From NCBI RefSeq assembly GCF_945862485.1, contig NZ_CAMAYF010000002.1, forward strand, positions 102,659 through 166,658: 64,000 bases of DNA, given 5' to 3'. Origin of the DNA: Sphingorhabdus sp. EL138 (GTDB taxonomy: Bacteria; Pseudomonadota; Alphaproteobacteria; Sphingomonadales; Sphingomonadaceae). The notes beneath the pieces were generated by a model that was not told where the DNA came from, did no database searches, and was given only the letters and a program-made list of their open reading frames with translations. The position numbers and the translations under genes are program-made. How positions within the stretch are numbered: position 1 is the stretch's first letter; each line of letters starts with the position of its first letter. Positions 1 to 64,000 of this stretch are shown in pieces.

Positions 1-692
1 GCTTCAAGATTACCGGCGTCGACCGCGAGGTTAAGTCCCTCTTTCGTCATCCGAAGCCCCATCGGCGAAGCAGCGAGCAAATCATCGACATAGGATTGGG
101 CAGCAGCCTCCAACTGGTCGTCCGGTACAACTTCACTCACAAGACCCGTCGCCAGAGCGCGCGAGGCGTTTATAAAGCGCCCTGTCAACATAAGTTCCGA
201 AGCCACCGAAAGGCCAACAAGCCGTGGTAGAAAATAGCTGGTTCCCATGTCGCAGGCCGACAGGCCGATCTTTATGAAGGCGGCATTCATTCGCGCGCTT
301 TCACCCGCAATGCGGATATCCGAGGCCAGCGCGAACGCAAAGCCGCCGCCGCATGCCGCACCGTGGACAAGGGCAATGATCGGTTGCGGGCAACGGCGCA
401 TCTTCACGTAAATCTCGGCGATATGGCCTTGAAGACCAAAGCCACCGCCAAACGGCGTGGCATCAGGTTCTCCGGCGGCACGGTGCTTGATATCCAAGCC
501 AGCGCAAAATGCGCGCCCTGCCCCGCGCATCACGACTATGCGGGTCGAGCGGTCGTTATAGAGACTGCCGAAATAATCGTTAAGTTCATCGACCATTTCA
601 AGCGAGAGCGCGTTGAGCGCATCTGGCCGATTAAACGTTAGCCAGTCGGCATCGCCTCGTTTTTCAACGATGATGTTTTGATAGTCACTCAT
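1..692 (-). CDS. enoyl-CoA hydratase/isomerase (crotonase) family, partial, runs off left edge
   Basis: Reverse complement from ATG at 692 reads MSDYQNIIVEKRGDADWLTFNRPDALNALSLEMVDEL...RAFCAGLDIKHR..., typical crotonase N-terminus; no stop before window edge. Confidence 0.85.
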   Translation of the reverse strand, partial: MSDYQNIIVEKRGDADWLTFNRPDALNALSLEMVDELNDYFGSLYNDRSTRIVVMRGAGRAFCAGLDIKHRAAGEPDATPFGGGFGLQGHIAEIYVKMRRCPQPIIALVHGAACGGGFAFALASDIRIAGESARMNAAFIKIGLSACDMGTSYFLPRLVGLSVASELMLTGRFINASRALATGLVSEVVPDDQLEAAAQSYVDDLLAASPMGLRMTKEGLNLAVDAGNLE

Positions 693-752
693 CTCAATAC
701 CCCTCCGCTTGCAACCTTCCGCTTTGCCTCAAAAGCTTAAAGCGCAACATCC

Positions 753-1913
753 TCACGCAAGCATGCTTTGATATTTCTGCGAGAAGACGTCACGCCCGAT
801 AATCAACCGCATCACTTCGCTCGTTCCGGCATAGATACGATTGATACGGGCATCGGTAAACATACGGCTGATTGGATATTCGTCCATATAGCCAGCACCG
901 CCATGCAATTGCACACCAAGGTCAAGCATCTTCCATTCGATCTCCGAGCACAGCATTTTGGCCTTTGCCCCCATTGTCGATGTTAACCGACCAGCATTAT
1001 GCTCAGTGACACAGTGATCGACATAGACTTGCGCCATATCAATTTCAGAATCCATTTCGGCCATTTTAAACTGCGTGTTTTGCTGTTCAGACAGGGCCTT
1101 GCCGAAAAGATTACGCTGCATGACGAAATCCCGCGTAATGTCGAAGGCGCGGCGCGCGTTTGCAATATAACCAACCGCGCCAATCAGGCGTTCCTCGGCC
1201 AGTCCTTCCATCAAATAATAAAAGCCCTTGCCCGGCTCGCCCAAGACATTTGCCTTTGGCACTTGGACATTATTAAAAAACAGCTCCGCTGTATCCTGCG
1301 CTGGCAGGCCCATTTTCTTAAGCTTACGGCCGCGCTCAAAGCCCGGCATTCCCCGCTCTACGATTAAAAGCACCATGGCATGTTTGCTGTCCGCTCCAAC
1401 TTGCTTTGCGGCGACAATCACAACATCGGCGTTGATGCCGTTGGAAATATAGGTCTTCGAACCATTCAGGATGAAATGGTCGCCCTTATCCTCAGCGGTA
1501 CTAAGAATTCCGGCAAGATCCGACCCTGCCCCCGGCTCGGTCATAGCTACGGCCAAGATTGTTTCACCGCTGACGCATTTAGGCAGGAAGCGCTCGCGCT
1601 GCTCGGGCGTTCCAAATCGCTCGAAATAGGGACCAACTAGACGGCTGTGCAATGTGTTGAAAAATTCCAGACATCCAACCCGCGCGGTTTCTTCGATGAT
1701 AATCTGTTCATAGCGGAAATCATTATCGCCCATGCCGCCATATTTTTCGTCGGGCCAGACCATAAGAAAGCCAAGGTCACCGGCTTTTTTGTAAGCCGCG
1801 CGGTCAACAATGCCTGCTTCGCGCCACTCTTCCATATACGGAGCGATTTCAGTCGCCAGAAATCTGCGATAGGCATCGCGGAACATGATTTGATCTTCTG
1901 TAAAAGTGCGCAT
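753..1913 (-). CDS. acyl-CoA dehydrogenase
   Basis: 386 aa; AVAMTEPGAGSDLAGI, QLHGGAGYMDEYPISRMFTDARINRIYAGTSEVMRLIIGRD motifs. Confidence 0.93.
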   Translation of the reverse strand: MRTFTEDQIMFRDAYRRFLATEIAPYMEEWREAGIVDRAAYKKAGDLGFLMVWPDEKYGGMGDNDFRYEQIIIEETARVGCLEFFNTLHSRLVGPYFERFGTPEQRERFLPKCVSGETILAVAMTEPGAGSDLAGILSTAEDKGDHFILNGSKTYISNGINADVVIVAAKQVGADSKHAMVLLIVERGMPGFERGRKLKKMGLPAQDTAELFFNNVQVPKANVLGEPGKGFYYLMEGLAEERLIGAVGYIANARRAFDITRDFVMQRNLFGKALSEQQNTQFKMAEMDSEIDMAQVYVDHCVTEHNAGRLTSTMGAKAKMLCSEIEWKMLDLGVQLHGGAGYMDEYPISRMFTDARINRIYAGTSEVMRLIIGRDVFSQKYQSMLA

Positions 1914-1950
1914 GGTTTCCTGCCTTTTTGGTCGTGATTTTTGATTGCTT

Positions 1951-1964
1951 GCAAAAGCTTTTGC
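1951..1964. promoter_or_regulatory. candidate operator GCAAAAGCTTTTGC
   Basis: Perfect 14-bp palindrome between divergent ACAD (1913) and crotonase (2063). Confidence 0.4.
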
Positions 1965-2062
1965 TGCAACCTGCTAAAAAGTCTGTAGCGTAAAAACATC
2001 ATAATAGGATACAGGATTATTGCACGGTTTTGTTGAACACACCGGACGACTGGAGGTTATTC

Positions 2063-2845
2063 ATGGCAGAGAATATCGTCGAAATCGAATATAACGGTGC
2101 CGTGGCCGTCGTCACACTCAATCGTCCCAATGCGATGAACGCTTTGTCTGTGGCGTTAAGGGCAAGCCTTTACCAAGCGATCAAAACGCTCGACGCCGAC
2201 GAAGCGGTTCGCGTTGTGATTTTAACAGGTTCGGGTGATCGCGCTTTTACGGCCGGGCTTGACCTCAAAGAATTGGGATCAACTGAAGGGGCGCTGGGCG
2301 CAGCCAATGCACAAGGCGCTGATGAAAATCCGGTAAAAGCGATCGAGCTTTGCCGCAAGCCCGTCATCGGCGCAATCAACGGTGTGGCCATTACTGGTGG
2401 GTTCGAACTTGCCCTTGCCTGCGACATCCTCATTGCCTCAACAAATGCCCGCTTCGCCGATACACATGCCCGTGTTGGTATCATGCCCGGTTGGGGCCTT
2501 TCACAAAAACTTTCGCGCATTGTAGGTATGAGCAGAGCGAAAGAATTATCATTCACCGGCAATTTTCTCGATGCGGCGACTGCGGAACGTTGGGGGTTGG
2601 TCAACCATGTTGTTGCACCCGAAGAACTTATGCCCTTAGCCCGTAAAATGGCCGCTGACATTGCGTCTATCGATCCCGCATTTTTGATCGATTACAAGGC
2701 GCTGATCAATGATGGATATGCATCGAATCTGCGCGAAGGGCTTCAAACAGAACATGAGGTTTCTTCTGCTCGAAACGCGAAAGTTCGCCCCGACCAAGTC
2801 GAAGCGCGTAGGGCAGAAGTACAAGCGAGAGGTCGAAGCCAATAG
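2063..2845 (+). CDS. enoyl-CoA hydratase/isomerase family
   Basis: MAENIVEIEYNGAVAVVTLNRPNAMNALS...RAFTAGLDLKELG...GVAITGGFELALACDILIAS; ATG 2063 preceded by ggaggt. Confidence 0.9.
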   Translation: MAENIVEIEYNGAVAVVTLNRPNAMNALSVALRASLYQAIKTLDADEAVRVVILTGSGDRAFTAGLDLKELGSTEGALGAANAQGADENPVKAIELCRKPVIGAINGVAITGGFELALACDILIASTNARFADTHARVGIMPGWGLSQKLSRIVGMSRAKELSFTGNFLDAATAERWGLVNHVVAPEELMPLARKMAADIASIDPAFLIDYKALINDGYASNLREGLQTEHEVSSARNAKVRPDQVEARRAEVQARGRSQ

Positions 2846-2915
2846 TCGTCGTTGACACAATCGTTCTGCGATGCAAGTTTCAAGTATATAAAATTTCAAT
2901 GAGAAATGGATAAAT

Positions 2916-3341
2916 ATGACTATCACAGGAGGCTGCTATTGTGGTGCACTTCGTTATGAAGCAACTGGCGATTTTTTAGCCAAAGGCATGTGCTTTTGCC
3001 GTGAATGCCGCCATATATCGGGCGGCGGCGCGAACGTTATTTTGGGTATGCCTGCTGCGGGCTTTGCGTATACTGCAGGGCAGCCAAGCGCATTCACGCG
3101 TGATGATTTTGAAGGCTCCGTCACACGTGAATTCTGCGGGACATGTGGTACGCACGTCCTCACGAAAAGCCCTAGGATGGCGGGTGCCGTGCTCATCAAA
3201 GTCGGCAGTCTCGATGATCAGGATGTTTACGACATGCCAAACATGGCTGTCTATTGCTGCGAGAAAAAGCCCTATCATATCGTACCAGATGGCGTTGCCA
3301 GCTTCGACAAATTTCCAACGCGCTCAAGTAGTGTGAAATGA
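2916..3341 (+). CDS. GFA-family (glutathione-dependent formaldehyde-activating enzyme-like/CENP-V) zinc protein
   Basis: GGCYCGALRYEA..CFCRECRHISGG..REFCGTCGTHV Cys motifs. Confidence 0.85.
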   Translation: MTITGGCYCGALRYEATGDFLAKGMCFCRECRHISGGGANVILGMPAAGFAYTAGQPSAFTRDDFEGSVTREFCGTCGTHVLTKSPRMAGAVLIKVGSLDDQDVYDMPNMAVYCCEKKPYHIVPDGVASFDKFPTRSSSVK

Positions 3342-3513
3342 GGCGCTTGCTGCTAGCGTCCCTCAAGGTCGCCTCTGAGATGAAGGTGTTTTAGGTCGTA
3401 TACCGCTGTCGGTTTTGGTTAGAATAGCATGGCCCGTCGTGATCGAAGATGCGTGTAATCATTCGCGGCACACCTGCGCGATCGACGTTAAAAATTGGAC
3501 CGTTGTTCATCGT

Positions 3514-4203
3514 TCAAGAAATTAAGAACCCGCCATCCAGCGTCAGAATTTGTCCAGTCATGAAACGGGCGGCGGGTGACGCCAGATATAATATTCCGGC
3601 TGCGACATCTTCGCAGCTGCCCATGCCCATCATCAGCCGTCCAGGCTGCATGGCCGGGCCACCTAGTCGGACAGCGCCTGCTTCGGGATCGCCTACTGGA
3701 ACGGCACCGGGCAAAATAGTGTTGGCCCGGATGCCGTGGTCATTCTCATCAAGTGCCACGGCGCGGATCATGGCATTTAGGCCCGCTTTGCTGGCACCAT
3801 AAGCCGCATTGCCCATTAAGACCGGATGGACTGAACCCATGGTTGAAACTGCAACAATCGCGCCACCGCCGCTGTCGCGCATATGGCGCACGGCCTGGCG
3901 AACGGCAACGAAGGCACCACGGACATTATAATCCTGCATCCCGTCCCATTGATCGAGTGTCGTGTCCGCCAACGGATAGGTTCCCGTCCGTGTCGCCGCA
4001 TAGACCAAGATGTCGATTTTGCCATGTTCGGCAACGAACTGATCCACGGCATTGGCAATCGCTTCGGGATCTGCTCCCGGATCGGAAAGCGCAGAAGTTG
4101 CGCCCGCTTCGATAAAAAGGGACTGCGTGGCAATTCCAATGGGTGTCGCGCCGATAATCAACGCGCACTTGTCCTGAAGCCCAAAAAGACGATCTAGGGT
4201 CAT
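3514..4203 (-). CDS. short-chain dehydrogenase/reductase (SDR)
   Basis: 229 aa; YGASKAGLNAMIRAVALD, C-terminal LTLDGGFLIS; N-terminal nucleotide-binding motif atypical (IIGATPIGIAT). Confidence 0.8.
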   Translation of the reverse strand: MTLDRLFGLQDKCALIIGATPIGIATQSLFIEAGATSALSDPGADPEAIANAVDQFVAEHGKIDILVYAATRTGTYPLADTTLDQWDGMQDYNVRGAFVAVRQAVRHMRDSGGGAIVAVSTMGSVHPVLMGNAAYGASKAGLNAMIRAVALDENDHGIRANTILPGAVPVGDPEAGAVRLGGPAMQPGRLMMGMGSCEDVAAGILYLASPAARFMTGQILTLDGGFLIS

Positions 4204-5804
4204 TGCATCCTCATGATTAATTCGGCTGCGCGCTCCGCAATCATAATTGTGGGCGCATTGGTGTTAGCAGATACTGGTTCCGGCATGACGGAGGCGTCAA
4301 CTACGCGCAGCCCAGCAACACCACGAACCCGCAGCTCGGGATCGAGCACCGCCAGCGGGTCGCCGTCGGGCCCCATGCGACAGGTGCCAACTGAATGATA
4401 GCCAATTCCAACAGATCTGCGGACATAATCCTCAAGCTCAGTGTCTTTTTCGGGAAAAGGCGCCGGCCTTAATGTACCAGTTATGATGCGCGCCAATGCA
4501 GGTGCGCGGCACAGCCGTTCAATAAGCCTCAATCCTTTTACCAGCTTTGCAACATCGCCACCGTCACCCAATAGTCGGTGGTCGATGATTGGCTTGTCCA
4601 ACGGATTGGCGCTGCGCAAACGGATTTCCCCGCGGCTTTGCGGCCGGGCAACATGAAAACCAAAGCTGAACGACGCGCGTTGCTCAATAACGGCATTACC
4701 TTCGTCGTTGAAGGTTGCTGCCACGGGCAGCATTGACAGGATCAAATCAGGTTCGGGCAGATCTGGATCGCTTTTTAGTGCCGCCATAACCTGAACCGCA
4801 GGCGTTGTGAGCAGCCCCTTGCTGCGGAACAGATAATCAAACAAATGCCCGACCATGCGGAACGGTCCGAGCTGCGCGCTCAATGTCGGAATAGACACGA
4901 ACTGCGCGACGCTAATCGTATTGTGCTCGCGTAAATTCTGTCCCACACCCGGTAGGTCAACCACGACGTCAATGCCATGCGCGCTTAGATGCGCGGCAGG
5001 CCCAATTCCCGATCGCATTAAAATTGTCGGGGAATGAACTGTTCCAGCCGAAAGGATAACTTCGCGGGCTGCGTTGATGCGGACATCTGCCCCGTTGTGG
5101 CGATAGACAACACCCGTCGCCCGATTATTCTCAATTACAATATTATCTACTTGCGCGCCGGTAATGATGGTGAGGTTGGCGCGCGTGCGGACAGGGTCCA
5201 GATAGGCATTTGCCGCAGAGCAACGCCGGCCGTCCTTTTGCGTCGCGTACACGCGATACACGCCGAATTGGCTGCCATCGCAGTAATCTGCATTCAATGG
5301 GACGCCGATCTGCTCAAAAGCATCGATAACATATTGGCCAATGGCTTGAGGCTGACGGACGGGAGAAACGCTCAGCGGGCCATAAGTGCCATGCGATTGT
5401 GATGGCGCATCATGTAATGTTTCAGACTTTAGAAAATAGGGAAAGACAGAGCCCCAGTTCCAGCCCGCGCAGCCCAGCTTTTCCCAATTGTCATAATCAG
5501 AACGCTCGCCACGCATATAAACTTGGCCATTGATCGATGAGCTGCCACCCAAAACCTTTCCGGCCGACCATTGCATCTCTCTTCCACCGATGGATGAATC
5601 GGTTTCGGTGGGCAGGCACCAATCATAATTTTTATGGCCCATCAGCTTTGCCGTGCCTGCAGGCATGTTGATCAGAAAGGCATCATTTTCGCCGCCAGCT
5701 TCCAATAGAACGACGCTTATGTCGGGGTCTTCACTCAGGCGCGCTGCCAGCACGCATCCTGCGCTGCCACCGCCGACGATCACATAATCTACTGAATTGA
5801 CCAT
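4200..5804 (-). CDS. GMC family oxidoreductase (choline/alcohol dehydrogenase-like)
   Basis: VDYVIVGGGSAGCVLAARLSEDP...GGSSSINGQVYMRG...HSVGTCRMG...VVDASVMPEPVSANTNAPTIMIAERAAELI. Confidence 0.93.
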   Translation of the reverse strand: MVNSVDYVIVGGGSAGCVLAARLSEDPDISVVLLEAGGENDAFLINMPAGTAKLMGHKNYDWCLPTETDSSIGGREMQWSAGKVLGGSSSINGQVYMRGERSDYDNWEKLGCAGWNWGSVFPYFLKSETLHDAPSQSHGTYGPLSVSPVRQPQAIGQYVIDAFEQIGVPLNADYCDGSQFGVYRVYATQKDGRRCSAANAYLDPVRTRANLTIITGAQVDNIVIENNRATGVVYRHNGADVRINAAREVILSAGTVHSPTILMRSGIGPAAHLSAHGIDVVVDLPGVGQNLREHNTISVAQFVSIPTLSAQLGPFRMVGHLFDYLFRSKGLLTTPAVQVMAALKSDPDLPEPDLILSMLPVAATFNDEGNAVIEQRASFSFGFHVARPQSRGEIRLRSANPLDKPIIDHRLLGDGGDVAKLVKGLRLIERLCRAPALARIITGTLRPAPFPEKDTELEDYVRRSVGIGYHSVGTCRMGPDGDPLAVLDPELRVRGVAGLRVVDASVMPEPVSANTNAPTIMIAERAAELIMRMQ

Positions 5805-5816
5805 TTATCGCAACCT

Positions 5817-7265
5817 TTAAGGAAGATGCAGCATGACCTGTTTGATCTGCATGAATTCTTCTAATCCGGGGCGGCCGCCTTCGCGACCGAAACCTGATTG
5901 CTTATACCCCCCGAAAGGAAGGTTGGGTGCCATTGGCAACATGCCGTTGATCGCCACACACCCCGCTTGCAATTGGCCTGCGACGATGTGCGCCCGTGCC
6001 AAGTCCCGGGTGTGCAGATAGGCGCCAAGGCCAAAGCGCGAGTCATTGGCCATCGCCACCGCTTCCGCATCGTTGGCAAAGCGGATGATCGAGAGGACAG
6101 GGCCAAAAACCTCTTCGCGAGCAACATGGCTATCATGCGCTACTCCAGCAAAAACAGTAGGCTCTACATAGGCACCGGCGGCGAGATCGCCTTGCCCGCG
6201 CTTGCCACCGGCAACCAATTGCCCACCGGATTCTGACTTTGCACGCTCGATCACACCCATGATCCTTTGCGCGGCACCTTCGTGGATGACTGGTCCAATA
6301 ATCGTGGAGGGGGATAGAGGATCACCCATGGGAAAGGCTTTGGCCTGTGCGGCAATCCGTTCAACGAGATCGTCGAAGATGGTCGTGTGGGCATATACCC
6401 TTGTGGGCAAAACACAGCCTTGGCCCGACAGTGGGATCAGCGAGCAGGTCGCGGCCATCTGGGCGGCCGTGTCCAGATCCGCATCGGCGAAGACCAGATT
6501 TGCGGATTTACCACCAAGCTCCAAGGCGACTGGCTTAAGATGTTCTGAGGCTGTGTGCATCACCGACCGTGCGACACTGTCGCCTCCTGTGAAGCTCACT
6601 TTTCCGATGGCAGGATGGGCAACAAGTGCTTCACCCGCTGCCGCGTCGCCGGGTACGACGTTAAGGGCGCCTTCAGGAATGCCGGCTTCCAATGCCAGTT
6701 CACCAAAACGGATTGCAACAAACGGTGTCTGGGTCGGTGGCTTGAGCACAACGGCATTGCCGGCGGCGAGCGCGAGGACCACTGTCATGCTGATGGCGAC
6801 CAATGGGCCATTCCAAGGGATGATTACGCCGATGACGCCGATTGGTTCATGCTTTGCATAAGCCAGCCCACGTGCACCAATAGGTTCGCTGACCGTTCCT
6901 TCGATCTTATCAGCCCAACCCGCATAATAGCGGATCCATGACAGGGCCAGGGCTGCGCTGCTCGTCGACACGGGGGTTCCGACTTCAAGCGCGGCCATAC
7001 GGACCAGTTCGTCACCATGACGTTCGACAAGGACAGCAAGACGGAGCAACGCATCCCGACGCCCCGCGCCGCCCATATCATACCATGCTCTTTGGCCCGA
7101 AATCGCGGCACTGGCGGCGGTATCGATTTCTGCTGGTCCACAAATATGCACCACGGCCTGCACCTTGCCAGTCGCCGGGTTCACATGATCTTTTGTACCT
7201 AAACTGGTGGTTGCCGGACGATTACTTCCAATGACGGGACGGTTGTTCGAAAGTCGTTCATCCAT
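5817..7265 (-). CDS. aldehyde dehydrogenase family protein
   Basis: 482 aa; VIIPWNGPLVA, VSFTGGDSVAR, LELGGKSANLVF, GQGCVLPTRVY, NLPFGGYKQSGFGREGG. Confidence 0.93.
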   Translation of the reverse strand: MDERLSNNRPVIGSNRPATTSLGTKDHVNPATGKVQAVVHICGPAEIDTAASAAISGQRAWYDMGGAGRRDALLRLAVLVERHGDELVRMAALEVGTPVSTSSAALALSWIRYYAGWADKIEGTVSEPIGARGLAYAKHEPIGVIGVIIPWNGPLVAISMTVVLALAAGNAVVLKPPTQTPFVAIRFGELALEAGIPEGALNVVPGDAAAGEALVAHPAIGKVSFTGGDSVARSVMHTASEHLKPVALELGGKSANLVFADADLDTAAQMAATCSLIPLSGQGCVLPTRVYAHTTIFDDLVERIAAQAKAFPMGDPLSPSTIIGPVIHEGAAQRIMGVIERAKSESGGQLVAGGKRGQGDLAAGAYVEPTVFAGVAHDSHVAREEVFGPVLSIIRFANDAEAVAMANDSRFGLGAYLHTRDLARAHIVAGQLQAGCVAINGMLPMAPNLPFGGYKQSGFGREGGRPGLEEFMQIKQVMLHLP

Positions 7266-7271
7266 ATTACA

Positions 7272-8072
7272 TCAACCCTTGGTGAAGCCGCCATCAACGA
7301 GCAGCTCTACGCCCGTTATGTAGCTGGCGGCGTCGCTAGCCAGAAACAGGACCGCTCGCGCCATTTCAATCGGCTGGGCAATTCGGCCTAGCACTTGGCG
7401 TCCCGGAATAATCGCAGGGCCCTCGATTTTTGGGCCGCCTTGCGCTGCCATGGCACGCATCTTGTCCGGGCCTGGTGTCGCCATTCCGCCCGGGAGCACA
7501 GAATTGACGCGAATACCATCACGCGCGAACTCGACCGCCGACAGCCGGGTGATAGCGTCGATACCAGCCTTTGCAGAATCATAGTGCATATTTGGATAGA
7601 TGGTCGGGTGCTGTGCACTCATGGACGAAATATTGACAATGGAACCGCCGCCACGGTTGCGCATCTGCGTCACCGCTGCGCGCAAGCACAGGAATGTCCC
7701 CCGCGTACACACGGCATGCATCAAATCCCATTCCTCAACGGGCATGTCCATGGTGTTGGCTTTGTTTCTGTAGGCGGCATTGTTCACGAGGACATCTACG
7801 CCGCCAAATTGGCGCGCAGCCGCATCAAAGCCGGCCAGAACAGCAGCCTCGTCCGATACATCCATGGCCAGCCCTAGAACGGGTCCTTGATCGGACAGTT
7901 CTTCTGCCGTCGCACGCGCAGTGTCTCCATTGACGTCCGTCACAACAACCGATGCGCCGACATCTAGGAACAGGGATGCAATCTCTCTGCCCAACCCCTG
8001 AGCGGCGCCTGTGATAAGCGCGACTTTGCCTTCCAGTGAAAAGGGCGCAAGCGCGCCAGCAACTATCGTCAT
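7272..8072 (-). CDS. SDR family oxidoreductase
   Basis: ALITGAAQGLGREIA, VLVNNAAYRNKA, YDSAKAGIDAITR, LLVDGGFTKG. Confidence 0.9.
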   Translation of the reverse strand: MTIVAGALAPFSLEGKVALITGAAQGLGREIASLFLDVGASVVVTDVNGDTARATAEELSDQGPVLGLAMDVSDEAAVLAGFDAAARQFGGVDVLVNNAAYRNKANTMDMPVEEWDLMHAVCTRGTFLCLRAAVTQMRNRGGGSIVNISSMSAQHPTIYPNMHYDSAKAGIDAITRLSAVEFARDGIRVNSVLPGGMATPGPDKMRAMAAQGGPKIEGPAIIPGRQVLGRIAQPIEMARAVLFLASDAASYITGVELLVDGGFTKG

Positions 8073-8084
8073 TATCTTCTTCCC

Positions 8085-9299
8085 TTAGTTCCAGCGCAGA
8101 TGCAATTCGTCAAATCCGGGAACGGATCCGCAATGCTCTTTATTCACTTTGTCCGGATCGAGCCTTATTTCAGGAAGACGGCCCACAAATTCTTCCAAAA
8201 AGACCTGGATTTCGGCACGCGCGAGACCAGCGCCGATACATTTGTGCGGCCCGTTGCCAAATGTGTTGTGGTCCATGGGGCCAATACCGCGATCGAGCTT
8301 TACCTCGAAAGGATCGGCGTAGAGCCGCTCATCCAGGCCCGACAGGCTGTTGGGAACCATGATCATCTCATCCTTTTTGAATAGGACACCCTCATACTCA
8401 AAATCACGGGTCAAAATTCGGCCGGTATTCGACAAGCCAAATCGACGGATAAACTCCTCGCAGGCGGCCGGAATTATGCTCTTATCATCACGCAGCCGTT
8501 GCTGAAATTCTGGGTTCTGCGTGAGATAATGCACAATATACCCCAAGATGGAGGCCACAGTATCCAATCCGCCAACAAAAAGCAGCATGGCCATAGACAG
8601 TGTTTCTTCATCGCTTTCAAAACGCGGGTTCTGCCGCCATCCCGCGACCCGCGTCAGCAGATCCTGACCATCGCCGCCCTCTCGCTCATCGATCACGGAT
8701 TTCAGATATTCGCGCACGCGGAACATTGCCGCCTTTCGCTCATCGACCGAATAACTGGACATGATTGCGATGCCCCATTCGACAAATTCGTCGCGCCGAT
8801 CAATGGGCAGGTCGACCATCCGTAAAAACATGGTGACAGGCATGATCCGGGCAAAGGCCGACATGAATTCACAATGTCCGGCGGGCCGCAGATTTTCGGT
8901 CAGCTCAATCGTCATTGCGCGGGCATCTTCACGCATCCGCGCCACGGCCGAAGGAACAAAGGCGGGATTAAGCACCGCACGGTAACGCGCGTGATTTGGC
9001 GGATCTACCGCCAGTGGCACGGGCTTAAACGCCATGAGCTGGCGGGGAATCATGAACTCTTCGTGGCTGAATATCTCATAATTGTTCTGAACGAAGCGCA
9101 CGTCTTCGGCACGTGTGACGAGCCAGTGGCCACCATACCGCGGCGACCAGATGATATCAGGGCCATCATGGAGGCGCTTCATCGCACGATAAACGCCCAG
9201 TTCCGCCAAACCTGTGGGGTTCACATAATCAAAGTCTGCAACCAGCTCGTCTGGAACATGTGCCGGCTTAGGCGTCAGCGCAGGAATAGCTTCAGTCAA
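8085..9299 (-). CDS. cytochrome P450, CYP101-like
   Basis: 404 aa; FVGGLDTVASILGY I-helix, CEEFIRRF ExxR, heme loop FGNGPHKCIGAGLARAEIQ. Confidence 0.9.
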   Translation of the reverse strand: MTEAIPALTPKPAHVPDELVADFDYVNPTGLAELGVYRAMKRLHDGPDIIWSPRYGGHWLVTRAEDVRFVQNNYEIFSHEEFMIPRQLMAFKPVPLAVDPPNHARYRAVLNPAFVPSAVARMREDARAMTIELTENLRPAGHCEFMSAFARIMPVTMFLRMVDLPIDRRDEFVEWGIAIMSSYSVDERKAAMFRVREYLKSVIDEREGGDGQDLLTRVAGWRQNPRFESDEETLSMAMLLFVGGLDTVASILGYIVHYLTQNPEFQQRLRDDKSIIPAACEEFIRRFGLSNTGRILTRDFEYEGVLFKKDEMIMVPNSLSGLDERLYADPFEVKLDRGIGPMDHNTFGNGPHKCIGAGLARAEIQVFLEEFVGRLPEIRLDPDKVNKEHCGSVPGFDELHLRWN

Positions 9300-9345
9300 T
9301 TCTCTCTCCCATTCCGGTTATCTCTGGCGATAGGGTGGAGTTATT

Positions 9346-9361
9346 TTAGATATATGTCTAA
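9346..9361. promoter_or_regulatory. candidate LysR-type operator TTAGA-N6-TCTAA
   Basis: Perfect 5-bp inverted repeat (T-N11-A style core) between divergent P450 (9299, -) and LysR gene (9388, +). Confidence 0.4.
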
Positions 9362-9387
9362 TGCATTACGTATCATTATAGCATGAG

Positions 9388-10299
9388 GTGAAGGCATTGC
9401 TTACTATAAGACGAATGCAGCAGCTGTTGGCGCTCGCAGAGGAGCGAAACTTCACACGAGCGGCCAATGCGATCGGCATGACCCAACCAGCGCTTAGCCG
9501 AGCAATCGCGTTTCTTGAAGCAGAGGCAGGACTGATACTATTCGAGCGATTCCCGACTGGGGTATCTCCGACTGCCGCTGGCAAAGAATTGATCCACGAG
9601 GCCAGACGCATTCTGGGATCTGTCGCCCTAGTCGAACACAATGTTCGTCAGCGAGGCTGTGGAGACCTTGGTAATGTGAATTTCGCCTTGGGGCCACTCG
9701 CCGCTAGTTTTATGTTAAAGCGGATATTGACGGATACGCTAAAGGTCGCGCCTAGACTTGCGATCTCGGCCGTAGTCCGCGAAACATCCGCCATCGTGGA
9801 AGGTGTACTGCAAGGCGTTTTCGACTTTGCGATATGCAGCGCCAACACGTTGAAGAGCGAAGCTGGCATGGACGTCATCTCCCTTGCCAGCTTTCCAATG
9901 GGGATGTTTGTCAGGCCCGGGCATCCGCTAATGTCTCTCAATCGTGACATCGAATGGAATGAACTTATCCCTTACCCCAGGATAACGGGACGTTATCCTC
10001 AACATAGACGCCTCGACGCCAGCCTTCCTTTCGGGCCGCTGGATACGACCGTGGAGTGTAATGACTTTGAAGTTTTGCGCGCCATCACGGTGGAAACGGA
10101 TGCCATATGGCTGACGGCGATGGCAATGTTGGACGGGGACGAAAGGGGTGACTCACTGGTCTCTATAAATCCTCGACCATTTCACGATCTTGCGATCGCA
10201 GAAATCGTTCTCGTCCGTCAATCCGAGCGCCTCCTCAGCCCGGCTGCGGAGCGGGTTATTCAACTTATCATGACAACAACCGCGAACTTCGAAAAATAA
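9388..10299 (+). CDS. LysR family transcriptional regulator
   Basis: RRMQQLLALAEERNFTRAANAIGMTQPALSRAIAFLEAEAGLILFERFPTGVSPTAAGKEL HTH; GTG start. Confidence 0.9.
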   Translation: MKALLTIRRMQQLLALAEERNFTRAANAIGMTQPALSRAIAFLEAEAGLILFERFPTGVSPTAAGKELIHEARRILGSVALVEHNVRQRGCGDLGNVNFALGPLAASFMLKRILTDTLKVAPRLAISAVVRETSAIVEGVLQGVFDFAICSANTLKSEAGMDVISLASFPMGMFVRPGHPLMSLNRDIEWNELIPYPRITGRYPQHRRLDASLPFGPLDTTVECNDFEVLRAITVETDAIWLTAMAMLDGDERGDSLVSINPRPFHDLAIAEIVLVRQSERLLSPAAERVIQLIMTTTANFEK

Positions 10300-10587
10300 A
10301 AGTGACGGCGCGCCATGGATTTTACGCCGCCTCTAATATCCGGTCGGCGCAGTATAGAACCATAAATCTGAATAGTTGTGCAACCAGAGCTCGGCTGAGC
10401 TATCGGCCATTATGACAGCGCAATGGTTACCCTCTTAATCGGAGTTGGTTTGGCGGTTGTGTTGATATTGTCATTAGGCCGTGCGCCAGCAGAGCAAAGA
10501 ATAGCAACATAGGCGGCCCTCATGCCGCGCACTTGCTCGTTCTAAAGTAATGACATCAGCAAGCTGCTAACGCCCATAGAAGTCGAA

Positions 10588-11409
10588 TTATGAATTGTCC
10601 GGTGATCTAGAGTTTCCTGACGCGGTCGGCTTGCGAATGATCGGGAAAAATACATCTTCTGCCCAATAAGGCTCAGGCCCTGGTACACCATAGCGCCACG
10701 GACGGCCTTTCGGAATGTGCAGTGTTCCGAACATCCAGTCAAACACCGACAATGTCACTGCATAGTTGCGAAAGTTCCCACCGTCGCGGCCATAGCCGTG
10801 ATGGCTATGGTGAATGCCGGGAGAAACGAGAATATGTTCCAGCGCCCTGAAAACTGGACCGATACCGGCATGGTGCCGTACAACGTCGTCCCAACGAAAA
10901 TCAGCGTGTGTTATAAGGTTCCAGCTATAGATGGTTAAAATCGCCAGCGATGCGCCTTCCGCCATGCCCAGATAGGTTGCTATACCCAACACCCACGGTA
11001 TGGGCACGACGAAGGCCCAGAAGACATTCTGCCGCACGGTTACAAAGACATTGATATACTTGCCTGAATGATGGGTGCGGTGAAGGTTCCAGAACCAGTC
11101 ATGTCGACCACCCTTGGCTTCATGTGACCAGCGGTGAACCCAATAGAAGCTGAATTCGCACAGCACGAAAACCAGCGGAAAGGCGATATACAAAGGGGTG
11201 GACGCCAAACTCCCCTGATAGGATGGCAGCAGCCACCCGGTGACAGTTGCAATCAGAATGCCCGCCAAAGGACGCGACGCACTATTGCCGACTACACTTC
11301 CAACGGTGCTGAGAATGTTGGTCCGCGTAAACAATCCACGATAGCGACCCGCCACAAATTCAATGAAGATAATCAAGAGCGTAGCAAGATACACGTATTG
11401 CAAACCCAT
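10588..11409 (-). CDS. sterol desaturase / fatty acid hydroxylase superfamily membrane protein
   Basis: Histidine boxes HRWSHE, HRTHHS, HHAGIGPVFRALEHILVSPGIHHSHHG; hydrophobic N-terminus. Confidence 0.87.
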   Translation of the reverse strand: MGLQYVYLATLLIIFIEFVAGRYRGLFTRTNILSTVGSVVGNSASRPLAGILIATVTGWLLPSYQGSLASTPLYIAFPLVFVLCEFSFYWVHRWSHEAKGGRHDWFWNLHRTHHSGKYINVFVTVRQNVFWAFVVPIPWVLGIATYLGMAEGASLAILTIYSWNLITHADFRWDDVVRHHAGIGPVFRALEHILVSPGIHHSHHGYGRDGGNFRNYAVTLSVFDWMFGTLHIPKGRPWRYGVPGPEPYWAEDVFFPIIRKPTASGNSRSPDNS

Positions 11410-11501
11410 ATCGAACTCCGCTGAACGGCTTCAGAAGCTTCACATAGAAACAAAAGTCGTAAGATATTGTGAGATGGCTGTACGCCCCCAAACAAAACCA
11501 A

Positions 11502-11530
11502 AACGGGGCAGCGATAACCGCCGCCCCGTT
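11502..11530 (-). terminator. Rho-independent-like terminator downstream of TonB receptor
   Basis: AACGGGGC...GCCCCGTT 8-bp stem; minus strand continues TTGGTTTTGTTT; 22 bp after the 11552 stop. Confidence 0.65.
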
Positions 11531-11551
11531 GAGTTTCCTATGGTCAAATAA

Positions 11552-13999
11552 TCAGAAACGGAATGTTGCACTCACGCCATAAGTCTGCGGATCACCGGGT
11601 GTGTAGCTGGTGAATGCAAGTGGCGTATTCTCCGTCGAAAGCAGACGGGTGAAGTATTTTTCCTTCATGATATTGCGTGCATAGAAAGCCAATTCCAAGT
11701 TCGGATTATCGAGCTGGAGAGCAATACGCGCGTTGAGAAGCCCATAAGAGGGGATCATCGACGTGTTTTGCAAGCCGTTGCTGATTGCTGCAATTTCGGT
11801 CGCTGTTTTTCCGACCCGCGATGCTGCGGATGCTGCGATTGGCGAAGCGAAGACCTTTGAACGCCATGAGTAATCAGCATGCAGCTTCACTGTGCCGGCG
11901 CCGATATCCATTGCATAATCACCAAAGACACCAAGGGTGTTTTTCGGCGTGTAAGGGAATTCCGCTCCAGACCAATCGGCTCCATCTAGGTTGGTGAAGC
12001 TTTGATATTTCGCGTCCGTTACCCCGAGATTTGCACCCAAGGTCAAACCGTCAGTCGGCAAGACCGTCAACTCTGCTTCAAAACCGCGAATGCGCGCTTT
12101 CGCCGCATTTGCAACACCAGACACAAGCCGCGTGCCCACAGCACCGATCACGTTACGTTGCACGTCATCAATATTTGAATTGAATGCCGCCAAGTTCATT
12201 CGGACACGACGGTCGAGTAGGTCAATCTTCGCGCCAGCTTCATAGTCGGTTACGACTTCAGGAACAAAGCTAACTGGAGGCACACCACCTGTAACCGCGC
12301 GGGTGTTAAGGCCGCCCGAACGCTGCGATCTGCTTGTCTTTACATAGACGAACAAATCATCAGAAGCCTGCCAATCTGCACTAACTAGATACGACATATA
12401 ATTGAACTTACGTTGCAATGTGGCACGGAGCGGATCGCTCGCATCGCCGTCCAAGAGACCATCAGCAACCGTGCCCAGCGAGGATGTCACAACATTGGTT
12501 AGAACGTTTCGGTCTTTGTTGCGAAGCACCATGTCGCGCTTGTCATCCGTATAACGCAAGCCGCCAGTAAGACGAACCGAATCCGTCACATTATAGATCA
12601 ATTGGCCATATGCTGCTGCGCTGCGGTTCTTAACGGTGCCATCAACAGATGCCACCGAAGGGCTAAGTGGGAACAGGCTGCCGCTGTCGGAGCGGTCGGT
12701 TCCATTTTCAACAAAGTAAAATCCGCCTACAATGTACTGCAACTGCCCCGATTTACCAGAGAGTTGGAGCTCCTGAGAAAACTGATCTTGGTTGATACGG
12801 TTACCGGCCACTGGCGGCAAGCCGCCGCTGAACCAATATGGAGTACCGTCATTGTCAGTCGAAGACTCCAATTCAACACCGCGCCAAGCCGTCGTCGACT
12901 TCAAGACAGCAGCGTCAGAGAACGCATACTCCAGCACCGCGGAAGCACCATAGCTGTCCGACTTACCATAAGCTGGCGTGCCGCCAAAAGTCCGGTAAAT
13001 GTCAGTGTTGCCATTTTGCCCGTAAACGTAGCTAGCAACCGGACCTGGACGGGTTAACAATGTTGGGCAAAGTGGGATGGCGCCGGCCTTCAGGCCGCCA
13101 AGAAATCCAGCGGTTGAAGCAGGAAGTCCGGCCGGAAGTGCTTGAGTACCGCAAGCAGCAGCGAGCAGCTCTGTCGGTGCAAATGCATTGGGAGCGGAAT
13201 AGGACTTTAGTCCAACAAGCTCACCCGAATTGCGGAACTTCGAAAAATCGCCTGAGATAAGTGCTGAGAACTTGCTACCGTCTGGGTTGATACCCATTGT
13301 AAAGCGGGCATAGTCAGATTTCAGGTCGGCCAAAGGTGCGTTACGCGTAACCGTCCGACCGTAGCCATCATGCTCACGGCGCTGATACGCAGCGCGCACG
13401 GCGACGCCAGAACCCAGCGGAACGTTAACCACGCCTTGAGCCAATATGCTATTGAAGTTACCATAGTCGAACCGCATGGAACCTTCAAATTCGTCGCTCG
13501 GCTTGTTGGCAATGATGTTGATTGCACCACCCGTCGTGTTGCGTCCGAACAGCGTACCTTGCGGGCCACGGAGGACCTCGACCCGCTGAACATCGAGAAG
13601 ATCGGTTGCACCACCTGTTGATCGCGCAGCATATACACCGTCAACATAGACACCCACCGCCTGATCGATTGCAATCAGACCGTCCGCCGAACCTTGTCCG
13701 CGGATAAAGACAGTAGAAGAGCCAGGTTGGGCAACAGCGCTTGAAAATGTCAAGTTAGGCGACGACGCCTGAATTTGCTGAATATTAACAATCGCCTGCT
13801 CCGCCAGTGCTTCTCCGGAAAGCGCACTCACGGCGACAGGCGTCGTCTGCAGGCTTTCGCTCGTCTTACGTGCGGTAACAATAATCTCAGCAATTCCGCC
13901 ATCATTTTCGGCTGGTTCAGAAGACTGAGCATATACTGGGATAGATAGTGTTGCGGCCGCAATAAACGCAGCTCCGCCCAAAAACTGGTACTTTTTCAT
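11552..13999 (-). CDS. TonB-dependent outer-membrane receptor
   Basis: 815 aa; signal peptide, EIIVTARKTSESLQTTPVAVSALSG plug, VEVLRGPQGTLFGRNTTGGAINIIANKPS, C-terminal ...YGVSATFRF. Confidence 0.95.
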   Translation of the reverse strand: MKKYQFLGGAAFIAAATLSIPVYAQSSEPAENDGGIAEIIVTARKTSESLQTTPVAVSALSGEALAEQAIVNIQQIQASSPNLTFSSAVAQPGSSTVFIRGQGSADGLIAIDQAVGVYVDGVYAARSTGGATDLLDVQRVEVLRGPQGTLFGRNTTGGAINIIANKPSDEFEGSMRFDYGNFNSILAQGVVNVPLGSGVAVRAAYQRREHDGYGRTVTRNAPLADLKSDYARFTMGINPDGSKFSALISGDFSKFRNSGELVGLKSYSAPNAFAPTELLAAACGTQALPAGLPASTAGFLGGLKAGAIPLCPTLLTRPGPVASYVYGQNGNTDIYRTFGGTPAYGKSDSYGASAVLEYAFSDAAVLKSTTAWRGVELESSTDNDGTPYWFSGGLPPVAGNRINQDQFSQELQLSGKSGQLQYIVGGFYFVENGTDRSDSGSLFPLSPSVASVDGTVKNRSAAAYGQLIYNVTDSVRLTGGLRYTDDKRDMVLRNKDRNVLTNVVTSSLGTVADGLLDGDASDPLRATLQRKFNYMSYLVSADWQASDDLFVYVKTSRSQRSGGLNTRAVTGGVPPVSFVPEVVTDYEAGAKIDLLDRRVRMNLAAFNSNIDDVQRNVIGAVGTRLVSGVANAAKARIRGFEAELTVLPTDGLTLGANLGVTDAKYQSFTNLDGADWSGAEFPYTPKNTLGVFGDYAMDIGAGTVKLHADYSWRSKVFASPIAASAASRVGKTATEIAAISNGLQNTSMIPSYGLLNARIALQLDNPNLELAFYARNIMKEKYFTRLLSTENTPLAFTSYTPGDPQTYGVSATFRF

Positions 14000-14320
14000 A
14001 GTCCTCTCCTTTATGTCGATGGTCCGGTGACATTTACATGTCTATTATCGAACATAGTTAGATGATTACGATGTTCAGAACACAAGTCCACCCAAGATTT
14101 TAACATTCAATGAGAAGTGCCGCAGAAAGTTGAAATTTTTATTTTTCTGTGGCTAAAACGCAACACCTCTAGTGCATAGGGCTTCGAATATTGCGCCGTA
14201 GAAAGCGCTGTCATACAAAAAGAATCAATCGAACCGGCAGAAATAGAGAGTAATGCTCCGCGCGCGACTCCAGCCGCCACTTAAAGTTTGCGACGCCCCC
14301 AATGAACGTTTAGGTGGCGC

Positions 14321-15127
14321 TTATTCGGCCTTAGGATGAACCCGCATAATCATCGATTGGCTGGCGGTGGCCATTAAGACCCCATCGGGCGAGTAAAGGC
14401 GCATCCGGCCATGCACGATGCCCTGCACGAGTGCTTCGATCTGAACGTCGCATAACATCCATTCGCACGGGACGATACGACCGTAACGGATGGTATTATC
14501 CAGACTGTTTCCGCCTGCATGAAGCCCCGTCGCACCCGCGATTCCCGACGCTACATAATCAGCAGCAATAGCAAGAATGCGCGCGTCAGCAATATGCCCT
14601 TCGCGCGAACGGAGCCAAAACACCAATCGTCCGTCGCTTCGTGCATTGATCGATTTATCGCCGTGGAAATGGCCTTTCGCGACACGGATTTCCAAACGTG
14701 CGTTCAACCCTGAGCCGTCTCCACGCCAATAATTGGCCTCTGGGCAATCATCCGGCTGATTAACATCGGGCATAGTCACCCATTGGTCTGATTCCGGGGC
14801 ATCTCTCGCGCCCAATGCAGCATTAACGGTAATGATTTTCTGATCGTCAATATGCAGCAGGACATTGGCCTGTGTTGTCATTCGTCCAGCGACCGGGACG
14901 ACCACGTCCAGATCAACAATCTTCCCCGGACGAGCGAAGGACAAATATTGCGCGGTTGCCCAAATAACAGGCCGCCCACATGTTTGCTCCATCGCTTGAA
15001 TCGACGCGGCCATGCCGACCCCCCCAAACAAAAATTGCCTATCCGCAGGGCCAGTGCACAAATTGCGCTCAACCTGAAGATACCAACGATGCGGGTTATG
15101 TGTCGCGTTCAACTCAAACATGTTCAA
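14321..15127 (-). CDS. acyl-CoA thioesterase-like (double hot-dog) family protein
   Basis: 268 aa; FLFGGVGMAASIQAMEQTCGRPVIWATAQYLSFARPGKIVDLDV; C-terminal GVLMATASQSMIMRVHP; paralogous to 18479-19312. Confidence 0.7.
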   Translation of the reverse strand: MNMFELNATHNPHRWYLQVERNLCTGPADRQFLFGGVGMAASIQAMEQTCGRPVIWATAQYLSFARPGKIVDLDVVVPVAGRMTTQANVLLHIDDQKIITVNAALGARDAPESDQWVTMPDVNQPDDCPEANYWRGDGSGLNARLEIRVAKGHFHGDKSINARSDGRLVFWLRSREGHIADARILAIAADYVASGIAGATGLHAGGNSLDNTIRYGRIVPCEWMLCDVQIEALVQGIVHGRMRLYSPDGVLMATASQSMIMRVHPKAE

Positions 15128-15147
15128 TTCCGGGTTGCATAGTGCAT

Positions 15148-15861
15148 TTATAACGCAGCAGGATCATTCAGGAGCGCACCAAGTCGACGAACGAAGCGCG
15201 CTGCGTCGGCACCATTAATCACACGATGATCATAGCTAAGCGACAGTGGCATCATTAACCGCGGTTGGAACGTAGCGCCATCCCAAACGGGCATCATACG
15301 CGATTGCGTTACCCCAAGAATTGCAACTTCAGGCTGATTGACGATCGGCGTAAATCCGGTTCCACCAATCCCCCCCAAAGACGAGATCGTCATACAGCCA
15401 CCTGTCATCGCGCTCATGGGCAGTCCCTTGTCGCGCGCCAGTGCACTCAATTCAGCCAGTTCCGTACTTAATGTTGGCAAATCTTTGGTATCAACATCGC
15501 GCAACACGGGCACCAAAAGACCCAGCGGGCCGTCGACGGCTATGCCGATGTTAAAATATTTTTTGAGCACCAGCGTCTTGCCGTCATCCGCCAAGGAGGA
15601 GTTAAACGTTGGGAATTCGCCCAGCGCTATCGCCAAAGCCTTGGCGAGGAATATCAATGGCGAGAGTTTGACATCTTTCGCAAGTGACTTTCGAAATGCC
15701 TCTAACGCCGTGACATCTACATCATCATTATGGGTAACGTGGGGTATCTCGGTCCAGCTCTTCGTCAAACGGCGCGCCACAACTTTTTGGAAGTTGGTCA
15801 AAGCGACACTTTCAATCGAACCAAATGGAGCAAATTGGTCCTCAAACTTTGGTTCAGTCAT
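15148..15861 (-). CDS. 2-oxoacid dehydrogenase E2 acyltransferase, catalytic core only (no lipoyl or subunit-binding domain)
   Basis: MTEPKFEDQFAPFGSIESVALTNFQKVVARRLTKSWTEIPHVTHNDDVDVTALEAFRK...SYDHRVINGADAARFVRRL; 237 aa from ATG 15861. Confidence 0.88.
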   Translation of the reverse strand: MTEPKFEDQFAPFGSIESVALTNFQKVVARRLTKSWTEIPHVTHNDDVDVTALEAFRKSLAKDVKLSPLIFLAKALAIALGEFPTFNSSLADDGKTLVLKKYFNIGIAVDGPLGLLVPVLRDVDTKDLPTLSTELAELSALARDKGLPMSAMTGGCMTISSLGGIGGTGFTPIVNQPEVAILGVTQSRMMPVWDGATFQPRLMMPLSLSYDHRVINGADAARFVRRLGALLNDPAAL

Positions 15862-15987
15862 TGTCTTCCTTTCAACTTTCGTCATAGCTTTACCTTTTGC
15901 GCAGGCGCACTTGCAACGCTTGCGCACATACATCATAATCATATATACTTTAAATTCAAACGAAGATGGCGAGGATCTGGGAGAGTG

Positions 15988-17598
15988 ATGACAGATAATG
16001 AATATGCCGCGCTTGGCCTGCAGGCGCCGGCATCACGAATCGACCCTCCCGGGGCGCCCCGCGACGTCGCATCGTTGATCGATCGAGCTGCAGCGAATTG
16101 TTCGGATAATGAAGCGCTCGATGACGGACACCAAAGCCTCACCTTCAAACAATTGGCCGACGCCGTATCTGCAGCAGCGTTGCTTCTGCACTCGGCAGGT
16201 ATCCGGGGCGGCGATCGCATTGCTGCATCATTGGGTAATGAGGCTAATCTCATCATCGCTTTTTTTGCAGCGATGCGCCTTGGTGCCGTTTGGGTTGGAA
16301 TAAACAAAATCCTTCCAGCGGACGACAAGCGTTTTATACTCGACCATAGCGGAACAAAACTGCTGCTGACGGACACCTCGTTGCGGGATCAGATCGAAAG
16401 CTTACGAAAAGATATCTCGGCACTGGATGTTGTTTGGTATCTTGATGCCAGCAACGATGACGGCGGCTGGGCACATGCGTTGGCGACCTTGCCTGCGGTC
16501 GATGCACCCAAACCCGAGATTGACCCGTTTGCGCCTGCGGCAATTATGTATACCAGCGGCACTACTGGTGTACCCAAAGGCGTCGTTCACAGCCAGCATA
16601 ATATGGTGGTCGTTCCCGCCGGCGAATTCGCGCACGGGATTTTGCAACCAGATGCGCGCAGGGGCTCTTGCTTACCGCTGACGATCACAAACGTAATGAT
16701 AATCGGTCCAATTTCGGCGTATTTGTCGTGCAAACCATTTTTGTTTGCGCCTTCGCCGAAAATCGATCTTTTGGTGGATTGGTTTCATGAAAAGCGCGTA
16801 GAATCCATCGCGCTTGTTCCGACCATAGTTTATGATCTGCTTCAGTCAGACCGCGATTTGCCTGAAAACCTGTGGTTGGGTTGCGGCGGTGCGCCGCTGC
16901 CACACGTTATGCGTGAAGCATTTTTTAATCGGCACGGGTTTCATATAATGACGAGCTATGGCCTTACCGAAGCGCCAACGGTTGTTGCACATCCCATGGA
17001 TGAGGTCGCCCCCGAGGGTGCAAGTGGACGGGCGCTTCCGCATCTTGAAATTACCATCCGCGATGACGAAGGTCGTATTTTGCCGAATGGTGAGGTTGGC
17101 GAAGTCTGTTTTGGACCAGTATCGACTGGCCCTTGGGCACATGTTTACACCCCCCCGCTCGGTTATTGGCGCGACGGTGAAAAGACGGCCGCGCTGTTAC
17201 GCGGAGGCGTAGTGCATTCGGGCGACCATGGCAGCCTAGACGACAATGGCTGGCTGAGTATCGCAGACCGCAGTTCCGAACTAATCCTACGCGGTGGATC
17301 AAACGTATACCCTGCTGAAATAGAACGTATCTTACATTCGCACGATGGTGTTGCTGATTGTGCGATCGTCGGCAAACCCGATATGCGCATGGGCATGCTA
17401 ACCGTGGCGTGCATTCAGCGGGCCGACTTGAACCATGATGTCACCATGCTTCAAGACGAATTGCGTGCGCTGTGCGCCGAAAAACTGGTCCGCTATAAAA
17501 TGCCGGACGAGTGGCGTTTTATGGATGAGCTGCCGCGAAACGCCATGGGTAAGGTCATCAAGCCACGATTACGTGAAATCGTGGTTGGAACAGATTGA
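15988..17598 (+). CDS. AMP-dependent acyl-CoA synthetase/ligase
   Basis: IMYTSGTTGVPKGVVHS, MTSYGLTEAP, GWLSIADRSSELILRGGSNVYPAEIE, NAMGKVIK; start taken as ATG 15988. Confidence 0.93.
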   Translation: MTDNEYAALGLQAPASRIDPPGAPRDVASLIDRAAANCSDNEALDDGHQSLTFKQLADAVSAAALLLHSAGIRGGDRIAASLGNEANLIIAFFAAMRLGAVWVGINKILPADDKRFILDHSGTKLLLTDTSLRDQIESLRKDISALDVVWYLDASNDDGGWAHALATLPAVDAPKPEIDPFAPAAIMYTSGTTGVPKGVVHSQHNMVVVPAGEFAHGILQPDARRGSCLPLTITNVMIIGPISAYLSCKPFLFAPSPKIDLLVDWFHEKRVESIALVPTIVYDLLQSDRDLPENLWLGCGGAPLPHVMREAFFNRHGFHIMTSYGLTEAPTVVAHPMDEVAPEGASGRALPHLEITIRDDEGRILPNGEVGEVCFGPVSTGPWAHVYTPPLGYWRDGEKTAALLRGGVVHSGDHGSLDDNGWLSIADRSSELILRGGSNVYPAEIERILHSHDGVADCAIVGKPDMRMGMLTVACIQRADLNHDVTMLQDELRALCAEKLVRYKMPDEWRFMDELPRNAMGKVIKPRLREIVVGTD

Positions 17599-17645
17599 TC
17601 CAAAAAATTCATTCGTAAATCAAATTACTGCTACAGGAGTTTTAA

Positions 17646-18482
17646 ATGCCTCAGCCACATATCTTTCACGGACGCATGACAGGTTGGCGCGCTATCGTAA
17701 CCGGTGCAGGCACGCTTGGCGACGGCGTTGGTACAGGTAAAGCCATTGCGACTTTGTTCGCCGCTGAAGGCGCTAAGGTTGCACTATTCGATCTGGATGA
17801 AGCGCGGGCGCGAACCACGTTGGAATTGATTAACAGCATGAAGGGTGATGCCTGCATCTTTACCGGCAACGTTGCAGATGCACAGGATGCCAAGCGAATG
17901 ACTGGAGAGGCGCTGGAATGGCTTGGTGGGCTTGATACGCTTGTCAACAATATAGGAATTGGTGCTGGGGCTGGTCAGTTGCATGTTGTTGCGCCTGACG
18001 ACATTGATAGGGTTTTGTCCGTAAACCTCGGTACAGTCATCAACATGTGCCGCGAAGCGATGCCAGCTTTGCTTGCTGGTAATGGTAAGTCGATCGTTAA
18101 TATCTCATCGGTTGCGGGCATATTGGCGCATGGCAATTCAGCATATGGTCCAAGCAAAGCTGCAGTGATTCAACTGACCGCCGAACTGGCTGTGATGTAT
18201 GGTCGTGACGGAATTCGCGCCAATTGTGTCGCTCCGGGCCATATCATGACCCCTATGGTTGAAGCATATGTTAAAGGAGAAGGACGCAGAGTTCGTAGCG
18301 CCATAGCGCCAATCGGGATTGAAGGTGATGCGTGGGACATTGCCCAAGCAGCCTTATTCTTGGCTGGTTCGGAGAGCCGTTTTATAACAGGCATTACATT
18401 GCCGGTTGATGGCGGCGTCACGGTTGTGGGACCGATGGCTGCTTATGAGCGTGTTGTTCAGGAAGCCCCAGCGCAAGCTTGA
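17646..18482 (+). CDS. SDR family oxidoreductase
   Basis: AIVTGAGTLGDGVGTGKAIATLFAAEGA, TLVNNIGIG, YGPSKAAVIQLTAELA, LPVDGG. Confidence 0.9.
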   Translation: MPQPHIFHGRMTGWRAIVTGAGTLGDGVGTGKAIATLFAAEGAKVALFDLDEARARTTLELINSMKGDACIFTGNVADAQDAKRMTGEALEWLGGLDTLVNNIGIGAGAGQLHVVAPDDIDRVLSVNLGTVINMCREAMPALLAGNGKSIVNISSVAGILAHGNSAYGPSKAAVIQLTAELAVMYGRDGIRANCVAPGHIMTPMVEAYVKGEGRRVRSAIAPIGIEGDAWDIAQAALFLAGSESRFITGITLPVDGGVTVVGPMAAYERVVQEAPAQA

Positions 18483-19312
18483 ACTCGATAATTCTTATGA
18501 TTTTTGAAACTACTTACCCAAAGCCCGAACCAACAGACATTGCTGATTGCCTAAAATTCGTTGTTCCGGAACATCTCTGTGTGGGCGGCGCTGCCGAACC
18601 GTTTTTATACGGTGGAAGCGGGTTTGCTGCGTGCGTGGCGGCTATGGAATATTTCACCGGCCTGCCCGCGATATTCGCGTCGGCGCAATTCACGGGCAAA
18701 GGCCGCAATGGGGATATCATCAGCATTTTGCCAGAATATATTTCGGGCGGAAATAGCATCAAACAATGCTGGCTACGCGCGCAGATTGGAGATGCACCTT
18801 TTGCGACCCTGTTGGGTGCCACCGGTGCACGCGACGACGATACAGTGCATCAAGGTGTTAAAGCGCCAAATGTTCTTCAACCGCACGAATGCGAAGAGCG
18901 ATCCGTTGCCCGGCAAATTTCAAGTAATCTGAATGCGCTTTTCGAATTTCGGCTTGCTAGCGGTCAACTTCCTGATCAGCGGGACTGGACGGGCGCCATT
19001 GGGCAAGACACTGCTTTTTGGATACGCAAGCGGTCTGGCATCCCTGTATCGCGTATGGAGTTGCCAGTCATTGCAGACCTCGCGGCGATGGCCTTGCCGA
19101 GCGCGATGGGAAAGCCGGCAAGCGGCAACAGCCTCGACAACAATATTAGGTTCGTGAGAGAAGCAGACAGCGAGTGGATATTGTCCTGCACCCAAGTGGC
19201 GTCGGTGCAAAATGGGTTGACCCACATCGGGACCAACATATTTTCACAAGACGGATCCATTTTGGCCGTTGCCAGTCAATCTATGATTCTACGAGTACGC
19301 CCGCCAACTTGA
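18479..19312 (+). CDS. acyl-CoA thioesterase-like (double hot-dog) family protein
   Basis: FLYGGSGFAACVAAMEYFTGLPAIFASAQF...SILAVASQSMILRVRP; parallels 14321-15127; true start may be ATG 18497. Confidence 0.68.
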   Translation: MNSIILMIFETTYPKPEPTDIADCLKFVVPEHLCVGGAAEPFLYGGSGFAACVAAMEYFTGLPAIFASAQFTGKGRNGDIISILPEYISGGNSIKQCWLRAQIGDAPFATLLGATGARDDDTVHQGVKAPNVLQPHECEERSVARQISSNLNALFEFRLASGQLPDQRDWTGAIGQDTAFWIRKRSGIPVSRMELPVIADLAAMALPSAMGKPASGNSLDNNIRFVREADSEWILSCTQVASVQNGLTHIGTNIFSQDGSILAVASQSMILRVRPPT

Positions 19313-19356
19313 ATTGCTGAGTGGTCCATTTCCTCCAAAGTGCTTTGGAACCGTTG

Positions 19357-19902
19357 TCATGCTTTCGGTAAACCGGCGCAAAGCAATACGGTATGTAGCT
19401 TTATCATGTCACGAAACTCATCGGCACTCGTGGCGACATTGCGCAGTCCACGTGCACCATAAAGCAGTACGTTGGCAATTTCGCGCGCTGGGGTCGTGCT
19501 TGTCACGTCGCTGTCCAAAACAATATCAGCAAAAAAGTCCACAAACATTGTGTATATTTCGCGCACGACTGGAAATTTGAGATCGTCCATATCCCTTGCA
19601 TCCGGCGCGGTTTGTTGAAGATCGTACACGCGTAACAGCAGCATCTCACAGGCCGTAACCAGCTTTTGTTCAATACCATCGCACTGCGCGATGGCTTGCC
19701 GGATTTCTTCCAACCGCTGATTTGCCATATGCATCGTTGCAGCAGAAAAAACCTGCTCTTTACCAGGAAACAACAGATATAAGGCAGGCCGCGACATGCC
19801 CGCCGCCTTGGCGATGTCCCCCATAGTCGTCCGCGCATATCCGTAGCGGAGGAAAACTTCACCAGCAGCTTCAACAGTCCGTGTTAACTTTTCATCTGCC
19901 AT
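19357..19902 (-). CDS. TetR/AcrR family transcriptional regulator
   Basis: AAGEVFLRYGYARTTMGDIAKAAGMSRPALYLLFPGKEQVFSAA. Confidence 0.92.
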   Translation of the reverse strand: MADEKLTRTVEAAGEVFLRYGYARTTMGDIAKAAGMSRPALYLLFPGKEQVFSAATMHMANQRLEEIRQAIAQCDGIEQKLVTACEMLLLRVYDLQQTAPDARDMDDLKFPVVREIYTMFVDFFADIVLDSDVTSTTPAREIANVLLYGARGLRNVATSADEFRDMIKLHTVLLCAGLPKA

Positions 19903-19963
19903 AGAAAACTCGTAAATCTCATTATGGTCCCTCTGCCTTTCGCCAAGCAGGATTGAACGTTAC

Positions 19964-19976
19964 GACGAATTTCGTC
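19964..19976. promoter_or_regulatory. candidate TetR autoregulatory operator GACGAA-T-TTCGTC
   Basis: Perfect palindrome with 6-bp arms, 62 bp upstream of the tetR start; flanks GTTAC..CAGAAC partly extend it. Confidence 0.45.
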
Positions 19977-20190
19977 AGAACGTCAAACAATCAAAGAGAT
20001 TAGAAATTTTTAACGGCATGTCGATCTAGGCGCTATGTACATGGGAGGGCAGTCAAAGCCGATACACGCAGTTTTATACAAGCTGTAAATAGCACAGCGG
20101 TCGCCGCTTTCAAACCAGCAGGGCCGCGCACTCTGGTTGAGAACACGGCCCCGCAGCGATATAATTAATAATCCAAATTGAAAACGACGA

Positions 20191-21015
20191 TCATTCCCCT
20201 GAGAATATTGGTTTTTCCTTAGAGCCAAACACGCGGATAGCCGCGACATTATCCTTGGTACGTGACGTCCTATTCACAGCTTGTGCTTCCGTTTCAAAAG
20301 CCGAATGCAGATCGATACGTTGGGCAAGCCCGACAATCTGTTTGATCTCCGACAGGGCAATCGTCGCGTCATTGGCGATTTCCATGGCCACTTCGCGCGC
20401 GCGCGCCACAAAATCATCAGCAGGCGCGACTTCACACACCATGCCCCAATCAAGTGCAGTTGCCGCATCAATGCGTTCGGCGCGCATCAAAATCCGCTTG
20501 GTCCGCAATATCCCGACATTGCGGGACAAAAGCCAGCCAAGGCCTGAATCGGTCGCGGAAGCCAGATTTTTGAACGGCGCTTGAAACCATGCTTTGTCAG
20601 ACGCGATCACATAATCGGCGGCAAGGCACATGCCCATACCAATACCAACGGCAAGACCGTTTGGCGCAGCAATTACTGGAATAGATACTGCGTGCAGACG
20701 ACGCAGCAACGGATGAAAAAATGTTTCAACGCCGCCCATAACGGGAAGTTTGTTATTGCCTTCCGCTAACGCCTTGCGATTACCCATCAGGTTCACACCG
20801 GCACAAAAAGCACGCCCCTCCCCTGTGATCATCAAAGCGCGGCATTTGCGGCGGGGCTTTGCAATTTCGTTCAGCACAGTTGCAATGGATTCGCCCATGT
20901 CCTGGCCCATCGCGTTTAAACGCTCTGGATCATTCAATGTCATAATCGCAAGCGGGCCATCAAATTCAAGCCGAACGAAAGGATAGTCGATTGTTTCAAC
21001 TGCTGCGTTTTCCAA
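20191..21015 (-). CDS. enoyl-CoA hydratase/isomerase family
   Basis: LAIMTLNDPERLNAMG...GRAFCAGVNLMGNR...NGLAVGIGMGMCLAADYVIAS. Confidence 0.9.
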   Translation of the reverse strand: MENAAVETIDYPFVRLEFDGPLAIMTLNDPERLNAMGQDMGESIATVLNEIAKPRRKCRALMITGEGRAFCAGVNLMGNRKALAEGNNKLPVMGGVETFFHPLLRRLHAVSIPVIAAPNGLAVGIGMGMCLAADYVIASDKAWFQAPFKNLASATDSGLGWLLSRNVGILRTKRILMRAERIDAATALDWGMVCEVAPADDFVARAREVAMEIANDATIALSEIKQIVGLAQRIDLHSAFETEAQAVNRTSRTKDNVAAIRVFGSKEKPIFSGE

Positions 21016-21051
21016 AACTAATTTCCCTTTTTATTTAATAGTCGGCTAGTG

Positions 21052-21642
21052 TTAGTCCTTGGACAATCTAGCTGCCTCATTTGCTTTTTTCCAGAAATCC
21101 CCGCCCAGAACTGCATCAATTTCAAGCTCAGCGACCTCGGAAACGCGCACGAAAAGCATATATATGCCGATAACGTGGATCAATTCCACAATCTGGCGTG
21201 GGCTATAGAATGCGGCGACAGCGTTGAAGACAAAGTCATCCACGCGTACTGTCTTTACGACCTGACGGGTGAAGGCGAGCAATGCGCGTTCACGCTCGTT
21301 AAACATGGGATCGCCAAAGCGATCATTGGCGATTGCCGCAACTTTTTCGTCGGGAATGCCCATGGATTTGGAAACTTGAAGATGCTGCGCCCATTCATAT
21401 TCGCCACGGTCAAGGTGAAGCACGGCAAGCACGCAAATCTGGCGCTCCAGTGGCGGAATTTCGATGCCTGACATCATCCCCTGCACGGCCATGCCGACGC
21501 CAGGCTGCATTGACACCGCATGGGCAAGCAGGCGGCTCATACTTAGCTTCCCGCCGGGGGCATTGTCATAACGATCGCGTTGCTCAGGGGTGAGATCTTC
21601 AACGGCAACAAGCGGAATGCGGTTCATGGATTTTCCTCTCAA
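21052..21642 (-). CDS. carboxymuconolactone decarboxylase (AhpD-like) family protein
   Basis: GGKLSMSRLLAHAVSMQPGVG...PPLERQICVLAVLHLDRGEYEWAQHLQVSKSMGIPDEKVAAI. Confidence 0.7.
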   Translation of the reverse strand: MRGKSMNRIPLVAVEDLTPEQRDRYDNAPGGKLSMSRLLAHAVSMQPGVGMAVQGMMSGIEIPPLERQICVLAVLHLDRGEYEWAQHLQVSKSMGIPDEKVAAIANDRFGDPMFNERERALLAFTRQVVKTVRVDDFVFNAVAAFYSPRQIVELIHVIGIYMLFVRVSEVAELEIDAVLGGDFWKKANEAARLSKD

Positions 21643-22643
21643 TCAACGGATTTTGCGTCAAGTGCCTGGTCAACAAGGCGCGCAACGTCGGCATAGCTTG
21701 GCGTATCACAGGCTGCGACATATTCACGCCGTAAGCGATTGATTAACTCTGCCGTAGTCGGAATGTCGTCAATCAGTTCAACCCCTTGGCCCGCACTCCA
21801 GATTGTCACCCATGGGACCGCACCCTCGGGCAATTCAGGCCGGATAGCTCCTGGTGGTATTTCGGGCAGATTGTCGGGATCAATTCCCACCCGCACCAAT
21901 GATTTCTTAAGCCAGTTTGCTGCACCTCCTGCCACGCGCGGCGTGAAGATAAGGTCGTTTGATGCGCTCGAAACCAGCATCGCTTTATAATCATCCGGCG
22001 CGTTGGATTCCTGCGTGGCGATGAAACGGGTGCCGAGATAGGCAAGATCCGCACCAAGAATTTCAGCCGCACGGATGGCGGCACCGTTGCCAATGCAGCC
22101 GGCCATGATGATAGTGCCATCAAACATCTCTCGCACCCTGGGGATGAATGCCAGGTGATTGATTTGCCCTGAATGGCCGCCGCCGCCCGAACCGATGCAT
22201 GTCAACCCGTCTGCCTTCGCCTCGATCGCCTTTTCTGCAAAACGGATGTTGGTCACATCATGAAAGACCTTCCCACCCCAATCATGCACTTGGCGAATGA
22301 GATCAGTGGGATCGCCCATCGCGCTTATTATGATTTCGACTCCGTGCTTTGCGCAGACCTCAAGATGCCTGCGCATCTCATCATCTGGTAAGCGCGAGAG
22401 GTTGACCGCGATCGGTCCGATCCGCGCTTCAGGGTTCTCCCCCTTATGAATTTTCAGCGCTTCGCCGATTTGCTCCAGCCATGCCTCGAAAGTTCCGAAA
22501 TCCTTTGCGTTTTGACGCGGCAGCGCTCCGATAAGGCCGCCTTTACATGCCTCACGCACCAGCGCGGGACTTGAAACGCGAAACATCGGCGCACATACAG
22601 CAGGTAAGTTCATGCGGTCTCGAAATGAATGGTCAAGCGCCAT
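21639..22643 (-). CDS. nitronate monooxygenase / 2-nitropropane dioxygenase family FMN protein
   Basis: PMFRVSSPALVREACKGGLIGALP, GLTCIGSGGGGHSGQ, AAEILGADLAYLGTRFIATQES. Confidence 0.88.
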   Translation of the reverse strand: MALDHSFRDRMNLPAVCAPMFRVSSPALVREACKGGLIGALPRQNAKDFGTFEAWLEQIGEALKIHKGENPEARIGPIAVNLSRLPDDEMRRHLEVCAKHGVEIIISAMGDPTDLIRQVHDWGGKVFHDVTNIRFAEKAIEAKADGLTCIGSGGGGHSGQINHLAFIPRVREMFDGTIIMAGCIGNGAAIRAAEILGADLAYLGTRFIATQESNAPDDYKAMLVSSASNDLIFTPRVAGGAANWLKKSLVRVGIDPDNLPEIPPGAIRPELPEGAVPWVTIWSAGQGVELIDDIPTTAELINRLRREYVAACDTPSYADVARLVDQALDAKSVD

Positions 22644-22733
22644 AAAAAGGGCATTCCTCTAAGTTTGATAGCTTTTTGTATTCAGTTTAATCGTATAGAT
22701 ATTTAAGCATCCGTATGGCAAGAGGATATCGAC

Positions 22734-23474
22734 GTGTGTTGGCGCATGCGCCGGATTATGGAGGGCATGGAATTGAGCACTGATTCAAAAATCGCTGAAG
22801 CCTATGAAGCCGTTGTCATGGGACGCCGAAGCATCAGGGGCTACAAGCCGGACGCCGTTCCGATGGCGCTCGTCCGCGAAGTGATCGCTTTGGCCATGCG
22901 CGCGCCGTCGTCACTCAACACGCAGCCCTGGAACTTTACGGTGGTGAGCGGTGCAGCACTGGACGCCATCCGCCAAGGTAACACCGAACGCAATCTTGCC
23001 GGCGTGCCATCGTCGCGGGAATTTACCGCCAGCGAGGGCTATGAAGGCGCCCACCGCGAACGCCAAATTGGTGTAGCCAAGCAATTGTTCGCGGCAATGG
23101 ACATTGCCCGTGATGACAAAGTTAAGCGTAAAGAGTGGGTCTTGCGTGGGTTCCGCCAGTTCGACGCGCCGGTTTCAATCATCGTGACCTATGATAAGAT
23201 ACTGAAAGGTAATGACATCGCACCGTTTGACTGCGGCGCGGTGATTAATGCTCTGGTCAACGCAGCATGGTCACGCGGGCTCGGCTGCGTCATCAACAGC
23301 CAAGGCATCATGCAATCACCTGTAGTGCGTGAACATGCACAGATTCCCGACGACCAGTTGATCATGATGTGCGTCGCCATGGGCTGGCCAGACGATAGTT
23401 TTCCGGCGAATGCGGTCGTGTCAGAACGGAAACCGATTGAGAAAGCCGTTACATTTATCGGCTTCGACGAATAA
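22734..23474 (+). CDS. nitroreductase family protein
   Basis: AVVMGRRSIRGYKPDAVPMALVREVIALAMRAPSSLNTQPWNFTVVSG; true start may be downstream (ATG 22749/22767). Confidence 0.9.
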   Translation: MCWRMRRIMEGMELSTDSKIAEAYEAVVMGRRSIRGYKPDAVPMALVREVIALAMRAPSSLNTQPWNFTVVSGAALDAIRQGNTERNLAGVPSSREFTASEGYEGAHRERQIGVAKQLFAAMDIARDDKVKRKEWVLRGFRQFDAPVSIIVTYDKILKGNDIAPFDCGAVINALVNAAWSRGLGCVINSQGIMQSPVVREHAQIPDDQLIMMCVAMGWPDDSFPANAVVSERKPIEKAVTFIGFDE

Positions 23475-23483
23475 AGACCTGCT

Positions 23484-24314
23484 TCAACCTTTTGGCATGA
23501 ATTCGGAAAAGGCCTGCTTGTAATCAGTGTACCAGCGGGAGAGTGCAGGACGGTTCTCGGTAATATCGCCAGCGCTCCACAGAATGCGTGCGTTATCAAC
23601 CTCGCGGCTTGTTTCGTTGTCGAGGCACCACAAATAAAAATCGCCACGCGAAATACCGGCCATCATGACATCGACGACTTCTTCCGGCATCCAAGCTCCA
23701 TCAGGCTTCGTGCCAAAATGGGCCTTCATCATGCCCGTATAGGTAAATCCGGGAACCAGCAGATGTGCACTCACTCGTCCCTGCGTTTCTTCACGCAAGC
23801 TGTGTGCCAGCCCTTCAGTCAGCGCTTTAACACCTGATTTGCTAACATTATAGGCCGTGTCACCAGGTGGTTGTGTGATACCCTGCTTCGATCCGGTATT
23901 GATGACTAAGCCGGGGGCATCCCCTGCAACCATAGCAGGGACAAACGCTTGCACACCATATGCAACACCCATCAGATTGGTGCCAATCACTCGGTCCCAA
24001 CCGTCAGGATTGGAGTATGCGTTTCCGCCCCGCCCTGTTCCAGCATTGTTCATCAGTACAGATACAGGCCCCACATTCTGCGACACGTGCGCCGCCAATG
24101 CATTGACCGCATCACGGTCCGACACATCGGTGGCTATGGCAACCGCGTTTCCGCCTATCGCATCCCGCGCTGCCGAGAGCTTGTCAGCATCACGGTCTGC
24201 AAGCACGACAATCATGCCCAGACCGGCGAGCCTCTGTGCAACAGCAAGGCCAATGCCATCGGCGGCTCCGATAATGACGGCTATGTTACCAGCGGCAATG
24301 GCGGGGTGGTTCAT
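23484..24314 (-). CDS. SDR family oxidoreductase (last gene of minus-strand NPN operon)
   Basis: VIIGAADGIGLAVAQRLAG, VLMNNAGTGRGG, YNVSKSGVKALTEGLAHSL. Confidence 0.88.
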   Translation of the reverse strand: MNHPAIAAGNIAVIIGAADGIGLAVAQRLAGLGMIVVLADRDADKLSAARDAIGGNAVAIATDVSDRDAVNALAAHVSQNVGPVSVLMNNAGTGRGGNAYSNPDGWDRVIGTNLMGVAYGVQAFVPAMVAGDAPGLVINTGSKQGITQPPGDTAYNVSKSGVKALTEGLAHSLREETQGRVSAHLLVPGFTYTGMMKAHFGTKPDGAWMPEEVVDVMMAGISRGDFYLWCLDNETSREVDNARILWSAGDITENRPALSRWYTDYKQAFSEFMPKG

Positions 24315-24328
24315 GGCTAGATCCTTTG

Positions 24329-25141
24329 TCAGGCAGGGTGTTTGGAAACAACCCGAAGGCGCAGGTCGAGTAAGGGCGCATCCAATATGGCGCGGCCGAC
24401 GTCGACTGCATCGGCCCCTGCCTCTGCCGCTGGCACCAGATCCTGCAAACGGACACCGCCACCAAATGCCAGCCGCACGTCCCGCCGCAATCCAAGCCGC
24501 GTGAGTTCGGCGTGCACGTCGGCTAAATCGGCTAGGTCGGCGGTATCAACCATGATGATCCCTGCGCCCGTACGCACCGACGAAACGGCTTCGGCGACTG
24601 ATTTAACCTGCACGGCCACCGGACCATGACCGACGGCAACGCCCGCCTTAATCGCGGCATCCACACCACCCAGCATGATAACAGCGTTTTTACCGACATA
24701 GACAAAATCGCCAGCAACAAGCCGCGGCAAGATACCAGAAACAGCAAGCCCGGCGCGCAGCAATTGCTTCAAAGCCAAAGGCAATTTCTTCCATCCGCCG
24801 CAAGCAATGGAAAGGCCGGCAGGCGCAGATTCGCGAAACGTCTTCGCGCGCGTCGCAATTCCCGAAGCAAAACCGAGAGGCCCAAGCACATAGTCTTCCG
24901 CAACGCCCAAATGCGCTGCCTCACCAATCAGTTCGATAAGTGGCTGTCCTGCGGATACGGCATCTCCTTCCGCCACCAGCAATCTCCACGATCCGTTCGG
25001 TCCTAACGAGTCCGACGGGTCGACAAAACCAGTGCCTGCAATGATGCCATCCTCGCAGGCTTCGACAATGGCACGATAAAGGCCCGTTGCGCCGCCAAGC
25101 AGGCTTCCGGCGATGTCTGCTGCCGCAGGTGCTGGGTTCAC
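24329..25141 (-). CDS. NadC-like quinolinate/nicotinate phosphoribosyltransferase family protein (ModD/NadC fold)
   Basis: EGDAVSAGQPLIELIGEAAHLGVAEDYVLGPLGFASGIATRAKTF, KNAVIMLGGVDAAIKAG, VAVQVKSVAEA, GAGIIMVDTADL, LAFGGGVRLQDLVPAAEAGADAVDVGRAI align with the NadC domain order. Confidence 0.72.
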   Translation of the reverse strand: MNPAPAAADIAGSLLGGATGLYRAIVEACEDGIIAGTGFVDPSDSLGPNGSWRLLVAEGDAVSAGQPLIELIGEAAHLGVAEDYVLGPLGFASGIATRAKTFRESAPAGLSIACGGWKKLPLALKQLLRAGLAVSGILPRLVAGDFVYVGKNAVIMLGGVDAAIKAGVAVGHGPVAVQVKSVAEAVSSVRTGAGIIMVDTADLADLADVHAELTRLGLRRDVRLAFGGGVRLQDLVPAAEAGADAVDVGRAILDAPLLDLRLRVVSKHPA

Positions 25142-25869
25142 ATTGTCACCAAAAAGAAATTCGCGCCGTTGGGGAGGTTTTCGAACACCTTGCCGCCATA
25201 AGCACGCGCAGAGGTGACCACTTTACATTGCGGCCACTTGCCAAAACGCGCACCAGCCGCTTTCAAAAAAGCCAATGCGGTCGGTGTGACCGTTTCACCG
25301 CTAGCGTCCGCTCCGTATACTGGAACGCCGTTGAGCATCTCCTGAACCGCGGGTGGCAGGCTGGCCAATAGTCCATGTTCGCAACGGATTATGCCATCAC
25401 ACATCGGCAGAGGGCTGCAATGGAACTCGGCCGGGTCAATCTTTGTGAACAGCGCTGCAGCAACGCAGGTGTCTAAAATAGAATCGAGAGCGCCAACCTC
25501 ATGAAAATGCACTTCGTCCACCGAACATCCATGCACGGTGGCTTCTGCTTCGGCCAATATCGCAAACGCTTTTGTTGCCAGCGATTTTGCCGCATCGGTC
25601 AACCCGCTGCGTTCTATGATGTCATAAATCGTTTTTGGCGTGCGGTGGTGGTGTTCATGCGGAAGGGTAATGCGCGCCTGAAATCCGGTAATCCAATTCA
25701 CATGATGCGGTTCAACGGTCACGCAATCATGCAGCGCTTCCACCCCGATACTATCGACCAGAGCCGACAGTTCGGCATTGCTTACCCCTGCCAGTCGGGC
25801 AAGGCCCGTCAGCAGCATATCGCCGCTAATCCCCGAAGGTGTGCGCAAAACGATCGATTGGCGCTTCAT
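25138..25869 (-). CDS. larC: LarC-like nickel-pincer cofactor nickel-insertion protein, short form
   Basis: MKRQSIVLRTPSGISGDMLLTGLARLAG...HEHHHRTPKTIYDIIERSGL...DEVHFHEVGALDSILD...PTALAFLKAAGARFGKWP; start ATG 25869 overlaps larB stop (ATGA). Confidence 0.88.
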   Translation of the reverse strand: MKRQSIVLRTPSGISGDMLLTGLARLAGVSNAELSALVDSIGVEALHDCVTVEPHHVNWITGFQARITLPHEHHHRTPKTIYDIIERSGLTDAAKSLATKAFAILAEAEATVHGCSVDEVHFHEVGALDSILDTCVAAALFTKIDPAEFHCSPLPMCDGIIRCEHGLLASLPPAVQEMLNGVPVYGADASGETVTPTALAFLKAAGARFGKWPQCKVVTSARAYGGKVFENLPNGANFFLVTM

Positions 25870-26534
25870 GTCGTGTTCCTTGAAATCATATTGAGTATCC
25901 GGATCGCGCCGCACGCCGCACCAAAGCCATTGTCGATGTTGGTCACCAAAACGCCCTGCCCGCAGCTTGATAACATGGAATGCAATGCGCTCGTTCCGCC
26001 TGCTGCCACACCATATCCAGTCGAAGACGGAACCGCGATGACGGGCTGTCCAGTTAATCCGCCCATCACAGAGGCAAGAGCAGCATCCCATCCCGCCACA
26101 ACAATCACAAGATCAAATGTTTTGATATGGTCTATCCGCGCCAACAAGCGGTGGATGCCCGCGACACCAACATCGGCAATACGTTCCGCATGGATACCCG
26201 AAAATTGCAATGTGCGCATCGCCTCACCCGCTACGCGTAGGTCCGATGTTCCTGCTGTTACCACTGCGACTGAAAATGGCCGCGGTGGAAGAGTGCCATG
26301 CAAGTAGGCTGTGTGCGATTGTATATCATAATCCAACGACGCCCCGCTATTGATCGTGAGATCTGAATATTGATCAGGCAACAGCCTTGTAAACAGAGCG
26401 GGCGCACTAATGTTCTTCGAAAGCTCCTGATAGATTGCGTCTAACGCAATCGGGTCTTTACCCTCGCAGAAAATAGCTTCCGGCATTCCCAATCTTGTTA
26501 GGCGGTCTTCATCATGCACAAATCCGCTGTTCAT
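25866..26534 (-). CDS. larB: LarB, pyridinium-3,5-biscarboxylic acid mononucleotide synthase
   Basis: VAVVTAGTSDLRVAGEA...GGLTGQPVIAVPSSTGYGVAAGGTSALHSMLSSCGQGVLVTNIDNGFGAACGAIRI. Confidence 0.93.
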   Translation of the reverse strand: MNSGFVHDEDRLTRLGMPEAIFCEGKDPIALDAIYQELSKNISAPALFTRLLPDQYSDLTINSGASLDYDIQSHTAYLHGTLPPRPFSVAVVTAGTSDLRVAGEAMRTLQFSGIHAERIADVGVAGIHRLLARIDHIKTFDLVIVVAGWDAALASVMGGLTGQPVIAVPSSTGYGVAAGGTSALHSMLSSCGQGVLVTNIDNGFGAACGAIRILNMISRNTT

Positions 26535-27361
26535 TTTGCCTCCACAAAGGCCCGGCCGGGCTTATAAGACTGCGCATCCAGATGCGCCATTTGAATGCTT
26601 GGTTCGAAAGTTGCCGCAAGTTCGCCCAATTCGCGAAGCAGCCGCGCCGTAATGAAATTACGGTCATCATCCGTCACTTCAACGATAAGCTGATCATCTT
26701 TCACGCGGCACCTTACGACAATGATACCGGTGACTTCTTTCACCCGCTTTTCGCAAGCATGCACGGCACGCAGGCGTTCTGCGGTCACCCTTGTTCCTGT
26801 ATACAAGCGACTGGCAAGGCACGGCGACGAAGGAAGCTCGGCAAAGGGCACTCCAAGTAAACGCGCTAGCGTCCGAATGTCCGCCTTGGCATATTCAGCT
26901 TCGATCCAAGGATGACGCACGCCGCGTTCCGCCGCGGCATCAAGACCAGGCCTGTATTCGCCAAGATCATCCAGATTGGCGCCGCTGAGGACTGTTCCAT
27001 TGTTATGCGCCGACGCAATTTGCATGAGGCTATCATACAGATTGGATTTACAAAAATAACAGCGGTTTACCGGGTTCGAGAGATAGTTTTCATCCTGAAA
27101 TTCGCCAGACAGAACAATCGATAGCTGCCACCCCTCCTGCTCCGCAAGCGTCCGCACCCGTTCAGTCGCCTCTGGCGGAACGGCTGGGCTGATTGCGTGC
27201 GCAACTGTTACCTTTTTAGGGGCATGACGATGTGCGACCAGAGCGAGCAGCGTGGAATCTATCCCGCCGCTACACGCGATAACGGCATGATCGATGCCGT
27301 CCAAAACGATTTGAATTTCCTGAATATGGTCAGAGACAGGCATGTACAACTGGTCCAGCAT
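26531..27361 (-). CDS. larE: LarE, ATP-dependent sulfur-transfer protein for NPN biosynthesis
   Basis: PP-loop ACSGGIDSTLLALVAH, CYFCKSNLYDSL, SGANLDDLGEYRPGL, LPSSPCLASRLYTGTRVTAERL. Confidence 0.93.
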   Translation of the reverse strand: MLDQLYMPVSDHIQEIQIVLDGIDHAVIACSGGIDSTLLALVAHRHAPKKVTVAHAISPAVPPEATERVRTLAEQEGWQLSIVLSGEFQDENYLSNPVNRCYFCKSNLYDSLMQIASAHNNGTVLSGANLDDLGEYRPGLDAAAERGVRHPWIEAEYAKADIRTLARLLGVPFAELPSSPCLASRLYTGTRVTAERLRAVHACEKRVKEVTGIIVVRCRVKDDQLIVEVTDDDRNFITARLLRELGELAATFEPSIQMAHLDAQSYKPGRAFVEAK

Positions 27362-27926
27362 AAAGTTTATGGCGCGTGATATAATCTAGGACACTGGCAT
27401 GCATCATGCCCTCCGATGGTCGTCCACCGGAAGACAAAATTGCCCTGACCGAACTCGAGGATGTTGCTACAGAGGCGAACTCCAACCAAATCAACCGCTC
27501 GTCAGGTGTCGCGGCATATATTTTATTTCTCGGCAGGATCGCGAAACGTAACATGCTATGCAGATCGGCTATCCCTTTCCAATGCTGCAGGCGGTCGACA
27601 CAGTCATCCCCCAATAAAAAGAAAAGCTCCGTTCCTTTAGGAAAGGTCGCTTGTAAACTCCTTACGGTGTCGACTGTAAAACTTGGCCCGATCCGGTCAA
27701 TTTCAATCGTGCTGACGCGCATAGCTTTTTCGCTTTGAATAGCAAAGTTCAGCATAGCAACGCGGTGTTTGCCATCGGCAAGGCCGGTATTCCCCTTAAG
27801 CGGCGGGTGACCGGACGGGATGAAAACTACTTCGTCAAGCAACACGGCTTCTTGGGCATTACGCGCTGCCGCAACATGACCTTCATGGACGGGGTTGAAA
27901 CAACCTCCATATAGGCCAACACGCAT
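27330..27926 (-). CDS. NadD-like nicotinate-nucleotide adenylyltransferase
   Basis: MRVGLYGGCFNPVHEGHVAAARNAQEA...FIPSGHPPLKG...ELFFLLGDDCVDRLQHWKGI nucleotidyltransferase motif; start ATG 27926. Confidence 0.87.
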   Translation of the reverse strand: MRVGLYGGCFNPVHEGHVAAARNAQEAVLLDEVVFIPSGHPPLKGNTGLADGKHRVAMLNFAIQSEKAMRVSTIEIDRIGPSFTVDTVRSLQATFPKGTELFFLLGDDCVDRLQHWKGIADLHSMLRFAILPRNKIYAATPDERLIWLEFASVATSSSSVRAILSSGGRPSEGMMHASVLDYITRHKLYAGPVVHACL

Positions 27927-27928
27927 AT

Positions 27929-28540
27929 TTATGCGCCCACCAGCCAATAACCACCCATGCCGATAGCAAGGGTTGCAACGCAAGCGCGGATCGGTTTGAC
28001 AAAAGTCTGTCCGCGCTGAGCAATCAGCGCCTGTAACCGGTCAAAAGCGTGACCAAACCCAATCATCCCGACAAGCACACCGAACGAAAAAACAAGAACA
28101 TAGAAAACCCCATGAACTGGCGACAGCAATCCGATGGGAAGTAAGGCAAAAACCGCCGCACTTCCCGCGGTGCCATGGACCATCCCAATCAAAAATGGTG
28201 CGCGTGTTCCGGGCAATAATGTTTTGGGGCTATTGTTCCGCCATAACGCGAGAGCAAGGCTACCACCGGCGGCAATCAGGATAACTCCGACAATACGCTC
28301 CGCGCCTGTTGGCAAGGTTTCGGGCAGAGGTGTTTTAAACAACAGCAAGGCAAGCGCGGCAATTACCAAGATGCCCCCATGGCCAATTCCCCAAGAAAAC
28401 GCATATCGCTTCGTTGCACCCCGCGCGTCAGGGCGCGCGCCAAGCGACGACATGGTCATCACATGATCAGGATCAAAAGCATGCAAAATGCCCATGCCAA
28501 GGCCAGCCACAAGGACCGTGAGAAATTCGAATGATATCAT
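27929..28540 (-). CDS. nickel/cobalt transporter-like membrane protein (NiCoT/UreH-like)
   Basis: GMGILHAFDPDHVMTMSSLGA carries HX4DH; several hydrophobic helices (LGMVHGTAGSAAV etc.). Confidence 0.75.
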   Translation of the reverse strand: MISFEFLTVLVAGLGMGILHAFDPDHVMTMSSLGARPDARGATKRYAFSWGIGHGGILVIAALALLLFKTPLPETLPTGAERIVGVILIAAGGSLALALWRNNSPKTLLPGTRAPFLIGMVHGTAGSAAVFALLPIGLLSPVHGVFYVLVFSFGVLVGMIGFGHAFDRLQALIAQRGQTFVKPIRACVATLAIGMGGYWLVGA

Positions 28541-29439
28541 ATATGTGCGAGCTCCATTTTATGGGCCTTCCAAAGTGCCCGAATGGGTGTTGCAATTGTT
28601 TCTGCCAATGTGGCAGGTGCCTGCCCTTCGGCCACTGCCTTTACAAGTACTGGTAGGGCGGCCAAGACTTCCCGCGTTGGTCCCGGCAGGGCGACAAGCA
28701 ATATATTGCCAATGCGCCCACATGCTACACGGACATGGGGTTTAACATGGCGGCCATGGCCCACCTTATATTCTGCTAAAACGGCTGTCGAAAGCTCCGG
28801 AGCAAGGCGCTGCATCGCCTCGATCGTTTTGTCTTTATCTTCTGCCCCGACGCCACCAGTCGTGATGATCATGCCATAACCTTCTTCAAGCAAATGGCCA
28901 ATACGCGCCGCGATCAGCGCTTCATCATCTTCGATCACGCCGGCATGATCGACCCGATAGCCTTGATCACCCATTATAGATTTCACAGCGGCGTAGTTTG
29001 TATCCTCAATTTCCCCGCGCGCCACTTCGCCACCGGTGGACAGCACCACAACGGACCGAGCCACATAAGCTTGCAATCCCGCCTCAAGATTTGCCGCATT
29101 AGCCAATATATCTGCGGCCTGCTCGGCGGGCGCACCTATCACTCCTAGCACGCCGAAGCTATGCACTGATGCTTGGTTACCCAGTGTGACACCTGAAAAA
29201 GCTGCGAGTGCAGCAAGCAGCGCGGCTTCTTTGCCCGCAATTGCGTCGAGGATGACGGTCTGAGACACCACGTCAAACACGACCCTTTGGTCACGGACGT
29301 CGGTCACAAATATGTCTTCCGGTCCTAAACCTAATATATCGCCGGCACATAGAGCGAGGCGGGTGAGATCCACATCATCAAGAATGATGTCTTCTACCCA
29401 AAGCTCGGTCTTGGAGAGAAGGTCAAGGTCAGTTGCCAC
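28537..29439 (-). CDS. MoaB/Mog/CinA-type (MoCF domain) protein with extra ~130-aa N-terminal domain, copy 1
   Basis: VVVLSTGGEVARGEIEDTNYAAVKSIMGDQGYRVDHAGVIEDDEALI..IITTGGVGAEDKDKTIEAM...LVALPGPTREV. Confidence 0.78.
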   Translation of the reverse strand: MATDLDLLSKTELWVEDIILDDVDLTRLALCAGDILGLGPEDIFVTDVRDQRVVFDVVSQTVILDAIAGKEAALLAALAAFSGVTLGNQASVHSFGVLGVIGAPAEQAADILANAANLEAGLQAYVARSVVVLSTGGEVARGEIEDTNYAAVKSIMGDQGYRVDHAGVIEDDEALIAARIGHLLEEGYGMIITTGGVGAEDKDKTIEAMQRLAPELSTAVLAEYKVGHGRHVKPHVRVACGRIGNILLVALPGPTREVLAALPVLVKAVAEGQAPATLAETIATPIRALWKAHKMELAHI

Positions 29440-29442
29440 GGG

Positions 29443-30858
29443 TCAGGAAAGTCCGCGCTGTGCCAGCCATTTGGGCAATAACTCTTCACCAACCATTTTA
29501 TCGACCGCTGGCGCACGTGCCTTCAACAAGTCGGCTAAGGCTTGATTGCAGGTCAAATGGCCATAGCTTCCGTCAAAAACGATCAATTTGTCTGTCTGTC
29601 CCTTTTCACACGCCATCGCGACGCCCTGATGCAAACTGTCAACCACAGTGGCGCGGTCCATCAACAACGGGTTAGTAGGGTCTTCACGCCACATCTGAGC
29701 TTGTTCTTCGCCGACAATATACATTGGCGTTGTAAAGGGCATGGTCACATAAGGAATGCCTGCACCAACCCAAGCCTGATTGACAACAACCCCGCGCAAA
29801 TTTTTATTCCGCGAGAAGTTTACTGGCGCAGTGGGCGATTGCATGAATCCTGCAACTACAGGTTGGTCAAGGTCGAACGCATCCGAATGGTTGGTAAGAA
29901 GCGTGCCAAAAATCAAACCGCCGCCATGAAGATAATAGCCCCAGCGACCGCCGTCCCAAATGGCAACACAATCCTTTATCTCCGCGAATAATCGCTGCAT
30001 TCGGCCATAGGTTTCAAGATGGCTTTTGGTAATGCGTCGATCAATGGCATATAAATCGGTTGTCGCATCGACCCCAATGACCCCCATGGGCGTCGTGCAC
30101 AATACTGAACTAAATGTATAACGTTGCTGGATGAAGTCGCTATCGAACAGTGCGCGGGGGATGACGCTGCCGCTGCGATTGCCGAACATGCTATGATAAA
30201 CAGACCGCGTTTCATACCGCGCATAAGACATGCAAAACGACTTGAACGATTTGTACAACAACCGATTGAAGTACATTTCGCGCGGATCGTCATAATAAGC
30301 GTGGATGAACTTTGTCGCATCAAAGGCCCGTTTGATGAGGTACATCGGACCTACAACAGTTTCGACTTCAACGCCTTGGTCAAATGGCCCGAGGCCTTTT
30401 ACCCGTCCCTCGAATGCCTCGTTAAATCCGAAATGCTCGGCAACTTCTTCTGCCTCTTTGAAGCCCCGATAAATGGCCAGCCGCAAATGGATTTTTGTAC
30501 ACCCCGTGCGCTCTATCACAACTTCGCGGATCGTTTTGATCATTTCGGCATAAGGCCAGCCGCCCATCAAGCCAAAGCCATGCTCCGAAGCGAGAATGTT
30601 AACGCTATCCGTCGCCGCAATGCTCGACATATCAACGAGGGCAAGCGATTTGCGCGTTTCAGCGCGTACCCGCTCTAGATCAGCTTCGAGTGTTTCGGGA
30701 TATCCCGACGTTATAGCAGGCGCAAAGTTTGGGAAGAATTCTGTCAGCGGTACCGAAACCATGGACTCAATCGTCTCGGAAACATGCGGCTGAAGCGCTG
30801 GCCCGTAATCTGAGTGCATGAATGCAGGAGGCTTGATCGCGGTATGAGCATTCATCAC
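29443..30858 (-). CDS. divergent LarA-like candidate NPN-dependent enzyme, copy 1
   Basis: 471 aa; colinear with 32925-34355 (SDFIQQRY, YAR-E-RS-YH, EI-DCV); embedded in lar operon; K-x15-H spacing as LarA Lys184/His200. Confidence 0.55.
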   Translation of the reverse strand: MMNAHTAIKPPAFMHSDYGPALQPHVSETIESMVSVPLTEFFPNFAPAITSGYPETLEADLERVRAETRKSLALVDMSSIAATDSVNILASEHGFGLMGGWPYAEMIKTIREVVIERTGCTKIHLRLAIYRGFKEAEEVAEHFGFNEAFEGRVKGLGPFDQGVEVETVVGPMYLIKRAFDATKFIHAYYDDPREMYFNRLLYKSFKSFCMSYARYETRSVYHSMFGNRSGSVIPRALFDSDFIQQRYTFSSVLCTTPMGVIGVDATTDLYAIDRRITKSHLETYGRMQRLFAEIKDCVAIWDGGRWGYYLHGGGLIFGTLLTNHSDAFDLDQPVVAGFMQSPTAPVNFSRNKNLRGVVVNQAWVGAGIPYVTMPFTTPMYIVGEEQAQMWREDPTNPLLMDRATVVDSLHQGVAMACEKGQTDKLIVFDGSYGHLTCNQALADLLKARAPAVDKMVGEELLPKWLAQRGLS

Positions 30859-31466
30859 AATATCTCCTTCGAAAGTGGCCCATATTTGTGTTCGGGATCA
30901 AAAACCGCCCTGTCTTCTTCAATATAGGCGTCAGGATATTTGGCACACACTTCATCGCTTAGATCATAAAGCGAGAGCGTTGAGGGATACCAACGGTGTT
31001 GACCCGGCGGCGTCATATCGCATCCTGCAGCTTCAAGCAGACGCAGCGCTGGAGCCACGCAGTAAATGCCACACCCCGACCGCATACCGGTTGCTGCACA
31101 GACTTCTTCTAGATTTTTCGCACCTTTGATAATCGAAGCTGCGATTTCCGATCCCGGCGTCAATGTGCACACACATACTGACATGGCGGCTTCAATACCT
31201 GCTTTCTCGAGCAGAGCGGTCACTGCCTCCTGATCCACTTCGTCAGGATGAACGGTTGTCACCAACGGTTCTGAACGCTGTATCATCCACATGATATCTT
31301 CGGGGCAGCGATCAACGCAGCGTCCACAGCCAATGCACAAGGCTTCGTCAATAACAGGCTTACGCGCTTCCATTTTAATGGCACCACTTGGGCAGACGAT
31401 GTCACATAATTTGCAACCAGTGCATGGATCCGCGTTATAATCTGCGACAAGTTTTATCGTGGCCAC
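30855..31466 (-). CDS. 2x[4Fe-4S] ferredoxin with C-terminal BFD-like [2Fe-2S] domain, copy 1
   Basis: CTGCKLCDIVCP, CIGCGRCVDRCP, then CVCTLTPGSEIAASIIKGAKNLEEVCAATGMRSGCGIYC. Confidence 0.85.
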   Translation of the reverse strand: MATIKLVADYNADPCTGCKLCDIVCPSGAIKMEARKPVIDEALCIGCGRCVDRCPEDIMWMIQRSEPLVTTVHPDEVDQEAVTALLEKAGIEAAMSVCVCTLTPGSEIAASIIKGAKNLEEVCAATGMRSGCGIYCVAPALRLLEAAGCDMTPPGQHRWYPSTLSLYDLSDEVCAKYPDAYIEEDRAVFDPEHKYGPLSKEIL

Positions 31467-31478
31467 TTTCGCTCTCCC

Positions 31479-32150
31479 TCACAATTTCTCGGGCGTTCGA
31501 AGCGCCTCGAGCAAAACATGAATTTGTTCGAAGGCGGCAGCTATAGGCTTGCTACCTTTCGGATTTGCAAACAAAGCCTGTGCCAATCCCCATATCGAGT
31601 GAACATGCAGGATCGCCAACGCATGAGGATCGGAATTAACTGGAATAAAATTTGCTTTGCGGCAAATTTCGAACAAGCGTTCTATCCGCGCAATTAAATC
31701 AACGGTAAGATTGTGCACGCGGGCAGACAAAGCGGCATCAGCATGCATAAGCGCCGCTGCATGTAAGGCCATTTCTCCGCGCACGACAATACTGTGATCG
31801 CATGCCCCGTGAAGCTTGCCATAATAATCACTTACAGATTCGAGATGCCGCATGAGGCAATCCCAAGCACCTTGCGCGCTTAATTCATCGGCACAATTCA
31901 AGAGTTCCAAATGATTGTCACGCCGAATGCGTTCATCGAGAAGTTCTAGTGCTAGGTCCGATTTCTCAGGATAATGATATTGTGCAAGCGTCCGGCTAAA
32001 TCCCGCTTTTAGGCTGATGGCCGCTAATGTTGTCGCATCATATCCGTTTTCGCCAAATAACAACAATGCAGTGTCGCGAATCCGCTCCTTTGCTGCTTCT
32101 GTACGTTCTTCTTGCGTACGAGAGATAACGGCAACACTTACCATATTCAC
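31479..32150 (-). CDS. TetR/AcrR family regulator of the NPN divergon
   Basis: IRDTALLLFGENGYDATTLAAISLKAGFSRTLAQYHYPEKSDLALELLDERI. Confidence 0.9.
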   Translation of the reverse strand: MNMVSVAVISRTQEERTEAAKERIRDTALLLFGENGYDATTLAAISLKAGFSRTLAQYHYPEKSDLALELLDERIRRDNHLELLNCADELSAQGAWDCLMRHLESVSDYYGKLHGACDHSIVVRGEMALHAAALMHADAALSARVHNLTVDLIARIERLFEICRKANFIPVNSDPHALAILHVHSIWGLAQALFANPKGSKPIAAAFEQIHVLLEALRTPEKL

Positions 32151-32187
32151 CTGCCCCGAATCCTCTTGCTCTCAACAATCTACAAAC

Positions 32188-32204
32188 TTACTGTCAGACA
32201 GTAA
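32188..32204. promoter_or_regulatory. candidate TetR operator TTACTGTC-A-GACAGTAA
   Basis: Perfect 8-bp-arm palindrome in the intergenic region between divergent tetR (32150) and ferredoxin-2 (32269). Confidence 0.7.
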
Positions 32205-32268
32205 ATAAAATTGATTGATTCCTTTTTGGCTGCATCAGCCAAGTTTATGACTTTGACAGGAGGAGCGC

Positions 32269-32919
32269 TTGCCCAAACGCGTTCGCATGGTGGCACAAAT
32301 CATCGTCGATAAATGCACAGGCTGCCGCCTGTGTGAGCAAGTGTGCCCAACGGTTGCGATTGGTATGCGGCCACGCCGCGCGGATGAGCCTGGTACAGGA
32401 CGCAACATAGCCGTCTTAGAACCAGAAGCCTGCTACAATGCACAGGCATGTGTCGAAATCTGTCCTGATGATGCCATCGAGATGGTCGAGTTAGACGAAC
32501 CTTTTGATGTCGGTTTTGAACTACCCCAAGTCGACGAAGACGCCGTAAAAACATTATGCCGAAAAGCAGGCTATGGCCGCAATATGCAAATTTGTGTTTG
32601 TACCGATACCAAAGCCGGGGACATCGCGACGGCCATTATCGCGGGTGCACATTCTCCTGAAGCGGTTTCGCTTGCGACCGGTGCCCGAACAGGATGTGTC
32701 GAATTATGTATGCAACCCATCTTGCATTTGCTCGCTTGTGCAGGGCACGGAGATGCTCCACGTAACCCCAAAAATGGGTTCCAATGGTATGGCGAGTCAG
32801 CAACTTTATGGCAACATGTGCAGCCCGACGGCTCGCTCCCCGAAGCGATCCGTAACGCCTTCCCTGAATATCCGCTCGACAAGGAATTTGGTGACATGGC
32901 GAAATTGAAAAGGCGTTAA
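32269..32919 (+). CDS. ferredoxin-like protein with two cluster motifs (second degenerate) and C-terminal BFD-like domain, copy 2
   Basis: CTGCRLCEQVCP, CYNAQACVEICP, CVCTDTKAGDIATAIIAGAHSPEAVSLATGARTGCVELC; TTG start with aggagg upstream (alternative ATG 32287). Confidence 0.82.
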   Translation: MPKRVRMVAQIIVDKCTGCRLCEQVCPTVAIGMRPRRADEPGTGRNIAVLEPEACYNAQACVEICPDDAIEMVELDEPFDVGFELPQVDEDAVKTLCRKAGYGRNMQICVCTDTKAGDIATAIIAGAHSPEAVSLATGARTGCVELCMQPILHLLACAGHGDAPRNPKNGFQWYGESATLWQHVQPDGSLPEAIRNAFPEYPLDKEFGDMAKLKRR

Positions 32920-32924
32920 TCAGA

Positions 32925-34355
32925 ATGGCGTTGCTTTCACCATTTATGGACGCGTTGCGTCCGCCAGCCTTTCACCGCACATGGAACAAGCGCGAGCCCG
33001 CCAAGGTGGTCGCTAAGCGTGCAGCTGATCTTCCCGGTATGACCGCCCTGCCCATCCGTTCTTTGATGCCGGACCTGCCGCAGACGATCTGGTCCGAAGA
33101 TGCTTTGCTTGGGCCAACAAATCTCGATGAGGTGCGGCGGCAGGCACAGGTCAGAGCAGAAGCGCTGGACTGGTCTAAAATTGAAGCTGGTCGCATGGTC
33201 AATCTCATTGCCAATCCGCATGGCTTGCAATTATGCGGCGAGGCCTATGTGACAATGCTTGAGGTGATTGCCGAGCATGTCAAAAAGACCCGTGGCGCGA
33301 AAGTTCGTCTGCGTATCGCGGAATCGATGGGGCATATCGAAAATCCCGATTGGGTAAAAATCTACCGGCTCGAAGAGCGGTTCGGAGATGTCGAAGAATG
33401 CCCGCAAATGGGTGCCGGAACCAAAGTCGATACAAAACTTGGCGACATGTACGTCACCAAAAAATTGTTCGATGCACCCTATTTTATTCACACCCATGTG
33501 ACCGAAATGCGCGAGGGCTATTTGCACCGCATGCTCGATCGGCTGATGAAACCGTTTGGCATGGCATATGCCCGGCTGGAATCGCGCTCAGCTTATCATT
33601 TCGGCTTTGGCCCGCGCACAGGCCAGATTGTGTCGCGCTGCATATTTGAAAGCGACTTCATCCAGCAACGTTATGTCGGCACCATGGTGCTTGATACCAC
33701 ATCGGAAGGGGTGGTCAGCGTCGAGGCCGATAATGATTTAAAGGCACTTGATCGTCGTTTGGCCGCAGGGATCATGCGCAACTACGCCATGGCTATGAAA
33801 ATTTTGGGCGAAATAGAGGATTGCGTGGTGGTATTCGATGACCATGGCTGCGGCGTTTATTGTTATGCTGGCGGAATTGCATTCGACAATATGCTCTGCG
33901 CCGACGTCGATTTCATGGATCTAGACAACTTATCTTTGCTGGCGGCAGAACGTCACGATAGCGCCGAACCGGGCCTAACCATGGGCAAAAACAATGCCAT
34001 TAAAGCGATTGTAGTCAACTATATGGCGGGTGGTGTGCCTCAGCCATTTCTTTGGGATAATTATCCGATCCATGTCGTTGGTGACACGGTAAACAGATGG
34101 ATGTTGAACGATCCATCCAACTATCATTTTGATCGTGCAAAGGCTCCTGTCTGGCCGACGTTGGATGAGGCCGTTGAAGCGGCCTGCCGCGATGGAGGGA
34201 CTGACAATATCATCGTGTTTGACCGCACCCCCGGTGCCTTCAGGGTTAGCCGAAAGCTAGGCGAGCACCTCATGTCACGCGCACCGCATGTTCGCGATCG
34301 GGTCGAGAATGAATTCCTACCCAAATGGTTACGTCAACGCGGGTTAGCACTATGA
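32925..34355 (+). CDS. divergent LarA-like candidate NPN-dependent enzyme, copy 2
   Basis: 476 aa; paralog of 29443-30858; AKVRLRIAESMGHIE..., FIHTHVTEMREGYLHRMLDRLMKPFGMAYARLESRSAYH; K-x15-H. Confidence 0.58.
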   Translation: MALLSPFMDALRPPAFHRTWNKREPAKVVAKRAADLPGMTALPIRSLMPDLPQTIWSEDALLGPTNLDEVRRQAQVRAEALDWSKIEAGRMVNLIANPHGLQLCGEAYVTMLEVIAEHVKKTRGAKVRLRIAESMGHIENPDWVKIYRLEERFGDVEECPQMGAGTKVDTKLGDMYVTKKLFDAPYFIHTHVTEMREGYLHRMLDRLMKPFGMAYARLESRSAYHFGFGPRTGQIVSRCIFESDFIQQRYVGTMVLDTTSEGVVSVEADNDLKALDRRLAAGIMRNYAMAMKILGEIEDCVVVFDDHGCGVYCYAGGIAFDNMLCADVDFMDLDNLSLLAAERHDSAEPGLTMGKNNAIKAIVVNYMAGGVPQPFLWDNYPIHVVGDTVNRWMLNDPSNYHFDRAKAPVWPTLDEAVEAACRDGGTDNIIVFDRTPGAFRVSRKLGEHLMSRAPHVRDRVENEFLPKWLRQRGLAL

Positions 34356-35242
34356 CGTCGGTTCAATTGTTGGAAAAAACAGAGGTCTGGCTTCATGGGA
34401 TCAGCCTTGCCAACGCGAACCTTCCGAATTTGGCTAATGTCGTTGCCGACATACTCATGTTGCCGCGTGATAAAGTGTTCGTGACCGACGTCCGGGCAGA
34501 TTTGGTCGTCTTGGACATTTTGGTGCCACGTGTTGAGCTGGAAAATATTACCGGTAAGCAGGGCGAACTGCTTGAGGCGATCGCCGACATATCTGGTGTT
34601 CACGTCGCAGATAATGCATCCATTCATTCCGAAGGCATTTTGGGCGTCATCGGAACGCCACGTGCCGAGGTTGACCGTTATCTGGCCGATGCGCGCAAGT
34701 TGGAAAACCAGATCGCTCATTATGCATCGCGCCGCGTCGCTGTGGTCAGCACAGGCAGCGAGTTACTCGCTGGCGAGATAGAGGATACAAATTTTGCGGC
34801 CATTCGCAGTGCGATGGACGATGCTGGTTTTGAGGTTGAATTTGGTGGCATCGCTGGTGACAGCGAAGCGGAGATCGCCGGCATTGTGGCCCGATTGTCA
34901 GGTGAAGGCTTCGGCATCATTATCACCACCGGCGGTGTTGGCGCAGAGAACAAGGACCACACGATTGAGGCGATTGAACGGCTCGACCCAGACCTTTCTA
35001 CAGCTATATTGGCGCAGTATAAGCGTGGCCATGGCAGGCATGTAAAAGATGCGGTGCGGATTGCTATCGGACAGCTTGGTTGGTCGACGATCTTTGCTCT
35101 GCCCGGACCTACGCATGAAGTTAAACTGGCCCTGCCCGTCATAATGGATGGTTTGAAAGCGAAGTTAGACAGGCGCGATCTGGTGGAAGCCATTGCGGTG
35201 CCGCTGCGCTCGACCCTGCCCCATCATCACCATCACCATTGA
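34352..35242 (+). CDS. MoaB/Mog/CinA-type (MoCF domain) protein, copy 2, with native C-terminal His6
   Basis: VAVVSTGSELLAGEIEDTNFAAIRSAMDDAGF...IITTGGVGAENKDHTIEA...FALPGPTHEV...STLPHHHHHH*; ATG overlaps upstream TGA. Confidence 0.8.
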   Translation: MTSVQLLEKTEVWLHGISLANANLPNLANVVADILMLPRDKVFVTDVRADLVVLDILVPRVELENITGKQGELLEAIADISGVHVADNASIHSEGILGVIGTPRAEVDRYLADARKLENQIAHYASRRVAVVSTGSELLAGEIEDTNFAAIRSAMDDAGFEVEFGGIAGDSEAEIAGIVARLSGEGFGIIITTGGVGAENKDHTIEAIERLDPDLSTAILAQYKRGHGRHVKDAVRIAIGQLGWSTIFALPGPTHEVKLALPVIMDGLKAKLDRRDLVEAIAVPLRSTLPHHHHHH

Positions 35243-35266
35243 TAATTAAAACACGGAGAGCACAAA

Positions 35267-36139
35267 ATGTCTTCATCTCTTGCGAACAAACGGGCCGTCG
35301 TAACCGGCGGCGCGTCGGGCATAGGCTGCGCTATCGCGCAGGAACTATCGGCCCGTGGTGCAAAGGTTATTGTCGCAGATGTAAATGAGGCTGGGCTTAC
35401 AGAAACGCGGGCCAGCCTGAACTCGGGCTGCAGCAGCTTCGTCTGCGACGTTTCCAAGCACGAACAGGTTGAAGCCCTGGCAACACATACAAAAGACACG
35501 CTGGGCGGTTGCGACATGTTGTTCGCCAATGCAGGTGTGATTGCCGCTGGCCGCTACACCAAAATGACTGTTCCCGAGGCGGACTGGATATTAAGCGTCA
35601 ACATTCGCGGCGTATGGGATACCACCGCAACATTTGCCCGCATGATGGAGCAGCAGCAAGAGGGCGGCCGGATTTGCTTTACGGGCTCCGAACATTCACT
35701 TGGTTTCCAACACGCCAATGCAGCGGTCTATACTGCATCAAAGCACGCCGTTTTGGGATTGGCCGAAGTGTTACGCGCCGAGACACCGGAGAATATCTCA
35801 GTTAGTGTTTTCTGCCCCGGCCTTGTGGGAACGGCGTTGGGTGGCGGACCACGACCCGACGGACTTCCTGTTCAGGAACGTAATCTTGATATGAGCGCGC
35901 GCATTCAAGCACGCGGTATGCCCGTTGAAGAAGCGGCGCGCGATGCCGTAGATGGTGCCCTGCGAGGTGACTTTTACATCGTCACTCATTCACACACTAT
36001 CAAAGCAGCGGAAAAGCGATTGGATGAGATGAAGGCTGCATTTGCGAAACAAGCGCCTTGGGAACGGAACGAAGACCGTTATGAGGTGAACAGCGTCATT
36101 GCAGCGGTCGCTGCTGAATTGAAGAACGAAGCAAAGTGA
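35267..36139 (+). CDS. SDR family oxidoreductase
   Basis: AVVTGGASGIGCAIAQELSARGAKVIVADV, YTASKHAVLGLAEVLRAE. Confidence 0.9.
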   Translation: MSSSLANKRAVVTGGASGIGCAIAQELSARGAKVIVADVNEAGLTETRASLNSGCSSFVCDVSKHEQVEALATHTKDTLGGCDMLFANAGVIAAGRYTKMTVPEADWILSVNIRGVWDTTATFARMMEQQQEGGRICFTGSEHSLGFQHANAAVYTASKHAVLGLAEVLRAETPENISVSVFCPGLVGTALGGGPRPDGLPVQERNLDMSARIQARGMPVEEAARDAVDGALRGDFYIVTHSHTIKAAEKRLDEMKAAFAKQAPWERNEDRYEVNSVIAAVAAELKNEAK

Positions 36140-36609
36140 ACGCGTCGCAAGTGGTGGATGTAACCGTACCTCAATCAATTTGGTGGCAGGCAATCAACCC
36201 AAACCCCGATGCGCTCAATCTGCTCGGGATTAATTCGATGCAAGCTTTGCTGGGTATTGAAGTTACAGCGGTTGGTGACGACTGGTTGGCCGGACGCATG
36301 CCGGTTGATGTTCGCACCCACCAACCATGGGGCCGCCTGCACGGGGGCGCCTCGCTCGCGCTAGCAGAAACCTTAGGTTCTCTGGGAGCTGCCCATGTTA
36401 TCGACTTAGACAAGTTCATCGCCGTGGGCATGGAGATAAACGCAAATCATATCCGCCCTGTCCATACAGGTTGGGTAACAGGCACAGCGCGGCCTGAATC
36501 CATTGGCCGAACGACCCAAATTTGGTCGATCCGTATCACTGATGAAAATGAAAAACTGGTCTGTATTTCGCGATTTACGATCGCCGTCATCCCGCTCGAA
36601 CGGAAGTAA
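36136..36609 (+). CDS. PaaI-type hot-dog thioesterase
   Basis: RMPVDVRTHQPWGRLHGGASLALAETLGSLGA...GMEINANHIRPVHTGWVTGTARP; GTG start. Confidence 0.85.
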   Translation: MNASQVVDVTVPQSIWWQAINPNPDALNLLGINSMQALLGIEVTAVGDDWLAGRMPVDVRTHQPWGRLHGGASLALAETLGSLGAAHVIDLDKFIAVGMEINANHIRPVHTGWVTGTARPESIGRTTQIWSIRITDENEKLVCISRFTIAVIPLERK

Positions 36610-36617
36610 GGAAAATT

Positions 36618-37646
36618 ATGGAATATCGTAATCTGGGCAAGTCCGGCCTCATCGTATCGAGGCTTTCATTAGGCTGCATGAGTTTTGGTCGTCCGGACGC
36701 TGGACGCCACGAATGGACCGTTGATGAAGAGGAAAGCCGCATTATCATCCGGCAGGCTTTGGAAGCAGGGATAAACTTTCTCGATACCGCGAACGAATAT
36801 TCGGCGGGAGATTCCGAGAGGATCGTAGGCCGTGCCATGGCGGACTTCGCGCACCGTGATGAGATTGTGCTGGCGACAAAGGCCTATGCCCCTTGGCGCG
36901 GCGCCCCAAATACGGGTGGCCTGTCCCGCAAAGCCTTGTTTCAAGCAATTGACGACAGTCTGCAACGCTTGGGTACCGATTATGTCGATGTGTTCCAGAT
37001 CCACCGCTGGGATTACAACGTACCAATCGAAGAAACGATGGAAGCGCTGCACGATATCGTGAAAGCCGGAAAGGCCCGCTATATCGGAGCATCATCCATG
37101 TACGCATGGCAATTTGCCAAAGCGCAATACACGGCAGAGCGCAATGGATGGACACAGTTCATCTCGATGCAACCTCAGGTAAACCTTGTCTATCGCGAGG
37201 AAGAGCGTGAGATGATCCCGCTTTGTATCGATCAGGGGGTCGGCGTTCTTCCATGGAGCCCATTGGCGCGTGGCATGCTGACGCGTGATTGGAACGAAAA
37301 AACGGCCCGGTCCGAAACCGATATGTTTAGCACCTATCTCTATCGTGCGACCACGGACAATGACCGTCAGATTGTTGAGGCGGTTGCCGAAGTGGCCAAT
37401 GAACGTGGCCTACCGCGTGCACAAATCGCTATGGCATGGCTACTCGGCAAGCCAGGCATTACAGCGCCTATAATTGGTGCGACAAAGCCATCGCATTTGA
37501 CCGATGCCATTGCCGCTGTTCAATTGACGCTTTCGACTGAAGAAGTTGCACGTTTGGAAAGTCCATATATGCCGCATCAGGTTGTTGGCCTTGCTGGTCC
37601 CATGCTCATCGGCGGCAAACTAACACTTAAGGCGGCGGCTGAATGA
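36618..37646 (+). CDS. aldo/keto reductase
   Basis: MEYRNLGKSGLIVSRLSLGCMSFG...INFLDTANEYSAGDSERIVGRAM...IGATKPSHLTDA. Confidence 0.93.
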   Translation: MEYRNLGKSGLIVSRLSLGCMSFGRPDAGRHEWTVDEEESRIIIRQALEAGINFLDTANEYSAGDSERIVGRAMADFAHRDEIVLATKAYAPWRGAPNTGGLSRKALFQAIDDSLQRLGTDYVDVFQIHRWDYNVPIEETMEALHDIVKAGKARYIGASSMYAWQFAKAQYTAERNGWTQFISMQPQVNLVYREEEREMIPLCIDQGVGVLPWSPLARGMLTRDWNEKTARSETDMFSTYLYRATTDNDRQIVEAVAEVANERGLPRAQIAMAWLLGKPGITAPIIGATKPSHLTDAIAAVQLTLSTEEVARLESPYMPHQVVGLAGPMLIGGKLTLKAAAE

Positions 37647-38806
37647 CTATTAACGCATCTGGTAACGACACATGTGTTGATCTGGACATATTGTTCCAAC
37701 CTTATACTCTACGTGGGCTGGAGCTGCGCAACCGTATTGTCGTGTCGCCGATGGCGACCTATTCCGCCATTGATGGCCATGTAACCGATTGGCATGTGCA
37801 ACATGTCGGCAAATTGGCAGCTGGCGGCGCTGGTCTTGTCTTTGTCGAGCAAAGCTCGGTCAACCTTCAGGGACGGATTACCCATGGCTGCCTGGGTATC
37901 TGGAAAGACGAACATGTGCCCGGCTTGAAAAAGCTGACAACATTGATCCGCGATTTAGGGGCAGCGTCGGCAATTCAAATCGCGCATTCCGGTCGGAAGG
38001 GGTCTTCCCAACGACCGTGGGAGGGCGGCGGCCCATTGGGTAATGACGATATTGCAGCGCGCGACGAAGGGCCTTGGGAGGCATGCGCGCCAAGCGCAAT
38101 TCCCTTCGATAAAGATTGGCCAACACCCACGAACATGAGCCTTGACGCCATTGAGCAAGTTGTCGCCGATTATCGCGCTGCTTTTATCCGTGCCCGCGAT
38201 GCCGGCTTTGATGTCTGCGAATTGCACTGTGCCCATGGCTATTTGATGCATAGCTTCCTCTCTCCCTTGGGCAACCAACGCACGGACGAATATGGCGGCG
38301 ATCGCGCCGGGCGTATGAAACTCCCTTTGCGTATTGCCGGCATAATGCGCGAAGTTTGGCCCGATCACCTGCCCTGCATGGTTCGGGTATCGTCGGTTGA
38401 TGGCGTTGGGATTGGCTGGCAGATTGAGGATTCCGTTGCTTATGCTTCTGAACTGAAAAAGCTGGGTATCGACATGATCGATTGTTCCTCAGGTGGCTTT
38501 AAGTTGCCTGCCGAAAATAGCCTTGTCGCAAGGACAACCGGTTTTCAGCTCCCATTTTCAGAGCAAATTCGCAAGGAATCGGGGCTTCCGACGATGGGTG
38601 TTGGGCTTATCCGGACCGGCGAACAAGCTGCCATCGCGTTGCAAGATGGTCGCGCCGACCTTGTTGCGCTTGGCCGCGAATTGCTTTGGAATCCGAACTG
38701 GCCGATGCAAATTGCCGCTGAACATGATGAAGCAAACGGTTGGAAATTTATGCCCCCGCAATATGGCTGGTGGTTGCGCCGCCGCAAGGCGCAACAAGGC
38801 AAATAA
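37643..38806 (+). CDS. NADH:flavin oxidoreductase (Old Yellow Enzyme family)
   Basis: LFQPYTLRGLELRNRIVVSPMATYSA...IQIAHSGRKGSS...CELHCAHGYLMHSFLSPLGNQRTDEYGGD. Confidence 0.94.
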   Translation: MTINASGNDTCVDLDILFQPYTLRGLELRNRIVVSPMATYSAIDGHVTDWHVQHVGKLAAGGAGLVFVEQSSVNLQGRITHGCLGIWKDEHVPGLKKLTTLIRDLGAASAIQIAHSGRKGSSQRPWEGGGPLGNDDIAARDEGPWEACAPSAIPFDKDWPTPTNMSLDAIEQVVADYRAAFIRARDAGFDVCELHCAHGYLMHSFLSPLGNQRTDEYGGDRAGRMKLPLRIAGIMREVWPDHLPCMVRVSSVDGVGIGWQIEDSVAYASELKKLGIDMIDCSSGGFKLPAENSLVARTTGFQLPFSEQIRKESGLPTMGVGLIRTGEQAAIALQDGRADLVALGRELLWNPNWPMQIAAEHDEANGWKFMPPQYGWWLRRRKAQQGK

Positions 38807-38820
38807 TAGGAGAGCCGGAT

Positions 38821-39558
38821 ATGACTTCTTTGGTGACGTATACATGCTCTGACGGCATTGCCATATTGACGATCAATCGTCCGGCACAGCGTAATGCCCT
38901 TAGCTTGGCACTTTGGCAGGAGCTTGAGGGCCATCTTGACACCATCGAAGCCGCAGGCCGCGACATTGCTGTCGTCATATTACGTTCGACTGGACCAGTG
39001 TTTTGCGCAGGCAACGATCTTAAAGAGCGCGGCATCACATTTCCCCGCCCTTTCTATCAACCGCATATCGTCACGCGGATCGCCAATCTGCCTCAGCCGC
39101 TGATCGTCGCCGTGCAAGGGGGATGCTTTACGGGTGGGCTGGAATTGGCCTTAACTGGGGACATCATTCTCGCCTCCGAAAGTGCAAGCTTTGCCGACAC
39201 CCACGGCAAATTTTCCATGGTACCCATGTGGGGTATGACCCAACGCCTGCCGCGCCGCGTGGGCAGCTTCAAAGCACGTGAGATCAGCTATACCGGCCTA
39301 CCGGTTTCAGGACGCGAAGCGGAACGGATCGGCCTTGCCAACAAATGCGTGCCCGACGATCAGCTTGAAACTGTGACGATGGATATGGCACGCGCGATTG
39401 CCGGTCAAAGCCGGCATAGCATATTTGCTTATAAGGAACTCTATATCGCGCAGGCCGATCTGCCGCTTGATGCGGGCCTTGCCCATGAGGTTTTCAACAC
39501 CAAAGGCCGTGGCACCGATTTGGAAGAGCGTGTTGCCCAAGGTTTTAGCAAAAAATAA
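38821..39558 (+). CDS. enoyl-CoA hydratase/isomerase family
   Basis: MTSLVTYTCSDGIAILTINRPAQRNALS...GPVFCAGNDLKERG...GGCFTGGLELALTGDIILAS. Confidence 0.9.
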   Translation: MTSLVTYTCSDGIAILTINRPAQRNALSLALWQELEGHLDTIEAAGRDIAVVILRSTGPVFCAGNDLKERGITFPRPFYQPHIVTRIANLPQPLIVAVQGGCFTGGLELALTGDIILASESASFADTHGKFSMVPMWGMTQRLPRRVGSFKAREISYTGLPVSGREAERIGLANKCVPDDQLETVTMDMARAIAGQSRHSIFAYKELYIAQADLPLDAGLAHEVFNTKGRGTDLEERVAQGFSKK

Positions 39559-39564
39559 TCGCTG

Positions 39565-40329
39565 CTATCTGATCGAAAACGGAGCGCCTTCGGTCACGTT
39601 TTTCCATTGCAACCCGTCATGCCCGAACAGGATGTGCGTACCATTTTTCCGTAACGCATCCAGACGGCGATAGGTCTCCATACCAAGCTCCATATCATTG
39701 GTTGCCTTGGGCAGCACCATGACATCCAGATTACGTTCGGTATAGCAGCAATCGCCTGCGAGAAGCACTTCGCCGCCCGCCAGTTTGACGATTACGCTCT
39801 GATGCCCCGGCGTATGGCCAAAGGTCGGGATAATGCGGACCGTCCCATCGCCAAACAGGTCGTGTTCACCTGAAACAGTTTTCACTGGCTGGCCGGTCTC
39901 ATAATCTTCGGATGAATAGAGCAATGGTTGGTCACAGTTTTTAGCCGTTTCATATTCGCTCAACTGAACAATCATGGTTGCATTCGGCAGGTGTGCATTG
40001 CCCCCACAATGATCGATGTGGAGATGCGAATTGATGATCCAGTTAATGCTTGCGGGGTAAACATCGATCGATTTCAGCCGGGTGGCGATATCCATCCCTT
40101 CGAACCATTCCAAACCAAATTTATCAGCCGGCAACGCATTGCCCTGTTCCCGGCGAAAACGAACGCCCATCCCGGTGTCAAACAACGCCCGCCCTTTTGG
40201 ATGATCGATAAGATAGGATGGAACAGGGGCCCGCATGTGCGGACCTTCATCACCTTCAATATAATATCCTGGCTTGCACTGAAACCAGCCTGTGTTGAAG
40301 GCATAAAGTGTCACCTGGTCTGTCATCAT
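39565..40329 (-). CDS. metallo-β-lactamase-fold hydrolase, N-acyl-homoserine-lactonase-like
   Basis: NSHLHIDHCGGN, IPTFGHTPGHQSV, LAGDCCYTERN, FGHDG. Confidence 0.82.
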   Translation of the reverse strand: MMTDQVTLYAFNTGWFQCKPGYYIEGDEGPHMRAPVPSYLIDHPKGRALFDTGMGVRFRREQGNALPADKFGLEWFEGMDIATRLKSIDVYPASINWIINSHLHIDHCGGNAHLPNATMIVQLSEYETAKNCDQPLLYSSEDYETGQPVKTVSGEHDLFGDGTVRIIPTFGHTPGHQSVIVKLAGGEVLLAGDCCYTERNLDVMVLPKATNDMELGMETYRRLDALRKNGTHILFGHDGLQWKNVTEGAPFSIR

Positions 40330-40605
40330 TTTTCTCTCTCACCTAAAACCCAAACGCAAAGATCTTTATCGTCTAACTATTTTGAGTGCCTCAGGCAAGC
40401 GCAGCCGGCCTGGTTATGTGCCTCTAAGATCGTGTGACCTTTGCCTAACCGGCCTATTGGTTGTCGACGGCACTCCAACTAACTCAAACATGGTATCCAC
40501 GCCGGGACGCCTCGGCGCGTCTTGGAAAATTAGATCAAAAAAGGTTTTGAAACTAAGGGAACATGCGGCATTCGGGCCGAACTTCGTTTTCAAGGTACAT
40601 TAGAA

Positions 40606-41931
40606 ATGACAATTAGTCTGCCACACGGTTCCGTACGTCTTCGCTCGGCCGAGTGGCAGACTATAATCATCCTTCTGCTCATTTACACACTTGCCTATCT
40701 TGACCGGCAGATACTCACACTGCTGGTTGATCCCATACGAAACGATCTTGGTGTCAGCGACGTCCAAATGGGTTTCCTTCAGGGCTTAGGCTTTACTTTA
40801 TTTTACGCACTTTGTGGGCCATTTGTCGGATGGATGGTTGACCGCCACAACCGACGACTGATCATTTTTATTGGTATTCTCATTTGGTCTGTCAGCACTG
40901 CAGCAAGCGGGTTTGCGAATAGCTATAGTCATTTGCTTCTCGCGCGATTTGGCGTGGGTGCTGGGGAAGCAGCATTGCTACCTGCCGCTTACTCAATCAT
41001 CAGTGACATGGTGGAAAAATCACGTCTTGGACGGGCGATGGGTGTGTTTTCACTAGGCGGCATAGCGGGTGGTTCACTCTCTTATGTCGTCGGTGGTTTG
41101 CTCATCAGTTATCTTGCGCGATACGCCGACATAGACTTGCCCTTGATTGGAATGATGCATGATTGGCAATTGGTGTTCCTTGCAATAGGCACGCTTGGCA
41201 TTCCCATGGCAATCCTTGTTTTTGCTTTTCCCGACCCGGGCCGCCGCGACAGCAAGCTGATGGCCGAAGACAAGGCTGCGGCTGTTCGGGGGCATTTCAA
41301 AAAGCACTGGCGTTTTTACGCCTGCCACTTTTCCGCATTCTCACTCTTTTGTTTCTTAGGTGCGGCGACAACGGCGTGGTCGGCAACATATATGATGCGG
41401 GAATTCGGCTGGACTGTCGCCATGGTCAGCACTTTGCTTGGCGTCAAATCTATGGTGGCTGGAGCGTTGGGTATGGTTGGGGGTGGAATGCTGGCAGATT
41501 GGCTCACGAAGCGTGGCCTTCAGGACGCCCATCTGCGCATGTACGTTTTTATCATGCCGATTTTTGCAGTGGCGGGCATAACAGCTTTTACGTCATCAAA
41601 TATGTGGGTGGCATTTGGCGGCATCGTGGTCTTGGGCGTTATCGCACCATTTATTGCGGTGGCCGCGGCGGCCTTGCAGTTGGCGACAGTCCCAGAACGT
41701 CGGGGCATAGCGTCGGCAAGCTTTTTGCTGGTCTATAATCTTGTTGGCTTTGGTCTTGGTCCAGCAATGGTGGCGCTGGCCGCAAGTTTGATATTTGGTG
41801 AGGATGGAAATCTTGGCCCCGCACTTGCGCTTGCCTTTATAGTCGTTCCTCCATTCATCATGTTGCTTATGGCCCTAGGTCTACGCCCGATGCGACAAGC
41901 GGTGGCTGACGCTAACCAAAACGCAATCTAG
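40606..41931 (+). CDS. MFS transporter
   Basis: 12-TM pattern; LAYLDRQILTLLVDPIRNDLGVSDVQMGFLQG, GWMVDRHNRRLIIF. Confidence 0.9.
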   Translation: MTISLPHGSVRLRSAEWQTIIILLLIYTLAYLDRQILTLLVDPIRNDLGVSDVQMGFLQGLGFTLFYALCGPFVGWMVDRHNRRLIIFIGILIWSVSTAASGFANSYSHLLLARFGVGAGEAALLPAAYSIISDMVEKSRLGRAMGVFSLGGIAGGSLSYVVGGLLISYLARYADIDLPLIGMMHDWQLVFLAIGTLGIPMAILVFAFPDPGRRDSKLMAEDKAAAVRGHFKKHWRFYACHFSAFSLFCFLGAATTAWSATYMMREFGWTVAMVSTLLGVKSMVAGALGMVGGGMLADWLTKRGLQDAHLRMYVFIMPIFAVAGITAFTSSNMWVAFGGIVVLGVIAPFIAVAAAALQLATVPERRGIASASFLLVYNLVGFGLGPAMVALAASLIFGEDGNLGPALALAFIVVPPFIMLLMALGLRPMRQAVADANQNAI

Positions 41932-41983
41932 GTTTTGATTATGGATGAACCACGCGATCAAACAAATCTAAAGCAACTTTCTG

Positions 41984-42013
41984 AGGCGCAAGGAAAGTCG
42001 GGTTCTTGCGCCT
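41984..42013 (+). terminator. Hairpin, likely terminator after MFS gene
   Basis: AGGCGCAAG-N12-CTTGCGCCT perfect 9-bp stem, ~50 bp after 41931 stop; no strong T-run. Confidence 0.5.
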
Positions 42014-42182
42014 TCATATCTTAAGTTTCCATAGCGCTGACCGTCAATCTATTATGCTTTTCTAAAATCTTTTATTCGTTCGCAAACCGATTGCGCTTTT
42101 CTCTCCAAAAATTACAAAACAAGGCTTGCTCACTGCTTGGCTTCAATGCAAGGTAATCAGGTAACCTATTAGGAGGATTAAA

Positions 42183-42983
42183 GTGTTGTCACGCTATGCG
42201 TCATATACCGGCCTGGCCGTGACACTGGACGGAAACGTTCTCACGGTGATGCTTAACAACCCTCCGCTGAATGCTATGACGAGTGATGCCCATCGCGAAT
42301 TAGGGCAAATTTGGGCAGATGCGGCAACAGATACAGATGTGCGCGTGATTGTGATGACGGGCGCTGGGGACCGCGCCTTTTGTGCTGGCGGCGATTTAAA
42401 CAGAATGGTTGATGGTTGGCCAGATCATGGCCGCTGGCAAATTGGCATTGCCGAGGCGCACGCCATTGTTGTTGGTATGCTGGAATGCCCGAAACCAGTA
42501 ATCTCACGCATTAACGGGCATGCGATGGGACTTGGCGCCACCATTGCGTTGGCGGGAGACATTACCATCATAGTCGATGATGCTAAAATTGGTGATTCAC
42601 ATGTTAATGTTGGTCTCGCAACTGGTGATGGCGGCGCTCTATTGTGGCCCAATTTGGTCGGACTTGTTGAAGCAAGACGCCATTTGCTCTCTGGCAAACC
42701 ATTGTCTGGCGCTGATGCTAAAGCAAAGGGACTGGTCACCGACGCCGTCAGTCGCGACGCGTTAGATGCTGCGGTGCAAGAGTGGGTCGACATGTTTTTG
42801 GCGCAATCGCCAAAAGCTGTTCAAACCACGAAACAAGCCTTGAACCTAGATATTTTGGATAAGGCTAAGCGTTATATGGACGAGATGCTGCGGCTTGAAA
42901 CAATTTCATGGGCATCACCGAACCATCCAGAGGCCGTACATGCGATCCTTGAAAAGCGCCCTCCCCAATTCACCAACGAATAA
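42183..42983 (+). CDS. enoyl-CoA hydratase/isomerase family
   Basis: LTVMLNNPPLNAMT...RAFCAGGDLNRMV...GHAMGLGATIALAGDITIIVDDAKIGDSHVNVGL; GTG start. Confidence 0.9.
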   Translation: MLSRYASYTGLAVTLDGNVLTVMLNNPPLNAMTSDAHRELGQIWADAATDTDVRVIVMTGAGDRAFCAGGDLNRMVDGWPDHGRWQIGIAEAHAIVVGMLECPKPVISRINGHAMGLGATIALAGDITIIVDDAKIGDSHVNVGLATGDGGALLWPNLVGLVEARRHLLSGKPLSGADAKAKGLVTDAVSRDALDAAVQEWVDMFLAQSPKAVQTTKQALNLDILDKAKRYMDEMLRLETISWASPNHPEAVHAILEKRPPQFTNE

Positions 42984-43000
42984 CCAGCGGAAATTCAATA

Positions 43001-44074
43001 ATGTCTGAACAAATCGATATCGGCGTTCTGTCCGAGAGTTTTAACGAATTTCTAAGTGCCGAATGGCCTCGCGAAAAAGCTGTGGCTTATCCGCGGAGTA
43101 ATGCACCTTATGCGGCAGATTTATGGTCCGAAATAAGCGCCCTTGGTTGGCCTGCACTTTCGGTATCTGAAGCAATGGGTGGTCTCGGCATGGGTACGCA
43201 GGCAACTGCCGCTTTGCACGAAGCTTTGGGTTATGCGGCGGCACCATTGCCTTTGCTTGGCACTATGCTCGCCGTTGCTTTGGTGGAAGCAGCGGGGAGC
43301 GACGTCCAAAAGGAAGTGTTGCTCTCCGGTCTTGCTGACGGCTCAACCCGCGCATGCGTATCGCAGCCCCCAGACACTCCACTCAATGTTGATGGCCAAA
43401 CGTTGAACGGAACGGTTGCGAATGTTTTAGATGCGCCTTCTGCGTCTATCTTGTTACTACGCGCTGATCGCGCCGGTCACGTAGTCTGGCTTGCCATTCC
43501 TGCCGATGCGCAAGGGGTGTCAATTGAGCGCGCATTATTGGCGGACACAACGCGATCCATTGGATCGGTTACCTTGAAAAATGTGTCGCTAGATTCGGTT
43601 CATATCCTTGTCCCGAAAAATCCGATCGCCTTGGAAAATGAATTGCTCCGCCTCGCTGCTATCGCTCTTGCTGCTGACGCACTTGGAGGCGGTAATGCCG
43701 TGTTGGTTGCCACAATCGAATATCTTAAAGTACGCGAACAATTTGGTCGCGTCATCGGATCCTTTCAGGCGCTTAAACATCGTGTAGCCGACCACAAAGC
43801 GGCGCTCGAAGCCGCGCGTGGCCTTGTTGAGTTTGCAGCAGGAATGGAGGGCGGCACCCCGCACGCGCTTCTCGCGGCGTTAACGGCGAAGCAGCATGTA
43901 ACCCGCATAGCTGCCGAAGTTGCGCGCGATTGCATTCAGTTACACGGCGGTGTTGGTTTCACGTCCGAATATGTCCCGCACATATATTTGAAGCGCGCAA
44001 AGTTAAACGAAGCACTGTTTGGAACCCGATCAGTGCTGCTTGATCGCATTGCAGACATGCTGGAGGCCGCATAA
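43001..44074 (+). CDS. acyl-CoA dehydrogenase-family small subunit
   Basis: 357 aa; EQFGRVIGSFQALKHRVADHKAALEAARGL, QLHGGVGFTSEYVPHIYLKRAK. Confidence 0.87.
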   Translation: MSEQIDIGVLSESFNEFLSAEWPREKAVAYPRSNAPYAADLWSEISALGWPALSVSEAMGGLGMGTQATAALHEALGYAAAPLPLLGTMLAVALVEAAGSDVQKEVLLSGLADGSTRACVSQPPDTPLNVDGQTLNGTVANVLDAPSASILLLRADRAGHVVWLAIPADAQGVSIERALLADTTRSIGSVTLKNVSLDSVHILVPKNPIALENELLRLAAIALAADALGGGNAVLVATIEYLKVREQFGRVIGSFQALKHRVADHKAALEAARGLVEFAAGMEGGTPHALLAALTAKQHVTRIAAEVARDCIQLHGGVGFTSEYVPHIYLKRAKLNEALFGTRSVLLDRIADMLEAA

Positions 44075-45276
44075 TGAGCCGGACATATGATATCCTTGGC
44101 AAAGTAGGAAACGAACAGGCATTTCGTCAGGAAATGCGCGACTGGCTAGCAGAAAAAGCACCCAAAAACTGGCGCCAAATATGGCAAAATGTCCGCGACA
44201 GCGCGTTAAAGGCGGAAGTCGTAAAATGGCTGACTGAACGCAGAGCTGTTGGACTTGGAACCCCCCATTGGCCAAAGGAATGGGGCGGCCCCGGCTTGCC
44301 ATTTGCCTATCAAATCATGGTTTATGAGGAATTTTCTCGTGCTGACGCCCCTGAGTTGGAAATGTTCGGAATTTCGCTTTTCCACACGCCAGCCACGCTG
44401 TTCGAACATGGCACGCAGGCACAAAAGGATAAGTATCTTACAGGCATTACCGAAGGCACAGATATCTGGTGTCAGGGCTTTTCGGAACCCGGAGCGGGCT
44501 CTGACCTCGCCAGCCTGCGCACCAGCGCGGTCCTGCAAGGTGATCACTATGTTATCAATGGCCAAAAAATCTGGTCATCTGGTGCGTATCACGCTGATTA
44601 TTGCCTTTTGTTGGCGCGTACCGATGCAAATGTTGCCCGTAAGCATGATGGTATTTCCTATTTCATCATGGACATGAAAACGCCCGGTATTGAGGTCCGT
44701 CCTATCAACCAAATCACTGGCGAAGCGCATTTTGCCGAGATTTTCATGGACGATGTCAAAATACCTGTAGCGAACCTGATCGGCGCGGAGGGCAATGGCT
44801 GGAACATCGCGCAATCCACGCTGTCTACAGAACGTGGATTGCTTATTTTTGGCGAAGTTGAAAGGCTTGCACGTTCATTCCAACTTGATGGGCAAGACGC
44901 TCGGGATAACTGGATGCGTGACGTCCAATTCCGCCGCGAATATGCCGCTCTTTATGGCGAACTTCAATCTGTGCGGTTGATGATTAAAAAACTGCTCATC
45001 GAGTTGGAGGCGAACCCAGACAAAGCTTCGCCGACATTACCGACCTATATCAAGGTAACGTGGGGGCCATTCCTGCAACGCTACACGGAATTTCTTCTCC
45101 GCGCTGAAGGGCTGCAGACACAAAAATGGCAACCAGCGATACCTGGGACCAGCCACAGCAGCCGCCTCCGGATCAATGATTTCTTGAATAGTTATGGCTG
45201 GACAATCGCCGGCGGATCAAACGAGATTATGCGTAATATCATTTCGGAGAGAATATTGGGCCTTCCGAAAGGCTGA
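44074..45276 (+). CDS. acyl-CoA dehydrogenase (large subunit)
   Basis: CQGFSEPGAGSDLASLRTSA, INGQKIWSSGAYHADYCLLLARTD, IAGGSNEIMRNIISERILGLPKG. Confidence 0.92.
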   Translation: MSRTYDILGKVGNEQAFRQEMRDWLAEKAPKNWRQIWQNVRDSALKAEVVKWLTERRAVGLGTPHWPKEWGGPGLPFAYQIMVYEEFSRADAPELEMFGISLFHTPATLFEHGTQAQKDKYLTGITEGTDIWCQGFSEPGAGSDLASLRTSAVLQGDHYVINGQKIWSSGAYHADYCLLLARTDANVARKHDGISYFIMDMKTPGIEVRPINQITGEAHFAEIFMDDVKIPVANLIGAEGNGWNIAQSTLSTERGLLIFGEVERLARSFQLDGQDARDNWMRDVQFRREYAALYGELQSVRLMIKKLLIELEANPDKASPTLPTYIKVTWGPFLQRYTEFLLRAEGLQTQKWQPAIPGTSHSSRLRINDFLNSYGWTIAGGSNEIMRNIISERILGLPKG

Positions 45277-45335
45277 CAACGGGCACCTGTATTCGGCGCT
45301 GAACGACCGAAAATGGTGCAAAAGGAGAGCGATTA

Positions 45336-46775
45336 ATGCAACCACTAGAAATGGCGACCGAAGAAAAGAAGATTTTTTACCGGCTCGTCATTCCGCTGAT
45401 GATAGCGGAACTGGTGGCTGCTCTTGAACTCACGATGATCTATGCGGCATTACCGACGCTTGTCCGCGAATATGGCGGTACGTCGGAAGCTGGCTGGCTG
45501 GTTACGTCGTTCATGCTGTCCGCAGCCGCTGGAGCAGCACTTTTTGGGCGGTTGGGCGATCTGCTTGGACGGCGCAATGTGTTGCTGTGGGTTTTGGCAT
45601 TGTCCACGCTTGGATCCGCGATCAGCAGCGTCACGAAAGATCTTGAGTTACTCATTCTCGGACGCACCCTGCAAGGTTTCGCTGGTGCCATCGTTCCCTT
45701 ATGCTTCGGCATGATCCGAGAGCGGGTAAGCCTGAAAAAGGTCCCACTTGGGATAGGTCTAATTTCTTCAACGGTTACGATTGCGTCGGCATCCGGGCTG
45801 GTAATAGGCGGCCTGATTATTGACCATGCCGACTGGACAATGATTTTCAAGATTACGACTGGCCTTGGCATATTCGCATTTCTTGTTGTCCTGTTGTTTA
45901 TTGCAAAGGACAAGATTTCAACGGTAAAGGGTGTTCTTGAGGACTTGCTCGGTGGCCTCCTCTTCATTCCTGCCGTGGTTAGCTTGCTTTTGGGCATCAC
46001 AACCATTTCAAAACAGGGCTTGTTCGCTACGACGTCATTGTCATGGGTCTTAGCCGCTGTCGTATTTTTTAGTGCCTGGATTTGGCGCGAACTGAGCGTC
46101 AAAAACCCGCTTCTGGACGTCCGCCTGCTGGCCAAGCCCGCTATTGCATGGCCCAACATCGTAATGATTTTTGTCGCATTGGGCGTATATCAAGGCGGCC
46201 ACCTGATGTCGTTATTCGGTCAACAACCGCTTGCGACGGGTATTGGCCTTGGCTTGACAGCAACCATGGCAGGTTTTCTGCTTTTGCCGGCTAACATCTG
46301 TGCAGGCCTGACCACTCCGTTTGTCGGCGCGGCGGTTCACCGCTTTGGGCCGCGTAACCTTGCCAGGCTTGGCTGCAGCATGATGTTCTCGGCATTTGTG
46401 CTGCTCGCATTCTTTAACAACAATGTCACCATCGTCATTTTGCTCATGATCTTACAAGGCATTGGACTTGGGATCCTGTATGTCATTGTGCCGGTAATCG
46501 TAGTGCACTCTGTGCCATCCGACCGGACCAGCGAAGCTACGGGCATGATGGGTGTTATCCGTTCCACCGCAATGGCAATCGGCGCTCAAACGGTCGCAAC
46601 GTTGCTTGCAGTGAGCCACAGTGCGCCGAGCAAAGTAGGCGGACACCACGCATTCCCCGATGAGGCAGCGTATCAAACCGCATTTTTATATGTGGCCGCG
46701 ACGGCATTTATTGCACTTATACTGTGCCAGATGTTGCCTAAAATGCTCTCCAATTCGGCAGATGCCACAGGATAG
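45336..46775 (+). CDS. MFS transporter, DHA2/multidrug-type
   Basis: 14-TM-like; TYLALPTLVREYGGTSEAGWLVTSFMLSAAAGAALFGRLGDLLGRRNVL-like motif A region. Confidence 0.88.
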   Translation: MQPLEMATEEKKIFYRLVIPLMIAELVAALELTMIYAALPTLVREYGGTSEAGWLVTSFMLSAAAGAALFGRLGDLLGRRNVLLWVLALSTLGSAISSVTKDLELLILGRTLQGFAGAIVPLCFGMIRERVSLKKVPLGIGLISSTVTIASASGLVIGGLIIDHADWTMIFKITTGLGIFAFLVVLLFIAKDKISTVKGVLEDLLGGLLFIPAVVSLLLGITTISKQGLFATTSLSWVLAAVVFFSAWIWRELSVKNPLLDVRLLAKPAIAWPNIVMIFVALGVYQGGHLMSLFGQQPLATGIGLGLTATMAGFLLLPANICAGLTTPFVGAAVHRFGPRNLARLGCSMMFSAFVLLAFFNNNVTIVILLMILQGIGLGILYVIVPVIVVHSVPSDRTSEATGMMGVIRSTAMAIGAQTVATLLAVSHSAPSKVGGHHAFPDEAAYQTAFLYVAATAFIALILCQMLPKMLSNSADATG

Positions 46776-46807
46776 CGTCTTCAATCACAACACAAATGGG
46801 TTGTGTG

Positions 46808-47629
46808 TCAGCCAGTGCTGACTGGCGGGTCAAATATTGCTGTTATTGACGTGAACTGCGGCGTGCGTTTTTCCCGCTTGGCGGCCATGGCTTCTTTGAA
46901 GTCGTCGCTCTGAAGCGTCAGTTGTGCCAACATATAGGCGCTCTGGCGTGCCGCTTCAAAACCCTGAAGATCGGCATCCTGTAGCTGCGTCTTCATCATC
47001 GCAAAACTCGCCGGCGCATTTTTTGCAACTGAGCGGGCATAATGAAAAGCGGCATCCGAAAAGCCTTCTACCGGCATTGTCATCGACACCAGCCCTTTGG
47101 CAAAGGCCTCCTGCGCGTCCAACCGACGGGCCGACATCAGCATCTCGGCGGCGTTGCCCGGACCAATTAGCCGCGACAGCGACCATGCGAGCCCCCCTTC
47201 TGCACATAAACCAAGCCCGGCAAATGGTGCCACGAAGAATGCATCTTCAGCGGCAATGCGAATGTCCGCGGCGCATGCCATCGCAAGTCCGATACCCGCA
47301 CATGGACCATGTATTGCTGCAATCACTGGCTTTGGCAGAGCCATCAATCCATCATAGCGTAAGCCGCCTGATCGTGTTGTCGTCACTTCCGGTCCTGCAG
47401 ACAACTCATTTAGGACTTGCATGTCGGCGCCCGCGCAAAAGCCACGCCCAGCACCCGAGAGCAAAGCAACACGCACGTCAGGATCGGCAGCAGCTTTGGA
47501 GAAAGCCTCTGTCAACCCACGAGACATGTCCCCGTTTGAAGCATTCAGCCGGTCTGGCCGGTTCAGTGTCACCCGCGCCACGCCGTCTTCCACGGCGTAT
47601 AAAACAGAGCCTGCCCCGCTTACAGTCAC
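46808..47629 (-). CDS. enoyl-CoA hydratase/isomerase family
   Basis: VARVTLNRPDRLNASN...GRGFCAGADMQVLNEL...HGPCAGIGLAMACAADIRIAA. Confidence 0.9.
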   Translation of the reverse strand: MTVSGAGSVLYAVEDGVARVTLNRPDRLNASNGDMSRGLTEAFSKAAADPDVRVALLSGAGRGFCAGADMQVLNELSAGPEVTTTRSGGLRYDGLMALPKPVIAAIHGPCAGIGLAMACAADIRIAAEDAFFVAPFAGLGLCAEGGLAWSLSRLIGPGNAAEMLMSARRLDAQEAFAKGLVSMTMPVEGFSDAAFHYARSVAKNAPASFAMMKTQLQDADLQGFEAARQSAYMLAQLTLQSDDFKEAMAAKREKRTPQFTSITAIFDPPVSTG

Positions 47630-48699
47630 CAGCCCGCCAGATCAGCAGCGCGCAAGCGATGACGCGATGGCGTTCCCGCCCAAGCCCAATTGAGCATCGC
47701 CCGCTTCATATAGAGATGCGTGTCATGCTCCCAAGTGAACCCAATACCTCCATGCGCTTCAACCGTATCGCGCGTAACTTGCAGATATATGTCAGTAAGG
47801 TGCGCTTTGGCTTGCGAGGCCGCGTGGGATGATTTGTCCGGTATCGCATCCCAAGCATGCGCAGCATACCAATAAAGACCACGCGAAGGCTCAGTGGCCA
47901 TTGCCATTGCAACCAACTGATAACGCAGGCCTTGGAAACCAGCAATTGCCTGTCCGTATTGCTCACGCATTTTAGCGTAATCGACAGACATGTTCACGCA
48001 ATGCTCTGCACCGCCAAACGAGTCTGCTGCCAATAACACAGAAGCCGCGTCCATTAGATGCGCTGCAGTTTCTTTACCGCGCGGCAGCAATTCAGCAGAA
48101 GTCGCGTCAAAAGTGACGGTATCAACTGGGCGTGTCCGGTCTGCACTGTTAACCCGCGCTGTGGTATAATTGCTTCCCTTTTCAACCAATGCCAATCCAT
48201 CTGCTGTGCCAACGATGATCACGTCCGCTTCAGCAGCATTGGGAACCAATGTCTTTGTCCCGGTCAGGTTCAGCCCCGCCATAGTCCATTCGTCGGGCAT
48301 CCAACCGCTTTTACCTTCACAAAAGGCAACGGTGCCAAGCGCCTCACCAGTGGCAAGCAACGGAAGCCATTTAGACTTTTGTGCGTCGGAGCCGGCAAGT
48401 GAAATGGCAATAGTGGCAAGGCTATGCCCAAGCAAAGGAACCGGTGCTGCGGCTTTGCCAAGTGCTTCAGCTACAATAGCTACATCGACCAGTTCGAGGC
48501 CAAGGCCGCTATTTTCCTCAGGAACGATGATTGCAGGCACGCCCATTTCACAAAGTGCACTCCAGAGCTCCGCATCAAACTGCGCATCGCCGAGGGCGTC
48601 AAATATCTTGTGGACACGCAATGGATCGCATTTGTCCCGCAATAAATTGGTCACGCTATCAACTAAGGCGAGCTGCTCTTCGGATAGAAGAAAATTCAT
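47626..48699 (-). CDS. acyl-CoA dehydrogenase-family small subunit
   Basis: 357 aa; REQYGQAIAGFQGLRYQLVAMAMATEPSRGLYWYAAHA, EAHGGIGFTWEHDTHLYMKRAM. Confidence 0.87.
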   Translation of the reverse strand: MNFLLSEEQLALVDSVTNLLRDKCDPLRVHKIFDALGDAQFDAELWSALCEMGVPAIIVPEENSGLGLELVDVAIVAEALGKAAAPVPLLGHSLATIAISLAGSDAQKSKWLPLLATGEALGTVAFCEGKSGWMPDEWTMAGLNLTGTKTLVPNAAEADVIIVGTADGLALVEKGSNYTTARVNSADRTRPVDTVTFDATSAELLPRGKETAAHLMDAASVLLAADSFGGAEHCVNMSVDYAKMREQYGQAIAGFQGLRYQLVAMAMATEPSRGLYWYAAHAWDAIPDKSSHAASQAKAHLTDIYLQVTRDTVEAHGGIGFTWEHDTHLYMKRAMLNWAWAGTPSRHRLRAADLAGW

Positions 48700-49871
48700 G
48701 GCGTTGCCCCCTGGCTTTTATCACGGGGCAAGCCAAGGCTGCGCTCCGCAATGATGTTCCGTTGAATGTTCGAGGTGCCGCCCGCAATCGACATAGAGAG
48801 CGAGATCATAAATCGTTCGATCCATTTAAGCCGCTCGCCGCCCATGTCTACGAAGTCGTTTTCAACGATGTCGCGCGCCAGCTTGGATATGCGTCCGGCC
48901 AAATCTGTCATGTACACTTTAGGCATCGTCTGGAACGGGCCGACATCACGGCCGTGTACATCATGCGACGTCGCTCGATAGGTGGAATAGGTTAGGCTCA
49001 TCAACTGCCCTTCAATCGCAGCGAGCTCCTCACGAATTCGTGGGTTCTTGATCGCAGGTTGGCCGTCGCGCTCAACCTCTTTTGCAAGCTTGACCAAGTC
49101 TCGGAACATCGAGAGGCTCCAAGTCATAGTGGCAATGCCGGACCGCTCATGCTTCAATGTTGAGCGCGTGACGTTCCAACCCTTGCCACGCTCACCAACG
49201 AGCATGTCTGCCGGCGTCTCGGCGTTGTCAAAAAAGACTTCACTGAATTCTTTCTGGCCAGTCATTTGTACGAGCGGGCGCACCGTCACGCCAGGCTGGC
49301 GAATATCGACGAGCAGATAGGAAATTCCAGCATGCTTCTGCGCATCGGGTTCCGTGCGCACCAGACAGAACATGTGCGTTGCCTTGTGGCCGTGCGTTGT
49401 CCAGATCTTCTGACCGTTGATAATCCATTTGGACCCGTCGGCCGTTAGCTCGGCCTTGGTCCGCAGCGCAGCCAGATCAGACCCTGCATTTGGTTCTGAA
49501 AAACCCTGCGCCCAGATAATGTCGCCGCGTAAGGTTGGAGCAATCCATTTTTGCTTCTGCTCTTCCGTTCCCCATTCGAGTAATACGGGAACAACAAGTC
49601 CATTCCCAGGAATCCGGCCTGCAGGCGCACGTGCCTTGGTTAGTTCCTCGCGGATGATTTCCGCCTTTATGATATCCGATGGCTGTTCAGACCCACCATA
49701 AGCCTTTGGAATGCTGCGATGCATATACCCGCGGTCGACGCCCGCCATGACGAATGCCCGCTCATTTTCGTGCGATTTTAGATTGCCATCCGCAGGTGGC
49801 CAGTTCCCCTTGATAAAGGCGCGAACTTCCTCACGGAACGTGTCAAACTCAGTACCGAAGTCCAATTCCAT
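48696..49871 (-). CDS. acyl-CoA dehydrogenase (large subunit)
   Basis: WAQGFSEPNAGSDLAALRTKA, INGQKIWTTHGHKATHMFCLVRT, IAGGTSNIQRNIIAERSLGLPRD. Confidence 0.92.
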   Translation of the reverse strand: MELDFGTEFDTFREEVRAFIKGNWPPADGNLKSHENERAFVMAGVDRGYMHRSIPKAYGGSEQPSDIIKAEIIREELTKARAPAGRIPGNGLVVPVLLEWGTEEQKQKWIAPTLRGDIIWAQGFSEPNAGSDLAALRTKAELTADGSKWIINGQKIWTTHGHKATHMFCLVRTEPDAQKHAGISYLLVDIRQPGVTVRPLVQMTGQKEFSEVFFDNAETPADMLVGERGKGWNVTRSTLKHERSGIATMTWSLSMFRDLVKLAKEVERDGQPAIKNPRIREELAAIEGQLMSLTYSTYRATSHDVHGRDVGPFQTMPKVYMTDLAGRISKLARDIVENDFVDMGGERLKWIERFMISLSMSIAGGTSNIQRNIIAERSLGLPRDKSQGATP

Positions 49872-49874
49872 CGA

Positions 49875-49894
49875 TTAATCCTTTAGACTATTAA
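49875..49894. promoter_or_regulatory. candidate operator, copy A (TTAATC CTTTAGAC TATTAA)
   Basis: Near-palindrome; same layout as copy B 59 bp away. Confidence 0.45.
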
Positions 49895-49933
49895 GGCAAC
49901 ATCTGAAAACTTGTTGAGCGATTGAGTCAAGCA

Positions 49934-49953
49934 TTAATCCTTTAACTGATTAA
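49934..49953. promoter_or_regulatory. candidate operator, copy B (TTAATC CTTTAACT GATTAA)
   Basis: Perfect 6-bp-arm inverted repeat between divergent ACAD (49871) and P450 (50065). Confidence 0.5.
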
Positions 49954-50064
49954 GCTTCATGCCGCTTAGATTGGCTACATGGAAAAAGCGACAAATCGCA
50001 TTGAAAGTCATATTGACATTTTTTGCCTTTTTGTCAGATTGCGTTTCAATAAGGAGAGAAAATC

Positions 50065-51270
50065 ATGTCCACCAACGCGCTGATACCTGACCATGTCCCG
50101 CCCGAACTTGTCGTAGATTTCGATTTTTTCGCGCTGGATCAACTTGGAAAAGAGGACATCCAACTTGCTTGGGCAACTCTCCACGACGGACCCGACATTG
50201 TCTGGACTCCCCACAATGGTGGTCATTGGATTGCGACCCGCGCCGATGATATCGGTGAGATGCAGGTTGATTATGAACATTTCAGTCATAAAAACTTCAA
50301 TCTGCCTCGTAGCGACTATGACCAATATTCCCTTCCGCTTGGTCTTGATCCCCCCGTGCACACACCATTTCGCAAGGCCATCATGCCTGCGTTTCAGCCC
50401 AGAACGATCAAAACCCTCGAGGACATTGCAAGGGAAACCGCGCGCAGCTTGGTAGCTGAGATTGCACCACGCGGCGAATGCGAATTCGTTGAGGATTTTG
50501 CGAAAGTTCTCCCGATAAACGTCTTTCTTGGCATGGTGGCTTTGCCGCTGGAGCATCGTAGTTTCTTGCTCGAATGGGCCGAAATTGCGGTCCGTTCGCC
50601 AGACGTCGCGTTGCGCGCAGAAGTGCACGCGAAAATGCGGGAGTATTTGACGCCATATATCGATGCGCGGATGCAAAACCCGGGTGATGACGTGCTTAGT
50701 ATGGTTATCACGAGCGACATCAATGGACGTCCCCCGTCACGCGATGAAGTGTTTGGAATGTCTAGCCTCCTACTGTTCGGCGGCCTTGATACAGTGGCAT
50801 CCCAATTAGGCTTTATCGCGATGCATTTGGCGCGTAATCCAGAACAGCGACGTGCCTTGCATGAACAACCACAAATGCGCGCACGCGCCACTGAAGAACT
50901 TTTGCGTCGCTATGGCCTGCCTAATACTGCCCGCGTGCTGACCAAAGACTATCTCTACAAGGGCATTCAGTTCCGAGAAGGCGATCTGATACAGTTACCG
51001 AAATGCCTATTCGGTCTCGATGACAGAAAGAACGCAGACCCGCTGACTGTCAACTTCGATCGAAAACCGTCCGAGGTTAAACACGCCGCATTTGGAGCCG
51101 GGCCACATGTTTGCCCAGGTGCAGTGTTGGCCCGTCGCGAGATCATGGTTTTCATGGACGAATGGTTGCCAATGATCCCCGATTTCGAAATTGAGACAGA
51201 CAAGCCACTAATCATGAAATCAGGACCCGTTAACGGGGTTCTGGCCCTGCCTTTGAAGTGGAAAGTATGA
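50065..51270 (+). CDS. cytochrome P450, CYP101-like
   Basis: FGGLDTVASQLGFIAMHLARNPEQRRAL, EELLRRYGL, FGAGPHVCPGAVLARREIMVF; C-terminal SGPVNGVLALPLKWKV. Confidence 0.92.
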   Translation: MSTNALIPDHVPPELVVDFDFFALDQLGKEDIQLAWATLHDGPDIVWTPHNGGHWIATRADDIGEMQVDYEHFSHKNFNLPRSDYDQYSLPLGLDPPVHTPFRKAIMPAFQPRTIKTLEDIARETARSLVAEIAPRGECEFVEDFAKVLPINVFLGMVALPLEHRSFLLEWAEIAVRSPDVALRAEVHAKMREYLTPYIDARMQNPGDDVLSMVITSDINGRPPSRDEVFGMSSLLLFGGLDTVASQLGFIAMHLARNPEQRRALHEQPQMRARATEELLRRYGLPNTARVLTKDYLYKGIQFREGDLIQLPKCLFGLDDRKNADPLTVNFDRKPSEVKHAAFGAGPHVCPGAVLARREIMVFMDEWLPMIPDFEIETDKPLIMKSGPVNGVLALPLKWKV

Positions 51271-51274
51271 AGCC

Positions 51275-52417
51275 ATGGGCATCATTGATGACACCGCGGT
51301 AAGAGCGGCCATACGAACAGCGATTTACAATGGGCTGGAAGAGGCTGTGCATGCCGTTGCGTACCATCAGGGGAAATTGGTGCTCAACGTTTGGGATGGA
51401 CTAGCTGACCCAGCCAATGGCACGCTTGCATCAGCCGATACACTTTACAATGTCTATTCGGTTACCAAGGCTGTGGCGGCGACGGCTCTACATATTCAGG
51501 CGGAAAAAGGATATGTCGATTATGACGCGCCGATTGCTGACTATTGGCCCGAATTTGCGCAAAATGGAAAAGCAAGCGCGACCGTCCGCCACGCATTGAC
51601 CCACCGAGCCGGGGTTCCATTGATGCCGGAGGGCGTAACGCCTGAACATATGTGCGACAGCGACTGGATGGCAAGCGCCATTGCCGCAATGGAGCCGTTG
51701 GCACCTCCCGGTGAAAAAACCCTTTATCAATCCATGACCTTTGGTTGGATCATTGGTGAAATTGTGAAGCGTGCGGACCCTAAGCGCCGTGACCTGAACG
51801 TCTTTGTGCAAGAAGAGATTGCTGCTCCGCTGGGGCTGGCCGACCTGTGGATTGGAATTCCCGATGCAGTTGCGGACCGGGTTGCGGTGATGTCCAACCG
51901 CAATGAAAATGATCCCCCTCCCCCTGAGGCAACGCTTTACGCGCGCTCAATGCCCCATGCCGTCGATCTGGTACCACGCGTATTTGGTCGCCCCGATGTG
52001 CAGCGCGCCTGCATTGCAGGCGTTGGCGGTATTTTTAACGCTCGTGATGAGGCACGCTTTTGGGCGATGCTCGCAGGTGGCGGTGAATTAGACGGCGTTC
52101 GCTTGCTTTCGGCAGACCGTGTTGCGAATTTCTCTAACGTTCGTGACAATGGCGATGAGCCTGATCCTGTCATGTTCGGCATGCCTATTCCCATTAGCGT
52201 TGGCGGCTATTGGTTGGGTGGGCACAGGGTCAGCACCCCGCGCGCTATTTGGCATCCCGGTGCGGGCGGATCATTGGGCTGGGCAGACCCAGAGCAAAAT
52301 TTGGCCGTCGCCATTTGCCACAACCGCATGTTTAACGCACGCGATCCCAAGGACGACCCGATCCTGCCAATATCTAAAGCCATCATCTCCGCATTAGGAC
52401 TGGAGTGGAAATCATGA
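51275..52417 (+). CDS. serine hydrolase, β-lactamase/esterase class C family
   Basis: LYNVYSVTKAVAATALHI SxxK motif; HALTHRAGVPLM; HPGAGGSLGWADPE. Confidence 0.88.
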   Translation: MGIIDDTAVRAAIRTAIYNGLEEAVHAVAYHQGKLVLNVWDGLADPANGTLASADTLYNVYSVTKAVAATALHIQAEKGYVDYDAPIADYWPEFAQNGKASATVRHALTHRAGVPLMPEGVTPEHMCDSDWMASAIAAMEPLAPPGEKTLYQSMTFGWIIGEIVKRADPKRRDLNVFVQEEIAAPLGLADLWIGIPDAVADRVAVMSNRNENDPPPPEATLYARSMPHAVDLVPRVFGRPDVQRACIAGVGGIFNARDEARFWAMLAGGGELDGVRLLSADRVANFSNVRDNGDEPDPVMFGMPIPISVGGYWLGGHRVSTPRAIWHPGAGGSLGWADPEQNLAVAICHNRMFNARDPKDDPILPISKAIISALGLEWKS

Positions 52418-53664
52418 TCACGTTGCCCAAACTTGAGGATCTCTCTGATCCTACTTTCAACGCATTCGAAATGGAACGGATGTCGACTGGCCGTTGCCCC
52501 GACCCATATCCGCGCATTCACGAACTTATGCAGCAAGGTAGCGTTGTTGAGGGCGTTTATCGGAACCAGTTTACCGATGTGCCTGATGTGCAACATGGTG
52601 GCCTGCCGCAAATGATGGTGCTGGGTTACGACGCCGTTCTGCACGTTTTGACCCATCCAGAAATTTTCACCAACCGCGAGGCTTTTCTACCGAGCCTTGG
52701 CGTATCTTTTGGTGAATCGGTATCCGTCATGGATGCACCAGACCACACACGTTATCGCCGCATTTTTCAAAAGGCATTTTTGCCGCAAGTGGTTTCGAAA
52801 TGGGGTGAAACCGTTGTTGATCCGGTGGTACACCGCCTGATGGATGCCTTCATTGGCACGGGCAAAGCGGACCTGATTGAACAGTTCACGCATCATTATC
52901 CGTTTCAGGTAATCTATGCCCAACTGGAACTCGAGCCAGAACAGGGGCCAATATTTCACAAGTTAGCAATTGCTCAGTTGTTATCTTCTATAGGAGCACC
53001 GCAAGGGCGCGAAGCCTCTATCAAGCTTGGCAATTTCTTCGCTGAGCTTCTTGCCCAACGGCGTGCGCGCCCTGGGACTGATCTTGTGAGCCACCTCGCG
53101 ACAGTAGAATCGGATGGAGAGCGCCTGCCCGACATCGTTCTTATTTCGTTTTTGCGGCAGCTGATGAATGCTGGCGGTGACACCACTTTTCGCGGGACCA
53201 GCGCTTTATTGACCGGATTGCTGACCAAGACTGATCAGTTGAAAGCCGTGCAGGAGGACAGAACGCTTATTGCGCAAGCCATAGATGAAGCTTTGCGGTG
53301 GGAAGGACCGGTCACATCTACCTTGCGATATGCAAGCCAAGATACAGAAATTGATGGCGTCACGATTCCTAAAGGTACGTTTATCAACTTGGTTCTCGCT
53401 TCGGCAAACCGGGACCCACGCAAATTCGAAAACCCCGATAAGTTCGATATTTTCCGCGATCGCAAACACCGCTCGCTCGCTTTTGCAAGCGGACCGCATC
53501 TGTGCATCGGGCAGCATCTGGCAAGGGTCGAAATGACCCGCGCGATGAATGCGCTGCTTGATAATCTGCCTAATTTGCGCCTTGACCCCGATATGCCGCC
53601 GCCGCAGATGATCGGGCACATTTTGCGTTCACCGGAACATATGCATGTTCGGTTCGACGGCTGA
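52414..53664 (+). CDS. cytochrome P450
   Basis: LMNAGGDTTFRGTSALLTGLL, DEALRWEGP, LAFASGPHLCIGQHLARVEM; ATG overlaps upstream TGA. Confidence 0.92.
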   Translation: MITLPKLEDLSDPTFNAFEMERMSTGRCPDPYPRIHELMQQGSVVEGVYRNQFTDVPDVQHGGLPQMMVLGYDAVLHVLTHPEIFTNREAFLPSLGVSFGESVSVMDAPDHTRYRRIFQKAFLPQVVSKWGETVVDPVVHRLMDAFIGTGKADLIEQFTHHYPFQVIYAQLELEPEQGPIFHKLAIAQLLSSIGAPQGREASIKLGNFFAELLAQRRARPGTDLVSHLATVESDGERLPDIVLISFLRQLMNAGGDTTFRGTSALLTGLLTKTDQLKAVQEDRTLIAQAIDEALRWEGPVTSTLRYASQDTEIDGVTIPKGTFINLVLASANRDPRKFENPDKFDIFRDRKHRSLAFASGPHLCIGQHLARVEMTRAMNALLDNLPNLRLDPDMPPPQMIGHILRSPEHMHVRFDG

Positions 53665-53673
53665 GGTGCATTT

Positions 53674-53838
53674 ATGAAACAATGGATGTGTATGAATTGC
53701 GGGTGGGTCTATGACCAAGCTGTGGGGGATCCAATCGGTGACATACCGCCGGGCACATCTTGGGACGATGTTCCCGACGACTGGAAATGTCCTGATTGCG
53801 GTGCCCTGAAGGCAGAATTTGAAATGGAAGAAATCTAA
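53674..53838 (+). CDS. rubredoxin (54 aa; absent from supplied ORF track)
   Basis: MKQWMCMNCGWVYDQAVGDPIGDIPPGTSWDDVPDDWKCPDCGALKAEFEMEEI*; two CxxC(G) knuckles, canonical spacing. Confidence 0.95.
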   Translation: MKQWMCMNCGWVYDQAVGDPIGDIPPGTSWDDVPDDWKCPDCGALKAEFEMEEI

Positions 53839-53863
53839 TATAAGCTTGCCTTGTTCGAAGCCT

Positions 53864-54733
53864 TCATTTTGGTTTGCGCAAGGAATCTTCCACCGATACC
53901 AAGCCATAGCTGACCCAAAGGCTCGAGTTCATATCTGCCGGATCAGCGTCCGGATGATAATAATGCGTAAAATCGGTTACGCCGGCATCACGCAGAACAT
54001 CGTCATCCAGCATGAACCGACCAGAGAAACTGCCGGCATCTTGGGTTAGTATATGCCATGCGGCATCGGCCATGATTTCAGGGCTTCGCGCACGCGCCGC
54101 ACCATCATCACCGCGCAACGCTTGAACAGCAGCGGTCCAAATGGCTGTCCGCGGCCAGAGAGTGTTGAACGCAACCTGCCCTTCAAACTCCTCGGCCCAC
54201 GCCATGCTCAACAAGGTCATGTTCATTTTCGATAGCATATAGGCAGGATAAGGTTTGAATTTTTCCGGATGATCAAAAATCGGCAGCGGCGCGATCGTCA
54301 GCACGTGCGGGTTTTGCGCCTTCAGCAAATGGGGAAGGCACTTACGTGTCAACTGATAGGTACCACGGGTATTGATGCCAAACAGTAAATCGAACCGCTT
54401 CATATCGGTTTCAAGCGTAGGCTTTCGATGCATCGCGCTTGCATTGTTAATGACAATATCAATACCGCCGAAATGGTCTACCGCCCGAGCGATAGCGGCG
54501 TCGACAGCATCATCGTCACGCAGGTCCACAGGAATTGGAAGCGCCCTTCCCCCAACACCTTCTATAGCCGCTGCCGCCGTGTAAATTGTCCCGGGTAGGG
54601 TTGGATGTGGCTCCGTTGTTTTGGCGGCAATCACGATATTGGCACCGTCGCGCGCCGCACGTAGCGCAATCGAAAGGCCAATGCCGCGGCTAGCACCAGT
54701 TATAAATAGCGTTTTGCCTGCCAAGCTTGTCAC
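53864..54733 (-). CDS. SDR family oxidoreductase
   Basis: LFITGASRGIGLSIALRAARDGANIVIAAKTTEPHPTLPGTIYTAA; GTG 54733 preceded by AGGAGA. Confidence 0.88.
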   Translation of the reverse strand: MTSLAGKTLFITGASRGIGLSIALRAARDGANIVIAAKTTEPHPTLPGTIYTAAAAIEGVGGRALPIPVDLRDDDAVDAAIARAVDHFGGIDIVINNASAMHRKPTLETDMKRFDLLFGINTRGTYQLTRKCLPHLLKAQNPHVLTIAPLPIFDHPEKFKPYPAYMLSKMNMTLLSMAWAEEFEGQVAFNTLWPRTAIWTAAVQALRGDDGAARARSPEIMADAAWHILTQDAGSFSGRFMLDDDVLRDAGVTDFTHYYHPDADPADMNSSLWVSYGLVSVEDSLRKPK

Positions 54734-54829
54734 CAATTCTCTCCTATCATGGCGCAAAATCTGATGAAATTGTGGCTATAATCATCGCATCACAGATAGC
54801 ACTTGCCTCAACAAGAATAATATCATTTA

Positions 54830-54841
54830 TTTAACTGATTA
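54830..54841. promoter_or_regulatory. candidate operator half sharing 12-mer TTTAACTGATTA with 49941-49952
   Basis: Exact 12-nt match in another divergent intergenic region. Confidence 0.4.
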
Positions 54842-54873
54842 GAACCAAAACTATAATATTTTTAGGAGCGAAT

Positions 54874-55923
54874 ATGCACCTCCCATCGACCCTAACAGAT
54901 ATATCAGCGGTATGGTTGACCGAGTTGTTGGCAACGAACGAACCTGGGCTAGTTGTTGACTCAGTTGCGATAGTGGATGTGCAACACGGAGCCTGCACAA
55001 AGGTGCGATTGGCTGCACGCACCAATCGTAACGATTTTCCTTCAAGTCTAATGATGAAGGTCGGGTTTGAACCACACAGCACAAACATGCGCGCGATGCA
55101 TGTGAACGAATATCACGCTTATGCTGATCTATTACCTACGGTGCAGCTCAATGCTCCCAAATGCTTTGGTTCTGCCTTGAACGAAGATGGCCGGGCGCTG
55201 GTGGTGCTGGAGGATTTGTGCCTGCGCGACGTAAAATTTCTGACCTTGCAAGAGCCGATAGGCTTTGATCTTGCCAAACAATATCTTGAAGGACTGGCAA
55301 AGTTTCACGCGCAATGGTGGAATGCACCAGAATTAAACACGCGCTTTGCCTGGGCACCGGACACCAGCGAAAATGGCGTGGCACATTACTTCCATTTGCT
55401 CAAGACCGCCGACCAGTTCCAGCGCTACGCAACCGCACCGCGCGGCGCTGCCATGCCGAAGATGTTGCTTGATCCCGAAAGGATCCGCGCCGCACATCTG
55501 GCGATGACAGAGGCGCATAAGACTGAAAAAATGGCTATGGTTGTCAACCATGGTGACATGCATTTAGGCAATCTCTATCTGGACGCAGACGGCACCCCTG
55601 GCTTTCTCGATATGCAACCGCGGCGCGGTGCATGGTCGATTGACGTCAGCTATTTCTTGATTGCAGGCCTAGACGTTGTGGACCGCCGACGTTGGGAGGC
55701 TGCATTGCTACAGCATTATCTGCACTGCCTTGCACAGGAGGGCGTAGACACCCCGTCCTTTGATGGTGCTTGGGCCGCTTACCGCCGCGATGTCATTTGG
55801 GGCTTGCTGATATGGCTGCTGAATAGCTCGCAATTTCAGACAGAAGCCAACAACACTGCAGCCGCGGTTCGGTTCGCAATGGCCATGATCGACCATGATA
55901 CATTTGGACGACTAGGCGTATAA
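54874..55923 (+). CDS. aminoglycoside-phosphotransferase/ecdysteroid-kinase-like small-molecule kinase family
   Basis: VVNHGDMHLGNLYLDADGTPGFLDMQPRRGAWSIDVSYFL (HGDxHxxN + D motif). Confidence 0.82.
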   Translation: MHLPSTLTDISAVWLTELLATNEPGLVVDSVAIVDVQHGACTKVRLAARTNRNDFPSSLMMKVGFEPHSTNMRAMHVNEYHAYADLLPTVQLNAPKCFGSALNEDGRALVVLEDLCLRDVKFLTLQEPIGFDLAKQYLEGLAKFHAQWWNAPELNTRFAWAPDTSENGVAHYFHLLKTADQFQRYATAPRGAAMPKMLLDPERIRAAHLAMTEAHKTEKMAMVVNHGDMHLGNLYLDADGTPGFLDMQPRRGAWSIDVSYFLIAGLDVVDRRRWEAALLQHYLHCLAQEGVDTPSFDGAWAAYRRDVIWGLLIWLLNSSQFQTEANNTAAAVRFAMAMIDHDTFGRLGV

Positions 55924-55985
55924 TCGGTCACGTCGTGAAGTGATTGAAACCCTACGGAAGTTTCATATTTGATTGAGGAGGCAAG

Positions 55986-56135
55986 ATGGAGGACCAAAGG
56001 ACATATCAGGACTTCTTGCCTTTTTGGCTATTCTGGAATGCCGATATATTGTTGGCCAAACAATCTTCATCAACCGCAGTAACCAACGACGGCCAAGTGC
56101 GCGGCGGAGGGTTCAGCCTCCAGCCGCGCGATTAG
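55986..56135 (+). CDS. small hypothetical protein (49 aa)
   Basis: MEDQRTYQDFLPFWLFWNADILLAKQSSSTAVTNDGQVRGGGFSLQPRD*; GAGGAGG Shine-Dalgarno immediately upstream; not in ORF track. Confidence 0.4.
   Translation: MEDQRTYQDFLPFWLFWNADILLAKQSSSTAVTNDGQVRGGGFSLQPRD
56099..56129. terminator. Strong GC hairpin between convergent units, possible bidirectional terminator
   Basis: GCGCGGCGGAGG-GTTCAG-CCTCC(a)GCCGCGC, 12-bp stem with one bulge. Confidence 0.45.
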
Positions 56136-56136
56136 C

Positions 56137-56367
56137 TTATCCTATTTCGGCAATCACGGTCCCTACTTCATAGGTTTCACCGATTTCCCCAATGATCTTG
56201 AGCGTACCAGAAGCGGGGCTTTCGACTTCATTGGTCGATTTGTCGCTTTCAATTGAATAAAGTGGCTGCCCCTCAGCCACCTGCGCTCCGTCCTCGAAGA
56301 GCCATTCGCTTAGAATGCCTTCGTTCATGGAAAAGCCGATTTTTGGAAGTGTTACCTGAAATGCCAT
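56137..56367 (-). CDS. stand-alone lipoyl (biotinyl/lipoyl attachment) domain protein
   Basis: MAFQVTLPKIGFSMNEGILSEWLFEDGAQVAEGQPLYSIESDKSTNEVESPASGTLKIIGEIGETYEVGTVIAEIG*; ESDKS lipoyl-Lys. Confidence 0.92.
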   Translation of the reverse strand: MAFQVTLPKIGFSMNEGILSEWLFEDGAQVAEGQPLYSIESDKSTNEVESPASGTLKIIGEIGETYEVGTVIAEIG

Positions 56368-56378
56368 GTTAAGGCTCC

Positions 56379-57389
56379 TTAGCTTGCAAGTTGGACGATG
56401 GCCGCCAGGATCGATGCCGCATCCGGAGCAAAAGCAGATTCGAGCGGTTTTGAATAGGGAACCGCACAAAATGCGCCGCCCAGCCGCTTCACTGGCTTTT
56501 TCAGCTGACCAAAAAGCTCTTCATTTATGACAGCAGCAATTTCCGCACCGACGCCGTGTTGTTTTACCGCTTCGTGTGCAATCAGGACCCGACCGGTTTT
56601 TTGGGCCGAAGCAAGCACCGTTTCGCGATCCCACGGCGCAATCGTGCGGAGGTCAATAACTTCGACAGATATGCCCTGTTCTGCAGCCTTAGCCGCCGCC
56701 ATCCGTGCTTCAACTGCCATGCGCGCATAAGAAACCAACGTGACATCGCTGCCCTCACGCTGAACCGCAGCCTTGCCCAAGGGCACACGATGACTGTTGT
56801 CTGGCAATTCAAAAGACATGGGTGTAAAATAAGTTGGAAGATTTTCGATGAAAATCACCGGATCGGGATCTTCAATGGCAGCCCGCAGAAGTCCATAAGC
56901 GTCTTCCGGAGTTGATGGTGCGCATACCTTAATACCGGCGGTATGTGCGAACCAAGCCTCCAGATAATCACAATGCTGGCCGCCGGAACCAAAACCGAGC
57001 CCGGTCATGGTGCGAATGACGATTGGGACACTGGTTTGTCCACCCGACATGAAACGCAACTTGGCAGCATGATTGACAATCATGTCCATCGCCACAGTTG
57101 TAAAGTTCATAAGCATGATTTCAGCGATCGGCTTATATCCGGCCAAGCTTGCCCCGATTGCTGCGCCCATAATGGCTTGTTCGGCAATTGGGGTCGACCG
57201 AACACGTTCCTCGCCAAAGCTAGCGGATAGGCCCTTGGTGATCTTTACAATGCCGCCACCTTCCGCGTCACCAATGTCTTCGCCAAGGGTAATGACTTTC
57301 GAATCTTCTGCCAACGCGTCGCGATAGGCCTTCGAAATAGCCGCCAATATGGTAACGGTAGGCTTTGCCACTTTTTGCGCCGCGCTCAT
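56379..57389 (-). CDS. 2-oxoacid (pyruvate/acetoin-type) dehydrogenase E1 β subunit
   Basis: LGEDIGDAEGGGIVKITKGLSASFGEERVRSTPIAEQAIMGAAIGASLAGYKPIAEIM. Confidence 0.93.
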   Translation of the reverse strand: MSAAQKVAKPTVTILAAISKAYRDALAEDSKVITLGEDIGDAEGGGIVKITKGLSASFGEERVRSTPIAEQAIMGAAIGASLAGYKPIAEIMLMNFTTVAMDMIVNHAAKLRFMSGGQTSVPIVIRTMTGLGFGSGGQHCDYLEAWFAHTAGIKVCAPSTPEDAYGLLRAAIEDPDPVIFIENLPTYFTPMSFELPDNSHRVPLGKAAVQREGSDVTLVSYARMAVEARMAAAKAAEQGISVEVIDLRTIAPWDRETVLASAQKTGRVLIAHEAVKQHGVGAEIAAVINEELFGQLKKPVKRLGGAFCAVPYSKPLESAFAPDAASILAAIVQLAS

Positions 57390-58375
57390 GCCGCGATCTC
57401 CTTTTCAAATACATCAAACCGCAGTTCATCGGCTGTGGGCCAGGGTGAAGACAATGCAAACTCGAGCGCTTCGCTAATCTGTCCTTCAACATCAGATTCG
57501 AATGCGGCAAGCTCATCTTCCGACGCGATACGATCGGCAATCAAACGTGCCCGGAAACGGGGTACTGGGTCTGCTTCCATTGCCGCAGCCTTTTGCTCCG
57601 GCGGAATATAGCTGTCATCATCGCCGAAGTTATGTCCGAAAAAGCGGAATGTCATGCACTCGAGCAGCGTTGGGCCTTCGCCCGCACGGGCGCGGGCAAC
57701 TGCTTCTGCAAATGCGGAATACATGGCTTCGGGATCATTACCATCAACACGAACACCGGGCATTCCGTAACCGTCTGCGCGATTGGCAATATTCTGTCCG
57801 CCAGTCATCTTTTCAAATTTCGTGTGCTCGGCGAACAGATTGTTCTGACATACAAAGATAGTGGGCAGTTTCCATACCGAAGCAAGGTTCATGGCCTCGT
57901 GAACTGCCCCAATATTGGATGCACCATCGCCAAATGTACAAACCGATACCCGATCGCTTTTGTCGAGCTGCGCCGCCCAAGCAAGGCCATTAGCAATTGG
58001 CGCCGATGAACCGACAATACCGGTTGTAACCATTATGCCTTTCGGTGGGTAGGTCAAATGCATCGGGCCGCCTTTACCCTTGCATGAGCCCGTCGAGCGG
58101 CCAGCAAGTTCCGCCCATAATTCCTTTAAAGGAAAGCCCTTACCCAACATGTCGTGGATACCGCGATAGATTGTACAAATCGTGTCGTCGTCGCGCAAAA
58201 CATTACCCATCACTGACGGAATAATTTCTTGGCCGCGATAGGAGTAATAGGCCATTGCGACCTGCCCTGAAAGAATCACCTTCCGGGCGCGCTCATCGTT
58301 CGCTTTCAACAGCGCGGCCCGCTTGTAAATATCCAACAATGCGGGGGAATCTGCGACAAACTGCTTGTCAGCCAT
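57386..58375 (-). CDS. 2-oxoacid (pyruvate/acetoin-type) dehydrogenase E1 α subunit
   Basis: STGSCKGKGGPMHLTYPPKGIMVTTGIVGSSAPIANGLAWAAQLDKSDRVSVCTFGDGASNIGAVHEAMNLAS (ThDP motif). Confidence 0.94.
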   Translation of the reverse strand: MADKQFVADSPALLDIYKRAALLKANDERARKVILSGQVAMAYYSYRGQEIIPSVMGNVLRDDDTICTIYRGIHDMLGKGFPLKELWAELAGRSTGSCKGKGGPMHLTYPPKGIMVTTGIVGSSAPIANGLAWAAQLDKSDRVSVCTFGDGASNIGAVHEAMNLASVWKLPTIFVCQNNLFAEHTKFEKMTGGQNIANRADGYGMPGVRVDGNDPEAMYSAFAEAVARARAGEGPTLLECMTFRFFGHNFGDDDSYIPPEQKAAAMEADPVPRFRARLIADRIASEDELAAFESDVEGQISEALEFALSSPWPTADELRFDVFEKEIAA

Positions 58376-58398
58376 GCGAAGCTCTCCTTTTTTCTAAC

Positions 58399-58420
58399 AC
58401 GGATAATCGATAATATCCGT
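58399..58420. promoter_or_regulatory. candidate GntR operator ACGGATA-N8-TATCCGT
   Basis: Perfect 7-bp-arm inverted repeat 24 bp upstream of E1α start; inner ATAATCGATAA recurs at 59271. Confidence 0.55.
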
Positions 58421-58462
58421 TATATGATTGGGGAGGGCCTGTCGAGGGCGAAGATGCTATTT

Positions 58463-59257
58463 TCAGTCCAACAAATCCACCAATGACGCAGGGCCAACTT
58501 GAGACAGCCAAACCCGACCGGCTGCCTCCATATGCTCTTTCCAATGCGCTTCAGCAGCATCACCGTCTTTAGCTTCGATTAAATCCACCAAACGGGAATG
58601 CGACTTCAAACCGAAACGCAGCTGTTTCTGAGAGAACTCGGAGTCAGCATCCGGCCTGCGCCGTTGAGCCAATGCGAGATGCCCCTCCACCAGACCGCGC
58701 AACGCCTGAGAGAATACATTTAGCGTTTTGTTTCCGGAAAGTTCCATCAAAAGCCGGTGGAATTCGGCAATCTTAATAGTGACTGCAAACCTATCGGTCA
58801 TCAGGCTCATTTCGTCTTCGATAAAGCGCCGCAAAATAGGAACTGCCACTTCGCTGTTGCGTTCGGCCACAAGGCGCGCCGCAGGAGGTTCAATAAGGGT
58901 CCGCATCTCATAAAGATCGCCGATAGCCACCTTTTGCGATTGCAGAATGATGCCCGCTGCCCGCTCCATCATTTCATAATCGGGCGAACTTATACGCGCC
59001 CCACCCCGGGCACCCCGGGCAACAGTAACTAAGCCCTCCGACTCCAAAATACGAACCGCCTCGCGGATTGTTGGGCGCGAAACCTCAAATTCAGCAATGA
59101 GGTGTGACTCAGCCGGCAATGTATCACCGTCGCTTAACTCGCCTCTGATGATCGCATTTCGTATTTGCTTGGCTACAAGTTCCGCTGTTTTAGGGACCCT
59201 GACGGCGACCGCGTTGCTCCGGCTACCGACGGGAATGGCTACAAATCCGTTAGACAA
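58463..59257 (-). CDS. GntR family regulator, FadR/FCD subfamily
   Basis: ELVAKQIRNAIIRGELSDGDTLPAESHLIAEFEVSRPTIREAVRILESEGLVTVARGARGG; TTG 59257 with AAGGA preferred over ORF-track start 59302. Confidence 0.9.
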   Translation of the reverse strand: MSNGFVAIPVGSRSNAVAVRVPKTAELVAKQIRNAIIRGELSDGDTLPAESHLIAEFEVSRPTIREAVRILESEGLVTVARGARGGARISSPDYEMMERAAGIILQSQKVAIGDLYEMRTLIEPPAARLVAERNSEVAVPILRRFIEDEMSLMTDRFAVTIKIAEFHRLLMELSGNKTLNVFSQALRGLVEGHLALAQRRRPDADSEFSQKQLRFGLKSHSRLVDLIEAKDGDAAEAHWKEHMEAAGRVWLSQVGPASLVDLLD

Positions 59258-59270
59258 TTTAAATTCCTTT

Positions 59271-59281
59271 ATAATCGATAA
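59271..59281. promoter_or_regulatory. candidate GntR autoregulatory half site ATAATCGATAA
   Basis: Exact 11-mer shared with 58403-58413; upstream of proposed TTG start of the GntR gene. Confidence 0.4.
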
Positions 59282-59444
59282 CGCTGTTAGCCGAAAAGCC
59301 ACCTATTTCGCAAGCATCACCGTCAAGAACAGTGCTTGCAAACGTCCATATAAATTAGTTAGATGATAAACATAAGAGTAAGCAAAACCAAATAGGGTGG
59401 TCGGCAAGGATCGACGACCTAGAGACGGATGAGGAGAGTGCGAC

Positions 59445-61091
59445 GTGAGCCAATGGGACGAAAGTGTAGACTTCATTGTTGCCGGCAGCGGCGGCGGTTC
59501 GATTGTGGCGGCACTTACGATTGCAGATTCAGGCAAGAAGCCGCTTATTCTCGAGAAAACCGATAAGATAGGCGGATCGACTGCGATGTCTGGCGGCGTG
59601 TTTTGGATACCCAACCACCCCCTTCAGGCGCGCGATGGTATAAACGATAGCGCTGAGAAAGGGCGCACATATCTGGACGCTGCTGTGGGGGATATTGGCC
59701 CCGCCACATCCCGCAATCGCAAAGACATGTTCCTAAACCAAGGTCCAAAGCTGGTGGATTATTTGGAAACCAAAGGCATGCCATTCATACGTTGCGACGG
59801 ATGGTCCGATTATCATGACGACCTTCCCGGCGGCCTTCCTGAGAGCAGATCACTTGCAGTCGAACCGTTCAACGTAAAAGAACTGCCGGTTGAATGGGCT
59901 GCAAAGCTTCGGCGTGGCCTTTCAAGCCTTCCTATCAGGGGCATTGAAGGCCGCCGCCTCATGGTGATGAAGACGACCTTTGATGGCAAGCTGGCCGCGC
60001 TTTCCCTTGGCATGCGTATAATCAAGGCAAAGCTTCTAGGCCGGGAGTATGTCGCAGCGGGTACGGCAATCCAGGGACGCATGCTTCAAATGGCTCTTCG
60101 CCAGAATATAGACATTCGTGTCAATTCAGGCGTGTCCGAACTCATTGAAGAAAACGGCAAAGTAACAGGCGTGGTTACGCAAAAAGACGGGAAACCTTGG
60201 CGTATTGAAGCGCGCGATGGCGTGCTGATTAACGCAGGTGGTTTCTCGCACAATGAAGCCATGCGCAAACAATATGGGCCTCAACCTTCGTCGGTCGCTT
60301 GGACGAACGCCAACCCTGGCGATACCGGCGAAATGATTGAAATTGCCAAGTCGCACGGCGCTGCGTTGGATTTCATGGATGGTGCAGTTTGGATTTTGAC
60401 ATCCACCCCGCCCACTGGGGAACGCTATATCCATGTACTCGATTTGCCCAAGCCGCATTGCATTTTGGTCAATCAGAAAGGTCAGCGTTATACCAACGAG
60501 GCGCAAAGCTATATGGCTAACGGCCAGGCCGTTTATGCGGGCGGCGATGTGCCGGTTTGGGCGATCGTCGAGTCGCGCCACCGCGATCGTTATCCTTGGG
60601 CGTTTCTGGCAGGCAAGACGCCGCAATCCTTTTTCGATAGCGGCTATATGAAAAAAGCCGATACCATTGAAGAACTTGCGGCGCAGATTAATGTGCCTGC
60701 TGATAACCTGAAGGCCACTATAGAGCGTTTCAACGGCTTCGCCCGCAAAGGCAAAGACGAGGATTTCGGGCGCGGGTCAAAGGCCTATGACCTAGTCTTT
60801 GCCGATCCGTCCCATGGCCCCAATCCGGGACTCGGTGCAATTGAAAAGCCACCATATTATGCTGTTGCTATTTACCCCGGTGACGTTGGAACCTTTGGCG
60901 GGATCCTTACTGATGAGTTTGCCCGCGTCATCAAAGAAGACGGCAGCATACTTCAGGGGCTTTACGCCACCGGCAACTCAACCGCATCAGTCATGGGTAA
61001 AACCTACCCGGGTGCCGGGGCCAGTATTTCGCCTGCATTCATCTTTGGATGGGTCGCCGCACGGCACGCTTTGGGACAGGCTCCCAATTAA
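59445..61091 (+). CDS. FAD-binding dehydrogenase, 3-ketosteroid-Δ1-dehydrogenase/fumarate-reductase flavoprotein-like
   Basis: VDFIVAGSGGGSIVAALTIADSGKKPLILEKTDKIGGSTAMSGGVFWIP...GKTYPGAGASISPAFIFGWVAARHA. Confidence 0.88.
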   Translation: MSQWDESVDFIVAGSGGGSIVAALTIADSGKKPLILEKTDKIGGSTAMSGGVFWIPNHPLQARDGINDSAEKGRTYLDAAVGDIGPATSRNRKDMFLNQGPKLVDYLETKGMPFIRCDGWSDYHDDLPGGLPESRSLAVEPFNVKELPVEWAAKLRRGLSSLPIRGIEGRRLMVMKTTFDGKLAALSLGMRIIKAKLLGREYVAAGTAIQGRMLQMALRQNIDIRVNSGVSELIEENGKVTGVVTQKDGKPWRIEARDGVLINAGGFSHNEAMRKQYGPQPSSVAWTNANPGDTGEMIEIAKSHGAALDFMDGAVWILTSTPPTGERYIHVLDLPKPHCILVNQKGQRYTNEAQSYMANGQAVYAGGDVPVWAIVESRHRDRYPWAFLAGKTPQSFFDSGYMKKADTIEELAAQINVPADNLKATIERFNGFARKGKDEDFGRGSKAYDLVFADPSHGPNPGLGAIEKPPYYAVAIYPGDVGTFGGILTDEFARVIKEDGSILQGLYATGNSTASVMGKTYPGAGASISPAFIFGWVAARHALGQAPN

Positions 61092-61112
61092 AAAGCATAT
61101 CAGGAGCTTTAT

Positions 61113-61700
61113 ATGGAACCGAGCGTCGAAGATATGGTCCGCGAATTGCATGACCGGCAAAAAATTCGTGACGTGGTGACAAATTATTGCCGGGGCGTGG
61201 ACCGGATGGATCGCGCGCTCTTGCTATCCTGTTATCACCCCGATGCCATTGACGATCACGGCTTTTTCGTAGGCGGGCCGGAGGCATTTTGGGAATGGGT
61301 GAACCATTATCACAATAACGCGCAGGCCGGGCATCAGCATATCATCACCAACCATAGCTGCGATCTGGATGGCGATGTCGCGCATACGGAAACTTATTGG
61401 ATGTTTGCTGGAATGGATGCGAAGGATTATTCCTTTTCCATCGGCGGAGGTCGGTACATTGACCGGATGGAAAAGCGCGACGGCGTCTGGCGCATTGCAG
61501 CGCGCAAATGCGTCTCCGAATGGGGCGGGGTTCCGGCACAATCGAAAGTTCCAGCCGAATTCATGTCTATGCTGCGGGAAAGTGGTGTCGTTGCCCGCGA
61601 CAACTCTGACTCCTCTTACGAGCGTCCATTGACTGTTCCGACCGAGAGAATTGGTATCAATATCGATATTCTGCCAAAAGGTTATGCCCCGCAAGCATAA
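61113..61700 (+). CDS. SnoaL/NTF2-like family protein
   Basis: LHDRQKIRDVVTNYCRGVDRMDRALLLSCYHPDAIDDHGFFVGGPEAFWEWV...YIDRMEKRDGVWRIAARKC. Confidence 0.88.
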   Translation: MEPSVEDMVRELHDRQKIRDVVTNYCRGVDRMDRALLLSCYHPDAIDDHGFFVGGPEAFWEWVNHYHNNAQAGHQHIITNHSCDLDGDVAHTETYWMFAGMDAKDYSFSIGGGRYIDRMEKRDGVWRIAARKCVSEWGGVPAQSKVPAEFMSMLRESGVVARDNSDSSYERPLTVPTERIGINIDILPKGYAPQA

Positions 61701-61711
61701 AGAGCGCGGTT

Positions 61712-62863
61712 CTAATGCTTATCGAAATCAACGATCAACCGCACAACTGACCCATCATGCAGCCGGTCAAAGCCTTCATTAATCTCGTCAAGGCTGATTG
61801 TTCCACTCAACAACTTATTCACAGGCAAACGTCCGGCGCGGTATAATGCAACATAGCGCGGAATGTCGCGCACGGGAACGCAGGTGCCAATATAGCTTCC
61901 TTTGACGGTGCGCTCCTCGGCCACCAAACTGACAATGTTTAATGCCAAATTCACGTCAGGCGGCGGGAGACCAGCGGTAACGGTTGTACCGCCTCTTTTT
62001 GTCATTTTGTAAGCGTTCTCCAACGCCGCGCCAACACCGGCAAATTCAAATACGAAATCCGCCCCACCGCCTGTTAATTGGCGGACTTTCTCGATTGCGT
62101 CAGGATCACGTGCGTCAACGGTATCAGTCGCGCCCATAGATGCTGCGAGCGCCAGCTTCTTATCCGACACATCAACCGCAATGATTTGTGACGCGCCGCA
62201 CGCGATTGCGCCCAAGACAGCGGCAAGGCCAACGCCGCCCAAGCCGATTACCGCAACGCTTTCGCCCGCCTGAACGCGCCCAGTGTTCACCACTGCACCA
62301 ACCCCTGTCAAAACAGCGCACCCGAATAGGGCAGCTTCCTGAAACGGCAGGTCCTTGTCGATTTTAACGAGCGACCGGCGCGAAACTACCGCATGATCAG
62401 CAAAGGCAGAGCAGCCGAGATGATGATGCAATGCCGCGCCTTCTTGATGCAAGCGGATGCCTCCGGACAACAACGTGCCCTTACCATTGGCGCCTGCTCC
62501 GGGTTCGCACAACGCAGGGCGCCCCTCGGCACATGGAAGGCAATGCCCACAGCTTGGCATAAAAACCATCACAACATGGTCGCCCGGCAACAGATCATCT
62601 ACCCCATCGCCAATAGCGACCACCTCACCTGCGGCCTCATGGCCAATGGCCATCGGCATCGGACGCGGTCTGCTGCCGTTGATAACCGAAAGATCGGAAT
62701 GGCACAGACCAGCGGCGGCAATTCTAACCAGAACCTCGCCAAACCCGGGTGCATCAAGCTCTACTTCCTCGATGGATAAAGGCCGAGACGACGCATAGGG
62801 CGCTGTTGCCCCCATTTCCCGCAAGATTGCAGCTTTTACCTTCACTTTAGAACCCTCTCTCAT
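61712..62863 (-). CDS. zinc-dependent alcohol dehydrogenase (MDR family)
   Basis: AAAGLCHSDLSVINGSRPRPMPMAIGHEAAGEVVAIGDGV, CGHCLPCAEGRPALCE, VIGLGGVGLAAVLGA. Confidence 0.93.
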   Translation of the reverse strand: MREGSKVKVKAAILREMGATAPYASSRPLSIEEVELDAPGFGEVLVRIAAAGLCHSDLSVINGSRPRPMPMAIGHEAAGEVVAIGDGVDDLLPGDHVVMVFMPSCGHCLPCAEGRPALCEPGAGANGKGTLLSGGIRLHQEGAALHHHLGCSAFADHAVVSRRSLVKIDKDLPFQEAALFGCAVLTGVGAVVNTGRVQAGESVAVIGLGGVGLAAVLGAIACGASQIIAVDVSDKKLALAASMGATDTVDARDPDAIEKVRQLTGGGADFVFEFAGVGAALENAYKMTKRGGTTVTAGLPPPDVNLALNIVSLVAEERTVKGSYIGTCVPVRDIPRYVALYRAGRLPVNKLLSGTISLDEINEGFDRLHDGSVVRLIVDFDKH

Positions 62864-62927
62864 TACACCCGTTGAACCGACAACCCCAAATCAGGTGCCC
62901 CTGACCATTGGCGGGTTCCAGTCAATC

Positions 62928-63410
62928 ATGGAAGCTTTTGTGAACAATAGTACGAAAATCGCTCCGGCCGACCCTCAAAAATCTTCCAAAGAGTCCGGGA
63001 TGCGGTCCAACTACGCCCGCTTTCGGACGATCACCACGCGCTGGATGGACAATGACGTATATGGCCATGTTAACAACGTAGTATATTACAGTTTCTTTGA
63101 CACGGCGGTCAATGCAACCTTGATTGACGAAGGTTTGCTTGATCCACAAAATGGCAATGTCATTGGCTTGGTCGTTGAAACCGGATGTAGATACGCATCT
63201 GCACTAAGCTTTCCGGAAACCGTCGACGCAGGCATTCGCGTTGCACATATTGGAAACTCCAGTGTCCGTTATGAAGTTGGTCTGTTCAAACATGGTGAGG
63301 ATATCGCGGCAGCCGAAGGCTTTTTCGTGCATGTCTATGTAGATGCCCGGACAAGGCGGCCAGCATCAATTCCCACTGCGCTTCGATCCTTTCTGGAAAG
63401 CCTCACTTAA
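62928..63410 (+). CDS. acyl-CoA thioesterase, 4-hydroxybenzoyl-CoA-thioesterase-type hot dog
   Basis: RTITTRWMDNDVYGHVNNVVYYSFFDTAVNATLI; start uncertain (62895, 62928 or ~63000). Confidence 0.87.
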   Translation: MEAFVNNSTKIAPADPQKSSKESGMRSNYARFRTITTRWMDNDVYGHVNNVVYYSFFDTAVNATLIDEGLLDPQNGNVIGLVVETGCRYASALSFPETVDAGIRVAHIGNSSVRYEVGLFKHGEDIAAAEGFFVHVYVDARTRRPASIPTALRSFLESLT

Positions 63411-63413
63411 TAC

Positions 63414-64000
63414 CTATTTGCGGCTAAACTGTCCTCGACGGCGCTGAGCAACAGCCTGAACGCCTTCAGCAAAGTCCGCGGTTTTCTTCAGCCGGCTTTG
63501 AACCCCTGCTTCGAAACGCGTGGCCGACTGCACGCGGCCAGAGATATCCCCACGTAATGTTGCCCTTGTCGCCTCAACCGCTAGCGGAGCATTCTCCGCA
63601 ATCTGAAGTGCAAAATGCATTGCAGACTTTTCCAAATCTTCGGTCGTCGCCAGCATGTCTATTAGCCCCCAATCAAGGGCATTCGCGCCGTTAACGCGTT
63701 CACCCGTCAGTAACATACGGGCAGCATTTTGTTGGCCAATGATCTCAGGTAACCGGGTTGAGATACCAAAGCCCGCGTGAAAACCGAGCTTGACGAAGTT
63801 GGCAGCAAAGCGACTTTGTTCAGATGCAATCCGGAAGTCCGCGACCAAAGCCAATCCAAGTCCTGCGCCAATGGCCGCACCTTGGACGATTGCTATGACC
63901 GGTTTACGGTTGGAATAAAGGCGCGCCGCCTGCGCATAAAGCGCGAGCACTGAGGCATCATCATCGTCAGCAGCAAAATCGCCGCCTTCGTTGAAGTCCG
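63414..64000 (-). CDS. enoyl-CoA hydratase/isomerase family, partial, runs off right edge
   Basis: ...DFNEGGDFAADDDDASVLALYAQAARLYSNRKPVIAIVQGAAIGAGLGLALVADFRIASEQ; open to window end. Confidence 0.87.
   Translation of the reverse strand, partial: DFNEGGDFAADDDDASVLALYAQAARLYSNRKPVIAIVQGAAIGAGLGLALVADFRIASEQSRFAANFVKLGFHAGFGISTRLPEIIGQQNAARMLLTGERVNGANALDWGLIDMLATTEDLEKSAMHFALQIAENAPLAVEATRATLRGDISGRVQSATRFEAGVQSRLKKTADFAEGVQAVAQRRRGQFSRK

Follow-up and report, generated by a model that had tools for sequence, protein, structure and literature searches.

The window, a 64,000-nucleotide stretch of DNA from Sphingorhabdus sp. EL138, carries two divergently transcribed gene series built around a pair of related genes, denoted X1 and X2 (Table 1). 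The minus-strand series, which runs from position 32150 down to 23484, comprises in order a TetR-type regulator, the ferredoxin gene Fd1, X1, MoCF1, a NicO-like membrane protein, NadD, LarE, LarB, LarC1, a QRPT-like protein, and a short-chain dehydrogenase (SDR). The divergent plus-strand series consists of Fd2, X2, MoCF2, an SDR, a thioesterase, an aldo-keto reductase, an FMN oxidoreductase, and an enoyl-CoA hydratase.

Table 1. Features of the X1/X2 locus, with positions counted from the first nucleotide of the window.
Feature	Position	Strand	Description
LarC1	25138..25869	minus	nickel-insertion domain alone; 151 bits (cut-off 90, NCBIfam)
QRPT	24329..25141	minus	divergent quinolinate phosphoribosyltransferase-like protein; linked to X family
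LarB	25866..26534	minus	pyridinium-3,5-biscarboxylate mononucleotide synthase; 238 bits (cut-off 175, NCBIfam); matches solved LarB structures
LarE	26531..27361	minus	245 bits (cut-off 150, NCBIfam); matches solved LarE structures
NadD	27330..27983	minus	nicotinate-nucleotide adenylyltransferase; TIGR00482, 137 bits (cut-off 112)
NicO/HupE-like membrane protein	27929..28540	minus	probable nickel transporter; weak profile match below cut-off
MoCF1	28537..29439	minus	~130-aa N-terminal region without assignment and CinA/MogA-like MoCF_biosynth domain
X1	29443..30858	minus	471 aa; predicted LarA-fold protein; K206, H222, Y196, F133 (last uncertain)
Fd1	30855..31466	minus	two [4Fe-4S] motifs and BFD-like [2Fe-2S] domain; dedicated X1 partner
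TetR-type regulator	31479..32150	minus	118-bp gap between its start and the start of the divergent Fd2 gene
Fd2	32269..32919	plus	Fd1-like architecture; dedicated X2 partner
X2	32925..34355	plus	476 aa; predicted LarA-fold protein; K209, H225, Y199, H137 (last uncertain)
MoCF2	34325..35242	plus	MoCF1 paralog

LarB, LarE, and LarC1 of the window all score above curated cut-offs and in this respect resemble the LarB/LarE/LarC systems of L. plantarum, T. maritima, and M. thermoacetica, from which the locus differs by having neither a LarC2 domain nor a LarA client and by the addition of NadD and the QRPT-like gene. The LarC2 domain is not found in the Sphingorhabdus genome (96.6% complete) and is absent from genomes G000–G002; LarA is likewise not found in the former. 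LarE resembles the [4Fe-4S] type of LarE proteins in having a CxxC motif and, further on, another Cys, and the QRPT-like protein has replacements at the positions of the Arg of TRK and the His of NHR in NadC. Genes for MoCF and QRPT lie near most X loci and are fused together in one of them (L013). A search of the literature covered here for a link of lar genes to ferredoxin, QRPT, or MoCF found none.

X1 and X2 align end to end with 34% identity (E = 9e-86), and the string of conserved residues by which the first-pass annotation had recognized them as full-length paralogs is present in both. Searches of the two proteins against Pfam, NCBIfam, and the PDB sequences gave zero matches, and a Pfam search of 17 X homologs gave no family match for any member. 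The homolog set comprises 34 sequences with a divergence down to ~33–36% identity, drawn from sphingomonads, Actinomycetota, Desulfobacterota and related deltaproteobacteria, Clostridium, and a Thermoproteota archaeon; the frequency of X is 1 in 399 for Pseudomonadota, 11 in 395 for the phylum of genome G013, and 1 in 250 for the phylum of genome G009, and X was not found in the plasmid records searched. In the tree of these sequences, X1 and X2 fall into separate deep clades, and the pair travels together in sphingomonads and Actinomycetota. A recent duplication as the origin of the two copies is rejected on the strength of this tree, and the subfunctionalization that had been proposed for them is, for the same reason, wrongly timed if it is taken as a recent event.

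Structural prediction was carried out with AlphaFold, using alignments built solely from the window proteins and the fetched homologs, and yielded models of pLDDT 89.4 and pTM 0.91 for X1 and of pLDDT 83.6 and pTM 0.86 for X2. When compared with the PDB by Foldseek, the X1 model matches only 8ezh, 7s91, and 6d6z at E ≤ 1e-3 (2e-8 to 3e-7), and the X2 model retrieves seven LarA structures (5e-7 to 3e-6), followed by a next match at 1e-2. For both models, the PDB matches below E = 1e-3 are thus exclusively lactate or malate racemases, separated from the next match by approximately four orders of magnitude; the comparison that the first-pass annotation had proposed as a check of a LarA-like fold is thereby answered in its favor at the level of predicted models. 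The TM-scores of 0.38–0.52 and rmsd values of 6–10 Å between the models and LarA structures suggest that the two LarA domains are arranged differently in X.

In LarA, a Lys tethers the nickel-pincer cofactor NPN, one His binds nickel, and a further His is catalytic (PMC12611868). Both window copies carry, as had been noticed from their sequences, a Lys and, at a distance of exactly 16 residues toward the C-terminus, a His (K206/H222 in X1; K209/H225 in X2), and these two residues are invariant across the 34 homologs; given the divergence of that set, the pair is no chance match between two copies. Profiles of the X homologs and of 19 LarA homologs were aligned by hhalign in 100 resamplings; early alignments with 17 and 8 sequences were weak, and the larger sets with resampling gave a stable alignment of the Lys and His. 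The proposed correspondence with LarA Lys184 and His200 is recovered in 100 of 100 resamplings. Position 199 of X2 is placed on the catalytic His174 of LarA in 94 of 100, and the prediction of a conserved Tyr at this position holds for the two window copies (Y196 and Y199) and fails for other homologs, in which His or Asp is found. LarA His108 is aligned to X2 residue 137 in 38 resamplings and to residue 136 in 13, and has no counterpart in the remaining 49; the suggestion that a His108-like residue is present in copy 2 and missing from copy 1 agrees with H137 and F133, at a position that is hypervariable among the homologs (H/F/Y/L/V/I/A) and is not firmly aligned to LarA. Neither catalytic position is His in X1, and both are His in the archaeal member L011; the His pair, which two-base racemase catalysis requires (PMC12611868), is not conserved across the X homologs, and the DxTR motif, with which LarA binds nucleotide or substrate, has likewise not been retained. 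As judged from these profile alignments, the pair that holds the cofactor is kept in X and the acid/base pair of the racemases is lost.

DUF2088 (LarA) and DUF362 are members of one clan, CL0471 (PMC11770544). The PF09861/DUF2088 profile matches none of the 17 X members searched and nothing in the Sphingorhabdus genome; similarly, neither window protein matches the DUF362 profile (PF04015), for which there is no match in G000. In profile–profile comparison, the score of X against LarA is 27.5, next to a maximum of 27.3 in 60 column shuffles, and that against DUF362 is 41.4 (E = 1.6e-4), next to a shuffle maximum of 26.2; the same test gives 26.1 for LarA against DUF362. Since X thus scores marginally against LarA and clearly against DUF362, with LarA and DUF362 themselves at 26.1, X fits best as a third family in clan CL0471 rather than as a member of LarA, and a shared predicted fold and a remote sequence homology, as expected of a clan member, are both found. 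The description of X1 and X2 as highly divergent LarA proteins is therefore borne out by the predicted fold and the Lys/His pair and has to be amended with respect to family, as the LarA profile is unmatched and the sequence is closer to DUF362. With the LarA superfamily (PF09861 Lar_N/DUF2088; IPR048068), X shares the predicted fold, the Lys and His 16 residues apart, and, in the window, the linkage to larB, larE, and larC; it differs in matching no LarA profile, in keeping neither the His108/His174 pair nor the DxTR motif, and in having a ferredoxin for each gene and QRPT and MoCF partners. With DUF362, X shares its best sequence-profile similarity, which lies in the N-terminal region, and the association with Fe-S clusters known for some members; it differs in that the ferredoxin of X is a separate gene and that the similarity stops short of the Lys/His region.

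A ferredoxin gene of the Fd1/Fd2 type is located directly upstream of X in 34 of 34 cases, and the four Cys of its BFD-like domain are conserved in 34 or more of the 35 ferredoxins compared. The distances among X proteins and among their ferredoxins are correlated (0.90, a figure to which relatedness contributes), and the ferredoxins beside X1 and those beside X2 separate cleanly, with mean distances of 0.25 and 0.34 within the groups and 0.66 between them. Fusions of the ferredoxin with a GltD-like FAD/NAD(P)H module occur in three loci, namely L012 and L107 (Pfam Pyr_redox_2 and Fer4_20) and L015 (BLAST); modules of this GltD type are absent from the window cluster.

X is genetically linked to NPN biosynthesis: larB, larE, and larC1 lie beside X1, and both LarC and LarE exceed their cut-offs in every one of the 15 X genomes tested initially. 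The lar neighbors and the lack of LarA in the genome, neither of which the first-pass annotation had mentioned, lend its interpretation independent support. LarA is present in nine of these 15 and missing from six (G000, G001, G002, G005, G008, and G014), and many of the homologs come from metagenome-assembled genomes, so that absences of LarA and LarC2 weigh less than presences. Against a background of 14 LarC-bearing genomes among 190 alphaproteobacteria (the Sphingorhabdus genome included), LarC occurs in 3 of 3 X-bearing sphingomonads and in 13 of 189 others (one-sided hypergeometric p ~5e-4 by hand calculation, for three genomes that are related); because of this relatedness, the shared lar linkage amounts to one event or a few. 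LarC is encoded in 34 of 40 Desulfobacterota genomes without X and in 9 of 10 new genomes with X, and co-occurrence in this phylum was dropped as support, the background already being 34 of 40. In G453, a genome with X, no LarC is seen, and most X loci beyond the sphingomonads are without adjacent larB, larC, or larE.

On the basis of the predicted fold, the conserved residues and their alignment to LarA, the gene linkage, the co-occurrence with lar genes, and the ferredoxin pairing, X1 and X2 are probably LarA-fold NPN apo-proteins that receive a lar-made cofactor and work with their own ferredoxins, as oxidoreductases rather than racemases. The invariant Lys would form the thioamide tether for NPN, like LarA Lys184, and the invariant His would be the fourth nickel ligand, like LarA His200. 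NPN would be made by LarB, LarE, and LarC1 from the adjacent genes, with the local NadD supplying NaAD, the substrate of LarB, and with the NicO-like transporter perhaps bringing in the nickel for the cofactor. Each X would be partnered with a ferredoxin of its own, carrying two [4Fe-4S] clusters and a BFD-like [2Fe-2S] cluster, and the most likely chemistry would be a one-sided hydride transfer between substrate and NPN, with electrons passing to or from the ferredoxin. NPN binding by X is regarded as likely, and a net redox function has about an even chance of being correct. Three features favor net electron transfer over racemization, namely the pairing of every X with a ferredoxin of its own, the fusions to NAD(P)H modules, and the missing two-base pair; since L011 has His at both positions, the chemistry may differ between clades, and the racemase type is possible in parts of the family.

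Alternatively, X1 and X2 may bind NPN as ordinary 2-hydroxyacid racemases or epimerases in which the acid/base residues have been replaced, with the ferredoxin serving in maturation or repair of the cofactor. LarA homologs in which one catalytic His is changed to Asn do exist (PMC12611868), the archaeal L011 has the complete His pair, and 2-oxo-acid enzymes are encoded near several anaerobic X members, all of which is consistent with such a role; however, a maturation factor is expected once per genome, as for LarB, LarC, and LarE, whereas one co-diverging ferredoxin accompanies each X, and the fusion of the ferredoxin to an NAD(P)H/FAD module in three loci and the lack of His at either catalytic position of X1 also argue against it, so that this explanation is considered unlikely. 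A further departure would be for X to be a DUF362-like, Fe-S-linked protein of CL0471 that uses another nucleotide or metal cofactor, the lar neighborhood of the sphingomonads being incidental or there for something else. The closer sequence profile of DUF362, the C-terminal ferredoxin-like Cys region of some DUF362 proteins, and the non-sphingomonad loci without larB, larC, or larE beside X point in this direction; yet LarC and LarE accompany X in all 15 genomes first tested, including three sphingomonads from a class in which LarC is rare, the Lys and His correspond exactly to those of LarA, and Foldseek matches LarA enzymes only (although there may be no solved structure of a DUF362 protein to match), which together leave a DUF362-like identity improbable.

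The pathway rather than the protein is at issue in a third proposal, namely that X uses a modified pincer cofactor: a variant pyridine nucleotide, built or adenylylated by the QRPT-like protein and MoCF, would be finished by LarE and LarC1 in replacement of LarC2. Genes for QRPT and MoCF accompany X in different phyla and are fused in L013, the QRPT-like protein lacks the Arg of TRK and the His of NHR of NadC, and LarC2 is missing from G000–G002; by contrast, LarB and NadD in the window indicate the ordinary NaAD route, and a full LarC is encoded in other X genomes, so that there is little likelihood of a modified cofactor. The broader proposition that X constitutes a new nickel-pincer family, with net redox chemistry coupled to ferredoxin (in some lineages to NAD(P)H) and with a dedicated, partly altered NPN pathway (QRPT-like, MoCF, and LarC1 without LarC2), is put forward tentatively, at somewhat less than an even chance.

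In the literature covered, every characterized NPN enzyme is a racemase or an epimerase in which the redox step is hidden; an NPN enzyme wired to a ferredoxin, if true, would be a new use of the nickel-pincer cofactor. X1 and X2 are good candidates for the missing NPN users in a genome without LarA, and the X family provides, with named residues, candidates for the non-LarA NPN-binding proteins that have been predicted in the literature; since X is rare, it can account for no more than a part of the orphan genomes. Eight loci of anaerobes encode an FAA-hydrolase-fold (MhpD-like) protein near X, and some have aldehyde ferredoxin oxidoreductase or UbiD as well. The neighbors on the X2 strand hint at an acyl-CoA or carbonyl intermediate of catabolism as the substrate.

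The QRPT-like protein, a divergent quinolinate phosphoribosyltransferase relative linked to family X (the proposed LarA-fold proteins), matches the NadC profile under the cut-off. Two NadC motif residues, Arg in TRK and His in NHR, are replaced in it, while K118, K119, R140, K151, and N152 (QRPT-like numbering) are retained in at least 19 of 20 aligned family members; judging from these residues, quinolinate may not be its substrate. Fusion of a QRPT-like and a MoCF domain in a single ORF of L013, an X-bearing locus from another genome, suggests that the two act in successive steps on one nucleotide. The MoCF2 paralog ends, in the genome sequence, in six C-terminal His residues, a possible metal-binding tail.

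Coordinates of the features discussed (window positions unless a locus is named).
Feature	Location	Strand
QRPT-like protein	24329-25141	-
LarC1	25138-25869	-
LarE	26531-27361	-
Six-His end of MoCF2	35225-35242	
QRPT-like–MoCF ORF	L013:7631-9367	
Lone LarC2 domain	L014:13037-13516	

In known LarC, the LarC2 domain matters for the CTP-dependent step. In all three X-bearing sphingomonad genomes (this one and two relatives), LarC consists of the LarC1 domain alone, and no LarC2 match was found elsewhere in them. A Clostridium genome encodes a lone LarC2 domain near X and a full LarC elsewhere.

The window LarE carries CYFC and a later Cys in SPCLASR, the cysteine pattern of the [4Fe-4S]-dependent LarE of T. 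maritima (PMC9283937). Several DUF362 proteins (PF04015, clan CL0471) among L122-L141 have a Lys with a His about 9 residues before and another 13–15 residues after; by this sequence pattern, they too might bind a cofactor similar to that proposed for X.
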